Source of the DNA: Polytrichum commune
Taxonomy: Eukaryota; Streptophyta; Polytrichopsida; Polytrichales; Polytrichaceae
DNA: 64,000 bases
Reading direction: 5' to 3'
Assembly: GCA_950295325.1 (NCBI GenBank)
Contig: OX485804.1
Span: 65,502,533 to 65,566,532, forward strand
A program made the translations under genes and the position numbers. Shown piece after piece: positions 1 to 64,000 of the stretch. The notes under the pieces were generated by a model. The model was not told where the DNA came from. It ran no database searches and saw nothing but the letters and a program-made list of their open reading frames with translations. Each line of letters starts with the position of its first letter. Position 1 is the first letter of the stretch.

Positions 1-672
1 TGGCAAGCATTCAAGCATCGATTTATTTATTTATTTTAAATTTATTTTTCCTACGTCTGTGTTTATGTTCGAGTGGAGCACAAACCCAAAAATTGCATGT
101 TATTGGGTGCTTCACTTCCCCTTATCCTTGAGCCTTGTGGCTCTCTAGAGCAAGTTTGGGTGGATCAATATCAGCATGGTCCAACGACGGTGGTCAACAT
201 GCCAAAGTGAGGGGCAAGGTCTCCTTCTCGTTGGTGTGCCCTCTGAACATAAGCCATGCTCTATTGTGGACTTGGCCCCCAAGTCCTCCCAATTTGAGAG
301 TATGAAACTCTCTCCCATGGTGCTAAGGCTTTGTTGGGATTTTGAAACGGGCCGGCATGTGAAACGCTCAAGGCTCCAGGCCAACCTACGAGGAATTGCA
401 AAAGGATGCTGACAGGTGGGGTCAGAGCTTCCCTCTTTAGGTCTTGAATTAAGCTCGTAGAGAGGAGCTTAAAGTCAGCCAGGGCTAGACGCCCACCTCT
501 TTTAGTTGGGCCCCTACCACTATCACCTAAAATCAAAATGCAGACAATCATGTTATAACATATAGATCAAAATTTCAAAAAAATGAGATCATAAGATTAG
601 CATCATAGACCACAAAAATAGCCTAAAGAGACCCACTTGAGATGATAAAACCACAAGAGTATGGGGGTCATG
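1..672. other. intergenic, no feature recognised
   Basis: Short open frames occur on both strands but none resembles a known protein or shows consistent splice sites. No repeat structure was seen until the hAT-like element that follows. Confidence 0.5.
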
Positions 673-1798
673 GTTTTACTGCAGGGCTGATTTTTCACAA
701 AGTTCTGGCCCGTCCACGTCCAAAAACCTTGAATTGAAAGGCAAAAAAATTGCAACCCGTCCCAAAACCGGTAATTTCTAAACCAACCCGTCCATGGAAA
801 GGTTAAAGAAAAAAAAACCCGTCCCAAAACCGGTTTGGAAATGAAAATACCCATCCCGCAATATGTATAAATAAGTCTCTTACAATGTTGGTAAAAATTA
901 AAATTAAAAAAATTAAAACCAAAAGATGTTGACATGTGACTGTTTGCACTTGGAAACAATAGGATCTTCACAAATTATGCCTTCAATGCTTGTCAGCTAT
1001 TTGTCTTTTGCTGTCGATTCTCATCTTTCTAGTACACCCCATTCTAATTTCCTCTGCCGCCATCATTTCTTTTTATTTCTTGTCCTTCAATCTCCCATTT
1101 CTTTCCCCACACTCTATCCTCAAGGTGTTTCCATCACCCGTCATCGCCTGTCCGTCACCACCCGCATTCCCTCCACAAGAGGGGTTTTTCTAGACAAAAC
1201 CTAATCAAAAGTCATCTACGTGCTAGTTTGAAGTTAGAGACTTTAGATGCTTTGATGCGCATTTCATGTGCAAATATTCCAGTTGAAAACATCAATTGGA
1301 ATGCAATGATGCTTGTTTGGAGAAACATGAAGGATAGGAGAATTCATCCACTTCTTTGAAGGGTGAGTAGCTCTTTATTTTTTAATTTTTGAACATGTTT
1401 ATATATACTAATTCTTATTCAATTGCTAAGTTTACCTTCAATTATAATCTTCGACATTATGTTAAAGAGGCTCTAAATTTTATGGTTGATGAATTAATGT
1501 ATGCAGGTGAATCGAGCACTTCAAGATGGATATTTTGATTGGGTATTAGTGGTTTGATTGCATTATGCTTATATTCACATGTCATACATGACATAATACA
1601 ATTGATATTTGTACCATTTATTTTTTTGAAAAAAGTTATCAAAAAAGTTATTATTTTTAGAACCCGTCCAAAAATGAATTTGACACGTCCAAAAACCGGT
1701 TCATTTTCTAAGAACCCATCCACTGAAAAGGTTTTTATTTTATGAACATGTCCCTGGACATGTTAGGGACCTTGTGAAAAATCACCACTGGTTTTACT
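673..1798. mobile_element. non-autonomous hAT-like DNA transposon with 8-bp TSD
   Basis: The left end at 682 reads CAGGGCTGATTTTTCACAA. The right end at 1790, reverse-complemented, reads CAGTGGTGATTTTTCACAA, so the terminal inverted repeats start with CA and share the block TGATTTTTCACAA. The 8-mer GTTTTACT flanks both sides (673-680 and 1791-1798), with one extra G at the left junction. CA..TG ends and an 8-bp target duplication are hallmarks of the hAT superfamily. Subterminal CCGTCC and AAAACCGG motifs recur near both ends, as expected for transposase-binding repeats. The roughly 1.1-kb interior has no transposase frame, so the element would need a transposase supplied in trans. Confidence 0.75.
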
Positions 1799-2030
1799 GG
1801 ACCCTGCAAATGTCTAGCCCGGGCCCTTAAGCCCCTGAGATCGCTCCCGGCTACGAGGTATATTCCTTCCTGTTTCGAAGCCTCCCACCATATTTAGACA
1901 CACGTTTGTACTGGATTTCAATTACCTCCTTAACTGCCCATTGACTTTGATTCCCCCCCTTTGCTCGGAGAAGAGGTGCATCCCACAACGTCCTTAAGCT
2001 CGTCATCAGAACCTCTGTCCAGTGTGTACG

Positions 2031-2880
2031 CAGATGGTAGATGGCACCACTGCTGACAGGGGAGCATCTACCAAATCTCTAGATATTGGGACAGGGATGA
2101 TGGTTTCAGTTCATGAAGGGAGAGAACCGACTGCTACTTACAGATGAACCGGTTGCAGTTCAAAGACTTCAGGAAAATTACCGATCATTTTAGAGGATTT
2201 TAAAGAATATACCTCAAATTACCAAAGAAGAACCGGAAGGTGTCAATAGAAACCAGGTGGACTTCGAGACACTAGGATCTTGACCGATTATGCCCAAAAA
2301 TCTCCCCAGACATTGTTCCAGTTGCAAAGCCTCAAGGAGGAGATTGAAATTCAAACTGGGTAGGTGAAGACTTCAAGGACTCCGTTTTGCAGTCATTTTT
2401 CACAAGGATTCGTAAAGTTCATCATCACCTTTGCTCGATATGTAGGAGAGAGATAGAGTACCACTGATGATAGTAGAGTATCTACTATAATCCTAGATAT
2501 TGGGACAGTGAGGACCCATCACATGTGATGATGGTTCCATTTGCAATGCCTCAAGAAGGAGATTAGTATGCTTGGAGGTTTAATTTGGGTGGGTGAAGAC
2601 TCCGAAGACTCCGTTTTGCAGTCATTTTTCACAAAAGCGCCACGAAGTTCATCATCGCCTTTGTCGAGTATCTAGGTTTAAGGTAGATTGCACCTCTGAT
2701 GGATAGCAAGGCATCTTCCATCACCGTAGATGTTGGGGCAGGGAGGACCCATCAAATATGATGGAAGATTCCATTTACAAAGCCTCGAAAAGGAGATTGC
2801 ATTTGGTGGAGGTTCAAGCTGGGTGTATTAAGACTCGTAAACTCCGTTTTGCAGTCATTTTTGAAGTTCTGGAATGGTAA
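2031..2880. repeat. tandem repeat, about 230-bp units
   Basis: The phrase TCCGTTTTGCAGTCATTTTT recurs near 2381, 2610 and 2843, at spacings of about 230 bp. Each copy is preceded by matching GCCTC(A/G)A..GGAGATTG and GGGTGAAGAC-like text. TAGATATTGGGACAG-like text recurs near 2080, 2495 and 2725. The first unit is split by a roughly 200-bp segment (2120-2320) that also occurs near 26.4 kb. No open frame runs through the array. Confidence 0.7.
2120..2320 (+). repeat. dispersed repeat, copy 1
   Basis: Text such as ACAGATGAACCGGTTG, AATATACCTCAAAT and GGATCTTGACCGA..TGCCCAAAAA is shared in the same order with 26335-27005. Here it is continuous and sits inside the first unit of the tandem array, so it probably inserted there. 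No terminal repeats were identified and the family is unknown. Confidence 0.6.
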
Positions 2881-3886
2881 ATATCCTTTTTGTTACAGGG
2901 GGAGAATCATCCACTTGGTGCCGTTAAAATAGCAAAGGATGTGCAAGAGTAGCTTCCGACTCCAAAACCTCCGGCTCAGTGACGCAAAAAGGAACAAATA
3001 AGTAAGTACTTATGTTGCATCTTTGTCACCCCAGGTGCTGCTACAAGCTTTTTGCGATTCTTCAAGTTTTTTTGGTTTTTTGGTTTTCCTTCTTCGATTT
3101 CACGGCCTTCATAGAGCAGCTGCAGAAGGTGGACGTGTATCCTACGACTTCTACACGGTGAGTTGAGTTGCTGCATTTGGAAGTTGTTTCTGCACATTCA
3201 TGTGGCAAAGTTTGGAGAGTGGATCTGGACTTTTTTAGGGGTTTGTGTCAGATTTGGGCCTCACAAAGGGATGGAGGAGCGGCTAGGTAGATTTATGTTG
3301 TGCTTATGTTAAGAGTTCTGGAGGTGTATGTTGAAGGAGCTACTTCTGTAAAGGCAAGGCATTTGAAATGCTGTGGGTGTGTTGCTTCTAAGCGTCTCCT
3401 CTTGCAAATTTCTTCACCTCCATACACCGGATCCTTTTCAAAAAAAAAATATTGTTGTGATAACAAGCAGTCCTGCGAACTCGACTCTCTAAAAATCCAG
3501 GAGTTATGCCAGTTACCTCTGTTTTTGCAGCTCTGCACGATCAATTTAACCCTCTTTCCTGAAAATTCTCTTGTGTTTCAAAAATCCTAGTGAGAGGAGC
3601 ATTGAGTTTTACAGACTCTACTAGTCTTTATAAGGAGGTTACGGAAACGGAGGAGGCAGTCGGGAATTTTTAAGAAGCATTCAAAGTAAAATAAAAATGC
3701 TTTGGTATTTTTTGTTTTAATACTGGCAACAGCTTGCATACCCATCATATCTCTAGAGCTCTTTGTGCACCTGGAGCATCGTGTACTAACCTACACTTAT
3801 CATCAAGCAAATGTGGCAGAGTAGGTAGAGGGCAACAACAATCTCGTGACATGATTTTTGTTTTGCTTTGGATGTTTTTAGCAGAA
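2881..3886. other. upstream region of the peroxiredoxin-like gene
   Basis: No conserved coding sequence is recognised. It probably contains the promoter and untranslated first exon of the downstream gene. The sequence ending TTTTTAGCAG at 3884 looks like a splice acceptor just before the chosen start codon. Confidence 0.35.
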
Positions 3887-6729
3887 ATGGGGACAGCAAA
3901 AGGGACTAGGGATGTGGCAAATGCAATCGGCGCTCTGGAGTTGGAGAAGATTACTGGACCTGGGGATGCTGTCAATGTCCCTCTGAGCTCATTCTGGGCT
4001 GATCAGGTATCTTGTTGAAGCCTAACCCGCTTGCAAACCCAGTGACACAAAATAAGAAAGCCAAATGGGACATTTGGGTGTTGAGGAAGTTTCTCTAGAT
4101 TCATTAGCTCTAGTATTCCTCTCCCATGCCAAAAGGGATAAAATAAAATGAAGGGCATCCACGGCATGTCAAAAGTAAAGCATATTGTCAGGAGCAAACT
4201 TGTATAAAGAAGAAGTCCTCTTGAAGAAGGTTGATGCTCTTCCATTTGATCTCCAACATCTAAGTGTCTTAGTGGCGAACCTACTTGGTGGTTGCCTTCC
4301 GTTCTCAAGCCTCTAAGTGTTGCGGTGACTGACCTACTTGGCAGTCATTTCTCCCACTTGCTCGTCACATGCAACTATCCACATGTTGGTTGAAGTTCAC
4401 CTGCGAGTTGTGATTCCTCCCCATGGAGAATCTCATGGTTACATGAGCCGACGATCAATAGGAAATCGTTTCCTAATTTGGTTTGAGTGTCCCCATTTAG
4501 AAAAGATTCATCTCACATTTGAACCCATAAATCTGACGCTCTTGTGTCACGTTTTGTAGGGCCCTCAAAAGTTTGTATTATACATTCTCAAGAACATCAT
4601 GTGTATCTAGAACCGTGAAGCATTAGCTTGTGGATCCACTCCACCTCACATTCTTCTCTTGTTATCAATATTCACTATAAGAGTTTCAAGGGCTTAATTT
4701 TGATTTTAATTAGTCTCAAAAGAATTTTACATTCTAGTTTGTAGAAGAGTGTTTTGAGTGCACTACTTTTTCTCTATGGATCCAACTTCCCTTTAACTTG
4801 AAATGCTCTGCCATGTTGAGTTGCACAGGCTGTTGTCATTCATGTTCTGCGGAGGTTTGGCTGCCAACTGTGCCGTGGGGGTGCTGTTGAGATGGGCAAA
4901 ATTTTTCCCCAGCTCGAAGCAAGTGGAGTGAGAATCATTGGAGTTGGTATGGAAACTACTCTTCTCCTCTTACTAAAATTTCTCATGGGGTTGCCACATA
5001 CAACTTGAGCTCAAGTTTGCAAGTTTGGTGGGCCAAGGTAAAAGAAGAATTTGAACCCTTACATGAGCCCTAGGATGGTGGAATCCCCCCCCCCCCCCTT
5101 TTTTTTGATGATCTTTAAGTTCAAGCCCAAACTTGAACTTGCAGAATCTTCAAGCGAGATGATTACAAGACGAAGGAGGAACCAGAGCTCCATCATTCTA
5201 GGCACATGAAAGGAAAGGGTCCAAATTTTCTTGCCCTTGGCCAACCAAACTTGCAAGCTTGAGGTCAAGCTATGTCTGGCCGGGAGACTGGGAAGTCAAG
5301 AACATAACTTGCAGAAATAAGGAGACTTTACCTTAATTTGACATTTGTAACTAACATTAATTACAGTGTCAAGTGTGGAAAGAGCAACAATTCAACTGAA
5401 TATTGACCACCATGATTAGGACTCTTTAACCAAAAAATGTTTTTGAGACATACCGCTGGTGCTTGCATTTACATGACATGAAGGACCTTCTCCAAGGTGA
5501 TAGCGAGTGGCAGATCGTGTGCATATTTATTAATTGAATTTCTTACACTCAATAAAATGGTGAGCAGGAATTGAGAAGGTAGGTCTAGAAGACTTCCAGA
5601 AGGGAGGGTTCTGGAAAGGCGAGCTTTACATTGACAATGGGAAGAAGATCCATAAGGCGCTGGACATCCATAAGGTGGGCATCTTGGGGTCTGTCAAAAT
5701 GTTTGTGACCAACAAGGCTATGAAGGATGCTATCAAGAAGAGCAAGGACACACCTGGGGACTTCAAAGGGGATGGCAGGTAAATTTTCAGTGCAAACTCA
5801 TCAACATTTAGCTAATGGAAAATTCCACGTTGGTTCATTTCATAATTTAACCCATCTATGTCTTGCAGCTATGCAATAGAGAAACAAAATAATGGAATTG
5901 CAATTTTATGTGGTAGGCATTGCTGCAATGTTGTAATTTGATGTAATTGAATCGATGTGATATTAGTTTTGATGTATGAATTTAGGGGTTTGTGATGTAC
6001 ACTTCTCATCATTAAGGTGTGCATACCCAAAACCAGCACAATGTTCCACAACCATACATTTGGGGTCCTCAACATATAAGTATGTTGACCATCTGGATTC
6101 AAGTTAAATGTATAATCTGGGGTGGCCACTATTTGTAGAACCCGCATTCGGTCAGCAACTTTAGAACCTGGTTTGGAGCTGCAAAAACATTTTTAGGGAT
6201 ACGCATTCTTCAGTAGCTGCTTTTGTATTACAAGCAGTTTCAGGACTATAGATTCTAAGAAAGTTTTGTGTCAGACTTGAAATTAAGTACTTGTGTTGTC
6301 TGCATGGTGAACCCCTCCTTTCAAAGAGTTATTTCTAATCAGTTCTAAAAATATATCTGAAAGTGTGAACCTTTCTATGGGTTCCTCTTAACAACCTCTT
6401 TCCAAGAATGTTGCTTCTCTTTGCGAAATAACAAATCGTCATTTCATTCAAAGTATTAGAGGTGTGCAGCGTCATTAGCCTGTAATTTGTGCAGTCTCTC
6501 ATTGCACGGGACTGACATGGGATTCGGGAAATTCCTTCATATTAGGCAACTGGGAGGTACATTTGTACTCGCAAAGGGTGGTAAGACACTTCTTGACTTT
6601 CGCCAAGAGCATTTTGGAGACCATCCCACCAATGTGGCCATTTTGGAGGCACTCGGTTTAGACACAACAGAGGCAAAGGCAGCTGGACCAGCTGCTGATC
6701 TTGTCTGCAATGACCCAGTGGCAGCTTAA
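3887..6729 (+). CDS. peroxiredoxin-like 2 protein (prostamide/prostaglandin F synthase-like)
   Basis: Four coding exons, 3887-4006, 4829-4946, 5568-5778 and 6546-6729, join in frame to 210 residues with GT-AG introns. The product has a thioredoxin-like fold of the AhpC/TSA PRXL2 (FAM213/AAED1) family. Exon 2 gives VLRRFGCQLC, whose CxxC (residues 52 and 55) is the expected redox centre, then LEASGVRIIGVG. Exon 3 gives FWKGELYIDNGKKIHKAL, and exon 4 gives GGTFVLAKGG near the C-terminus. Animal PRXL2B reduces prostaglandin H2 or prostamide H2 using thioredoxin; the plant substrate is unknown. The start at 3887 is chosen because a splice acceptor lies just upstream and the length then matches the family. 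An upstream in-frame extension to 3734 looks like intron or UTR. No transit peptide is evident, so the protein is probably cytosolic. Intron 2 carries a foldback repeat. It could alternatively be a generic plant AAED1-like thioredoxin-fold protein. Confidence 0.88.
5003..5271. mobile_element. foldback/MITE-like element in intron 2 of the peroxiredoxin-like gene
   Basis: The left arm (about 5003-5085) and right arm (about 5189-5271) are inverted copies. Both contain the paired blocks GCAAGTTTGG, GGCCAAGG and a segment around CCTAGGATGGTGGA / CCTAGAATGATGGA. The loop holds a C14 run followed by T8 and a smaller inverted repeat (AAGTTCAAG..CTTGAACTT). No open frame is present. No clear target duplication was found, so the exact ends are approximate. 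Confidence 0.65.
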
Positions 6730-8811
6730 TTTAAAACGAGCCATCGTTTTTGCAACATTTCCACTTGTTTTCACTATTTGGTGCTTTCAATTTTCCAGAA
6801 TCTCCTTACTTTGTAGCATATCTCATTTTTATCACATTTTCTTTCTGATTTGGAAATAACCAGGGTACCCTACTTGACTCTGATTTCTTACCATGTTTTT
6901 CAGTGGATGCACTAAAAGATCCTCTTCCTTGGACTTGCTGGACAGTTGATCCTTTGAGAAATTTAGCACTTGTATGTGAGTTTGTGTACACGTCCCACAT
7001 TTTGTCCATGCCACTTCATGTATATTCAGAAGCATATTTTCCAACAGTCATGGTGGGATTTGATATTCTTTGACAGAATAAAGTGCATGCTTTGGAAATT
7101 CGTCTAAATGAGTTGATGTGGATGTCATCTCAAGTAAGAGGGGCCCAACAATATTGGATATTGTCTTTAATGCGTATGCAAATTCAGATGCAAATACCAA
7201 GTGACCCAAATTTGTTTGGTCGTTTCCTCTACACTAGAGCAAGTGCTGTCAATTGTCAACGTATGTATGGAAAGATACTGATGTTCATACAGAAGGACTG
7301 TCCATGCTTCCTTGTACATGTGACCTTTGACCTTGTATTGTAGACTCAATAGTCAAAACTTGGGAGGACCTATGTATAAGGAAGTAACAAACATGCACTT
7401 TTGATAACCATAACTAAATTAGGGAAGGTCCAATTTTCAATCACAGTTGTGTTGATGCTCCATCAAAGATTTGCTAATGCAACAGAAGTTTCATTGTGTA
7501 GCTCTAATCAGTAGAAGTTGGAGAACATGATTAATGAACCAAATAACACCCACATACCTCATTTATCTTCTAGTAGAGGGGGCACTTTCCTCATTCATGC
7601 ATTCATCATGCTTCAAGGATAGACATTACATAACCTCAACAATGGCTTTGGGTTGTTACACATCTCAACCATAGAACACATGAAACATGCATCTGGACCC
7701 AAGGGAATCCTCAAATGTTCAAGAGAACCACATAAGTTCCACTGAAACTTGATGGAAATTTTTTAATTCGGAATAGCCAAAAAGCTTTGTAAATCTTCAC
7801 TAATCCCAGAGTGACTGACTGACTGGTAGCATTTCAAGACAACTCTTGACAACTTTTACTAGGAGAAACTACTTATATGATGACAGAAAGATGGCATCTA
7901 TATGGTATTCATGCTTGTGATGTGGGCGAAAAACTTATTCGGATTTGAGTGAAGTCGACCAAAATGACAGGTTTGTCCAGTGCACAAGACCTTCTACAGT
8001 ACTCAATGAAATTTTCACCCGATCATTTTGGGCGATTTGACCAGGGTGCCGACCAGCAAGGGAGTTACATGACACTTGGCGCCACAGGACAAGCCCCAAA
8101 GACAACTCCACTTAACATGGCACATTAATGTCACTACATCAGATGTTAGTGTATCAGAGTGGTTTATAAGGTCTGTGTACATATTCAAGTATGAAATGTA
8201 CATCCAGAAGGAAAACACTAAAGAAATTCTACAATTTACACTTTCAAATTTAAAAGATGTTTGCATCGAATCCAAAAATCGTAAGCTCGCCACCTGAATT
8301 TGCCCTTCCCTTGACTTTGCTAACATGCTCGATTGATTTTTACTTTGTACTAGAATATATGCTGAAATGCTGGAAATAACCGTTGTGGGCTCATCTACCT
8401 CAACCTCTGCTAGTGTACTTGACAGGAAGTAATTCACTGTAGACCACTTTTGATGACTTTAGTGACAAAAGGATCAACCAAGCAAGATCTCTAACAAAAT
8501 TGACATGTAGAATAGATGCTCAGACTTGATCAGCTTATAAGAGCCTCCCTACTGTCAAGATATAGGCTCCAGGGACAACTCTACATCCTCAACTTGAATT
8601 ACAGAAATCTCAAGTTAAGGACCAATCGTAAAGTGAACACCTTTGAGTTGGGAATGAGGCGGGGAAGACGACATGATAGTAGGATATGCAGGATGAGATT
8701 GCAAGACTTGCAAAGAATATATGACAGTCCGCATATTTAACCATTTGTGAACTCTTGACGAGCTGGAGTTCACAATAAGAATCCAACCCACACTCCTCTG
8801 AAGTAATCTAA
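6730..8811. other. intergenic, nothing recognised
   Basis: The 3' flank of the peroxiredoxin-like gene. Short open frames lack similarity to known families. No repeats or RNA genes were seen. Confidence 0.5.
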
Positions 8812-9290
8812 GAAATGTTTGCACGAAAGTGGAAAGTTGTGATGACCCTACTATTGATTTGTCTGTTTATTAGTCACAATAAGTTTCATATGTTCAATTG
8901 GGTTGCGTACATGAGTATGTAACAGAGAGGAAACCTCGTGATCTCGAAGCTAACATTCACATTTCATTGCAGATCCACATTTATCAGCAATAGACTAGGG
9001 TTACGAAAGAGCAATCATCTTGACAGAAATGACCACATCTCAACTAACCCACGAAATGTTTGCACGAAAGTGAAAGGTTATGGTAACCTTGTTACTAATT
9101 TGTCTGTTTATTAGTCACAATAATTTTCATTTGTTCAATTGGGTTGCGGACATGAGTGAGTATGTAACAGAGGGGAAACCTCATGATCTCGAAGCCAGCA
9201 TTTACATCCCGTTGCAGATCCACATCCATCATTGACACTAACTACGACTTTAAAAAACAGCAACTGCCTTGATCGAATGCACTCGTGCAT
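8812..9290. repeat. tandem duplication (2 x about 240 bp) downstream of PGI
   Basis: GAAATGTTTGCACGAAAGTG begins both copies (near 8813 and 9053). Each is followed at matching distance by TTGTCTGTTTATTAGTCACAATAA, TTCAATTGGGTTGCG, GAAACCTC(G/A)TGATCTCGAAGC and TTGCAGATCCACAT. The offset is about 241 bp and the copies differ by scattered substitutions and small indels. The second copy abuts the 3' end of the PGI gene, so it may lie in its 3'UTR or terminator region. Confidence 0.8.
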
Positions 9291-9345
9291 CGCAATAAAG
9301 ACCAGATTCCAGTGACGACAAAGTAGACCTGCATCATCTCTCGGC

Positions 9346-11055
9346 CTAAACACCGGGAAGAATGTCACTCGGAAACACGTTGTTATTGGAATTCGTCACC
9401 TCAGACTTCCCCTTCAAGTACTGGTGGAGGAGGCGGGTGGTGCTATAATTGAAACCCTCAACCTTTTCGCCCTTAGTGCGAGCCGCATTCATTTGCGTCC
9501 TCACCCTTGACGCCAAGCTCTTACCGAGCTCCACGCCCCATTGATCAAAGGAATTGATCCCCCACACAAACCCCTGAACCGCAATTCGATTTTCATACAA
9601 AGACAAGAGCTGCCCCACAGTGTAGGCATTCAATGCAGGAAGCAGGATGCTCAAAGAGGGACGGTTACCAGAGAACACCTTATGTGGGATAAGTGTCTCT
9701 GGGACACCTTCCGCTTGCAACTCCTCCCTTGTCTTCCCATACGCAAGAGCATCCGCTTGTGCGAAGAAATTGCACATAAGCTCATCATGGTTACTCACCT
9801 TCTCGCCCTTCAAGTACACCGATTGCTGGCTCTTCACCATACCGATGAAGTCACATGGGATGACCCTCCCTTGGTGAATCAGCTGGTAGAAGCTATGTTG
9901 CCCATTGGTACCCGGCTCCCCGAACTCAATCTCCCCCGCTTGGTAAGGCAAGGGAGTTCCATCGATGGCGACACCTTTACCATTGCTCTCCATGCTCACC
10001 TGCTGGATATGGGGTGCCAGTTTCTGTAACGCCTGGCAGTATGGTAAGATCGCCCTCGCAGGTAACCCTAAAAAGCTCACGTTCCAAACACTCAACAACC
10101 CCAACAACACCGGGATGTTGCTCTCCATTGGAGTGTCACGGAAATGTGTGTCCATGCTCCAAGCCCCCCGAAGAAACTCCTCAACTTTCGCAAATCCATA
10201 TTGAAGCGACAAGGGCAACACCCCCACAGCACTTGTAACACTGTACCGCCCCCCAACCCAGTCCCAGAAGGCAAAAGCATTCTCAGGGTCGATGCCAAAC
10301 TCCTTCACCAGCTTCAAATTGGTGCTCACGGCAATCATGTGCTTGGAAACAGCCTCGGAGCCTAAAGCCGAGGTGACCCATGTGCGTAAGGTGCGTGCGT
10401 TTAGCATTGTCTCCGCGGTGGTGAATGTCTTGGATACCACCACCACAAGGGTTGTCTCTTGCTTCAACCCCTTCAACGCACATGCGACATCCACAGGATC
10501 CACATTCGCGAGAAACCGCAGAGATCGACCTTTGGCCAATTTTGAGGCTTCTGAATCGGTTTCCAAGGTGGTGTGCACGAACAAGGGCCCTAAGAAGCTA
10601 CCTCCGATGCCTATCGCAACCACATCGGTGAGGGATTTCCCTGTGGCTCCCTTCCAGCTGCCATCTCGGAGGCGTTCTGAGAAATTTTTTATCTTGTCAA
10701 GCACGGTCCAGACTTCGGGAACCACATTCTTGCCATCGCATGAGATGTTGGCATCTCGCGGTGCTCGCAAAGCTACGTGCAGAACCGAGCGATTCTCCGT
10801 GGTGTTGATATGCTCGCCTCCAAACATCGCCTCCACCTTGTGTTGCAGATTGGAAGCCTCTGCGAGGGATAGCAGCTTCGTGATGGTCTCCTTCGTTGCT
10901 CGTTGTCGTGAGTAATCCACCACCATACCATCGCTCTCCTTGAACATGGCCTCGCACCGGGCCTCGTCATGCATCAGCTCCCGGAGGTGGGTTTTCTCGA
11001 TCTCGGAAACATGTGACTGCAAATCCTTCCATGCTGGTGACTCCGAAATCGCCAT
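9346..11055 (-). CDS. PGIC: glucose-6-phosphate isomerase, cytosolic type
   Basis: Interconverts glucose-6-phosphate and fructose-6-phosphate in glycolysis, gluconeogenesis and sucrose metabolism. One uninterrupted exon encodes 569 residues, the usual length of plant cytosolic PGI. The sugar-phosphate-binding loop GIGGSFLG lies near residue 150, family signature [11 protein letters not shown] near 268, and [15 protein letters not shown] near 505. The catalytic residues E356 (MESNGK), H387 (NGQH) and K512 (VELGK) are all present at positions close to those of animal PGI. There is no plastid transit peptide. The ATG at 11055 is chosen over one seven codons upstream because a likely 5'UTR acceptor lies close by and the family begins with a short MA-type leader before AWKDL. 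It is unusual in having no coding introns, whereas angiosperm cytosolic PGI genes have many. The reading frame is distinctly more GC-rich than its surroundings. Confidence 0.96.
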
Positions 11056-11078
11056 CGCTGCCCAATTCCTCAACAACG

Positions 11079-11210
11079 CTGCAACAACAACAACACCTCA
11101 ACACAACGCATCCATACATCCACAACTAGAACCACAAGCAGAATTGGCAAAACCCCACAACCCAGGGATTCAAAAATTGGAATTTGAGAGTGGAATTCGT
11201 GGCATTGTAC
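11079..11210 (-). other. predicted 5'UTR intron of PGI
   Basis: On the minus strand a donor CCAG|GTACAATG starts the intron at 11210. An acceptor TTGTTGTTGCAG|CG ends it at 11079, only 23 nt before the start codon. The pyrimidine/T-rich acceptor tract and its position fit a leader intron. If real, it argues against the gene being a bare processed copy that brought nothing but its coding exon. Confidence 0.5.
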
Positions 11211-11242
11211 CTGGAGAGAAGGAAGGTGAAGACGTAACTGAT

Positions 11243-11274
11243 CGGAGGTGACGAAGTATAATCAATCACCTCCG
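11243..11274. promoter_or_regulatory. palindrome around a TATA-like motif upstream of PGI
   Basis: CGGAGGTGA (11243-11251) and its exact reverse complement TCACCTCCG (11266-11274) flank a 14-bp spacer containing TATAAT on the plus strand. It lies about 35-65 bp beyond the predicted 5'UTR donor. It could be a binding site for a dimeric factor. A role is inferred from position only. Confidence 0.35.
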
Positions 11275-12863
11275 GTACTTAATTGATGCTTGCGGCATCG
11301 ACAGTGCGCGCAATCGGCTCCTCGCGTACTTGTCCTGAACCTAGCCTGTAGAGTCTATAAAACACGTAGATTTTCCACGGTGTTAGGTCCCCGAGGCCTG
11401 GCTGGGATACCGTACACACTGCTGCGTACACATATTATTGGGACCACGGTTTAAGGGGGAGTTGACGACGGTCTGTGTGGCCGCGATTCCGTGGACACTT
11501 ATTCTTAATTATACACCAACATTTGAGTGGTGTATGGCAACGTTTGTAGTTAAGAGTAGACACCATAAAAAAGAAATGTGCTATGATGAGATTGGACTAT
11601 GTGCTAAAATTATGAATAGTATTTTAGGTTTAATTGTTAACACGTATGACATGCCTTATGTGATCATTTATAGATTTTATTTTTTTTGAAAAAAAATCTT
11701 TTTCTTCATGTCATTTACATTGCACTGATATGTGTGATTGGGGGTTCTTTGTAAATGGGTTGCCTCTTTACCCATACAAACTATCTTGGGTCAAACTAGA
11801 TCATAAAAAACCAAAACTTTGTTAATTTTTCCATCTAGTAACCACATTAAATATAAATATAAACTTTTATACTTTGTTATAGTGGTAATAAATATTTACA
11901 TAGTGTGGAATGTCAATAAATTATCATGATTTAATTAATTGCACATATTAGTGTAGTTTTTAGCTTTTAGCTTGTATGATGTGCAATTGTTAAAGAAACC
12001 ATGATCACCTCAACAATCAAAATTGTATGAAGTGAGAAGTGTTCACAGCTAGGCCATATCTTTAATTTTTTTTATAGTTGCTCCTAAATAATAACACCTT
12101 TTTTACGAGTGTTACATACTTTAACATAGAATAAATAAAGTTTTGCCAAGTTTTGCCAAATGGCATTCTTAAATTGCTCGAGACCAAATCAAGTCCCATG
12201 TGGAAATAGTATTTTGGAATTAATTAAGATGAATGAAAAACACCCTACGGTTTCTAAATATGGTTTGTAAGATTGAGTGATGATGTTCTTGTAGGTTGGT
12301 CGTGTATTTACTATGATACATATTCGATTTAGGATGAATTTAAATGAATATACAATGTCAATTAGATTAGCCTCCATAATTTGTCACGTAGCAACAAGTG
12401 TCATGTGTCACCTTCTCTTATTGCCACCTAGTAATTGCAAGACCAAAAAATTTGGATCTATGATGAATAGCATGGGTTGTACTAAATTTGATACTTATAG
12501 AGTTCACCTTATCATTATCATAGGCCTCCTCAAGTTCCAATGTCATGCTAGCAATCTCTATGATTAACGTTTGTAGCCCTTATTTCATCTCTTTTTATAA
12601 TTGGACACATATATGTGAGGGGTACATGGCAAGGCTTGGATCTAAACACGGACACCCAAAAACACACATGTTCCAAAAAGATTGAAATACCTACTCATAT
12701 TATCCTCATCAATCTAGGCTCAATAATCAACACAATCTACGAACCAATGTGATTGTTTAACCTTATCATTGCCATATTGTGCATTTCAATGACCTTAAAC
12801 TTTGAAAAAGTGCATGGTCTAGGCCCACATAGTACTCCTCTTAATCTTGCATGAATGTTATGG
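11275..12863. other. intergenic, AT-rich, nothing recognised
   Basis: PGI promoter side followed by AT-rich sequence. Open frames are short and give no recognisable protein. Confidence 0.5.
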
Positions 12864-13898
12864 GGCCAAAGCAGGGTTCGGGAGATTTTTGAGCTCAACC
12901 AGCTAAAATCCGTCCCTTCATAATTTCTACCGGTTTTTTTTGGATTTGATCAGTTGCAAACTTGTTGTCATAAATTTGGATCGGCCAATATCCTATATTT
13001 TTTTTCAAGTGCCGGTTAATTTCTTCTTCATTGTAATGACAACCGGCCCAAAACTCGGGCATTGATAAGTAAGTTGGCTTTCCAATTATATCTACAAACA
13101 ACATACACCATTCAACAACAATGTCCAAAGAACATATCAGCATACAACAATAATATGTAATGATATCAACATCCAACAAGAATGATCAACAATTTATCTA
13201 TAGCAGGAGTTGAACCTAAAATAAGCCTTCAACCGGTTGATGGCCATGGATAAACTCTTCTATCATACCTAGGTCTTAAAACCTCATATTAGATTTGAGG
13301 CCACAACATGATAAAAGAGTAACCTAACATACCATACTATATACAAAAATGAAATTCACCAATTGTTAGAGTCAAAATCAACAATATCATCTTCACCTTC
13401 AAGAGGAAAACGCCCTAAAAGGTATCTTTGTGGATGTGAAAAGAACCACCTAAACTTTGTAGAGTTCCTTCATAAAGCTATGGCTTCCATTAGTACATTA
13501 TCAGGATCATCACAAAGATCTTTCATAGACACACTCATAATATATTCTAAACGCTAGCCGTCAACAATGAAATGCAATAATGAAGCAAAAGCATCGTTAA
13601 GTTTCTTGTGACCTACACGGCTGAGAACCTCCCTCATTCAATATCCGCCCATACCCTGGGGAGACTAGCCAATATCCGCCTATACCCTCGATCGGGAGAC
13701 CCAACTCATTTCCGCCATTTTCTGAGCCTGAGGGGTTAAATTTCCTACATTATCTCATATTGGTCGGTTGATTTCCTATACTCTTCATATTTAACTCAGT
13801 TATACAGCCGAAATCTCCCCAAAAAAATCGGTAATTTTTCAATTTCACTCGGCTAACTTACAACTAGCTGCCGGATCTCCCCGATCATTGGGCCAAAG
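12864..13898. mobile_element. non-autonomous hAT-like DNA transposon with perfect 8-bp TSD
   Basis: The target duplication GGCCAAAG occurs at 12864-12871 and 13891-13898. Between them the left end reads CAGGGTTCGGGAGAT and the right end, reverse-complemented, reads CAATGATCGGGGAGAT. The imperfect inverted ends continue inward (TACCGGTTTTTTTTGG against TACCGATTTTTTTGGGG). The interior contains a short tandem pair of CAATATCCGCC(C/T)ATACCC around 13640-13690. No transposase is encoded in this roughly 1.0-kb element. CA..TG ends with an 8-bp duplication fit hAT. Confidence 0.72.
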
Positions 13899-15348
13899 CC
13901 ATCACCTCAGAGAAGACCTTAAGTCAAAGGCACCTTCCCAAGTTAGTGACCCTTCAAGGAAACCATGGTTGTAGAATCTCTCTAGTACAATCCAGGGACC
14001 CCGTGGCCAGAATGATGTAATGACTACCACATTAAAATTTGGTAATGCTTACCTCTGTATTTATTAAAATATGCTGTCTGCACTGCAAGTTAACTTCCGT
14101 TTAACCATGTTAAAGAGTGTGTGTAACTTAAATATTGATAAGAAATCGTTCCATAGTCACACAAATAGTGCATCCAACTCTTAACTATGTAAAAGACAAG
14201 GCATGTTTCAACCAATGCTAACTCTAACTAAAAGTAGCTATGACCTCAAATTCTAGGTAGTTGACTTGAACATAACTACATTGTTTTTTCTCATCAGTGT
14301 GGACCACACTAATTCCCAATTACCCACACCATTTTTTGTAATTTGAAATCACCCACTATAACTTCCAATATGAAAAATTAGTGTGGATTTTTCGTCCATA
14401 TATGTGGATGAGAATTCAAGCCAAGGCAAGCACTCTGAAATTACTAATGTTAACCGAGGCAAGTATTATAAAATTAATGTGGGCCACACTAAATTCCAAC
14501 CCACATGAATTTTCCCACTCACACGAATTAGACAAAACAGTGTAGCGCCTAACGATGCCTATTTAGCTACTAATCATACTTCTCTAGCCTCTTATGTAGC
14601 CAGGACGTACATCCTGTCTCCCATGGCAGATTGTCAATGTACCAGAGAGGTACATGACATCGGTGCCATCGTATCCTATAAGCGAGGGGAGGTCCAGCAG
14701 GGAGAGGCAGGCCCCCACCAATGGAAAGCACACATTACAAATGGGTGGACTAGAGGGCAAGAGACCGACACCACCAGAACATGAAGGATATAACTTATTA
14801 TAAATTTAATTCTCAACACTTGTGTCTTCTGCATGACCATTGAAAAGTGCGCTCACCCATCCTGTGCCACTTTTTGCCAGCCCCAACAAATGGTCAGTGT
14901 TTGGTATGGCCCTGGAAATATCTTAGCTCAACATTCGATGCACACACCAATGCTCTCCCAAAGCTCTTGACACAAAGATGGACAGAATAGACAGGGTTGA
15001 AGCAGATACGAATTTGATGTGTTGCCAAGGTCAAGAAAAGAAAATCCAGAGTCCAAACCTCTGCCTGCAGTTGCAGCAGAGTGAAACATCTTAACTTTAA
15101 TTAGCTGGAAACACTAACTCTGAAGTAGGACATGTTCCTACACTCCCTGGGTCTTATTCTCATTGCTGAATATTGGTGACTATCTGAGAGGTCGCGTTGG
15201 CAGCATGTAACAATCAAAACCATCAGAAAAAGACATGTGCCGCCTGTACAACATATTAGGTCAGTGCAAAAGTTGATCCCTTCCAACGAACTTCTGTGTC
15301 AAACATTTGCTCCATGGCTACACCACCATTTCAGGTACAAACACAGGC
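13899..15348. other. intergenic, 3' flank of SPT5
   Basis: No conserved protein, RNA gene or clear repeat is seen. The part nearest 15348 is expected to hold the SPT5 3'UTR. Confidence 0.5.
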
Positions 15349-18300
15349 CTATGTGACCATTTTGCTAAGACAACTCATATCTAAGATTCTGATATCTAGT
15401 GTATCATCTAATTTCACTATACCATCTGCTCCATCAATACCCATAAGCTTTCCGGTACAGCCCCGATATTCACCAGACACTATCTTAATCTTGTCCGTCT
15501 TCTTGGGGAGCACCAGCTCCATGTCTGGTTGGTTAACTGCAATAATTTCTCCATCACCAGAGGGGCCCAATGCCACCCTACATGTGCCATCCTGAAAGAA
15601 GATGCACAGATAATCATTTCAGTTCACTACAATTGAGCAACTGTACAAGGCAAGATTGTGAGATTTTTACTTGTTCCTAAAGAACCCGACTCAAAAAAGT
15701 AAGATAAGTGTCATTGCCAGCTGCAGAATGTGTTAGTATAGAACAACCCTGCTCTAGTTCAAATACCTATTCAGCCACCTTGTCGAGTGACAGCTACCAA
15801 TATCCAAGAACTCAAACTGACATACTTAACATGCAGGCTAGTTGGGCACTTCTTCCCAGCAGTGTGGACAAAAGAAACAAAGACAAATATATTGCAGTGC
15901 AAAAATCATACGCTGCCCTTTGGTCTCCATATGACTACTACACAAACTTGACCCATCAGTACTAATGGCAGTCTAAATTTACTCACTTTGAACTTCATTT
16001 GTGCCTTCAGGTGTCAGAGATGACCACCACAAAAGCCTACAGTACAAATCATCCACACTTCTGTACAGGCGCTTTAGTTGCTAAATTGCAGAAATCACCA
16101 GAAATCAAGCAGGTGAGAATGCCAGACATACCATGTGAGCATCCCGAACAACACCAATCTGAGGTTCTTCACCAGCCTTCCTAATTGAAACTACTATGTC
16201 AGGCATAGCCCACCGGCCTTCAGTATCCAAACCGCCTCCTGTCCCTGCACAACAATTCAAATGAAGATCAACACTGGACAACTCACAACCATTATTACAA
16301 TCACGGGCCAGAAGAAAAAGTATGGTTCATCCTGCCTGAATGTAAAGGCATTTAAAACCCATGATAGATCAAAAAGCACGTAATAAGCTCAGCTACATAA
16401 TCCATTTAGGTTCATGGTCTAGTTATGAGAACAATAATCACTACCAGTGGTCATTGATTCCTCTACACTCTATAGATGAATCACAAATCCAACTTTTTAG
16501 TTCACGGATATATATTTCCTGCACTGAAATCTTTGGTCTTTCCAGGACAATAAGCGCACCAATGGCAGGAGAAGTGGGATCCAGTGCTCCAGTTCCTGGT
16601 GTCATAGGCTGTCCACCAGGGGTACCAGGAAGATATGATGGTACTCCTGGGGTCATTGGAGGACCACCAGGCGTTCCTGGCAAGTAAGGGCTTGGGGCAG
16701 CTGCAAGACAAGAAATTATGACAGTGAGCAGCACTTAAGTGGACGATGAAAATACAAAGATTCCACACTCAATCATGATTCTGGAACACATGTAATAGAC
16801 AGCATACTGTGCAGAATCTTCCCTACAAAGTATCTAGGGCTCATTCTATCAAATTGCATAACCACAGCCAAAAATTGCAGCTAAAAATCCCCCTTGGAAA
16901 GGCAGCCTGACTTGTGTGATGTTAATAACATACTGACAAGAGTCGATGAACCAAAAGAGACAGTGATTTTTAAGATTAAGATACCATAAGTAGGTGCAGG
17001 CTCAGTAGGTGTGCCAGCTTCACTAAAGCCAGCACCAGGGGTTGGCGCTGACCACGTTGCTCCTGGTGTAGGAGCTTCAAATGACCGTCCCCCAGGAGTG
17101 CCAGGCTGCCATCAAATTTTTCAAAATCCACCACATCACCAATGTCAGATAACTAGAAGATCACAAGTATGAAAAATATCTGTGCCAGAAAACACCTTGG
17201 GAGCCAATTTTTTTTTTATTAGGCAACATAATTCAGCCACCCCTAGTCTGCCTAGATTCCATAATTTCAAGGTTCGCCTATAATCTAAGAGAATATCTTA
17301 GAGCATACAATCTAGAAATATTGTGTCTCTATTGATTGCTCAACAACACCAGACTAATTACCTAAACAGCAGCCAAACTTCCACTTGACAGAAATAACAT
17401 CACAGCCCTTCCTATCTCCTGTTAGATGATTTACCACATGTAGACCACAACTGACCTGATACTGAGGGGTTGAGTTATGTGTGTCCCAAGTAGCCGGGTT
17501 TGCATCGTCCCAATCATTGTTCCTGACCTCATCATAGCAGCAAGAACACCACAATTAGCAATGCATATAATGATGCAGCAACAAAATGCCATGAAGTCTT
17601 CAAACTGTGAAAATACGGCATATCTTTTATCTTTCATGCACATCTTCCCAGAATCCATTTGACACAACTAAAACAATCTTCACCTCATACCTCACACCTC
17701 ACCAAACAAAAGAAATTGAAGTTCTTTTGCCAGCTAGCTCTCACGAGTTTTTATCTCCATGAACAGTTATCAAAATGGAGATCACTTGACCTTCATTATT
17801 CTGGTACAACTGTCCTCAGCTCTCATAGCTAAAGCATCAGCGGTGGCTAATTGGCAGACAAAACTTCGAGAACAAGACAACACTGGAGTCAATGAGAGAC
17901 TGGAGCTGGAGACTGGGAAGGCGGCAGAGAAGTAGAAAGGTAGAGAGGGAGAGGGAAAAATGCACAAGGTGATGACAAGGGTGATACTAAGAAAAGAATA
18001 ACAGTGAAGAAATGTCTGCCACCACTCTTAGATCAATTTGATCATCAGCAAAATGTTTACATCATCGGACAGGCACCAGACTACTTTCCACGTATCTACC
18101 AAGCAAAGAACAGAAAACAGAAGACTAGAAACTGAAAGGCTACATAGGTAAAGGACCAGACAGAGGATACAAGTCAACACATGCCTATGGACAACTAACT
18201 GTCAGTAAGCAATAATGCACTACACCAATAAATCTCAAAGATTCCCTTACATAGTCTTACTAAATTAGCAGAAAAAGATGGAGTTACAATCCAAGAGGAG

Positions 18301-21300
18301 GTCAACAAACCTGTGTGGGGTCATTGGCGTGTGGGGATTCCAAGCCCTATCTCTCATAGGGGTCCTCATACCATCATGGTAAGGAGTGGCTGCAACAGAT
18401 ACAGAACCCAAATAATAAAAATCAAGCATTACCAAACCTGAAGACAACTTTGTTTTATCTCTGAACACAATAGGCAGGCAAAGGGATCCAGTACCAAATG
18501 ATGAATCTCGCATGGGAGTCATGTAAGAAGGATGATGCATCGGTGTCCTTGATGGGTGCATGGGAGTCTCACTGCCTGCTCCATATCGAGGCGATTCCCT
18601 GCAGGTATAAATTTGTACATGGTTAGTTGTAATTTGGTATTCTCGTACACAACCTGGTTCCTGAGCTGGCAACATCCTTTGACTGCCTCGGTCAGTTCAG
18701 GAACATCAACCTCAACACCCCAACATCAAGTGGCACAATCATATAAGCTCTTTGCAAATGAGAAATATGAAGACAATATGCAATGAAAAGGGAATGAGCT
18801 CCAGATGACTTACCGATGAGTGTTGTTGTAGGTATTTGACTGTGACTCTCCAGGATCTGCCAATTGCTCTCTTCTTACTGTCATTCAAAATTCATTTTGT
18901 CAGTGACATAGCAATTTCTGACAATCAGCTTTACTTTTGCAAGCTCTAGTCAAGAATGAAACAAAATTACAATTTGCAACATTCTGCTGAAGGGAGACAA
19001 ATGACAAGATCATGTAGCCAAATGAGGTCCACACCTGTAACAACTTTCATTTGAGACTCTAGTTCAATGCGACATGTCGAATCAGTTGCATCAACCACCC
19101 GACCACGGTAACCCTTGAAAGGCCCCAGACGGATCTTCACAGACCGTCCTACAAGACTATCTTCTCGCCTCCTCCCACCACCTCCACCACCTCCTCTGCC
19201 TCCACTGTAACCACCACCTGCGATTAAACCCATCACATTAGGAGACTAAGATTTCCTCAAGCATCATCAAATATGGAGGTAACAGTGCCAACCTCTAAAC
19301 ATAGAGCTAGAAAGACCTCCCTCATTCATCACCTAGTAAGTTTCAAGCAATTGAGCTGTACTCTAGCATACTCCTCACTTAAACAAAGTCGCCGTCACCA
19401 AAACCTGACTGCAACTGAAACTCCACAAAAAGTACATGAAGATCAGATAAGGCTGAATTGACTCACCATTAGGGGCATATGGAGCATCTCTTCTAGGAGA
19501 CTGGAGGACATTCCCATTCAATGACATTCCACCAAGTCTTGGTGGAACTGCTCCACCTATCCTCTGCAAGAAAAAGATCATGTTCAGACAATTTTCACAT
19601 CCTATCCAACCTCAGTACAAACTCCTCTGACATTCAACATAGGTTTCTAAAACTCTCATCAAAGCACTTACGCCTTTATCCACTCCATTTCGAGAGCCAC
19701 CCAAAGCTGCACACTGACGAGCTCTAACACACAAATACCCTCCATTCTCCAAGTGATGTCGGTCATGGATGAACAAGATGCCACGATGCACATGCTCCAC
19801 AGGCCCTTGTTTACCCTGCAAAACAAATTTAGAAAAAAAAATTGGTCAATACACATAGGTTGGACTTAGTAAACAGATTTGATTGAGAAACTAACTTGCA
19901 AGAGTGGCAATAAAACTCTCTTATGAATGAGTGAGGAATCTTATGAGTTATTGTCTGCATTGATAGCCTACTTCACAAATAAGTGATGAATCACCTTGAA
20001 TGGCCCCTCTAAAACGCGCACAATATCCTTCATGCTGACCACATTCATTTCTCGATCTTGAGCATTTACTTTCCTGTCAAATATCTTCTTGCGAATGTCA
20101 CGTGGCTTCACAGTTAACAATTCTGGCCTCTCAGCATTCCCCTTGAGTATCTGCACAACATACAATGAATGTTATTGAAAATAACACATACCAGAATACC
20201 AAATAGCTACAGGTTCCTATCCCAGAAGTTCCATCCATGAATATTTCAGAGACCCGGCAACTTTGGAGTGATGCACACTGGTGCTACAATATTCTCCACA
20301 GAGGGTACAAACAATTCACATTGCTATCAAGCAATGGTTCTCAGCAGCTTACTTGAAATGCATCTTTCTCCACCCTGACAATGATTCCAACTGTAGATTG
20401 GCTGCACAGCCAAGCCACCCAGATATTGCAAGTGATTACTGTCAGCTAATTTTGAGGACAATATGCACACAATGTTGCTTGTTACGAGCAGTGAAACAGA
20501 CTTCTACACTTGGTCAAAGAGTTACTGGAGGTGAGACCCAGCCTCTCATCAGAAAGTAACAAGAAGGTACAGACGTACAGATGCACAATTGCAAAGATTC
20601 CTAAGAGAAACTTCAAACTGAAAGTGGACAGAAACAAAAAAACATACACATATAATGTTAAGGTCATCAGGACTCGTACTGGTTGCCTACATAAGAAACT
20701 ACACACAGTTCAATGACTTACTCAAGGAGAATAAGATCATGTAATTCATAATCCCCCAGCTTTGTAATTCCGGAGGTAACTTCTGAGCTTTCTACAATAT
20801 TGTGCGCAAATACTCGAATCTGCATAATAGCCCACAGAATCTCCACATTAGAGCTATATTCTAGGGTTTGACCAATAGGGTAAATCAAACAGCCAATCAT
20901 TGGAAACAAGTCCATAGATTCAGAATCAGCCTCTTCTTACAAAACAAGGTTTAAGTTTCAAAAAAATGCAGATGTAAATACACATTATCAAGGGCTCAAG
21001 AAGTGGAGCGTTCTTGGGATTCAAATCTAACATTACAGAAATATGTGGTCATGTGTTATTCGAAGGTCACTTTCCAACATCCAATAGTTGTGTGAGAACG
21101 TACATCCTCTCGTGAAGTATCGGAAAGGATGGTGATGACATTGTTCTGAACTTTCACTATCATGCCTGTGGCACCCTCATGGTTGCCAGCTATTACTTTG
21201 ACATGATCACCTGTCTTGAAAAACTTTTGCAACTGTTTCTCTTTAATCACCAGGGTTTCCTGTCAAATGAATTGAACAAATAGCTCAGTTACTGAAACAG

Positions 21301-24300
21301 TTACAGTTGCAAGAATGAAAAGCAAAAGCCTACCCTTAGTACAAGAACATTTTGTAAACAGAAAGATGGAGAAGGAGGGGAGGTAAATAAGGTTGCATAG
21401 CAACATTTTGTCACCAATAAAAGCCCAAATGTACAAAGGAGATTCCACTGCAGGACCTTAATTGCAGGCTGGTATCTATTTAGCCTTTACTTCCGTGCTG
21501 GGGAGGGTTAAACAACTGTGAGCATCTCTATAAAGCAGACGTATATGACTTTAAGACCACACTTCAACAGAGTCAGAACAGAAAGTGAAATTTGACTTCT
21601 ATCTCTATATGAACGGCTCAGGTAAGGAAGACGAACCTTTAGATCCTTGTATTTGGGTACAACATAGACATCATCATCATCCACTTTCTCCACAACACCC
21701 ATCAGATTCTTCAAATCACCCTCAATGACCACCACAGCATCACCTTTCATGAACTGACCACGATTTCTCACTGCTGCAGGAGGGAGCCCAAGGGCATCCA
21801 AGCCATCTTCTCCTGGTTTCTGGAATTTCTGCAGCTCGTCAAGTGACGGTTCAATACCCTTGGCATCAATTGTCTTCAAAGAGACATACTTGTATAGGTA
21901 CCCATCCTTGAACATCATGCCTCCAAACTGGTCAAAAAGTTCACCAGTGGCTCCATCGCGTTTACGCTCCACAGGTATTCTCAGATCCCTAATTAACATG
22001 AGGCATGTTAACATCCCAGAATAACTTCTACCAACTGAAACTACAGGAGTCACACATGGACTTAAGACTGAACCCAGTTTTTAACACTGCAAAAAGGCAA
22101 CAGAAGAATAGAGAATTATAATAAGGATAATTGACAAGAATTGCACTAATGACCCACTTAAAAATCTATTCTTAATCTTCAATTTGAGCAGCTATACCGA
22201 CATCCTTCTTGTACACATGATGTAGAAAACTGGAATGCAAACATACTTTACTTCCTGGATGCTGATGAATCGAGGGGCAGGCCTAGGCCGCTTTTTTGCA
22301 TCATCCCGTCCCTCCTGAGAAAATGAGATAAACAAATTTACAACATGTTTCGTTGCATGCACACAGTGAGACAACTCAACCAGGCACTCCTAAAGTGATG
22401 GTATTCAATTTCGTATGGAACTGAGGGGATCCTTCAGAGTGATCATTGAAGCAAGTAAGTCTCAGAAGGAAAATTCAAAAAATGTAAAAAGTTCACACAT
22501 GCATGTAACCTATCACAGATTCTATCCTTCTTAAAGGACACATGGGACTGAAACAGTACTCTACACTAGTCAAATTAAAGTTTATTCTTGTATCATTGTT
22601 TCAGTCAACACCTACAGATGCAAGTCACCAATAAATTTGAGCAAACCAATTGAAATATAGGAAGCATAGAGTTGTGTTCCACTCACAAGCTTTGCAGTCA
22701 AAGCTTGGAGATCTATCCTTGGAATGAGCATGATCTGAGCTCGTTGTCTCACATGATCCACATCTACCACCTGCAAAACCACACAAACTTTACAACGTCA
22801 TAAAAGCTCTGTGGTTGTGTGCACTGTGAAGAAGATCCAAACCAGGGGCATGTTTAGGTGATTAACTCGGAAAGATTATCCCAGAAGGCCAGATATATGT
22901 CAGCACACTCAAATCAACATTTTGACTCACATCTTTGCAATAATAAAGATACGAAACTTCCAGAAGGAATATTTAACCAGTTAACAGAGCAGAACACTTC
23001 ACAAAGTTGCCACTTTACCTTAGCAAGGTCTCCCTTGTAAATACCAGTCTTCACCCTCACCCATGTGTCTTGGTCAATTTCAACTGACTTTTTTTCCACG
23101 GACAGTACATCTGTCATTTCTTTGATGGGTACCAATGTAACCTTTTGAGAATAGATTGTCCGCATTCCCCTACAAGCCTGCTTCCCATCCATTACCAGCT
23201 CAATATCCAGTACATCAAATAGCACAAAACTTTGCTATTTGGCCACTAACAGAATCTACAAACTGCAATAAACGCTTGACTCTCGACATGTTTCATGATG
23301 TAGCACATTTGTACATAGAGAAACCTTGAAATATCAAATGTAATATAACTGACAACCCATGCTGGTTGAGATTTCCAGGACAAAGAACTTCACCTGCCTC
23401 ACATATGCCTCCTTTTCAGATTCTATGTACAAGTATCCTTTCAGATGGTCCAAGGCAATTGCAGATTTGATCAATAATTGCTGGTTTTGGACATCATGAT
23501 CAATGTACTTTTGCATCAGGCATATGGCTGCCTCACGTTCATGTCCAAGCTGTACAAAATCAACGCTCTAATCAGCATACCGACAGAGAAAACCTGCCGC
23601 ACTTGAAAAGGTCACTTCATGTGAATAAACTATATATTAAAATAGTTTGCATCATGTAAATTGAATATAGTGATTTCCCTGCGACACTGCAACAATACAC
23701 ATCTTGTTCATCAACAAGCTATCATTCCCTTACCAGGCACTTCACCATCCACAACTTAGGATCCTTCACTGATGGTAGTAAAGCCTGTTGCTCCACTTCT
23801 GTTGTTTCTGCTTCATCAAACTCTTCATACTCCTGCAAACCCACCAAGGCTGTCCGTTAAACTACACGAATCGTTGTGCAACCAACAAAAGATAATCTGG
23901 AAATGTGTCTTTGGAGCAGGCTCCTCAACGTACATCAACTACCAGTTCAAAGCGTGATTTGAGATTCCTGGATATCCAAGGATGGCCTATACTCTCTTCA
24001 TCACTCAACCTGGGAAAGTCATTTCTCCCAAAATGAGACTTGTCACATCATTACCTGCCGCCCATATCGCTGCTGGATGAACCTCTCAAGACCCTCCACA
24101 TCTTCTTGTGGATCATCGCGTATTACTGTGCGATGATGGGGACGCCGAAGTTCACCCTCATCCGGAAGCTCGTTCCGTTGATCAATGAAGTCTGTATACC
24201 AGCAAAACGAAATTGTGAACAAAAAACACACTCCAAGATTCTCATCTTTGAGTGACTGAGCAGTGTGATAGTCAATGTTTCAGACAAAGCAGAAGAAGGT

Positions 24301-25134
24301 GAAATCACAAGGTAACAATGTAAAGTTTCTGAGAAGGAGTTAAAATCATCAACAGCATGTACCTGCCTCCTCCTCCTCCTCTTCTTCTTCTTCATCACTT
24401 GCCACAGCAGCACTGTCATCTATAAACTCCAAACCCCGAGGCCTCTGCCTACGTTTCCGAGGTGCCTCCTCTTCTTCATCCTCATCATCATCTTCCTCCG
24501 CGACATCATCGATGAATTGCGAGCCCTGCTTGTGCCCAGAATATTGTTAATGACATAGTGTAGGTGTGAGAATCACAAGCTACAACTTGTAGCCTTATAT
24601 AGACATAGGAGGTACGTTCTACTGTAGAACTCCATGAATCGCAAGAATTCAGAAGAGAGCATTGAGTATTCTCGTTACATAAGCAAGAAGTGCTCCAGTT
24701 ATGTCCCAGAGAGAATTTCCGAAAACTCGCCTCTTGTATGTGGAAACTGTAACTATTTGGGATGCACGTAGAAGCAGACAGCCTGACATGAAAATGTACC
24801 AATTCCACAAAAGGTGGATGGAACCGTCACCACCACAAAGTGGATGTGCTAGTTCTTAACTGGGAAATGCGGTTTGCTGTTCACTCCCGCACAAAAGCAT
24901 CTACCGGGATAGCATGACAAACGGAGGAGAAACCCAGAGAACAATCGCAAATAGAAGTAATACCTTGTACTTTCGTTTACGACTCGGCTCCTCTTCTTCC
25001 TCGTCTTCTTCTTCTTCTTCTATTTCTTCAACCTCCTCTTCTTCCTCCGGCTCCTCTTCTTCTACGTCCTCCTCCGCCTCCGCTTCCTCCTCATCAACCT
25101 CTTCCGCTTCATCATCGTCGTAATGTTTCGCCAT
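15349..25134 (-). CDS. SPT5: transcription elongation factor SPT5
   Basis: The large DSIF subunit, which binds RNA polymerase II with SPT4. Twenty-four exons join in frame to 1,067 residues: 25134-24964, 24525-24363, 24191-24055, 23832-23734, 23549-23394, 23177-23019, 22770-22687, 22314-22247, 21988-21637, 21259-21104, 20819-20722, 20401-20353, 20150-19995, 19815-19672, 19563-19467, 19217-19035, 18877-18814, 18598-18495, 18389-18311, 17522-17456, 17105-16985, 16700-16560, 16244-16132, 15591-15349. Domain order: acidic D/E-rich N-terminus (1-150); NGN domain (about 180-270, with WMVKCL and LDHLKGYLYIES); several KOW modules (GIYKGDLAKV; KGDAVVVIEGDLKN; TGDHVKVIAGNHEGATG; GPFKGKQGPV; GPFKGYRGRVVD); TP/GTPG-rich C-terminal repeats (about 780-950, kinase targets in homologues); a final KOW (SGEYRGCTGKL). 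Length is close to Arabidopsis SPT5-2. Exon 22 carries a tandem YLPGTPGG.PMTPG repeat, and exon 16 opens with a glycine run. Confidence 0.97.
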
Positions 25135-25505
25135 CTCTACCTGTTTTGTGCCGCAATCAAATGCCTTCGCTTTCTGAACGCCCTCTCAAGAATGCAAGGC
25201 TCGCGATACCACGAACTCAGGGGAAGGAGCTACGGAGCCTGAACCGTGGAAGCAGGAGAAACCCTCGTCAAATATAGCACCGCCAGAGCACTTGAGATCT
25301 TATTATACGAGGGTGAGAAGTCCACAAACCATCCCTAATGCCTCATTACAAAATTAACCTCCTCCAATGAAGAGACAGATATCTGTGCACCATTCTGACA
25401 GGCTCAGAAGTGAGCTCGCTTGCTCCCCATGACAACAAGGATGCGTGCAAAGCAAGAATATGTCACACCGAATACTGACAACTCCGGAAAACCTCAAAAT
25501 TGCGA

Positions 25506-25508
<3 letters not shown>

Positions 25509-25546
<38 letters not shown>

Positions 25547-25551
25547 ACACA
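25509..25551. repeat. (CA)n microsatellite
   Basis: A run of about 20 AC/CA units with one T interruption, about 0.4 kb upstream of the SPT5 start codon. Confidence 0.95.
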
Positions 25552-25689
25552 CATGCACACCTACCTACTCAAGCGTTACGAGAGCACTGAATCAAACTTT
25601 TCAACGATGCAGAGAGGCTCGAAACATGACATACATTGCAACCATAGCGTTGAAACCCTAAACCACCATAGCCAGGCATCAAGTCCCTT

Positions 25690-25865
25690 CTTCAGACTGC
25701 TTGGCTTTTGTGACGTTCCCGGGACCTTGCGAGCCCGGGTCCCAGCAGGGTTTGAACCCGCGATCCAGGTTTGGGTGGAATGATATGTTTGTTCCCTGCC
25801 CGCTGCCCACACCCGACCCTGCCCGCTTGGCATCACCTCATAGTTCAATCCTTACCTACTCTTTC
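25690..25865 (-). repeat. possible tRNA-derived SINE fragment
   Basis: On the minus strand GCGGGTTCAAACCCTGC resembles an RNA polymerase III B box. A weak A-box-like TGCCAAGCGGGC lies about 75 bp upstream. The segment is GC-rich compared with its flanks. No target duplication or tail was identified, so this call is weak. Confidence 0.3.
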
Positions 25866-26334
25866 TGTGTGTGAAACCCTAGGCCCCGGAATCCACAGCT
25901 ACTCTTGTGTGGGCTAATAGGTAACTTAGTTTCCAAACACATGCATTGACTAGGCCAGTGATCCATGCATAGAATCTTGCACTAAAAAAATGAGACATAA
26001 GTAATTAATTAGTTGACTTGCACTCTACATGATGGTGACACACAAGCACTTAAGTATATGATTCGTAACATATATGTAAGCTTCTTACAACCAATCACAA
26101 ACGTCCCGTAGCAATAAATAGGGTACTTATGTGTGGCAACTTTATTTGGGTCGTCTTTCACAATCAAGTCGGACCGGACCTAATTGACATCATTGATCAC
26201 GACGACAAATGTTACCCAGGTTTTGTGAGAAAGAACCACATTCAAGGACGTGTCCTTGTCGTGATAATGTTGCAAGGAAACCCCATGCATAACATGGAAC
26301 ATCATGCCCATGATGGAGTACGGAAGAGGTGCAT

Positions 26335-27005
26335 GACACATACCTATGTCCGGGAAGAACCGGCGGTTCGTTACAGATGAACCGGTTGAGTTTGAGAAAT
26401 AACCGGTTTAAGTGGGAGACTTTGGGAGAATTACCAATCGTTTTTAGAGGAAACTATGGAATATACCTCAAATGAATAAAGCAAAACCGGAAGATGTCAA
26501 CATGTAACCGGCTTGTCACGGTGTGCGGCGTCGGCGGCCGCACCTTATCTGTTGGGTTTCATCCATTTAGAATTGGATGGATGAATCTTAGATGTGGAGA
26601 GAAAGGCTCTTAAGTGAGGAGCCTCTTCCTTGGCTTGGCATTCTTGCCAAGTCAAGCCTTGTGAGTGATTGTGTGGAGAGAGCTTGTGTGAGGTGAAGAT
26701 TACATGTTTTTGCAATAAATCTTGAGTTCTTCTCCCCCTACTTACACTCTTGGATTCTCCCGTGGTGGAGTGAGAGATAACTTGACTCATTGTGTGCATT
26801 TGAAGAGAGATTTAAAGCTCTTACAAGGATTTGACTCTCTTCCTTCTCACTTGTCGAGGTGTGTTGTTTATGTGACTTTGCTATGTTTTAGTGTTGTTTG
26901 TTAGTGGTGGTTGGTACTCAAGTTGCAGTGACACACGATCGCTATTTACACGATAGGCTGAATTTAGAATCACTGGGATCTTGACCGACTTTGCCCAAAA
27001 ACTTC
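26335..27005 (+). repeat. dispersed repeat, copy 2, interrupted
   Basis: Shares GAACCGG..ACAGATGAACCGGTTGAG, AATATACCTCAAAT and GGATCTTGACCGA..TGCCCAAAAA with 2120-2320. Here about 450 bp (roughly 26515-26960) are inserted before the last shared block. The insert starts near 26550 with TGTTGGGTTTCATCC. It contains an AATAAA at 26714 followed by a pyrimidine-rich stretch, resembling the 3' part of a Copia-type LTR. LTR boundaries and a target duplication could not be established. Confidence 0.5.
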
Positions 27006-27074
27006 TCGGGTATTAATGCATATTATCCTGAAACGCATGTTCATGATTCTTTAACATTAAGGAAATGTATCATG

Positions 27075-27275
27075 TTGTGGAGGTGTTTGCATACCATTAT
27101 TAAGCAAAGTGTGTTCGTTCGTGTGGGCCCTAATAACCATGGGGTGCCCCAACCTAGTATAAAGAGACTCGTATTAAGTCTGAATTTGCACTAGGTTGGG
27201 GCATCCCATGGTTATATTCTTAGGGTCCATATGAATGAATGCAAATTGTTTAATAATGTTATGAGGATGGCGTTC
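27075..27275. other. long foldback, MIRNA-precursor-like
   Basis: Core arms 27125-27158 and 27190-27228 are complementary. TAACCATGGG(G/A)TGCCCCAA continues as CCTAGT on the left arm and is mirrored on the right with one G-U-type difference. A 5-nt bulge separates it from a further GG(G/A)CCCTAA pairing. The loop is 31 nt. Weaker complementarity continues outward on both sides (CATACCATTATTAAGCAA against its degenerate mirror at about 27240-27270). This size and near-perfect stem fit a plant pri-miRNA or a young inverted duplication. It matches no miRNA that I recognise, and expression is unknown. Confidence 0.5.
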
Positions 27276-29590
27276 CACATTCTTGTTTTTAGTTCTTATT
27301 TTGGGGGGTCATTAAAGGGTGTAGACCATCGTCCACGGTGTTTAAGGTAAGTGGGCCTTTCATGGTTTTCTTTTTTCTAATCGGATAGCTATATATTGAG
27401 TGGTGTGTGGTATGGATTTAAGCACAGACAACCAAAACACAAGTGTGTTTGAAAGAGATTGGACTATGTGTTCAAACATGTTTACACACGTGACCAAGGG
27501 ATGTGATAATATAATTTAGGAGTTTTCATGGTCATGGTCGGCAATCTAAAGGCCATGACCAAGAGAAATCCACATCATTTGTTAAAAGCCTTGATCATAT
27601 GACATGTTGTAAAGTGGACTTAAACTATAGCATATTATTCTCAATGGGAATCAAATTACTTATTTAATAAAATTACTTATTCATTAAAAACATTCATTCA
27701 AATTATACATTTATAAATGAAACTTTTTTAAATGACAATCTTATTTTTCATTGAAACAACTTATTTGGGTTCTCTTGCCACAAAATACGGGTGACTACCA
27801 AACATTGTTCATTTTGGACATGTGGGATTTTCACATCACATTCTCATTCATTTGTTGATAGGCTCACTAAGGTCACTTCTATTTTTGGTGGCATTGTGTA
27901 AAATGAAGTGGGACCACCTTCATTCATGAACCAACGAAAGTTTCAAAAGGTGATGGTCATGGTCACTAGCTATGACATTGTTTATGGTACTTCTTGTGGG
28001 CATATTATTGGTGTGTCCTACCCTTTGCAACAATATAGTGTGGTCCATGGTATACACCAAAACTCACTACAATATCAGGGAACCTTATATTTGAGTGAAT
28101 AGTGTTTGTTTATGTCTCCAATTACCCGGATTTCAAGAAAGTTATGTTTTGAGAACATAATAGTTGACATGGAAAATTCCGAGGAAATTATTATTTTCGG
28201 TATGAATGAATTTTGTTTTTGGAAATGAACTAAGTAGTCTAATTTCAAAGTTGAAACCCTCTAGGTATGACGGGTATGAATTGGATCTCACTTTGTCAAA
28301 AGTCTCTCAAATGCACATTATTCTTCATCGAATTGAAATATTACGTCCAACAATGTAGACCTCCAATGTAATATATTGTGGGTTGGGAAAGAGTGTGCTC
28401 ACGATATAATCTGCAATGTTTTTAGTGTTGATCTCCTCATATACAATGTAGCCCACATAATTTACCACAAACAACGTAGTGTAAACATGTCCTAAGCTCA
28501 ATAGTCCAACATAATTGAGGGGGAGAGGGGAGGACACGTATGATCATTTGATGTCAATGAGAATCTTCACTTTGACAATGAGTAAGACATTCATGCGAGC
28601 TTATGACATGGTTGGCAATTTATGGCATTAGTTTTAATGTTCATGTCATGCTATTTCAAAGTATCATATGTACGAGAGGACGAAATCGATCTCCAAACTT
28701 GCATTAAAGGGTTAAAGGGTTAAGGTATGTCACCACATCCAACTTTGATGATTGATTGTTAGTCCCTAGCCTTGTCGAGTTCCGTTGCATAATAAACTTA
28801 CTTGAGAGTTGTAAGTAAGCAAGTTCATCAAGTGCGTTGAGCTAGTGATGTAATGAAACAAGAATAGGGACTACATTCATCCATGCGTTCATCAAATTCA
28901 TCGAGTAAGTAAGATTATTACATCATGTTCTCGATTCATTACATAACGAGGTTACTACACTAAATATGAAATTCAGTGTCACTTACTATTTGAAGTTACA
29001 CGTTCCTATATCTTTATACTATGCAGGTAATTTTGTACCAAGTAAAGATGTCAATGCTTTATAATGTGCAAACGATCACTTCAAGCTTTGTTGGTAAATG
29101 AGACGTCCATGAAACAAATATAGCGTTGCATAATTCTAAGTAATAAGCGACACTTAATATCATGTTTAGTGCATAGGCTACTTGATCGTACCCCTAGGCT
29201 ATACAACCTTATGTATATCTAGTTTATTGGACCATTCCTTTAGACATGTCATCACATCCACTACAGTGATTTGCCTTTAGTCCTTGAGCTTAGCAAGTTC
29301 CATTACATGGTGAACTACTAGGTCGGTAGTTAACACATACCTTGAGTTTACAACCCATAACATAATGAATAGGTAAACAAGTTTGATTTGAAGTGGTAAT
29401 AGTTGTGAGGTCCCGTAAATATCAAACTATGAAATTTGGTCGGCCAATGGGTTTGCATTTGGGGGCTGCATTAAATTTGATTTAATGACCATTGGATTTT
29501 CACATCCATGTTGAACATGCCTTCCACATCTATGGGTTCAAAGTGGATGCCTCTTGATGTATGTATGGTGCACCTCTTCCGATTGAGGAG
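27276..29590. other. intergenic, AT-rich, nothing recognised
   Basis: Short open frames only. No convincing protein, RNA gene or bounded repeat. Confidence 0.5.
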
Positions 29591-32500
29591 GTATTAAGGG
29601 CCACTTCACACATGAGCCAAGAGCCGTGACCATGAAATTGTGAGAGCCCAAAAGAAAGTGTCCAAAGGCCGTCCCAACACACCTCCAAAATCATGTAGTG
29701 TGGTCATGCACCCTCAAGTGTAGCGTGAGGTCATATGTGATTGGGCCCTCAACCAAATGCTATTTCAATGAATATTTATTCATGTGGGCCCTCACACATG
29801 ATAAAATAGAATAAATCAACGGTTGCGAGTGTTCGGAATGCCATGGTTTCCAGGTATTGTGTTAGGCCTACCTCCAAGAGGTGGTTTTTGAAAACAGTCC
29901 AAGTGACCGTGAAACATGATCCATTCAATGCCATGTAGGAAAACATGTAGACTTTACATCCATCTTGCATTCACATACTCCGTTGGTCCCTCAAGTGTAG
30001 TGTGAAGCGAACTTGGACCGGCTCCGCCTTTTCCACCAATGAGAGTGCTTGAAGTGTAATGGTCACGGGCTCTCATTCTCGTGTGTGACGTGGGACTCGT
30101 GTTGCTTATCTCTAACTCTCACAACTCCCATTTCTCATTGGCTTTCATTCCCTCCCTCATGTCCTTATATAAATTTTCATTCTTTTTTCATTTGTGTTGA
30201 TTTCCATGTTGGAATTTCATTTGTTAATTTTTTTTTGTATCATGTTAATAGCAAGTGGTTGATGTTTTCAAGTTAAATGAACCTCCCAATTTAACTCCTA
30301 CCTCAAGGCACATGGTAACCATTATCTTGAGCAAATACAACCTCAAGACTATCATTAGCCATTACATAGCGACCTTACAATTGTAGTTGCTCAAACCTGA
30401 AGGCATAATATAGGCAATGTAAACAAGGGAGAATCTTTTTGCTTGGTAGAGTTCTTTATTATCAATTCGGTGGCATGTCCCTCGTGTGTGAACATAGCTT
30501 TGGTGTTTTTGGATCTTGCAGTTATAGTCTCCTAACCTACCCATCCAAACAGAAGCATTATTGTGAAGTTAATGAGTGGAGGCATGTACGTTTAGGAAAC
30601 GGACTATGCTACATACCTAAAGTGGATGTGAGAACTGGCAATGCTCTCAAAAAATACATAAGAGGGCATGGGCTTACGTGAGATGCATGTAACAAATGAT
30701 TTTAGAGATGTACCTTAGATACGTGAGCCTAAAATAGACACTATTTGTAAAGTAATAAATTTCTTCTCAAAAGTAGCATGTCTATACATTCTAAAATGTA
30801 TCACTTCTATTCATTATAAAATGTAAACCTAGGACAATCGTACATTCATAGCCATTGAAGAAATGTGTCAATTTTTAGCTCGCATACTTTATCCTCCTTG
30901 TGAACTCACATTATAGAGAAATATAAGAGTGTGATGATTATGTATTCCATTTCCCTAACTTGGGTATGTTATCATATGATACCCAACCATAAGCTTATAG
31001 AGTGTTTATCGTTAGCATTAAGGGTGGGTTTACATAAGGGTCAAACTTTGGGTCCAAGAAGCTCAGTGTCCCAAACACCCCTTTGACCTTACTTTGGAAC
31101 CCAAGTTCAAAGATCGGTTTCTCGAACTAGGAAGAGTATTTTATTGAGTGGGGATTGATGAAAATTGACGAGAAAATGATATTGCATTAACATCACTTCA
31201 TTTTTTCGCGATGTGGATCGAGACCCTAGTATAAACTCATTGGCTCGAAAATTTGTACTCTTGACAATAGGATCGCTTGATTTTGGAGTTCTTTTGGTAT
31301 TGAACCCTAGTGAGGTTGTGTGCTAAAGTTCCATTTTTTTCACTCTCAACCAATGTGATCATTCCCTAATGCAAACCCCACCATTTGTTAGGTCTCCAAT
31401 TTTGGAGAGGAGAATGAAGAGTGAAGGAGCGAGCGTTTAGGGTTTGGCTCCCACGGTGCTGGAGAGGGCAACCTCGTTCTCGGGACTCTTTTCATGGCAC
31501 AGACACAGCGACAGGGTAGGGAGGGGGATCGTTGTTGCGATGGCGGGCAGGGTGTTGATGATGCCGTGCGCCATAGCCATGCGATCGCCTTGTCTGACGA
31601 GAGGTTCCAGCGCCACAACTCGCCCGTGCTCAAAAGACATCGACCACACCAACGTCCTTGGCACACCGGAGACCAAGGTCACCACGCTGGCCAATGGATT
31701 GCGCGTGGCGAGTGAGAGCAACATGTCCGCGGAAACGGCCACCGTCGGGTGTGGATTGATGCGGGCAGTCGGTTTTGAAACGGCTGAAACGAACGGGACG
31801 GCTCATTTTTTTGGAGCACATGGTATTCAAGGGGACGAAGAAGAGGAGCCTGCGGCAGCTGGAGGAGGAGATTGAGGGTGTGGGAGGATATTGGAATGCC
31901 TACACCTAACGGGAGCAGACCACTTACTACGCCAAGGTGTTGAAGAAGGATGTCCCGGTTGCTGTGGACATTCTGGCCGACATTCTGCAGAATTCTTTTT
32001 CCGAGGAGGAGCGGATCAATCGAGAGCGCAGTGTCAACCTTCGGGAGATAGAAGAGGTAGGTTGAATCTCGCTGTATGAGCTATGGAAGACCCTTGGCTA
32101 TTAGATTTTTAGGTTTGCACGAATGTCATGGAGAGTTTATTAATGAAGTCCCAATAATACCTCTGGGTCTACGGTTTTTAGAAGGATGACATTGCGCTCC
32201 AACTACCCTCCGAAATCTCCTTTGCGATGAAGAGCTAGCTGGTCGTATCTGAAATTGGGACTAGAGCAGCATCGTCCAATCAAACTACTGAGTTAGTTCT
32301 GTTCTTATACCTGCATCAGACTTATCCAAGTACAGGAGGCACTTATGGCAAAAAATTGCTCGCACTGCTCTCCGTTCAAAATTGATGACTGCATGATCCT
32401 ATGAGGTGATGCACTTCTCGTAAAATTCTACTCGGATGGAAAATTCACGGAGCTACGATCTGTCGGCTGACATTACGTATCGGGATGATTGCTGCGGAGG

Positions 32501-34968
32501 GGACCCATCTCCCTCTGGCCTTAGTTTCTTGGGTAGGTCAATGCCGACCAACTGTGCAAACCCTTTCAATGTAGGGTTTGCCAAGGTCGAAAGGGCCGTC
32601 CTCCTGTTCTGAGGTCTTTGTAGGGTGTCTTGGGACCTGCTTAAATTTTTTATAGTAAAAAATGAGCGGGTAGAAAGGGGGTTAATAGGGATTTAGTGAG
32701 ATTAGAGGGTGCAGGAGGCAGCAACCTAAGGAAATCGCGGGTGGAGAGAGAGGGGTTCCTCGCTGCAGCACTTGCCCTTATGAATCCTTCTTCCAAAGTC
32801 CATTTGAGGGAGGTGAAGATGAGGGCTGCTAGAGGCCTTCGGTTTGCAAATCCACACATGCAAGATAATTTGATTGTAACCTGAACATTGTACTGATGGC
32901 AGGTAGAAGGCCAAGTGGAAAAAGTGATGTTTGATCACTTGCATGCCACCGCATTATATTACAGTCCTTCGGGTCGCACAATTTTGGGTCCTACTAAGAA
33001 TATCTGGAGCATCAGCAAGTTGGACTTGAGGAACTACATCACCACCCACTACACATGACCTCGAATGGTACGCCCCTTTATCACCTGTCTGTTATGAGTT
33101 CTAGGTTGTGCATCAGTATCTTGTGCAAGTAGAATGGGTTCAATTGTCACCATCTGGTAACTAAACTCAAATCAATTTTCTAGCTGGTTCTTCATTCTTG
33201 ACAAATGTCAAGGGGGTTTCTCATTTATGAGATCTGAGATGGTCCTATTTCAATCTAGTCGTCATATCCTACCAGTCTGTGTGAGTATGTATCCCAGGGT
33301 GTCCAGGGATTCTGTATGTTCTATTCCAGAATCTGTCCGTGTTGAATAGGAGGAGGTTAGAGTTTGGAAACAAGAACTACATTGACATCCAATAGCTTGT
33401 GGCAAGGTCCAAACAGTGTACATTTTGTGCAATAGGAATAGAGATACGTTTTCCCACTGATTATCAACATGTGGCTGCTTTTTTTGGCATCTTTGAACAC
33501 AGTGGTTGCCTACATAATTGTGTCATAAATCAATGAATTGGGGCCCTGGCAAATCCCACAGGTTGAAGCTTTGAAAATGCCTACACGGAGCTTGCAGAAT
33601 CAAATACAAATATGAAAATTATGGATGTGATTTAGAAATTGATGTTCAGTTGCTTAAGAATTTATTCAATATCTACCCTTGCAAGACCTCTTAGACATGA
33701 TTGTAGCTTTTATGGCAAAGTCAGGTCAAGCTGGGAGAAGGATACGAGTCACACCATGGGAACCCTTACATGAACCTCAGTTGACACTTTTGCCAAGTGT
33801 TGTCTGGAGAAACAGAACATAAGTCTACTTTACAATGAGTTATTTTCTGCAGCAAGTCTGAGATTTGGGTTTCTGGGCTGGTGAATTTGACTACAACATG
33901 CATTTATTTTTGTTTTTAGGGCTGCAGGTAATTGCTGCTGCCAGGGTTGTTAGTCATGACGAGCTGGTGAAAATAGTGGAAAAGTCCTTTCAGAATCTTT
34001 CAACAGACACAACAACAGCTGTACACCTTGTTGAGCAGGAGCCCGCCATTTTCACAAGATCAGAGGTATGTAACTTAATATTGAAAGTTAGTATGTATGT
34101 GTTGCTATAGGCATATGTATCATACGTATCAGTTTGTGATCAAACGTATCTGATTCATGAGCTGATTGACTGGATTTTTTTGATGCAAATCAACTTGCTA
34201 TATTTGATTCTGCTTGGTGTGCAATATATGTAGACCTGGGAACTATAACTCTTTTGCTGGTTTTGTCATTGACTTCTAGAATGATTTCCATTCCTATGCA
34301 GGTCAGAGATGGCTCAAAAGATTGGAGCAAATGAATTGGCTGAGAGTGTGATGGCATTCAACACAAACTACAGTGACGGAAGGAACTGGCTTATGAAGTT
34401 TATTGAAAATTTTCTCAGTGTGAAAGTAGACTGTCGTCTATTCACTTTGCTGCCATTCAGATGTTGACATATGGAAGACGAGTTCCTCTGGCTGAGCTTT
34501 TTGTTTGTGTTGATGTTGTGGATGTGGACACTGTAAAACATGTTGCCAGTTACTTCATTTATGATAAGGTGACCTACTTTTCTTCTTCCAGATTCTCATT
34601 TAGGTCTGTAAGAGAAGGATACTCTGTAGAGGCGTCTATTTCTGCTACTTGTGTGAGGTTGTTCTGTCCATGTAGATTTTCCACAGAGAGTCATCTCATA
34701 TTTTTCTTGTATGAAAAGCATTTTGTTTGCAAGCTACTCTAATGCTGACCAGTTTAGACTGAAAGTGCAAGAGGTTGTTATTGCTGTGTGTTTATGAGAA
34801 TATATAGAACAGTCCTATTTGAAATAGATCCCTGAAATATGACAAGGGTTGACCCAAATGTCATTCTGTGGCATTCTAGGAATTTGCCATTTTGCTGCCA
34901 TGGGCCCTATCTAAGAGCTCCGTGACTACACATGGTTCCAGTGCAGGACTAACTGGCAACGTTACTGA
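29591..34968 (+). repeat. left arm of a large inverted duplication (MPP-beta locus)
   Basis: Reverse-complement homology to 43195-47880 covers promoter-side sequence, exons and parts of introns. Shared flank markers include GAGCCAA(G/A)AGCC(G/A), GTGAGAGCCCA, GGTCCAAGTTCGCTTCA and CCACCAATGAGAGTGCTTGAA. About 1.28 kb (roughly 30130-31415) is present only in this arm, between matching blocks. Divergence and indels are extensive, so the duplication is old. Confidence 0.85.
31540..34968 (+). pseudogene. mitochondrial processing peptidase beta subunit, decayed copy
   Basis: Exon equivalents are seen at 31540-32056, 32903-33067, 33928-34065, about 34302-34374 (truncated), 34461-34568 and 34880-34968. 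They correspond to exons 1, 2, 3, 5, 8 and 10 of the intact gene on the opposite strand at 43-47 kb. Exons 4, 6, 7 and 9 were not found. Exon 1 lacks about 40 bp of the presequence and has several compensating or uncompensated indels. One is an extra T in the run coding for the HFLEH zinc-binding motif, which is therefore destroyed. It also has a TAA where the intact gene has Ser. Exon 2 has an in-frame TGA at 33056-33058, and exon 10 has an insertion and a stop. Intron positions are retained, so it arose by DNA duplication rather than retrotransposition. It is non-functional as a peptidase. Confidence 0.93.
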
Positions 34969-35690
34969 TTGAACTGCTGACAATTTCAGTAACTTTATCA
35001 ATATGTAAAAGGTGAACTCATCCTTGGCTTGCAGAGAGGGGTTTACAAACCTATTAGTCTTTGGGAGAGTATTCTACTAGTCTTGTGTCCACACCTGCAT
35101 GGAAGTCTTAGGTGCTGACGTTTCTGGTAGGTAGGAGGTCTCGTGAGGCACTAAGCTCCAATGGCTTAAAAGTTACACATGCTTTTGGGAAGCATGTTCA
35201 TTGTCTTTCATTCCAAATAATTGAAAGTCCACAAAGAAACAGGAATTACACCAATGTGACTTACTTCAAGGCCATGACTTGCTATGGATGATTGTTTTTG
35301 TCGCACCAAGGTGTTACTTGTGTACTGCTTGTTTTTGGATTATTATTTTGCATATCTACTTTTCTTAGTGTGTGTAAGTGTTTACCCAAGCTGTTATTCT
35401 TGGATCAAATAGTAGAAGATACGCTACATGTACTCTGAAAATTTGAAAACAATAAGCCTACAATTATTGAACTTGTGATTGACTGTCTCTTGCTCAACTG
35501 GAATCAAGTGGTTGATGACAATCGATGGCTTGGACTGGAATGGGCTGGCACCTGGCAGGCTAAAGCAGTTCTGAAGCACAATTTGAAACACAATTTGCCA
35601 CTGGAATTTCCCTTCAAAAAATTAGAGATCTCCACAATTGGTTTTTTGCACTCTACAACCTGTTTGCCTTGAGTGCACAGGTGATCGTCA
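34969..35690. other. intergenic, nothing recognised
   Basis: Sequence between the pseudogene and the F-box gene 3' end. The part nearest 35690 probably includes the F-box gene's 3'UTR. Confidence 0.45.
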
Positions 35691-38227
35691 TCACACTTCT
35701 GTATGCCCTACATTCTTGCCATAAGTTGCCCTAGTCTTCTTTCTCCAAAGCTTTCCAAGGTGAGCCACGTTTGTGTACTTGCCAATTTGTTTAGTTAAGA
35801 ATGTTGGATGCAAGATCACACCGTCAAGTTTGAGGCCACTTTTCCATCGGCCACTTTGGGCTTCCATGACTGAGAACATCAAACTAAATTCTTCTTGATT
35901 GCATACTACATCAATCTCCCCTGCGTCATACTCCAGCCAGTTGTGGTCCACTACTCGCACAGGGGTGAGATTTACAAGCTCATTTTGTTTCTTAAGGTTT
36001 TCAGGGTGATCGGTCAAGTACCGCTCACTTGTGGAGGATTGCGAACCATCTGTGAAAGACATAGCAAACTTGGCAGGTGCACTTGCCCAACCATAGGCAT
36101 TTTTATCGGCGTGGCAGTCTTTAAAATTTGCATTTACAAGTGAGTGCGGACCATCACACAATTGCATCCTCCAGGAGAGGGTGTAAGATCCTTTGGGCAG
36201 GATGCAGTGAAGAGCTCCTGTAACTTGGAACCAACATATGTTTCTCACAAATGCAACCTCATGCCATCTGAACATGCCATTTGTGAATTTTGAATGAAAT
36301 GCAAGATAGATAGGCCAAAATCAGCATCTCAAGTGATGAAGATATGAAATTGACCCAAAAGAAGAAGTTGAACAAATCATGTTAGCAATTGAAAGGGTTT
36401 CCAATGCACCAAATTACCAAAGTGTGCCTTATTTGAATTTCTTTGGCAAAAGCTATAAGGGTGGATTTTATTAGTGGATGACCTAAAACTATCATGGGAC
36501 CCTTAAAGGTCAAGGGTGTTTTTTGAAATTGAAGATGACTCTAAGATGTAATGATTTCATGTTCATGTGTTGTTTACATTACAAAAAGGAGGTGTTGGCA
36601 ATGGTTTTGTGAATAATACCCATACTTTTCAAAGCTATATTGACATGCTAGAAAAAACATATATAAGAATATGACTGCAAGTGTTCACAAAAAAATCATA
36701 GCAGTTTTTTTGATATGTATTTATGTCCCAAGACTAGAAAAGTGACTTATCTATAACATAGTCCAAAACGTATAAGAATACAATCATGTGTAGCACTGGT
36801 GGCCCACATTACTAGATATTGTATAGTGATGTATATTGAATAGTATGATGTATTTGATTCTAATGATACCCTATTCAAAGAATATTTCTATAATCAAAGT
36901 ACCTCATTAGAGGAAGAAAATTGTTCCAAGATGAGACTCCTTTTTGAATAATGAACTCATTGATGGGCATTATTCATTTTTCTTGGGTTCAAGTGACATT
37001 TGATGGTTAAGATGGTAGGCTTTCTTTAAATTGGTGTGTACTTATTGTGTAATATATTAGGGTATTGATTTTGGGTAAGGAATAGTTCTAACATCTTCTA
37101 CCTTGTGAAATTGTTTGATTTGGCGACCATTTTTTTTAGTCACCACGATCAATTGTACCAATCACTTTTAGAGCGGATCAACTAACACAAGAATTTTTGT
37201 TGTGTGGATGTGTTATTTTACCTATCTAGGTGCTTGATTGATTGTCATTGAAGGTTTCCAAGAAATATACCTGGGTTGGTTACACATTTGAACCTTGGTT
37301 ACACCTTTATACAAATTATTTTATTTTAGTATGTTTTCACATTGGTGCTCTCAAAATTCAAATTACCCTCTATTCGGCTCCAAGACAAATTATGAACATG
37401 TATAGGTGAATGATACATAATAAGAGGGTGGGTTACCTAGAGCCTTGGTGACCAAGGATCCATTCCCAATATTGCCCATTGTCTCCCCATGCAATGTTTA
37501 GACTTTGTGCTGACACCTCATAACATGGGGCTCCATTCTTTGCATCTAAGCAAAACACCTATCATTGCACTTTGAGTTATCATTCATTGTAAAGTCCCTT
37601 AGATTATTATTATTATTATTATTATTATTATTTTGGGTCATTTCCACAACCAACCATTCAATTGCACAACCTAATGAAATAATGATGATGGATACTTTGC
37701 AAGAGAAAGCCCCAAAGCACTTATGTGAAACCCTAGAGTGCTACATTATTATATGGGAATGTGAAGAATGTTACTCTTTTGCCACTACTATTGAGAGGAA
37801 CTCCATTGCAAAGCAAGTCAAATGTTTGTTTATGCTTAAGGGTTCGAGGGATTTCATAAGCAAGTTGCGCTATAATATCTTGAGCATACGTAGGACAACG
37901 GTGCTTCCATACGCAATCTACTTGAAAAATGTTTCGAAATGTCGTGCAAACACATGCTCCATGCGCTATGTCTTGTGGGCTCAAGTGCACAAGGATAAGG
38001 AAAATGGTTGCCTCAGGCAAGTCAAGAAACCCAATTTCTTTTGAATCTTTAGTCGATGAGCTTGTAACACAAATCTTTGTTGGGATTATGGTACTTGAAT
38101 CAAGTAGTCCATCTTCACAACCATTTTGCAATGGAGATACATTATTTTCTTCTGCTTTGTTGAGGGGTTCTTGTGGCAATGCTTTATAATTATTATCTTC
38201 AAACTTGGGTTTGAAGCTACTTTCCAT
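35691..38227 (-). CDS. F-box protein with PP2 (phloem protein 2-like) lectin domain
   Basis: Three exons (38227-37775, 37558-37437, 36267-35691) join in frame to 383 residues. An F-box lies at about residues 66-110 (GFLDLPEATIFLILVHLSPQ, then CVCTTFRNI and VWKHRCP). The PP2 domain follows, with LNIAWGDNGQYWEW encoded by exon 2 and EVAFVRNICWFQVTG opening exon 3, as in the plant PP2-B family. F-box proteins are substrate receptors of SCF ubiquitin ligases, and the PP2 domain binds glycans in characterised members. The targets here cannot be inferred. The ATG at 38227 is chosen because the upstream extension of the frame starts with a non-ATG codon. The first intron carries an (ATT)n repeat. 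The gene lies in the spacer between the arms of the inverted duplication and shows no decay. Confidence 0.92.
37603..37633. repeat. (ATT)n microsatellite in intron 1 of the F-box/PP2 gene
   Basis: About ten uninterrupted ATT units. Confidence 0.95.
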
Positions 38228-39373
38228 ATTGATTTGATGATAGTCAAGTGATGCCAAAAAAAAAATATAGAATTCTTATAGCAAGATTGTTTATTCCTTT
38301 CAAATGTACATCAATTAGGGTTATTTGAAAATTTTAATGCTCCTATTTTGTCAAGGGTACTGTTTATGTCATCTTTAAAATCCCTTTGCAATATACCGCT
38401 AACGTTGCATGTAAGTACATCATTGTCAAACCACCCTATGCTCACTTTGTTTAGTCTTATGCCAAAGCAAACCACAATCTTGGGACATGGTCAAGATGAA
38501 TTGATAATTGTTTCTTATGTGGGTGAAAAAAATAAAATAAATTGAGGAGAATACTTTCTTTCTTGAATTTACTCCTTCCAAACAAAATAAATGCTTGACA
38601 CTTGTTGAAATTGTCTTGCACTTCTTTGAGGATGTTTTTGCTTCTCTTGGCATCGATTTTAATAGCTTATCCCATAACAAACATGTTTAATGCAACAAAG
38701 AGTCGCACCACTTTAAGTGACGTTATATTTTCAAGTGATTGTATGGTCTTGACAAACAACATGTCGTGCACACACCACCCACCCAATGGGGTCTCTGGTA
38801 GTATTCTTGCCCATCTAAGAGTATGAATAAGGGTGCTCTCATTGCATATCGATTAATAGTCTTTCTTACAAAGTCTTTAATTTTAGTTTCCAGAGGGTGT
38901 ACTAGGAGAGAAAACTAATCTAGGAAGAATTTCGACTTTAACATAATGAGGATCGACAAAAGTCATCATGCCATCATGAACGGCCATCGAATCATCTGCA
39001 CCCTCTCATATTTTATCATATAACTTATGTGACTTCCACTAAGAAGCTCATAAATTACCAAATAATCTCAAAAATACGAAGTTGTTTCATTTTCTAGTGG
39101 TTTACGATAAACTACAAGAATTAATTTTTTCCTTTAAGTTTCACATTTTTGAAGTTTGTAGAAATCATTGTTTCTAGCGAGAAACATGCATTTCTACAAA
39201 AGGCACAAAACCGTATCATGAAGTTTCATCGGTCATTGGAAAGCTACTTGCTTAGAATAATGGTCTTATTCTTGTTGATGAATTCAATTTAACCATGGTC
39301 TTCCAAATTTGCACTACAACAATTCTTGTGACGAACGAGTTGTAAGTCATGTCTTCAAGTCAAAAGATTGTAG
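38228..39373. other. upstream region of the F-box/PP2 gene
   Basis: Presumed promoter followed by AT-rich sequence. No protein or repeat recognised. Confidence 0.45.
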
Positions 39374-39774
39374 CCTCGAACACAGATAGATAGATAGATA
39401 GATAGAAACTCCGGTCCCTTTTTAGCAAGGGGCCGGCGTGAATAAAGTGTCCGTTCGTAATGTCAATGACCCGATGCCCACTGGACAAGGGGACATTGGG
39501 GCAATACTACTCTCCCCTTTCGAGGATGGGCACTATAGTGACACACTATACTAGTTCCTAGCTAGCCACTAGTGCCTTGAAGATACCGGACATGGTATCC
39601 CCCCAAAGGGCTTTGAGGTACCCATACAACAAGGTCCAAGGACCCCCCACCATAGTTGGGTGGACTAAGGTGGTGAGCACCACGCCGGCATGGGGAATAG
39701 AACCCACAACCTCCTCATTGGGGGCCATGAGCCCTAACCACCAAGCCAAGGCCCGTGGTGCCTCCTCGAACACA
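39374..39774 (-). mobile_element. tRNA-derived SINE with 11-bp TSD and TCTA tail
   Basis: Read on the minus strand, the head has an A box (TGGCTTGGTGGTTAGGGC) and a B box (GTGGGTTCTATTCCCC) at tRNA-like spacing. A unique body follows, then a 3' tail of TCTA repeats (plus-strand GATA repeats, 39385-39405). The 11-mer CCTCGAACACA flanks both sides (39374-39384 and 39764-39774). The element itself is 39385-39763, about 379 bp. An internal pol III promoter, a simple-repeat tail and a target duplication define a SINE. The perfect duplication indicates a fairly recent insertion. Confidence 0.88.
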
Positions 39775-42700
39775 ATGGAATTGACACACAATTGTCATGT
39801 GCTTGACCTCAAGTTTTCATAGGAATTTGTTATGAGATAGTTTCACATCATAGGAAACATAGATTTATTTATCTCTTTATACTTGTATGTTGTGGCATAG
39901 AGTGTTGTGCTAGTAGACAAGTCTAAGATGTGAGCATCTACATTATTAAGATTGATTGATTTGGGCAACATTTGTGTATCCAAGTTCACAACTCAAAGTG
40001 ATGGGGCCATGACGGTATGAAGTGGCTATGCAAGCCAAATTTCCCACTTCAATTTGTTTTACAAATTTGCAGCTTAGCTATATCTTGGATCTCATCAAAG
40101 GGAACCAATCTCAAATTCTCTATCCTTCTTGAGATTTGAATAGATGATCTCTATAACACTAAAGTTTAATATTCAGATTCTTGATCACAAAAGTTTATAG
40201 AATGATTTCTCGGAGAGAGGTAACTATTGGAATTTTAGAAAATCACGTGAGATAAAAAAAATAGGGTCAATGTAATTTGTTTAGGGTAAAATTTATGATT
40301 TCGTTAGATCTATCACAACATTGAAAATATGTCTCTTACACGATTATATGTAAAATAAGGTGGTGGATAATTCCTCCATTTTAGTGATCAGTAGAGAGAT
40401 AAATAATGTGATAGATAAAAGATCACCCTAAAAGTGTGTAGCAGGATCGATAGAATAATTATGGGTTTGACTACTTGGATGAAGTGTGTAGTTTTTGTTC
40501 ATATTTGAATCAAATGTGTTAGTATGGAGGGAAATGTTGTGGGATTTTTTTGGGGGCAGGAATGTGTTGGCGCTCCTCAATGGCCGTTGGGTTTTGCAAC
40601 AATGCTGAATATGTGGGACCTCGTTAGATTCTTAGAACATGACAACTGCTTCCTACGATCAGTTTGGTTTCGTCACAACCTCAGTCCTCGATTGTCAAGT
40701 TCACACTTTTTGAGCATTTTCTAGGGTTTCTTTCGTGCAAAGTGATGGTGCAGAGTGGCCACTTCCTTTGCAATGTCCAATATGCCAACCTTGTATTGAT
40801 TGCCTTTTGCTACAACAACCCTTTCTAGATGATCGATGGTGTGCTACAACATTTGGCAACATCACTGTGGTAGAGTTGGAGGATTGCGCTTTGCCTTGGA
40901 GGAAGACAAGGTGGAGTGGTTGGAGAGTTTGAAGATTGTCCCCCTCATGTCATTAGCTAGTTTTAGATATTCGTCCTTATTAGTTTCAAACCTCTCACAA
41001 TTTATAAGTCTAATCATGCCATTGTAGAGGATGTTGAACATGTATCTTGATAATATTGGAGAGTGCATAGTTGTATCTTAACCCTTCACATTGTAAATGT
41101 TTGTTACAATGTTTGAAGGGGACTATAGTTGAATGTGTTTGTGAACACAATTAAAGTAAGTGTTTTTAATTTTCTATATTTAGCTTTCTCGTATTTGAAT
41201 GCAATTTTTTTTTTGGAGTAGGTAGTTGTGCAAATTTTCATGTTTTGTCACAATTGATTGTATTTCTTGTTTTGTTCTATCCGTTTTTACAACTTGTTTA
41301 TTTCAGCTTGTACATTTTGTTATATCCATGTTTATTGATAACCCTTTAACTAATCCAAGTGCCATTGGTTGTGTTTTGAATGGTTTAGGATTGGCATTAC
41401 TAATTGAAACCAAATGAATGACAATTTGAATGGTATGGAATGTTTTATGCTCACATAGTTGGTTTCGCAATGCTATAGTATTTTGTCCACTATTTGGTAC
41501 TTGTACAGTTTATAAAAAAAAATTGCCAAAAATTAGCCTCTCTAAATAATTACAAATAAATATAGGATGCTAAAAAATATGTCAAAGTAGCTTTTTATCT
41601 ACAAATAGAGAGGGAAAAAAATATTGAGAGGTGCATAAATATCTCCGCATTAAATATCCCATTAACACACGTGGTTATGAAACATAAGGAGGTGTGATCA
41701 CCCTAAGACACCCTCACATGAGCTCCCAACAAAACAAAAGCATGACCACTTCTCACTTTGACATGCTTTTACACATTCTAGTGATCTACAATTGCATGGC
41801 TCGTGTGTCTACATGTAAATATCCATGTTGGCTTGATGTTTATAGTTATTTTGATTGTGGACGAAATGAGTTCGGTGGGTTGATGTAGGGAAGAAATTAT
41901 CCATCAACATGAAATTGGTTGCTAGAAAAGCTAGGGGCTAATACTTGTTAAGGATTTGCACAAACTATTGGGTGGGAACCTTTAGTTAATAAGGGTCCTT
42001 GTAATTTGAAGTCATCGTGACAATTTCTCAATGACATGTCCTTTTGATGGCATTCTAATATTGGCAATAAGTAGACCTTGGCTTCAATTCCAAAAGATCC
42101 CCACACAAACAAACAAACAAAGAAATACAAATCGTGATATAGGCTAAGGTAGACGAGGCTAATGCAGACGCCTCTAGCTCTGTGGAATCATATAGCCGAT
42201 AGATTCGAGCATTAGAACCTTGAGCAGTTTAGCAATTACAAATTAGGGCCAAAGAATTTGAAACCACTAATATTGGAGTTCAGGAAGTTTGAGTGCTATA
42301 CTAATTAGCAATACTTATTGTAGACTGCAGTGTACTGTCACCAACACTAAATGTTAACCCAACATTATTTGTCATTCCTTGTAAATGTTTTAGGGGGTTA
42401 TAGATTTACAACAGTACTAACCAAGTGATTTGCATCCAAATTTCAATCATCCATGACAATCTTTCAGTACAAGTTGCTCACAAGAGAGGGTAGGGTTTTG
42501 GCCATCATCCATGACAATATTTGTTCACTTATTCATGAGAAGTGCCATCCAAAAAGTTACCATAGTAACACAAAATAACATGACACTAAACATCATATTC
42601 GGTGTAGTTTATGCCTATTGTGAGAAGTACAGTAGCAAGAGCGGATATGCAGGTTGGCAGATTGTCTTAACAAGTTAATGGTTTGAGCATTGAACCTGTG

Positions 42701-43194
42701 ACTGACAACGGTGGCCATCCTCACAACAAACCTTATCTTTGCTCCAACCTGCAAAACTTCAAACTATTTCATTTTATTTTTTACATTCGGTAGAGCTTGG
42801 CATCTACACACAAAGCAGTCATACTTGAAATGCAAATAGTAGTTGAGAGCGACATCTGCAACAATGACATGCATACAGACGCAATGAGGCACCTACTAGC
42901 CTCGGAATAATTCTCCATCGATGTGCTTCCTATTTGTGGACTTTCAATTATTTGGAGTGAAAGACAATGGACACGCTTCCTGAAAGCATGTGTAACCGCT
43001 GAACCACCAGTGCTAGTGCCTGACCGGACCGTCCACCTACCAGAGCCATCGAGCATCGCTGCAGGTATAGACAAACAACTAGCAAGTGCACTATTCCATA
43101 AGTGATTTGTATCTGGATCCTTATCTGCAAATCTGAGAATGAGATTGGCATTTACGGATTAACAAAACTACTAATATGAAACCCCACAAATCAC
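39775..43194. other. intergenic, nothing recognised
   Basis: AT-rich DNA between the SINE and the MPP-beta gene, with short open frames only. The last few hundred bases probably include the MPP-beta 3'UTR. Confidence 0.5.
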
Positions 43195-46100
43195 TCAGTA
43201 ACGTTGCCAGTAAGTCCTGCGCCGGAACCATGTGTAGTCGCGGAGCTCTTGGATGGGCCCCATGGCAGCAATGGCTAGTTCCTGATATCCAAAAAATATG
43301 TAATCCAGTCAGCATTTGCCAACATCTATCTCCTGAACTTTTAACAGAAATAGCAAGAGCAAGGACAACCAATAGGTCGCGACTAAACTCTACGTGAACA
43401 AGGGGTACTCGTTTTCATATTCCAGCTACATGGAGGACATGCCTAAAAATGTTACCTGTCCACAAATATAAATTTGTGGCCCAAGTATATTATCTATAGA
43501 CGGTGGTAATGGGGCATCTTTCTGCTTCAGTTCTGCATCTACATGCATAGTCATCTTAAGGAACAAACAGAGCACTCAACTTTTGGAAGTAGAATAAATA
43601 GAGGCCTCACCTTATCAAAAATGAAGCGGCTGGCAACACGCTTTACAGTGTCCGCATCCACAGCATCAATACGAGCAAATAACTCAGCCAGAGGAACTCG
43701 TCTTCCGTATGTCAAAATCTGTAGATACCAAAGTAAAAGATGCATTAAAATCTGAGTGATGATACAACTGTGTGCTACTCAAACAGTGAGGTTCAGTTTA
43801 CTTTACAGGTTGCTTCCTTAGCCTTCGCACAATCCTAAAAACGTCCTTAAGGAAGTGCATAAACATTTGTAGCATCCTCGCCTTTCGCATCAGAAGATGT
43901 TTCTCTAAGCCCACATCATACAAGTTGTAAGAAACTTCAGGAGTCTTTAACCACTACTATAGTAGTCTCAAATGCATGTGCAAGAAAACCACCAGCTTTT
44001 GCGAGTAATACAGCTTCTGGTCCTATGGAACCTGAGACCATGCATGTCGGCCTTTTGTGAACAAACTACTATACGAGTTGCATAAAAATACTCAGTCCAA
44101 CCACTGTACCAAAAGAAAAAGCTTTAATTTGTCAAATGTCCAATGCAACCTACCTGCCGACCGATGTCTTCAGCAACAGGACTTGTTCCATCGAGGTGAA
44201 GAAGCAAACATGATTTCAACTGCAACAAGAAAATATGCCACCATGTGTATGTTAGCTTGGTTCTTCATAGCCCAGAAGATCACCAATCATCTCTAGTAAA
44301 TATGTAGTACATAACCTCAGACATATGAAAATCACCCCTGAAGTAAAACAAAAAATCACAATACAAGCACCTCCAATAGGAAAGCTTCCAGACCTGATTT
44401 CGTGCCCGAGCCACATCATCTTGGTCCACGCGGTAAATCATTCTCCCAAACTCTTTCATTATGACATAGCACAGATCATCAAGACACTCTGGCTGCAGGT
44501 GCAAGGGACTATATGAGAACAAGGAACTCACTGTACACATCATACTCGGCAAAAAGCACTGGAAAGTCAATGCAAGATGCCCATTACTACAGGAACAACA
44601 AACCTACAGTACCAGGCTATTCAACATTCAAAGACATCCTTAGGAAGAGCCATAACATGCTCAATAAACTTCAGCCATTTGGCAGTCAGAGATCGGACCT
44701 TGGCAACTGCGTATACCCCAAAGAGCCCAGCATCGCTGTAGTTGGTGTTGAATGCCATCACACTCTCTGCCAACTCATTTGCTCCGATTTTTTGAGCCAT
44801 CTCTGACCTGTAGCAATTGCAGATTAATTTAGGAGCCATAAATATAAACCCAATCTAAAAGATAGAAGTTAAAATTACATGAATCAGCTCATGACAAGCA
44901 GCATAGTGTCATTCTGCACACTCAATTGCATTAATTACCCCATATGCTTCCCAGCACCCGCACTCTTGTTCCATGCTCCCAACATTGTCTGCATTACCAT
45001 CAGGGCAATGGAATCCGGGTCTGTCCATGCTGCACCTTTCACCGCAACAGCAAAGTGAGCCAAGGGTACATCATCGTCACGAATACGAACCTGTTACACA
45101 CAAACATCGAGACGGAGATGTCAGCTACAACTTCAACTCTACAAATGTGTAATCCACTTACAAATATTCCAAATCACCTCCATGTACAGAAGCAATGCAA
45201 TTGCCAAAATTTATCACTAGAACCTGACACGGTGACACCCGGAGTGGAATAGATGCACACAAATGACCTCTACCAGATAATCAGTTCCAAAGAATGTAGT
45301 TCGTTTGCTCATAGCAGACTTGAACTAGGTTACATACCTCTGATCCTGTGAATATAGCAGGATCCTGTTCAACAAGGTGCCCAGCTGTTGTTGTGTCAGC
45401 TGAAAGATTCTGGAAAGACTTTTCCACTGTTTTCACAAGCTCATCGTGACTTACAGCTCCTGAAGCAGCAACTACCTGCAGCCCTAAAAATGAATATAAG
45501 CACATGCAGAGATCTTTCCCCCAGTCTCAAAGCCAGGATTCTATTTTGGCTGCTAGATTATAAGGCTACAATTGGTCTGCATTTTTCCCAGTAACTATTC
45601 GGTAAGAGTGTAGAATTCTTATGCCCGCATATGTTTCTCAACATCCACTGGACCAACATGCAAAATGTGCAGTCATTGCCGAACAAAGATGCGGAGTCTG
45701 CTGTGTTCATAAAGTTAGACAAGAAAAGCACTCCTGCTGCTGGAGGATGACTTTGGATCTAATGAATCTGGGTGTTTACGACTGACAAACTCATTTACAA
45801 ATTGATGCGAGCTCAATCACCAATCACCAATGGTAGCAATCAAATCCCACGAAATCAGATGAAGGTTTGCCATTGCTCCACAAGAACAGTAGGTGATAAA
45901 AAGCGCGTACCATTCGGGGTCCTGTATAATGCGTGGTGATGTAATTCCTCAAGTCAGACTTGCTGATGTTCCGAATGTTTTCTGCAGGACCCAAAATTGT
46001 GCGACCCAAAGGACTGTATTGAAATGCAGTTGCGTGCAAGTGGTCAAACATCACCTCCTCCACTTGACCTTCAACCTGCCATCAGTGTATTATTCCTGGT

Positions 46101-47217
46101 CATAACCAATTTCATCCACCCAAGTGATGCCAATTTCGAAACTCTACAAAATACAAGGCTCGGCTTTCTTCAACTTCACCTCCTTCGAATATAATTGCCC
46201 GGGTCCTATGGATCGACAGAAGAGGACGCCGTTATACTGTAGGTCCAAGAATTGATCCTTGAGCCAAATGCCACCAAGTTCAGATGCTTGATGCAGGCAT
46301 CCGGACTTTCATACTACGCTTCCTGCTCCAATTCATTCCTGTTTCTTATTCTTTAAGCCCCTCTTTGTTATTCCCAAACCATTGTGAAAGTATTTTCCAA
46401 ATCCAACCCTTGTATAAACCTGAGGCTGGCATAGGGTCAACCCTAATTCAAGAGTTTCAGAGGCCAAGGTAATATATGAACAGCATGCACTCCAAGGTGG
46501 AATAAGGTCCGTCTCAATATAAGAATTTTCCCGAATTCTAAGGCGTCATCAGCCCAGAGGGATTATTCGAGGTCGATTGCTCACTTGTTTGTGTCATTCG
46601 TGCAAATCTAAATAGCCAAGGGTCTCCCAGAGCTCATAAGGCGAGATCCAACGTACCTCTTCCATCTCCCGAAGGATGACATTGCGCTCCCGATTGATCC
46701 GCTCCTCCTCGAACGAAGAATTCTGCAGAATGTCGGCCAGAATATCCACAGCAACCGGGACGTCCTTCTTCAACACCTTGGCGTAGTAAGTGGTCTGCTC
46801 CCGAGAGGTGTAGGCATTCAAATGGCCTCCCATATTCTCAATCTCCTCCTCCAGCTGCCGCAGGTTCCTCTTTTTCGTCCCCTTGAATATCATGTGCTCC
46901 AAAAAGTGAGCCGTCCCGTTCGTTTCAGCCGTTTCGAACCGACTGCCCGCGTCAATCCATACCCCGACGGTGGCCGTTTCCGCGGACATGTTGCTCTCGC
47001 TCGCCACGCGCAATCCATTGGCCAGCGTGGTGACCTTGGTCTCCGGCGTGCCCAGGACGTTGGTGTGGTCGACGTCTTTGGGCACGGGCGAGTTGTAGCG
47101 CTGGAACCTCTCGTCAGGCAAGGCGATCGCATGGCTATGGCGCACGGCAGCACCCTCCCCTCGCCAGACGGAGCGCCTGGCGTGCCTCGCCACCGTCGTC
47201 ACCAACCTGCCCGCCAT
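43195..47217 (-). CDS. MPPB: mitochondrial processing peptidase beta subunit
   Basis: The catalytic M16 metallopeptidase subunit that cleaves presequences of imported mitochondrial proteins; in plants it is part of the cytochrome bc1 complex. Ten exons (47217-46657, 46075-45911, 45475-45338, 45090-44939, 44807-44699, 44492-44394, 44219-44154, 43718-43611, 43521-43456, 43281-43195) join in frame to 516 residues. The start [16 protein letters not shown] gives a basic presequence. The zinc motif HFLEH (about residues 104-108) and the downstream glutamate in ILREME (about 184) are intact, as is the glycine-rich [10 protein letters not shown]. The C-terminus ends in the typical [18 protein letters not shown]. 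The frame is open 71 codons further upstream but that part is not MPP-like. Exon 1 is strongly GC-rich. The exon 5 donor (AAG|GTCCGA) is weak. A decayed second copy lies inverted at 31.5-35.0 kb. Confidence 0.96.
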
Positions 47218-47880
47218 CGCTTCGGCGATCCGTGCGTGAATGTCGTCCCTGCCCTGTGTCTCTCTGTGCGAGACGACTGTCCCTGCGACCAACCATGCAC
47301 TCCCTCCGCGGGAGCCAAACCCTAATCGCTCGCCCCTTAACTCAGGAGCATCGAGGTCGGAAGCAAGAAGAAGAGTAACTTCACACACGAGGCTGAGGGC
47401 CCGCGACCATCGTAGTTCAAGCACTCTCATTGGTGGAGAAGGCGGCGCCGGTCCAAGTTCGCTTCATGCTACGCTTGAGGGACCAACGGAGGAAGTGAAT
47501 GCAAGAATGGATGTATTAAGTCTTCATGGATTCCTACATGCATCAAATGGATCGTGTTTCATGGTCACTTGGACTATTTTCAAACACCTTCACTTGGAGG
47601 TAGGCCTAACACTAAATTGGGAGACCATGGCACTCCAAAATCTCATAACCGTTGATTTATTATATTTTATCATGTGCGAGGACCCCGCGTGGATAGAAAT
47701 TCATTGAGATAGTATTTGGTTGAGGGCCTGGTCACATATGACTTCACACTAGACTTGAGAGTCCGTGACCACACCACATGATTTTGGAAGTGTCTTGGAA
47801 TTGCCTTTGGACACTTCTTTTGGGCTCTCACAATTTCATTGTCGTGGCTTTTGGCTCGTGTTTAAAGTGGCCTTAAGCTT
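43195..47880 (-). repeat. right arm of the large inverted duplication
   Basis: Contains the intact MPP-beta gene and about 660 bp of its 5' flank. It matches 29591-34968 in reverse orientation. Homology on the promoter side ends near 47880. On the 3' side it ends at about the stop codon. Confidence 0.85.
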
Positions 47881-48192
47881 AACATGACCCTCCCGCTATT
47901 GATTATCAAATCATGATTTTCACATGCGGTTTGAGCTAATATTAATTACTATGTAGGGGTACAAATGTGAGATTGGGCTTTAAAAAACTAAAATGGGAGC
48001 ATTTAATTCAAACACAACATTATTTTCTCTTTCCTATTGGTCATTGATTGATTTAGGTTAGATGTGCATAATTTGATGGTCATGGTGAATATGTTAGGAG
48101 GTCTTTGAAACCCCCCAATGTGCTTTTGGAATTCTAAAGGGAATATAGAGAATTATTATGAGAATGGTTAATATACCATTACGTTATACATA
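47881..48192. other. short AT-rich intergenic stretch
   Basis: Lies between the inverted duplication and the first 546-bp direct repeat. No feature recognised. Confidence 0.5.
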
Positions 48193-48738
48193 TGATATAG
48201 TTGCTACATATATTATGCAATACAATATGTGTGTAATTGAAAATGACAAATTTGATATAGAATGGATAGAAGAAGCATTAAGAGAGAATTGAGAAAATGA
48301 ATAAATAATAGATCATTGAGAAAAGATTGGAAAAAGATGGCTAAAATAACAACTATAAGTGAAGTAAGAAATATCAGCATTACAAGAAATAACACAAGAA
48401 GATCAAAAGATGTGACGAAGATACTAAATTTTTCTTGATAAAAGAAAAAGAATGTAGATTTGCTAGTGGAGTCTATAAAAAATATATGAAGCAAAAGCCA
48501 AATTATTATGGCAGATAAAACTCATAGAATATTCAAATCTAGAAGTCTAGGATATGAATATTGGTTATGATATAAATAAAAATTTATAATTTTTGTACTA
48601 AGATTGTCATACGAGCCGCTGTAGTTTTTAGTAAATTTATTGTAGCTTGGAATTGTACAATTTAATTGGATGAATTACTTATTATTTTTCCAAAATTCTT
48701 TCATCTTGTTTTAATTTTATCTTTTATCTTTTGTAGTT
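48193..48738. repeat. 546-bp direct repeat, copy 1
   Basis: Runs from TGATATAGTTGCTACATA to TCTTTTGTAGTT and is nearly identical to 57785-58330. I counted about six substitutions and no length difference. There is no convincing coding capacity. The ends are not TG..CA. No primer-binding-site-like sequence follows, so an LTR identity is doubtful. Confidence 0.9.
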
Positions 48739-48753
48739 GGGGCCATTCACGAT

Positions 48754-48773
48754 CATGGTACTACTTTGGGGAC
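48754..48773 (+). repeat. partial match to the terminus of the 57.1-kb foldback element
   Basis: CATGGTACTACTTTGGGG resembles CAGGGTACTACTTTTGGC at 57118 and is preceded by GAT in both places. It starts 15 bp after direct repeat copy 1. A CCCTAAACCCTAA stretch follows at about 48871. This may be the left terminus of a larger element whose right terminus is at 57786. Confidence 0.35.
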
Positions 48774-49289
48774 ACAGGACTTAAGGACTCGCCATTTTTG
48801 GGCACGTTTTGGGTATTTTTTTTGTTTTAAAAAAAATCGTTTATGGGACTGCCCAAGAGTCTACTACGCTACCCTAAACCCTAACGGGCCTCACCAGTGC
48901 CTCCCGCGCTCGTTGTTGTGTCGCTCGTTGTTGTGTCGACTCCTTTTGCAAAACTTTCTTCTCTAGCCCTCTGCCATGGCTTCCCACCAAGTTCCAATTT
49001 GAAGTTGTCATCTCCCTCCTCGCAATCTCCCTCCTCTTTGCTTCCCTCCAAACTTTGTTGTTTCTGATCATATAACCATGAATATTCTCATTTCATTTCG
49101 CATTGACAAGGTTGCACAGATAGTGACAAAGGTGAGTACTACAACATTGGGTTTTCATCATTACACTGTGCTTGTTGTTCAGTTATGTGGAAAACATGTC
49201 TTTGTGATCATTTTCTTTCTGATCTGGAAGTTACACAAGTTTTTCAATAACATTGTGTTTGATTCAACCTCATGTGCAGGAAAAAAATA

Positions 49290-51983
49290 ATGGCAACCTT
49301 CAGAACGCCCCAGTGGTTTGAGGTAACGAGGGGTCTACGCAACAACGGACTGGATGTATTGAAGCTTTCAACAAGGGATGTCAGCAAGGAGGAGTTGTCA
49401 CAAGCATTTGGTCCAAAGTCTAGTAAGAATGGGTGGCGTTATGATTACCGCCTCACACCAAAAGCGGCAAGGGAAGTTGAAGAATTGTATTGTAGAGTGA
49501 CTTCGAAAAATAAAATAACTAACAATGAACTTACTCTACAGTTTGCTCGGGGACTCCTTCTTGAGGGTAAGGGTGTTGCAGTCAATTGGGCGGCCTTTGT
49601 TGCACATCTTCATTCCCACAGAGACAAAGTGTGCTCTGTGAAAGCAGAAAATACTGATAAGAGACAACGTGAGGAAGGGTCGACTTATGGCGTCCTCTTA
49701 CATCCCCCTAAAGCATCTGGTATTAGGTCATCTGTCATAGCTAAGACGTGCTCTTCTACTCCCATTTCAGGGTTGGGACCACTTCCTGTTAAAACTCATT
49801 CCGAGGTTAGAATGGGTAGAGGGAAAATGACATTTGCCAAGGCTTTACCGCCTCCTAATTGGTCGTTACTAGACATTGAGGGCATGAAAGCCACAATGGT
49901 CAGTAAAGAACAATTGTGTGCAAGTCTACAGGAGAAAGTAGAGGTCATGAAATTGGAAGGAGAGAAAAAAAGTATTGGGGCTCAAAGGATTCAACTTTTG
50001 TTATCCCAACATGAAGCCATTTACAATGCAACACTTTCTGAGTTTGAGAAGTCCGATGTCAATTAAAGTTATTGCAGCCAGGTTGGTTCTTCAGAACTTA
50101 GAGAACGTGTTGGATGACCTTCTGCTAAAGAAATCTGCTTGTCTAGAGGTTGGATACAGTGGATCTGATATTGGGCAGTTTGATTCTGAGATTGCTCAAA
50201 AGAAGGATGCGCTGAGGTTGGCTTCAGAAACCCTGAAGGAATTAGAATGCCAGAAAGCATGTGAAAGGATGATTGAGAGGTATGCACATGAGAAGCTTAG
50301 GGTTAGCAGAGATGAGTCTGATTCCCTATTGGCAGGCCAAGGCTCAGATGGGAAGGAATACACATCTATGTTGGTCATGCTGAAGACCTTGGATTCCTTG
50401 CTTCCCGCTTTTGAGCACCAAATTCAGAGAATGGAGAAGGGTACATGGGCAATCCTCTATCCACAACCCCTTCCCTCACATCCAGAGTCCCCAAAGGAGA
50501 CTATTTCCATACTTAACCCTTGTCCTGTTTGCAATTTGTGGTATGAATGTCATGAGCATTTGGCTGCTAGTTGTGGCCACACCTACCATCCCTGGTGTTT
50601 TACAGAACATGCCATAAATTCCCTTGCATGTTTAGTTCCTGATTGTGGGGAACATTTTGACAAAAAATCCCTCACAGCCTGGGGAGTAAGACCTTATGGA
50701 GAACATGGGCGGGCGCCTACAAGTCTCACCTTAAACAACGTATCTCCTCAATCTGGTGAGCACACTTACTCCATCTTCCATTATGCCATGTGTTCATTTC
50801 TTCTTAGGTGAAATTAATGACCTAAATGACTTTGCAAACATTCCTAGTACTAATTATTTTCCATTCCTATATGCCTTATATGTTGTGCTTGCTTTGGAGT
50901 CTGTTGAAGACAATGTCTTTTCCTTGTATGCTTCATGGAAGGATAAAAATTCCATTCCTCACAGTCATGAGATGAAATGGGATGTCTTTGGACTTCATGA
51001 ATTCCTTCAAAGTCATGGGTGAATTCGGCCGGTTCAGGGATTAGTTGAAAGTAAAGCCCAAGGATGTATGGGAGTCCTTTTTCAATATTCATGAACTTTG
51101 TATATTCCTTACGTATGGCACAAATTACTTATTGAATACTTGGTACTTCTACATGTTCAATGTTTATTTTCATACATTACTTGCCTTTGAAGTACTTATC
51201 TTTTTTTTCCTTCCTTTTAGTATTAAAGTCCTTGAAAGGTCCTGAATCCTAGCAAAAGTACTTCCACAATTCCTGAAGTTTCCTTGACTTTCTTTTGGCT
51301 TCCCCTTGGCTTCCTTTTGCATGCCAAAGTACTTTTAACATTCTTGATTTACTACTTTTATCTTGCACAACAATTTCAAGAATAATTCCTTTCAATCACA
51401 AAATAAAATAAAAAATATATTGACTTCAAAGTACTTGTTTGTTTCGCAGATTTAGGAACTATTTCGGAACACGGGGCATCATGCTATGCTCCATCCAACT
51501 CACCTTCGACTGCATCACCACACTCGTTCGCTAGTGCTCATGTGCTTGGACTCCCCAGACCTCACCAAGTACCCCAGGACTCCCAACAACATTCCCCTTC
51601 TGATTCACCTCATCTATCACATGATGATTCACCCAATAGTGTTACTTTAGGTCCCAACATTGCAAAAAAACCTCTTCAACCTTGCAAGATATGTGCCTTA
51701 AATCCAACCAAAGTATGCCTCGAGGTATGATCCCTTTCTACGTCACTACAAAGGAGTTACTTCATCCATGCCCTTTGTGCTTTCTATTTCAATTGTTTGG
51801 GCCATTAACACGATGTGTGGATGGTTGCAGGACTGTGGACATGCCGATTTTTGTTTCGCATGTGTTCAAGGACTAACAACCTGCCCAACATGTTCAACAA
51901 CAATTAAAGGGTGGCACCTTCTACAACCTAACTCCCCTCCTCTAAATCGATCCCTTGGTCCTATCCCTCTCAGCAGCATTTAA
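49290..51983 (+). CDS. unrecognised protein: N-terminal WF/AVNWA domain, coiled-coil, two RING-like fingers (frame broken)
   Basis: I do not recognise this family. The ATG at 49290 follows a splice acceptor (GTGCAG), with a likely untranslated exon ending at the donor near 49131. Frame 1 (49290-50066) encodes a basic N-terminal domain with QWFEVTRGL and ARGLLLEGKGVAVNWAAFV, a Ser/Pro linker, then a helix-rich segment. The protein continues in another frame from about 50063 to a donor at 50755. That part holds a coiled-coil-like region and a RING-H2-like cluster (CPVC..CGHTYHPWC..C..C). Exons 51450-51724 and 51831-51983 then encode an S/P/H-rich linker and a split RING-HC (CKIC..CGHADFC..C..CPTC), ending at TAA. 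The frame change needs a one-base indel or an unusual intron. The N-terminal domain is shared with the gene at 55.3 kb. It may belong to a mobile cassette, and a weak resemblance to plant transposon-associated domains is possible but unproven. Confidence 0.55.
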
Positions 51984-52042
51984 TTCATCCATTGTCTGCA
52001 ACACTTCCAACCAGATGACCAAAAATAAAAGAAAAACAAGGG

Positions 52043-52387
52043 TTGCAAAGTGTAGACACTGCCAAGGGTGATCCAGTCCTAGGTTCTGCTAGCGATGATG
52101 ATGATGATGATGCCGGATTACTGACCTGGGTTGCGACTTTAGATAAAGACTATGAAACCCAAGTCAGTAATTTGGAGTCCGAGACCCAACTAACTAAAAC
52201 TGTAGATAATACAATTGATTGTCTTGCTCTTGATACTGATAGTCAAGGCACACAAGAAGACAACACGAGGGACGCTAAAAAGAGGAAAAGAAATCCCACA
52301 CAGCCTGCTCCCTTTCCAAGAGTGCAAACCAGGCTGCGAGGGGATCCTGCTCCAATAAAAGGCAAGAGGACGATGAAATTATCTTAG
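52043..52387 (+). CDS. possible C-terminal exon or separate small ORF, acidic then basic
   Basis: An open frame with a D7 run (ASDDDDDDAG), an acidic T/D-rich middle and a basic tail (KKRKRNPTQP, RVQTRLRG, KGKRTMK). It begins 60 bp after the RING exon stop and could be joined by alternative splicing. A similar R/T-rich basic end occurs at the tail of the 55-kb gene. A 21-bp block at 52062-52082 is repeated exactly at 54635-54655. There is no recognised domain. Confidence 0.35.
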   Translation: MQSVDTAKGDPVLGSASDDDDDDAGLLTWVATLDKDYETQVSNLESETQLTKTVDNTIDCLALDTDSQGTQEDNTRDAKKRKRNPTQPAPFPRVQTRLRGDPAPIKGKRTMKLS

Positions 52388-55266
52388 AGCTCTTAGCATT
52401 TCTTTCATGGTTTCCTAGGCTCTAGAGGAGTTTAGGAATCTGCATCAACAAAACATTGTACCGCCTTTTGGTGTTCTTTTTGAAATGGAATGCCACTTTT
52501 TGAATTCAAAATTCTTTGGGTACATGTACCTTACCAGAATTGCGCTTTTGATCAAAGTTCATTGTCTCATTTTTGTGGGGGAGTATGAGGTTCAACTTTG
52601 GGGGACCCGGAAAACTTGGTGGATTGACTTAGTAGTACTAACTTCTTTAACCTCTTCCATACGATCACCACAAAGAAGCTATGGCCAAGAGTTCATCCAT
52701 ATGAGAGCTGGAGTCATGGCTGCAACTGCAACAACGCCTATGTTAAGTATGTACACATCTCAAATGGGCTGGCACTTTTTTCCATTTCCAGTGTCATTCT
52801 GACCACTTTACTTTTACTTTTTGGGGAGAGAATTTGATGTCATGGCTTATGTGAAAATAAAATCCAAGACATTATTTGATTACATTATTAAATTTTGGTC
52901 TTATTTCAAATAGGTCACAGAAAGTGTTGTCCACCTTGTTTTATTTACTATTTTGGGATGAGGGGCATTTTGGAATGCCAAGTTTGATGCATACATTTTG
53001 CCACTTCGAAGAAAAAAAGACAAAGCTCAAGGATTAATGAAGAGTCCATATTTCTTTTTTGTAGGAAACCCTAACTTTTGAAAGGTTGTTTCCTTGCATG
53101 ATATTGGCCACTTCTGTGACCAAGGAACTTTATTAAAGGAATTGGATACAATTGTTGGGTTCATACTTTCTTGCGTGCATTCTCAAATCTGGTTTAGGTA
53201 ACATGTGCCTTTTGTGTATTCAGGATTCAAATTGTGAGTAGGAATAATTTTTTTGATAGTGGACGATTTAGGTCTAACACATCAGCGACCTATTTTGTGC
53301 GTTCCTTAATCGGTTGTTAGTGAATTGGTTGCAGGTAATGGATTCAGATGCAGAGGGTACTGCAACTGAGTTCTTTGACTACTTCAAGGTGTGGCCCTGA
53401 TTTTGGATTCCTTTTGCAAATTCGAAAGACTAATCATGCAGGCTCTTGTAGCCCTGTCAACACATGATATGCGATGATTAGCATGCGTGTTTATCACTAA
53501 AGGTTTTGTTTTTGCAGGCATCATATACTGTTCTAGAGATAGGGTTATCTAGTCCATTGCGTGCATTTGGCTCTTGTGCAATTTCCTAGGAATGCCTAAG
53601 AATGTAACCTCATTGCTTGAAGGTGACAAATGGACCGCTGTTTTTAGGAAATTGTAGAGGCTTAGTGGTTTTTGGTTCTGTTTGAATTGCAGGTTTTGTG
53701 CAATCAGGGTTTCTTGACATGTCGGAAACATGCAGAATGTATCATTCTACTTGTTGAGATGATGCATGTGGGTTTTATTGTTCTCAGTTCATGTAAAATC
53801 TGCTAAACTGGGTATTTGATTTGTTAAATTTTGCATATCTGTAGCACAACAACTTAATGATTGAACTTTGAACCTAATGAGGTTTATTACTTAGACACCT
53901 GGCAATGTTTTTCCTCTTGTGATGCAAATATCAAGTATAATGGAACATACAAACAGGTGTTTGATAAAATGTATATGCTGAGTGGCTGCAGGATTCTGGA
54001 TGCCCTTGTTTCAAATGAGGCCCTAGATGGATGCAGAACCTGAGGAAGAGGTTCCATCTGAGTCTGACAGAGGAAGTAAGTAAAATCTCCCACTTGGATG
54101 ACGACTACACTGCTTTGACATACTTGTGTTTTGCATTACCAGCTTCCTCTGAGGTTCCTTAGACTAATTGACTCTTAACTTGTCTCCAGCAATGTGTATC
54201 ATCGGTGTTATCACTCATAAGCAACAACTTGGATGCATGGCAAACACGGCAATAAGATTATTATCAGCATGCATTGAATGGTATCTTATAGCACACCATT
54301 GGTTTTGAAGACGTTTGGGTATTTGATCCACCACCTTTTTTTTTGGCTATACTCCTTGGCCCAAAGCGTCCATGTTAAATTTTGCTCCACTTACCTTACT
54401 TTAGCACAACTGGTTTGGAGGGATAACCATCCCCTAAACTAACAACTCATATAGGTATGTCAAAGATAGTATTCAGGAAACGCTTGTATTCTAATATTGC
54501 TCAATTTTGTCAACAACAATTGGCAGTCAACAATGCTCTGATTTGTTCGAGTAGATAGATCAAATGTTGAGTGAATTGGTGAGTTTCTTGATGTGTTCAT
54601 CGGATGTAAGAGGTTAAAGAAGTTAACCATACTACCAAGGGTGATCCAGTCCTAGTTGAAGCACTGTATGAATTTCGAGATAAGTAGTTTATGAGTTTTT
54701 TGTCCTCATTATGGATGTACCTTTTTATGGATGTGTTTTTTTCATTCTCCAACTAATCCTTGTATATCTACTTTGCTTCTCATTCCACATGCTGGTCTAG
54801 AGTTCAATAATGCACCCGATGTTCATTTAGCGAGTCTTCATTGCATTTAAATGGCCTCAAGTGCACAAGGTACATTTCCTCGTATCCCCCCTCCCCTGGT
54901 ATCATTTCAAATTATGAATACCTTAAGTTCTTTAGTACTTCCCCTTGCCTTATTTAAGTTCAAAGGACCATCTAATTAGGAGTAGTCGAGTTCATTGTAC
55001 ACACGTGTATTAATGAGTGATGTGTTCATAATGTGCAGGTTCCATTATATAATTGCTACTTCTAAGAGGGAGAGCATTCCATCCCAACCTTCTATGTTTT
55101 GTTTGTGGCTCTTCCTGGACTCTTCCTTTTTGCCGGGCCCCCTCCCACTCTTCCTCTCCTCTTCCTCTCCTCTTCCTCCATCTCCCTCCTCCTTCTTAGC
55201 TCCTCTTCCATATCACTATTTGACTACTCCCTCCCCTTCATCTCCATATCTACTTTGCATTCCAGG
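52388..55266. other. non-coding or decayed DNA inside the 48-58 kb cassette
   Basis: No conserved protein. One short exon-like piece at about 53336-53389 (acceptor GTTGCAG, donor AAG|GTGTGG, open in one frame) and the 21-bp repeat at 54635-54655 suggest fragments of genes. Untranslated exons of the 55.3-kb gene may lie near its right end. Confidence 0.4.
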
Positions 55267-56656
55267 ATGGTTGAGAGTAATTGGGGTTCATTTGAGTGGT
55301 TCAGAGACCATGTTGGTCTTCCTAGTGTAGGTTTGAATCCGAGGAAGGTTGATTTTGAGGGGAGAGATGGCCTAGTCCGAGAGTGTGATACTTTGTGGGG
55401 AACTAGGATGGGTCATGGTGGTTACCATTTCATGGAGAATGGTCCAAAGGAATTGCATGAGAGGATTCTTACCTTGTGGCCACTGGTTTACCAAAGAGAA
55501 TGGCCACAAGCCAAGGAAATTGGTCTATCCTTTGCACTTGGAGTCATGGCTGAGAGGAGAGGTTTAGCAGTTAATTGGGCATTGTTTGCAACTGTTGTTC
55601 AAGTGAGTGGCTATAAAGCACATAAACGACAACATTCAGATTTTGTGACTATTACCTCTCCTAGTACCTCACCTGTCACAACAACCAAAAAAATCAAGGG
55701 TAAATCTCCTATGACCTCTTCTAACTGTCCAGATTCTCAGGTACTAGGTGATGGTCTTCTTTCTGGTCAAAAAAGAGTGAGTGAGGCTCCTAAGAAATCT
55801 GCCAGTCCCTCATTTGTGTGTGAAGATCATGTTTGGGATATGAGGAAAGAGACACTTGGCAAGAAAATAGAAGTCCAGATGCGGTTGTTGAGTGATAGAG
55901 ATGCCTTTGTCATTGGGTTGAGGGGAGAGATAAAGCTTGTTCAAAGCAACATTAGTCAAATTGGTTACCAAACCTTAAAGTGCAAGGAACGCCTTGAAGT
56001 CGCGCGTGCTCAACAAACTGCTTGTGGACCAGAGGCTGATGCAGATTTCCACATTTTTTGTGCCTTGGAGGTAAAACATGCTCTTGATGAATTGGTTTCC
56101 CTTGTTGGAGAAGGTGATACTCTTCAAAAGAGTATTGACTCCATACAAGAAAGACTAGAGGCTGAACTTTCTACCAAAAAAAAATTGAGCATGATTACCA
56201 TGCCACCCTGGCGCAATACTATGTTGCATATCAGAGTATGATGAATTCAAAGTCATCTCAAACTATCCCCAATGTTCCAACCATAACATCTGAAGTCCTC
56301 AAACCTGCAACAACAATTCCAGGTTTGAATTTGGCTCCCACCAAAGTGATTAAAAAACATAGAGTAGTCCTAATTTTCAGGTTCACATCAGGAACATTTC
56401 TGCATTCAAGGGATGTAAGTGGGTTTTGTGCAATTTTCAAGTATCTACATCAAGACTGCCAGTTATACTGATTTTTTGTGAGTATGCAGATATAGGTGCC
56501 CCTGCACAACCTCCATCAACAACATCAAAATTGTCTATATTGAGTGATGTGGCATCCACTCCTACATCATTGAATGCATCCTCATCTGGACCAGCATCAA
56601 GAACAAGACGCAATTTGAGGATGGGGGTTTCCACCTCTGACCCTAACACAGTATGA
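55267..56656 (+). CDS. second member of the WF/AVNWA family, without RING (frame broken)
   Basis: Unrecognised function. The ATG at 55267 lies directly after an acceptor (TTCCAG|G), the same layout as the 49.3-kb gene. The first 110 residues (SFEWFRDHVGL, LSFALGVMAERRGLAVNWALF, KRQHSD) align along their length with that gene's N-terminus. A Ser/Thr-rich linker with KKIKGKSP and a long helix-rich, probably coiled-coil region follow. At an A9 run (about 56175-56183) the frame shifts. The continuation in the next frame reads like protein (HDYHATLAQYYVAYQSMM) to about 56380. A further exon-like open frame (from about 56491) ends at 56656 with a basic SRTRRNLRMG tail. It encodes no Cys/His finger. 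The shift may be a pseudogene lesion or a homopolymer sequencing error. Confidence 0.5.
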
Positions 56657-56771
56657 ACCCTGCAGGTAAGTATATACCCTGTTTTAGGTACATGGGTGCT
56701 ACTTCTGTGTTAAGCACATATATTTGAGCTTGTTTGTAGGTCTAAATTGCTGATGGAAATTGCTTCCGCAG

Positions 56772-56928
56772 GCCAGTGATTGCAGAGGACACCTTGGTAA
56801 TGAAGTTGAAGCTCACAAAGTTGAACAAGATAGTTGGAATTGCAAAGATGGCTGGGCAGATCTTTCTTGGTGGTGAACTTGTCTGCGAAGGAGAATTTAG
56901 GGGGGCTTTGGCTAAGGAGGAGAAATGA
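56772..56928 (+). pseudogene. detached last exon of a FabZ-type 3-hydroxyacyl-ACP dehydratase
   Basis: After a good acceptor (CTTCCGCAG) the frame reads PVIAEDTLVMKLKLTKL, then VGIAKMAGQIFLGGELVCEG, ending EEK-stop. This matches the C-terminal strand region of plant FabZ, the dehydratase of type II fatty-acid synthesis in plastids or mitochondria. The upstream exons with the hot-dog-fold core and catalytic residues were not found nearby. It is therefore a fragment, probably captured with the surrounding cassette. The frame itself is intact, so it could be spliced as a 3' exon of a neighbour. Confidence 0.7.
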
Positions 56929-57117
56929 TGAGTAGGACTGCTGATATTGGACAAATGTGCTTTGTAATTCTTTGAAGTCGTAGCATTTGAGAGTTTCATC
57001 TACAGTCCCAAGGAGACACAGGGCATGTGTGTGTTGTCTCGTAGGTACTTTTTTTTGGTTGAAGGTAATGCTCTTGGTTATGTTTCTTGGTTATGAAACC
57101 ACGTAGTTCTATTGGAT

Positions 57118-57786
57118 CAGGGTACTACTTTTGGCCGTCTAACGGAAAACGGACAAGATCTTCTCGGCTGACCGAGGGGGCAGCTAACGGGAATTGCAGA
57201 CCAGCATGAATCCTAAATAAAAAATGACAATTTGGCGACATGAATGGCATTTTTTGCTATTTAGGTGTGCATTGGTGGTCAATTATTTCCTGTTATGTAG
57301 CTTGGTACCTTGGTAAAAGTGTCATGTGTCCATTCATATAAATTTTTTTGTCCAATTCTAATATTAAACGTTCCTTTTACGTGTGGCCGTGAGTATATGT
57401 ATATTTGGACATGTTTGGTGCCACATGTAAAGTTGGGCAATTGCTATTCAATACATATTTGGTTCTATTGGTACACACTTGAACGATGATTGTGAGGAAA
57501 AAATTTGGGATCGTTTCGATTGATTCTTGTTGTCCTTTTCATTCCTTGATCCTAAGGTGAACAATGAAGACAACGGTCCTAAATGTCCTTTAAGGAATCA
57601 AAAGGATATCTTAGATGACCCTATTCCTTCTAAATTAACTTTGTCAATGTACTCGACATGGAGTATGAAATGTAGGTATGATCCAAAATATGCTTCACAA
57701 TACAAATGTAAGCATACCAAGCATGTGAACTTATCCAAAAAAGTCCGTTTTCCGTTAGACGGCCAAAAGTAGTACCCTAAACCCTG
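57118..57786. mobile_element. foldback DNA element with about 37-bp terminal inverted repeats
   Basis: The left end starts CAGGGTACTACTTTTGGCCG and continues through CTAACGGAAAACGGAC. The right end, reverse-complemented, starts CAGGGTTTAGGGTACTACTTTT and continues identically. The only difference is a 7-bp TTTAGGG (one telomere-repeat unit) present at the right end only. The roughly 590-bp interior is AT-rich with no transposase. Flanks ..GGAT and ATAT.. give no clear target duplication longer than AT. The right end abuts direct repeat copy 2. The superfamily is uncertain. Confidence 0.75.
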
Positions 57787-58330
57787 ATATAGTTGCTACA
57801 TATATTATGCAATACAATATGTGTGTAATTTAAAATGACAAATTTGATATAGCATGGATAGAAGAAGCATTAAGAGAGAATTGAGAAAATGAATAAATAA
57901 TAGATCATTGAGAAAAGATTGGAAAAAGATGGCTAAAATAACAACTATAAGTGAAGTAAGAAATATCATCATTACAGGAAATAACACAAGAAGATCAAAA
58001 GATGTGACGAAGATACTAAATTTTTCTTGATAAAAGAAAAAAAATGTAGATTTGCTAGTGGAGTCTATAAAAAATATACGAAGCAAAAGCCAAATTATTA
58101 TGGCAGATAAAACTCATAGAATATTCAAATCTAGAAGTCTAGGATATGAATATTGGTTATGATATAAATAAAAATTTATAATTTTTGTACTAAGATTGTC
58201 ATACGAGCCGCTGTAGTTTTTAGTAAATTTATTGTAGCTTGGAATTGTACAATTTAATTGGATGAATTACTTATTATTTTTCCAAAATTCTTTCATCTTG
58301 TTTTAATTTTATCTTTTATCTTTTGTAGTT
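57785..58330. repeat. 546-bp direct repeat, copy 2
   Basis: Same orientation and length as 48193-48738, about 99 percent identical by eye. The period between copies is 9,592 bp. It begins exactly at the end of the foldback element. The right flank (CTTGGAGG) differs from that of copy 1 (GGGGCC). Confidence 0.9.
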
Positions 58331-61305
58331 CTTGGAGGTGAATTTTGTTGTATGGTTTGAATACGACGATGTTTATCATTTTGTTAAGTACTTATTAGTG
58401 TTTGATTAACAACACTTGCACGGTGTCCATTTCACATATTCATTTGCTCATATTATTAACATTTACGTCTATTATGACTTAACATTTAATTTAAATGCTT
58501 GTCATTTTATGTTTCATCATCGTAACCTTTTATTTTTTCTTGTACACCAACTAAGTTCCTTCAAAATTATGCAAATTGAAAACCATAGAGGCGTGAAATT
58601 TGATCCAAACATTCATTCATGTTCATAGACAATCAATAGAATTTACAATAAAAGATTATTCGATTAAGTACAATATGTCATAAATTCTATTAAATTGATA
58701 GAAACAATTTTATGGTCCAAAATCCCTCTAAGAGGTCGGGAGTTCAATTCCCAACATATCACCAAATCGCAAAGTCCTCAATGGGAGGATGGAGGGCAAG
58801 GCCCCGAGGCAAAGGCCAAAGCCGTCTAGAAGGCACAATTGATCCTATATACATATTGTTTTTAGATTTTCAATTATTTAATCAAACATCAATCAATATT
58901 GTTTTTTTTGCAAAATTTCTCTATTTCTTTGGTCTAATCAATTTTTTAGAATTCAAAAACATTACTCATAACTTCTGATCAAACTTTTAAAATTAAAAAA
59001 CATTATGATCATAACTTCTAGTTAAAAAATTTGAATTGAAAAAAATTAATTAGACCAGAAAGATAACTTCGATATCTATCTAGAAATATATAAATCACAA
59101 AAAAATGAATATTGTAGCAAGTCGGGTTGAAGCTACAAAATCAGAAGTGCGAAAACAAAAACTGCCTCATGGAAATTCCTATAACTTCTAGACAAAGTTA
59201 TGAATTTCTATAAACCAATTTTGTTGAAAAACAAACTTTAAAAACAATTTATGCACATTAAATATGTTAGATTTAGACTTTAGATTAAGATATGGTAAGC
59301 TTTTGAACTATGTTGTTCCTTTCAACCCAAATTACTAATTAATATTATATTTTATAAAAATCAATTACATTTTATTAACAAATAAAGAATACAAAAAACA
59401 TGGACTAAATGAACTATAAGAAAATATTTTTATTAAGTGATAAAAATACTTCGCTTCATCTTTAAAAGTAGTCACATTCAAAACTACTAAGTAGCTAACA
59501 ACATGTTATTCGATCAATGATAAGGTTAATCGAAGTCGGAAGTGATTATGTTGGAAAAGAAAAAGACTAGCCTTGAAGGAGTTTGGACATCCGAAAGTCC
59601 AAATAGAAATGAAAGAATAAGAAAAATAGATCAATGAAATTTTGGCACCCCTTAAAATAATATTGCCTCACGTGGCAGGATTGAATATCTTGTTCATTTT
59701 TGTTTTGCCACGTACCTTTTTGTACTAGATCATTTTAGCCAACGTCGACCCTTGTCGTCTAAATTTTATCCATTTTTACTTTAATAGGGCCAATAGATAC
59801 TTGCTAAAATACATCTCATATCGTCAAGAAAAATCAGTTAAGTCGAAGGACATCTTCGATAGTCAACGTCATTTACTTCATTCATTTGATTTTTTGGCGT
59901 GTATTTATTTTGGATCCTCGGAGTATTTTAAACCTTAGCCTTATCAATTATTCACTTATTAACTTTATTGTAGTCAATCTTAAAGGAATTATCTAATATT
60001 CTATTATCGCTTGTCTTTTTAGGATTTTACTTACCAAATTAAATTCTAAATATAAACTTATTCAACCAATCTAATATTTTACTGTCTAATTTTTATTTAC
60101 CTTATCATTAGATTAATTTGAAAAAATAATCAAAATAACCCTTCACATCTTGTTATTATCATATTTCTATTGTCTTCAATATTTTGCAACATTTGTGATG
60201 CAATCGCTTCTATATTTGCATGGCTAAACAACTGAAAATTATTCAAATTTCTATATTCTAATTAGATTAAGTACAACTTAAATTGTAGTTGATTTCATGA
60301 TATCCAAGAAGAATTTAGGCTGCATTGTTGGATTTCAGAACCAATCTCATTTTGCGAGAAACATGTCATTGACAAAAAAACATTATAAAAAAAATTCAAT
60401 AAAAAATTATCTATTACAATCACACATACAACAAATTATAAACACTTCAACTTGTGGGCAGTTGAAAGAGATGACCTTTTGCATTTCTTTAACTAAACTA
60501 TCTTGAGAAATTTATTGTTGGAAAAAAAATAAAATAAGCATGGTACCATTGACAGTTGTCTTACTACTATGGTCTTCCAAAATTTACATCAGGCATACCT
60601 CTTATGGCCCATTCACATCATGTTTGAAGGACGTGCGTTCGTCCACCGGAAGTACATTCACACTTGAAATTCAGAAATAGTGTTTCCGACACTTGCCTTT
60701 TCAAAAAGAAACTACATTTGATTTTTTGATACATGGGTGTGGGTTGCCCCTAATGTTCATACAAATGGATGAGTTTCATAATCCTTTTTAAGGAGCTCAG
60801 CCAAGGCATTCAACATACTCTTCCACCACTTTTTTTTCATACTCCATTTCTTCATCAATTTTTTTCCGATTTCAATTTTTTTGTCTCTGAAGTGTGTATT
60901 TTTCTGAGACGAAGAGATTGGTGTGTAGCACGTTTCATATTTTGGAGTGACGAAGAAGTTACGAATTTTGGACTTTTGTGCAAGAAATGTGTATTTGGAC
61001 ATCAATTTCAGCAGCTGATTACGGTGTGTACACTTTTACTCAAAATCAAAATTTTAAGTTTTAAAATGTGTGATTTCTTCTTGCGATTCTGTTGATGTGT
61101 GGCACATTGCCTAATTCAAAATATTGAGTGAGCTATGAATTTTTGAAGTTTGTAGCTTTGTGATAATGTTTGAAACTTGAAACTCTAAAATTTATAGATA
61201 TCTCTTGTTATTACATTAGTGTTTGTCATGTTTTAGAATTCAAATGATAGATTGGATTGGCGATTCCTAACATTGCAATGTTATTATCATTTTATGTTAA
61301 TGTAA
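58331..61305. other. AT-rich intergenic DNA
   Basis: Very AT-rich, with no conserved coding sequence. It contains only the SINE-like segment listed separately. Confidence 0.5.
58711..58830 (+). repeat. probable tRNA-derived SINE head
   Basis: ATGGTCCAAAATCCCTCT is A-box-like, and GGGAGTTCAATTCCC is a good B box at tRNA-like spacing. A GC-richer body (AGGCAAAGGCCAAAGCCG) follows within AT-rich surroundings. The tail and target duplication were not resolved. Confidence 0.42.
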
Positions 61306-62167
61306 GTGGCGGTTTCAACTCAAGGGCAGATTGTTTGGACTGATGATATGACAAGTGTTTTTTTGGACGTGTATGAAGAGAAGTATATTCACATCCAGCG
61401 GGGAAATTTGAACAAGAGGCATTGGAATGACATTATTTTGGAGTTCAACAAAAATTCAAGGCTCTCCTTAAACACAAAGAATTGTCAGTCGAAATTAGAC
61501 AATTTGAAGAAGCGATACAAAAATGAGAGAGATTTTTGTTAGTCGAAGCGGAGGTACACCATCACCTTGGACTCTTTATGATCGTTGTGATATGCTTTGG
61601 GGTTGTACTCCAAAGAGTGCCGGCTTGCTCGGAAAATGGATGGAGGGGTGTCCATCCCATCTGGCCTTGTTGCTAACTTGGATGATTACTACGAAGCCAA
61701 CAACATCGATTTAAATGAAGATTTCATAACTTCAAACCCATGCACTCCGGAATTGACTGGATATGAAGCATCGGATTATGAATTTGCTGAAGCTTTAGGC
61801 CCAAGGCAAGTAGATGGTGGAACAATTACCAGTAATGTCAAACCAACAGAATCTCCACGCCAAAAGGTTTATAACTTATCTAATGTGCATGCCAAATTGT
61901 CCTTGAAGCGGAAGAGGAAGCAGCGAGAGAGTCCAATTAAACCTCTACAAACATCTTTGGACAGTGAAATTTAATTGGCACGAGATCATTTGGCAATGGC
62001 CCAATAAATGAACTCCAACAAGGGCAATTGTAGTTGCAACGAATGGAGTTAGAAAATTGAAGCTGGAAATGCAGGAATGTGCGGCAATACGTGCTGAAGA
62101 ATTAAAATTGAAATGTGCTCGAATGAAACTTGACTTTAGTGCTTATAGCAGTGGATCAAGTTCATAA
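61306..62167 (+). pseudogene. broken Myb/SANT-like (trihelix-like) ORF, possibly Harbinger ORF1
   Basis: The first block has W-T-D-D and YEEKYIHIQRGNLNKRHWND, then NCQSKLDNLKKRYKNER, typical of Myb/SANT-like or SIP1-type trihelix DNA-binding domains. After 61542 the protein continues only by changing frame twice (SGGTPSPWTLYDRCDMLWG, then KMDGGVSIPSGL). It then has a basic KLSLKRKRKQRES motif and a stop-interrupted helical tail ending EELKLKCARMKLDF and TAA at 62167. No in-frame ATG precedes the domain, so the start is unknown. A convergent PIF/Harbinger transposase lies about 0.4 kb downstream, which suggests this is the accessory ORF1 of the same element. A degraded host trihelix gene is the alternative. 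Confidence 0.65.
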
Positions 62168-62260
62168 TTGTTATCAATGTATCCCATATTATATGAGTTT
62201 CATCCAGTAATTGATTAAACTTTAAATTCATCTTTTTTTGGAGTTATATTTTAATTCAAC

Positions 62261-62434
62261 ATGACTTTTGGTAGGGAGTTGGTTGTTTTGCTTACAAACC
62301 TTTCATGTTTGGTAAGTTGTTGGTACATGCGATATAGAATGTTCCATGTTCAAACCTCCATACTATCTCCATGCATGCACCAAAAACATGGAAGGTTTTA
62401 TAAGCAAAACAACCAACTCCCAACCAAAAGTCAT
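62261..62434. other. foldback with 50-bp near-perfect arms, MIRNA-like
   Basis: Arm 62261-62310 (starting ATGACTTTTGGTAGGGAG) and arm 62384-62434 (ending CCAACCAAAAGTCAT) are reverse complements with about four differences. They share GGAGTTGGTTGTTTTGCTTA. The roughly 73-nt loop can pair further (TTGGTACATGCG against TTGGTGCATGCA). It lies between the Harbinger ORF1 and transposase remnants. It could be a miRNA precursor or a foldback derived from the transposon. Confidence 0.5.
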
Positions 62435-62603
62435 ATTTTACTATATTTGATAATTCTTTTGTCTCAATTGAGTTTGAATATGAATTAGGGGTTGTATGAT
62501 CAATTCAAAAGAATATGAACATTTGAAAAATAAAAATCATTATTTATTATATAAAAAAGTCAGAAAAATGGTACTTCAGAAGGAAATTTCAATAAAACTA
62601 TAT

Positions 62604-63600
62604 TTATTGAATGATGTTTGACACCCACTCATTGTACAAGGCATCACGAATTCTAAACGATGTAGCCCTAGAAGCACTCTCAGTAACTCGTCTTCTTCTC
62701 GGAATTCTGAGGTCATTATGATTTTGGTGATTATTAGCCTCGTTATTTCCATCTACTAATCTATCATCATAAATTTTGTAAATTTTTTGTAAAACACAAC
62801 ATGCTGTGATGATTTGTCCAGCGTATGGCACAATGAAATTCAAATTTTTCAGAACACGCCACCTATTCTTCAATTGAGCAAAAACATTCTCAATTTTAAC
62901 ACGACCTTGTCTCAGTATGTTGTCGAACGCATCCCGATGAATGTTTTCTGACCCCCTCGAATTGTATGCTTTCATAATATTCAACAGTGGAAGATATGGC
63001 GAATTCCCTACAACATACGGTAGTATTATTTCATTGTTGATGACGACACTTGGTCTTTGTAAAAAATTTCTACTCATAAATTTTTTGTATAAACTTGAAG
63101 CACGAAGATGAGTAGCATCATGAGTTCCTCCAGGTGCAAATAAGGCAACATCCCCGAAATTTAAATCACTATCACATATTGCTTGTAATAGAACACTATG
63201 GTGGTTATGGCGATTCCAGTAATCGGCAGGAACTAATGCTAGTTTTTGTTTGTCTGCTAGTCTAATGATGGTTCCATCTATCGTGCCACACATTTGGAAA
63301 ATTCAAGTTAAAGTTTTGAATTTCCTAATTATTTCTGCTAGTCGGGGTCCGGAAGGAATACTAATAAATTGTGAAAATAAATTTTCTTTATTTGATAAGA
63401 CTTCAGTAATTAAAAATATATATTTCCACATTGTACTACTACCCGTGCCATATAAATTTGCAATATGAGCATTGGGGTATCCGAAAGCTAACATTTTCAA
63501 TGTCATAGGTAACGTTCGCTCGACTATGTCATTCTATGGGTGCTCTAAATATTATCACTTATTTCTGCACATAAGGTCTCAAAAGGTCACATAGAATGTT
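62604..63600 (-). pseudogene. PIF/Harbinger DDE transposase, degenerate
   Basis: The 229-codon open part (63293-62604) has the three catalytic blocks of the DDE_Tnp_4 nuclease: CGTIDGT (first Asp), GGTHDATHLRAS (second Asp) and GRVKIENVFAQLKNRWR (Glu). Upstream in the same frame, 63306-63506 and a few codons beyond encode the helix-turn-helix-like part (NDIVERTLPMTLKMLAFGYP, IANLYGTGSSTMWKY). It is separated by a single in-frame TGA at 63303-63305. Further 5' (about 63520-63600) the similarity (LLRPYVQK) continues only with stops. It is therefore inactive unless read through. Terminal inverted repeats and the 3-bp duplication typical of Harbinger were not located. Confidence 0.88.
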
Positions 63601-64000
63601 TCCGTCCTCGAACGTCGAGAGCCTTGCAGGCGATGATAATAGCGATGAAGGCAAAGTAAATGCGAAGGCATTGCAAGTGCAAATGGCAGAGCTAGAGGTG
63701 GAGATTTAAACCGCAAAGCGTACACTGTTGCGAACTTAGAATGCACAACATGCCCAATCATCCGGATGTGCAATTGCTGAGAGGGATGCGATACTACGGA
63801 GCTATGCATCCGAGCAACGGAGTCGGAGGCGTAGGATATCAAAACAACAACAAGACGAGGTATTTATGAGAGAGCAGCGCGGCAAGAAAATGTATACCGT
63901 AGAGGTAGACATGAAAGATAATCCTTGTGATCAAAACCGGTTGTTGTGGTTGACTTGCTTGAGGGAACCTTCACATGATGTGGATTTTAGTGAGGATAAT
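63601..64000 (+). pseudogene. degraded open frame running off the window, probably TE-derived
   Basis: One frame reads as charged, helix-rich protein (GDDNSDEGKVNAKALQVQMA, AIAERDAILRSYASEQRS, RISKQQQDEVFMREQRGKKM, NRLLWLTCLREPSHDVDF) to the window end. It is interrupted by a TAA near 63707 and another stop soon after. The family was not recognised. It overlaps the decayed 5' end of the Harbinger transposase on the other strand, so the junction between two elements probably lies near 63.6 kb. Confidence 0.35.

Follow-up and report, generated by a model that had tools for sequence, protein, structure and literature searches.

A lineage of three-gene DNA transposons in Polytrichum commune that carries a constrained accessory gene family of its own, and a broken copy that holds a host exon

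Sola elements possess DDD transposases and 4-bp target site duplications (TSDs); most are 2–9 kb long and some exceed 15 kb, and they occur in the moss Physcomitrella and are seemingly uncommon in flowering plants (PMC10741241; PMC9033089). Substantially more SOLA elements are reported for Azolla than for Salvinia (PMC6786969). In the brown alga Ectocarpus the giant Sola-1 element Sola1-1_Ec32 (21.5 kb) has its transposase on one strand and an accessory gene on the other, and the accessory genes of eukaryotic DNA transposons are described in the same source, with reference to Ectocarpus, as often having no known function (PMC12477816). Pack-TYPE elements (Pack-MULE, Pack-CACTA) are terminal-inverted-repeat (TIR) elements that lack a transposase and carry pieces of host exons and introns; the main text of the source consulted does not contain the word Sola (PMC8903248). 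Foldback elements and MITEs share inverted terminal sequences, and MITE-like elements occur as short, non-autonomous copies.

The window, a 64 000-bp stretch of the P. commune genome (C2:65502533–65566532; 408 Mb, of which 406 Mb are in seven contigs), contains at 48739–57783 what is very probably a partly decayed, non-autonomous copy of a large DNA transposon with TIRs and 4-bp TSDs, the complete form of which carries three genes: two paralogous genes on one strand (gene 1 and gene 2) and a convergent gene for a D-D-D transposase. The element resembles Sola1 of Physcomitrella in its 4-bp TSD, DDD transposase, large size and occurrence in a non-flowering plant, a likeness of described traits; the accounts of Sola drawn on here mention no accessory genes (PMC10741241; PMC9033089), whereas this element has two paralogous RING/coiled-coil genes. 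It also recalls the giant Sola1-1_Ec32 in having accessory genes opposite the transposase strand, but the accessory protein described there is ParB-like with a DNA methyltransferase and not a RING/coiled-coil pair (PMC12477816). A RING-type accessory pair in Sola elements was not found in the literature searched, which was mostly open-access and did not include the founding Sola papers.

The left TIR (48739–48767, + strand) is intact, and 35 of the 41 genome matches to 48736–50100, the window's own included, start at 48739. The TIR pattern CCATTCACNNTNRGGGTACTAC, with two or fewer mismatches, gave 495 forward and 496 reverse matches in the genome (991), compared with 2 + 1 (three) for the reversed control, so that the termini are multi-copy and lie in inverted orientation, as in TIR cut-and-paste transposons. 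With up to three mismatches permitted, this pattern matched only once within the window, at the left edge. Complete ends consist of GGGGCCATTCACGATCAGGGTACTACTTT and its near-inverse. An earlier reading of the window, made from the letters alone (the sequence-only reading), had proposed a mobile cassette on the strength of matching edge motifs, CATGGTACTACTTT at 48754 and CAGGGTACTACTTT at 57118; both motifs are present, the left-edge match recurs far beyond chance, and the possibility it had weighed against itself, that the termini have no second copy, is answered by the 991 pattern matches.

The search for other copies that it had proposed also defined the target duplications. TSDs were counted in 20 of the 25 left–right pairs lying about 750 bp apart among the matches listed for the TIR pattern. 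Eighteen of these 20 short copies had an exact 4-bp TSD and the other two were off by one base; none had a longer duplication, and the control with mismatched flanks gave 6 of 380. The duplication is therefore of fixed length, again as in TIR cut-and-paste transposons. In six further copies, all six that were read by eye, the TSDs were AATA (L005), GGCT (L006), TCAT (L007), TGGG (L008), ATGA (full-length copy E2) and CATT (full-length copy E3). A CAGGG-like inner motif had suggested a hAT reading, which was rejected since the true ends read GGGGCC and the TSD has 4 bp.

Four copies carrying both gene 1 and gene 2 (E1–E4) were extended, and the right terminus was reached in E2 and E3 only. From TIR to TIR these measure 13.3 and 12.75 kb, respectively (about 13 kb), and both have the order TIR, gene 1, gene 2, convergent transposase gene, TIR; full-length copies thus encode their own transposase, a D-D-D protein, between gene 2 and the right TIR. 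E1 extends beyond the fetched stretch, and in E4 neither a right terminus nor the transposase block was seen within 18 kb. Window segments 48739–52509 and 54741–56671 are common to all four copies (73–86 % per aligned piece). The distance from gene 2 to the right end is about 6.4–7 kb in E2 and E3, including the transposase gene on the other strand, compared with 476 bp in the window copy. No transposase was found in 48739–57783, as the sequence-only reading had also reported, and the window copy has lost the transposase block. Short copies of about 750 bp carry 57234–57780, and in them this right end is linked with the left terminus, their ends being apparently joined as in deletion derivatives; to judge from 599 first-look candidates, of which the best 40 were scored, these non-autonomous copies probably number hundreds. 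Movement would have been by cut-and-paste, with the transposase supplied in trans.

The main exon of the transposase encodes 568–651 aa. It had no match in Pfam or NCBIfam, and a transposase profile found no sequence match in the PDB. In an alignment of 24 rows from 67 loci, D232, D324 and D372 (F1 numbering) were invariant in all 24 sequences, as were D293, H366 and K368. The AlphaFold model, built from four sequences, is weak (pLDDT 45) and has an RNase-H-like order of strands and helices; in this weak model the three residues of the triad lie, in turn, within the first strand, directly behind a later strand and shortly before a late helix, where the triad of an RNase-H-like transposase is expected. 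When the same model (pLDDT 45) was searched with Foldseek, the top matches listed were mostly PIWI/Argonaute proteins, with HIV reverse transcriptase and other RNase-H-fold proteins, none at E < 0.001. No relatives were found in viral contigs. The only outside relative in the genome contigs searched (L031) lies in a metagenome-assembled genome bin named Trichormus, which we take to be the genus of the Azolla symbiont, so that this contig is perhaps fern DNA.

The best class for the element is Sola-like, an assignment that is probably correct and that draws on TSD, triad, size and occurrence, not on sequence kinship. The 4-bp TSD, found at 18 of 20 short copies, has counterparts in other subfamilies, with CAGC in one copy and TTAT in one copy. 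A transposase of some other superfamily, known or new, is the less favoured but still credible reading, and would leave the structural claims unchanged; the lack of any Pfam, NCBIfam or PDB sequence match for the transposase speaks for it. Kolobok and piggyBac elements use TTAA, CACTA and Chapaev elements have CACT ends and hAT elements have 8-bp TSDs, none of which fits. The one outside relative, in the Trichormus bin, presumably points to Azolla, which is reported to be SOLA-rich compared with Salvinia, and this too favours Sola. Finally, the 4-bp TSD, DDD triad, size and occurrence outside the flowering plants fit the printed Sola traits (PMC10741241; PMC9033089).

Genome searches with the transposase, gene 1 and gene 2 identified at least 67 transposase loci and at least 80 accessory loci, the best 77 of 135 transposase candidates having been scored. 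Among the matches listed, 34 of the 67 transposase loci had an accessory relative in convergent orientation within 30 kb, compared with a mean of 0.15 and a maximum of 2 in 200 random placements, and 17 of the 67 had two or more such hits. One further locus had only a non-convergent accessory neighbour and 32 had none, leaving 33 of the 67 listed with no accessory hit in the expected place; likewise, 27 of the 80 accessory loci listed, including the window's two, had no transposase in the expected place. Loci without a partner may represent lineages that have no accessory gene or matches that are too diverged. The convergent co-occurrence with the transposase (34 of 67 against 0.15) therefore identifies gene 1 and gene 2 as accessory genes of the transposon itself and not as host genes captured into the window copy.

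This arrangement extends to diverged subfamilies. In subfamily F1 (transposase about 50 % identical) the main exons of gene 1, gene 2 and the transposase are all open, and a second copy, which matches at 99 % identity across the 3.4 kb that were compared, has the TSD CAGC. Subfamilies F2 and F3 (about 40 % identical) have one accessory gene each, with an N-domain, a coiled coil and a RING-like finger. F2 is bounded by TIRs with the TSD TTAT (one copy), whilst F3 is unbounded, its termini being undefined because the second F3 copy is an identical inverted duplicate. In the transposase tree (24 rows from the 67 loci; FastTree, midpoint root, supports not given), two accessory genes were found only in the clade of the E copies and F1, in which one F1-clade row had none; other clades had one or none. 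The simplest history, and a likely one, would be a single ancestral accessory gene followed by duplication inside the transposon in the E + F1 clade.

The sequence-only reading of a transposon that captured host genes was thus right about the mobile element, its matching edges and the FabZ exon described below, but gene 1 and gene 2 are transposon family genes. That these two genes are nevertheless host cargo of the Pack-TYPE kind is very unlikely. The window copy did capture a host FabZ fragment, and Pack-TYPE elements are known in all the main plant TIR superfamilies (PMC8903248), but relatives of gene 1 and gene 2 lie convergent with the transposase in diverged subfamilies and in two complete copies, and both genes are constrained. 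An ancient capture before the subfamilies split is a possible variant.

Gene 1 (49290–52387, + strand) encodes an N-domain (49290–49640) followed by a coiled-coil part, a RING-H2-like finger (50518–50631), a C3HC4 RING (about 51813–51908, its first cysteines in the preceding exon) and a basic tail (52043–52387). The zf-RING_2 match of the RING-H2-like finger scored below its cut-off in the window, F1, F2 and F3, and the zf-C3HC4_3 match scored 27.1 bits against a cut-off of 27.0. Gene 2 (55270–56671, + strand) encodes a paralogue of the gene 1 N-domain and a coiled coil, and the core that the window shares with copies L001–L004 ends at 56671. The N-terminal part of gene 1 is 29 % identical to gene 2 over 119 aa (E 2e-6; 3e-6 in the reverse search), and the two genes are indeed diverged paralogues, as had been read from the letters. 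The N-domain (117 aa; alignment of 22 of the 28 available rows, six rows that had close relatives among the others being left out) was predicted with confidence as five helices (pLDDT 89.7, pTM 0.82). It had no significant match in the PDB, where the best E values were 0.52 by sequence and 4.0 by Foldseek (chance level), and nothing significant among viral models by Foldseek (best E 1.3). Since Foldseek gave no significant match in either set, the predicted domain may be a new fold with respect to the PDB and viral models.

In all pairs computed, gene 1 had a dN/dS of 0.31–0.56 and gene 2 one of 0.21–0.33; the transposase values were 0.21 and 0.34. A wrong-frame control was made for the window against E2 and E4 only (two of the four copies): right-frame values were 0.37–0.38 for two parts of gene 1 and 0.25–0.26 for gene 2, compared with 0.75–2.72 in wrong frames. 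The confidence intervals of right and wrong frames lay clearly apart for gene 2 and in the second part of gene 1; in the first part of that gene, the right-frame interval (0.26–0.55) was overlapped by the interval of one wrong frame (0.49–1.28). To judge from these ratios, gene 1 and gene 2 are under constraint. Gene function in the window copy itself is doubtful because gene 1 is frameshifted near 50062, and E1–E4 have stops in one gene or another. Open gene 1 frames are present elsewhere in the genome.

The two proteins could serve as helpers of the transposon, gene 2 through its N-domain and coiled coil, and gene 1 also through its two RING-type fingers. Most likely they would be partners of the transposase–DNA complex or ubiquitin-ligase-like factors that blunt host silencing, the latter role, taken by itself, being only a tentative proposal. 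It would be bolder still, and is rather unlikely, that this is a plant transposon lineage with its own regulators, in which a previously unseen fold joined to RING fingers went from one gene to two in one clade and acts in anti-silencing or as a transposition partner, with a transposase lineage or superfamily that is perhaps undescribed. Near-identical copies with open exons exist, and a helper role is therefore directly testable. The significance of the family lies in its travelling, under constraint, with the transposase through diverged subfamilies, in its confident domain prediction and RING-type fingers, and in the likely duplication from one gene to two within a transposon. For annotation, members of such an ‘unknown gene family’ in genomes of this kind are transposon genes. 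The lineage is one of three-gene transposons with their own constrained accessory family, of which the window holds a broken copy with a host exon.

The right side of the window copy is more complex. Its right end (57148–57783, + strand) is 95 % identical to that of L005, which has a broken transposase and neither gene 1 nor gene 2, and 86 % identical to those of E2 and E3; compared with L005, its TIR lacks the last 12 bp. An inverted extra copy of the right terminus (57114–57154, 41 bp, + strand) forms a foldback arm with 57743–57783, the pair being 95 % complementary. The sequence-only reading had described a foldback element here; the inverted pair exists, but it is made by the element's own right end together with the 41-bp inverted terminus and not by a separate insertion. 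The inverted terminal sequences and the short non-autonomous copies of about 750 bp recall foldback elements and MITEs, but the fold-back is here that of a large element with a single additional inverted terminus.

A set of nested independent insertions, with a separate foldback MITE lying beside unrelated genes, could draw on the short copies that carry 57234–57780 and on an insertion of 2.2 kb nested within the window copy (52510–54740). This insertion, with inner inverted arms at 52630–52672 and 54592–54634, is absent from the four other gene 1–gene 2 copies that were read (L001–L004) and is further nested material. Nesting as the explanation of the whole is highly improbable, since 57148–57783 is the right end of the transposase-bearing copies L005, E2 and E3, in the right place and orientation, and in the short copies these two ends are brought together as in deletion derivatives. 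A separate foldback MITE was rejected, since this region belongs to the right end of the element itself.

Between gene 2 and the inverted terminus of this single, decayed transposon copy lies a 3′ fragment captured from a host FabZ gene (56698–57085, + strand), made up of intron pieces, the last exon (about 56772–56928) and 3′ flank. Positions 56762–57085 are 88 % identical to C2:41245128–41245450, which in a gene at C2:41.245 Mb covers the end of the last intron, the last exon and the 3′ flank; two further matches are short pieces of intron. A FabA-like domain was detected in both exons of the parent gene that were tested (E 2.8e-16 and 2.2e-11), which bears out the detached FabZ exon noticed earlier; the 50-aa exon in the window gave no call by Pfam alone. 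As the pieces include intron sequence, the fragment was captured as DNA. It occupies the site of the lost transposase block. A host fragment between TIRs that enclose no transposase is the Pack-TYPE arrangement, but the window copy keeps the transposon's own accessory genes, and capture occurred once, with no sign of later movement: among the best 12 candidates scored, only the window and C2:41245128 matched the FabZ region, and no second copy with this cargo was found.

A break at the right end, followed by gap repair that was aborted, might account for the present right side. Such repair would have put a stretch copied from FabZ where the transposase block had been, left the inverted extra terminus by copying the terminus in inverse, shortened the right TIR by 12 bp and copied an unoccupied sister, by which a 546-bp piece of the target would have been duplicated. 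One repair event would in this reconstruction, for which no intermediate was found, explain all four scars of the right side.

The duplicated segments (48193–48738 and 57785–58330, + strand) are near-identical direct repeats, as had been reported, with 6 substitutions in 546 bp (98.9 %). They lie outside the element, which spans 48739–57783. In all five repeat relatives fetched (71–74 % identity), homology runs from 48117 to 48734 or 48736 and then from 57784 to at least 58641 with no element between; the older-repeat homology continues beyond the right copy to at least 58641 in the window, and the five relatives are paralogous empty sites. The short copy L006 is inserted in the same older repeat, which is therefore the target, and the 546-bp direct repeats are a duplicated piece of this older repeat and not element termini. 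That they are instead LTRs, and the whole a non-autonomous LTR retrotransposon carrying unusual cargo, as near-identical repeats bordering 9 kb exactly might suggest, was ruled out for practical purposes by the five relatives, which are continuous through a longer, older repeat without the element, by the position of L006, by termini and TSDs of TIR type, and by the 38 other repeat matches listed. Of these 38, one had an element match among those listed less than 20 kb away (a short copy at 1.8 kb, C7:38016364) and none lay beside a gene 1-bearing copy. The insertion point follows AGTT (48735–48738), the presumed 4-bp target site with which the left copy of the segment ends, and the right repeat likewise ends in AGTT before the old flank.

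A 2.2-kb insertion at window positions 52510–54740 was present in the window copy of the element and missing from four other copies with gene 1 and gene 2 that were compared (L001–L004). The middle of this insertion is flanked by inverted arms and had one further long match in the genome (C2:6414955–6416789, 95 %); the insertion is possibly another TIR element, either low-copy or cargo-bearing. At C7:38016364–38016911 and C7:38018178–38018714, and at L006, short copies of the element were located near or inside the older repeat that was hit by the window copy, and the element may have a target preference for this repeat.

Between the transposase exons of the complete copies E2 and E3 and of L005, whose transposase is broken, BLAST matches overlapped with an offset of ~80 bp, which suggests that the transposase gene contains tandem repeats. 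Two elements of the diverged transposase subfamily F3 were found on C1 in opposite orientation ~77 kb apart, at C1:24066084 and C1:24143634 (L022/L023 versus L029/L030), with 100 % identity across the 3550 and 2585 bp compared. The pair either stems from a recent duplication in inverted orientation or is an artefact of the assembly. Outside the moss genome, a decayed relative of the family's transposase (L031, CAKZGI010000474.1) was detected on a contig binned as Trichormus, the symbiont of Azolla; the contig is perhaps fern DNA inside a cyanobacterial MAG.

Near the element, the window also contains a 229-aa open frame with a DDE_Tnp_4 domain (62604–63293, reverse strand, E 1.7e-16), which is probably a PIF/Harbinger-type transposase. 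An exon of an M16 peptidase gene (46594–47430, reverse strand, E 5e-49) has its 5′ side towards the element, ~0.8 kb ahead of the left 546-bp direct repeat. A tandem array of period 233 (2.2 copies) lies at 2350–2862.
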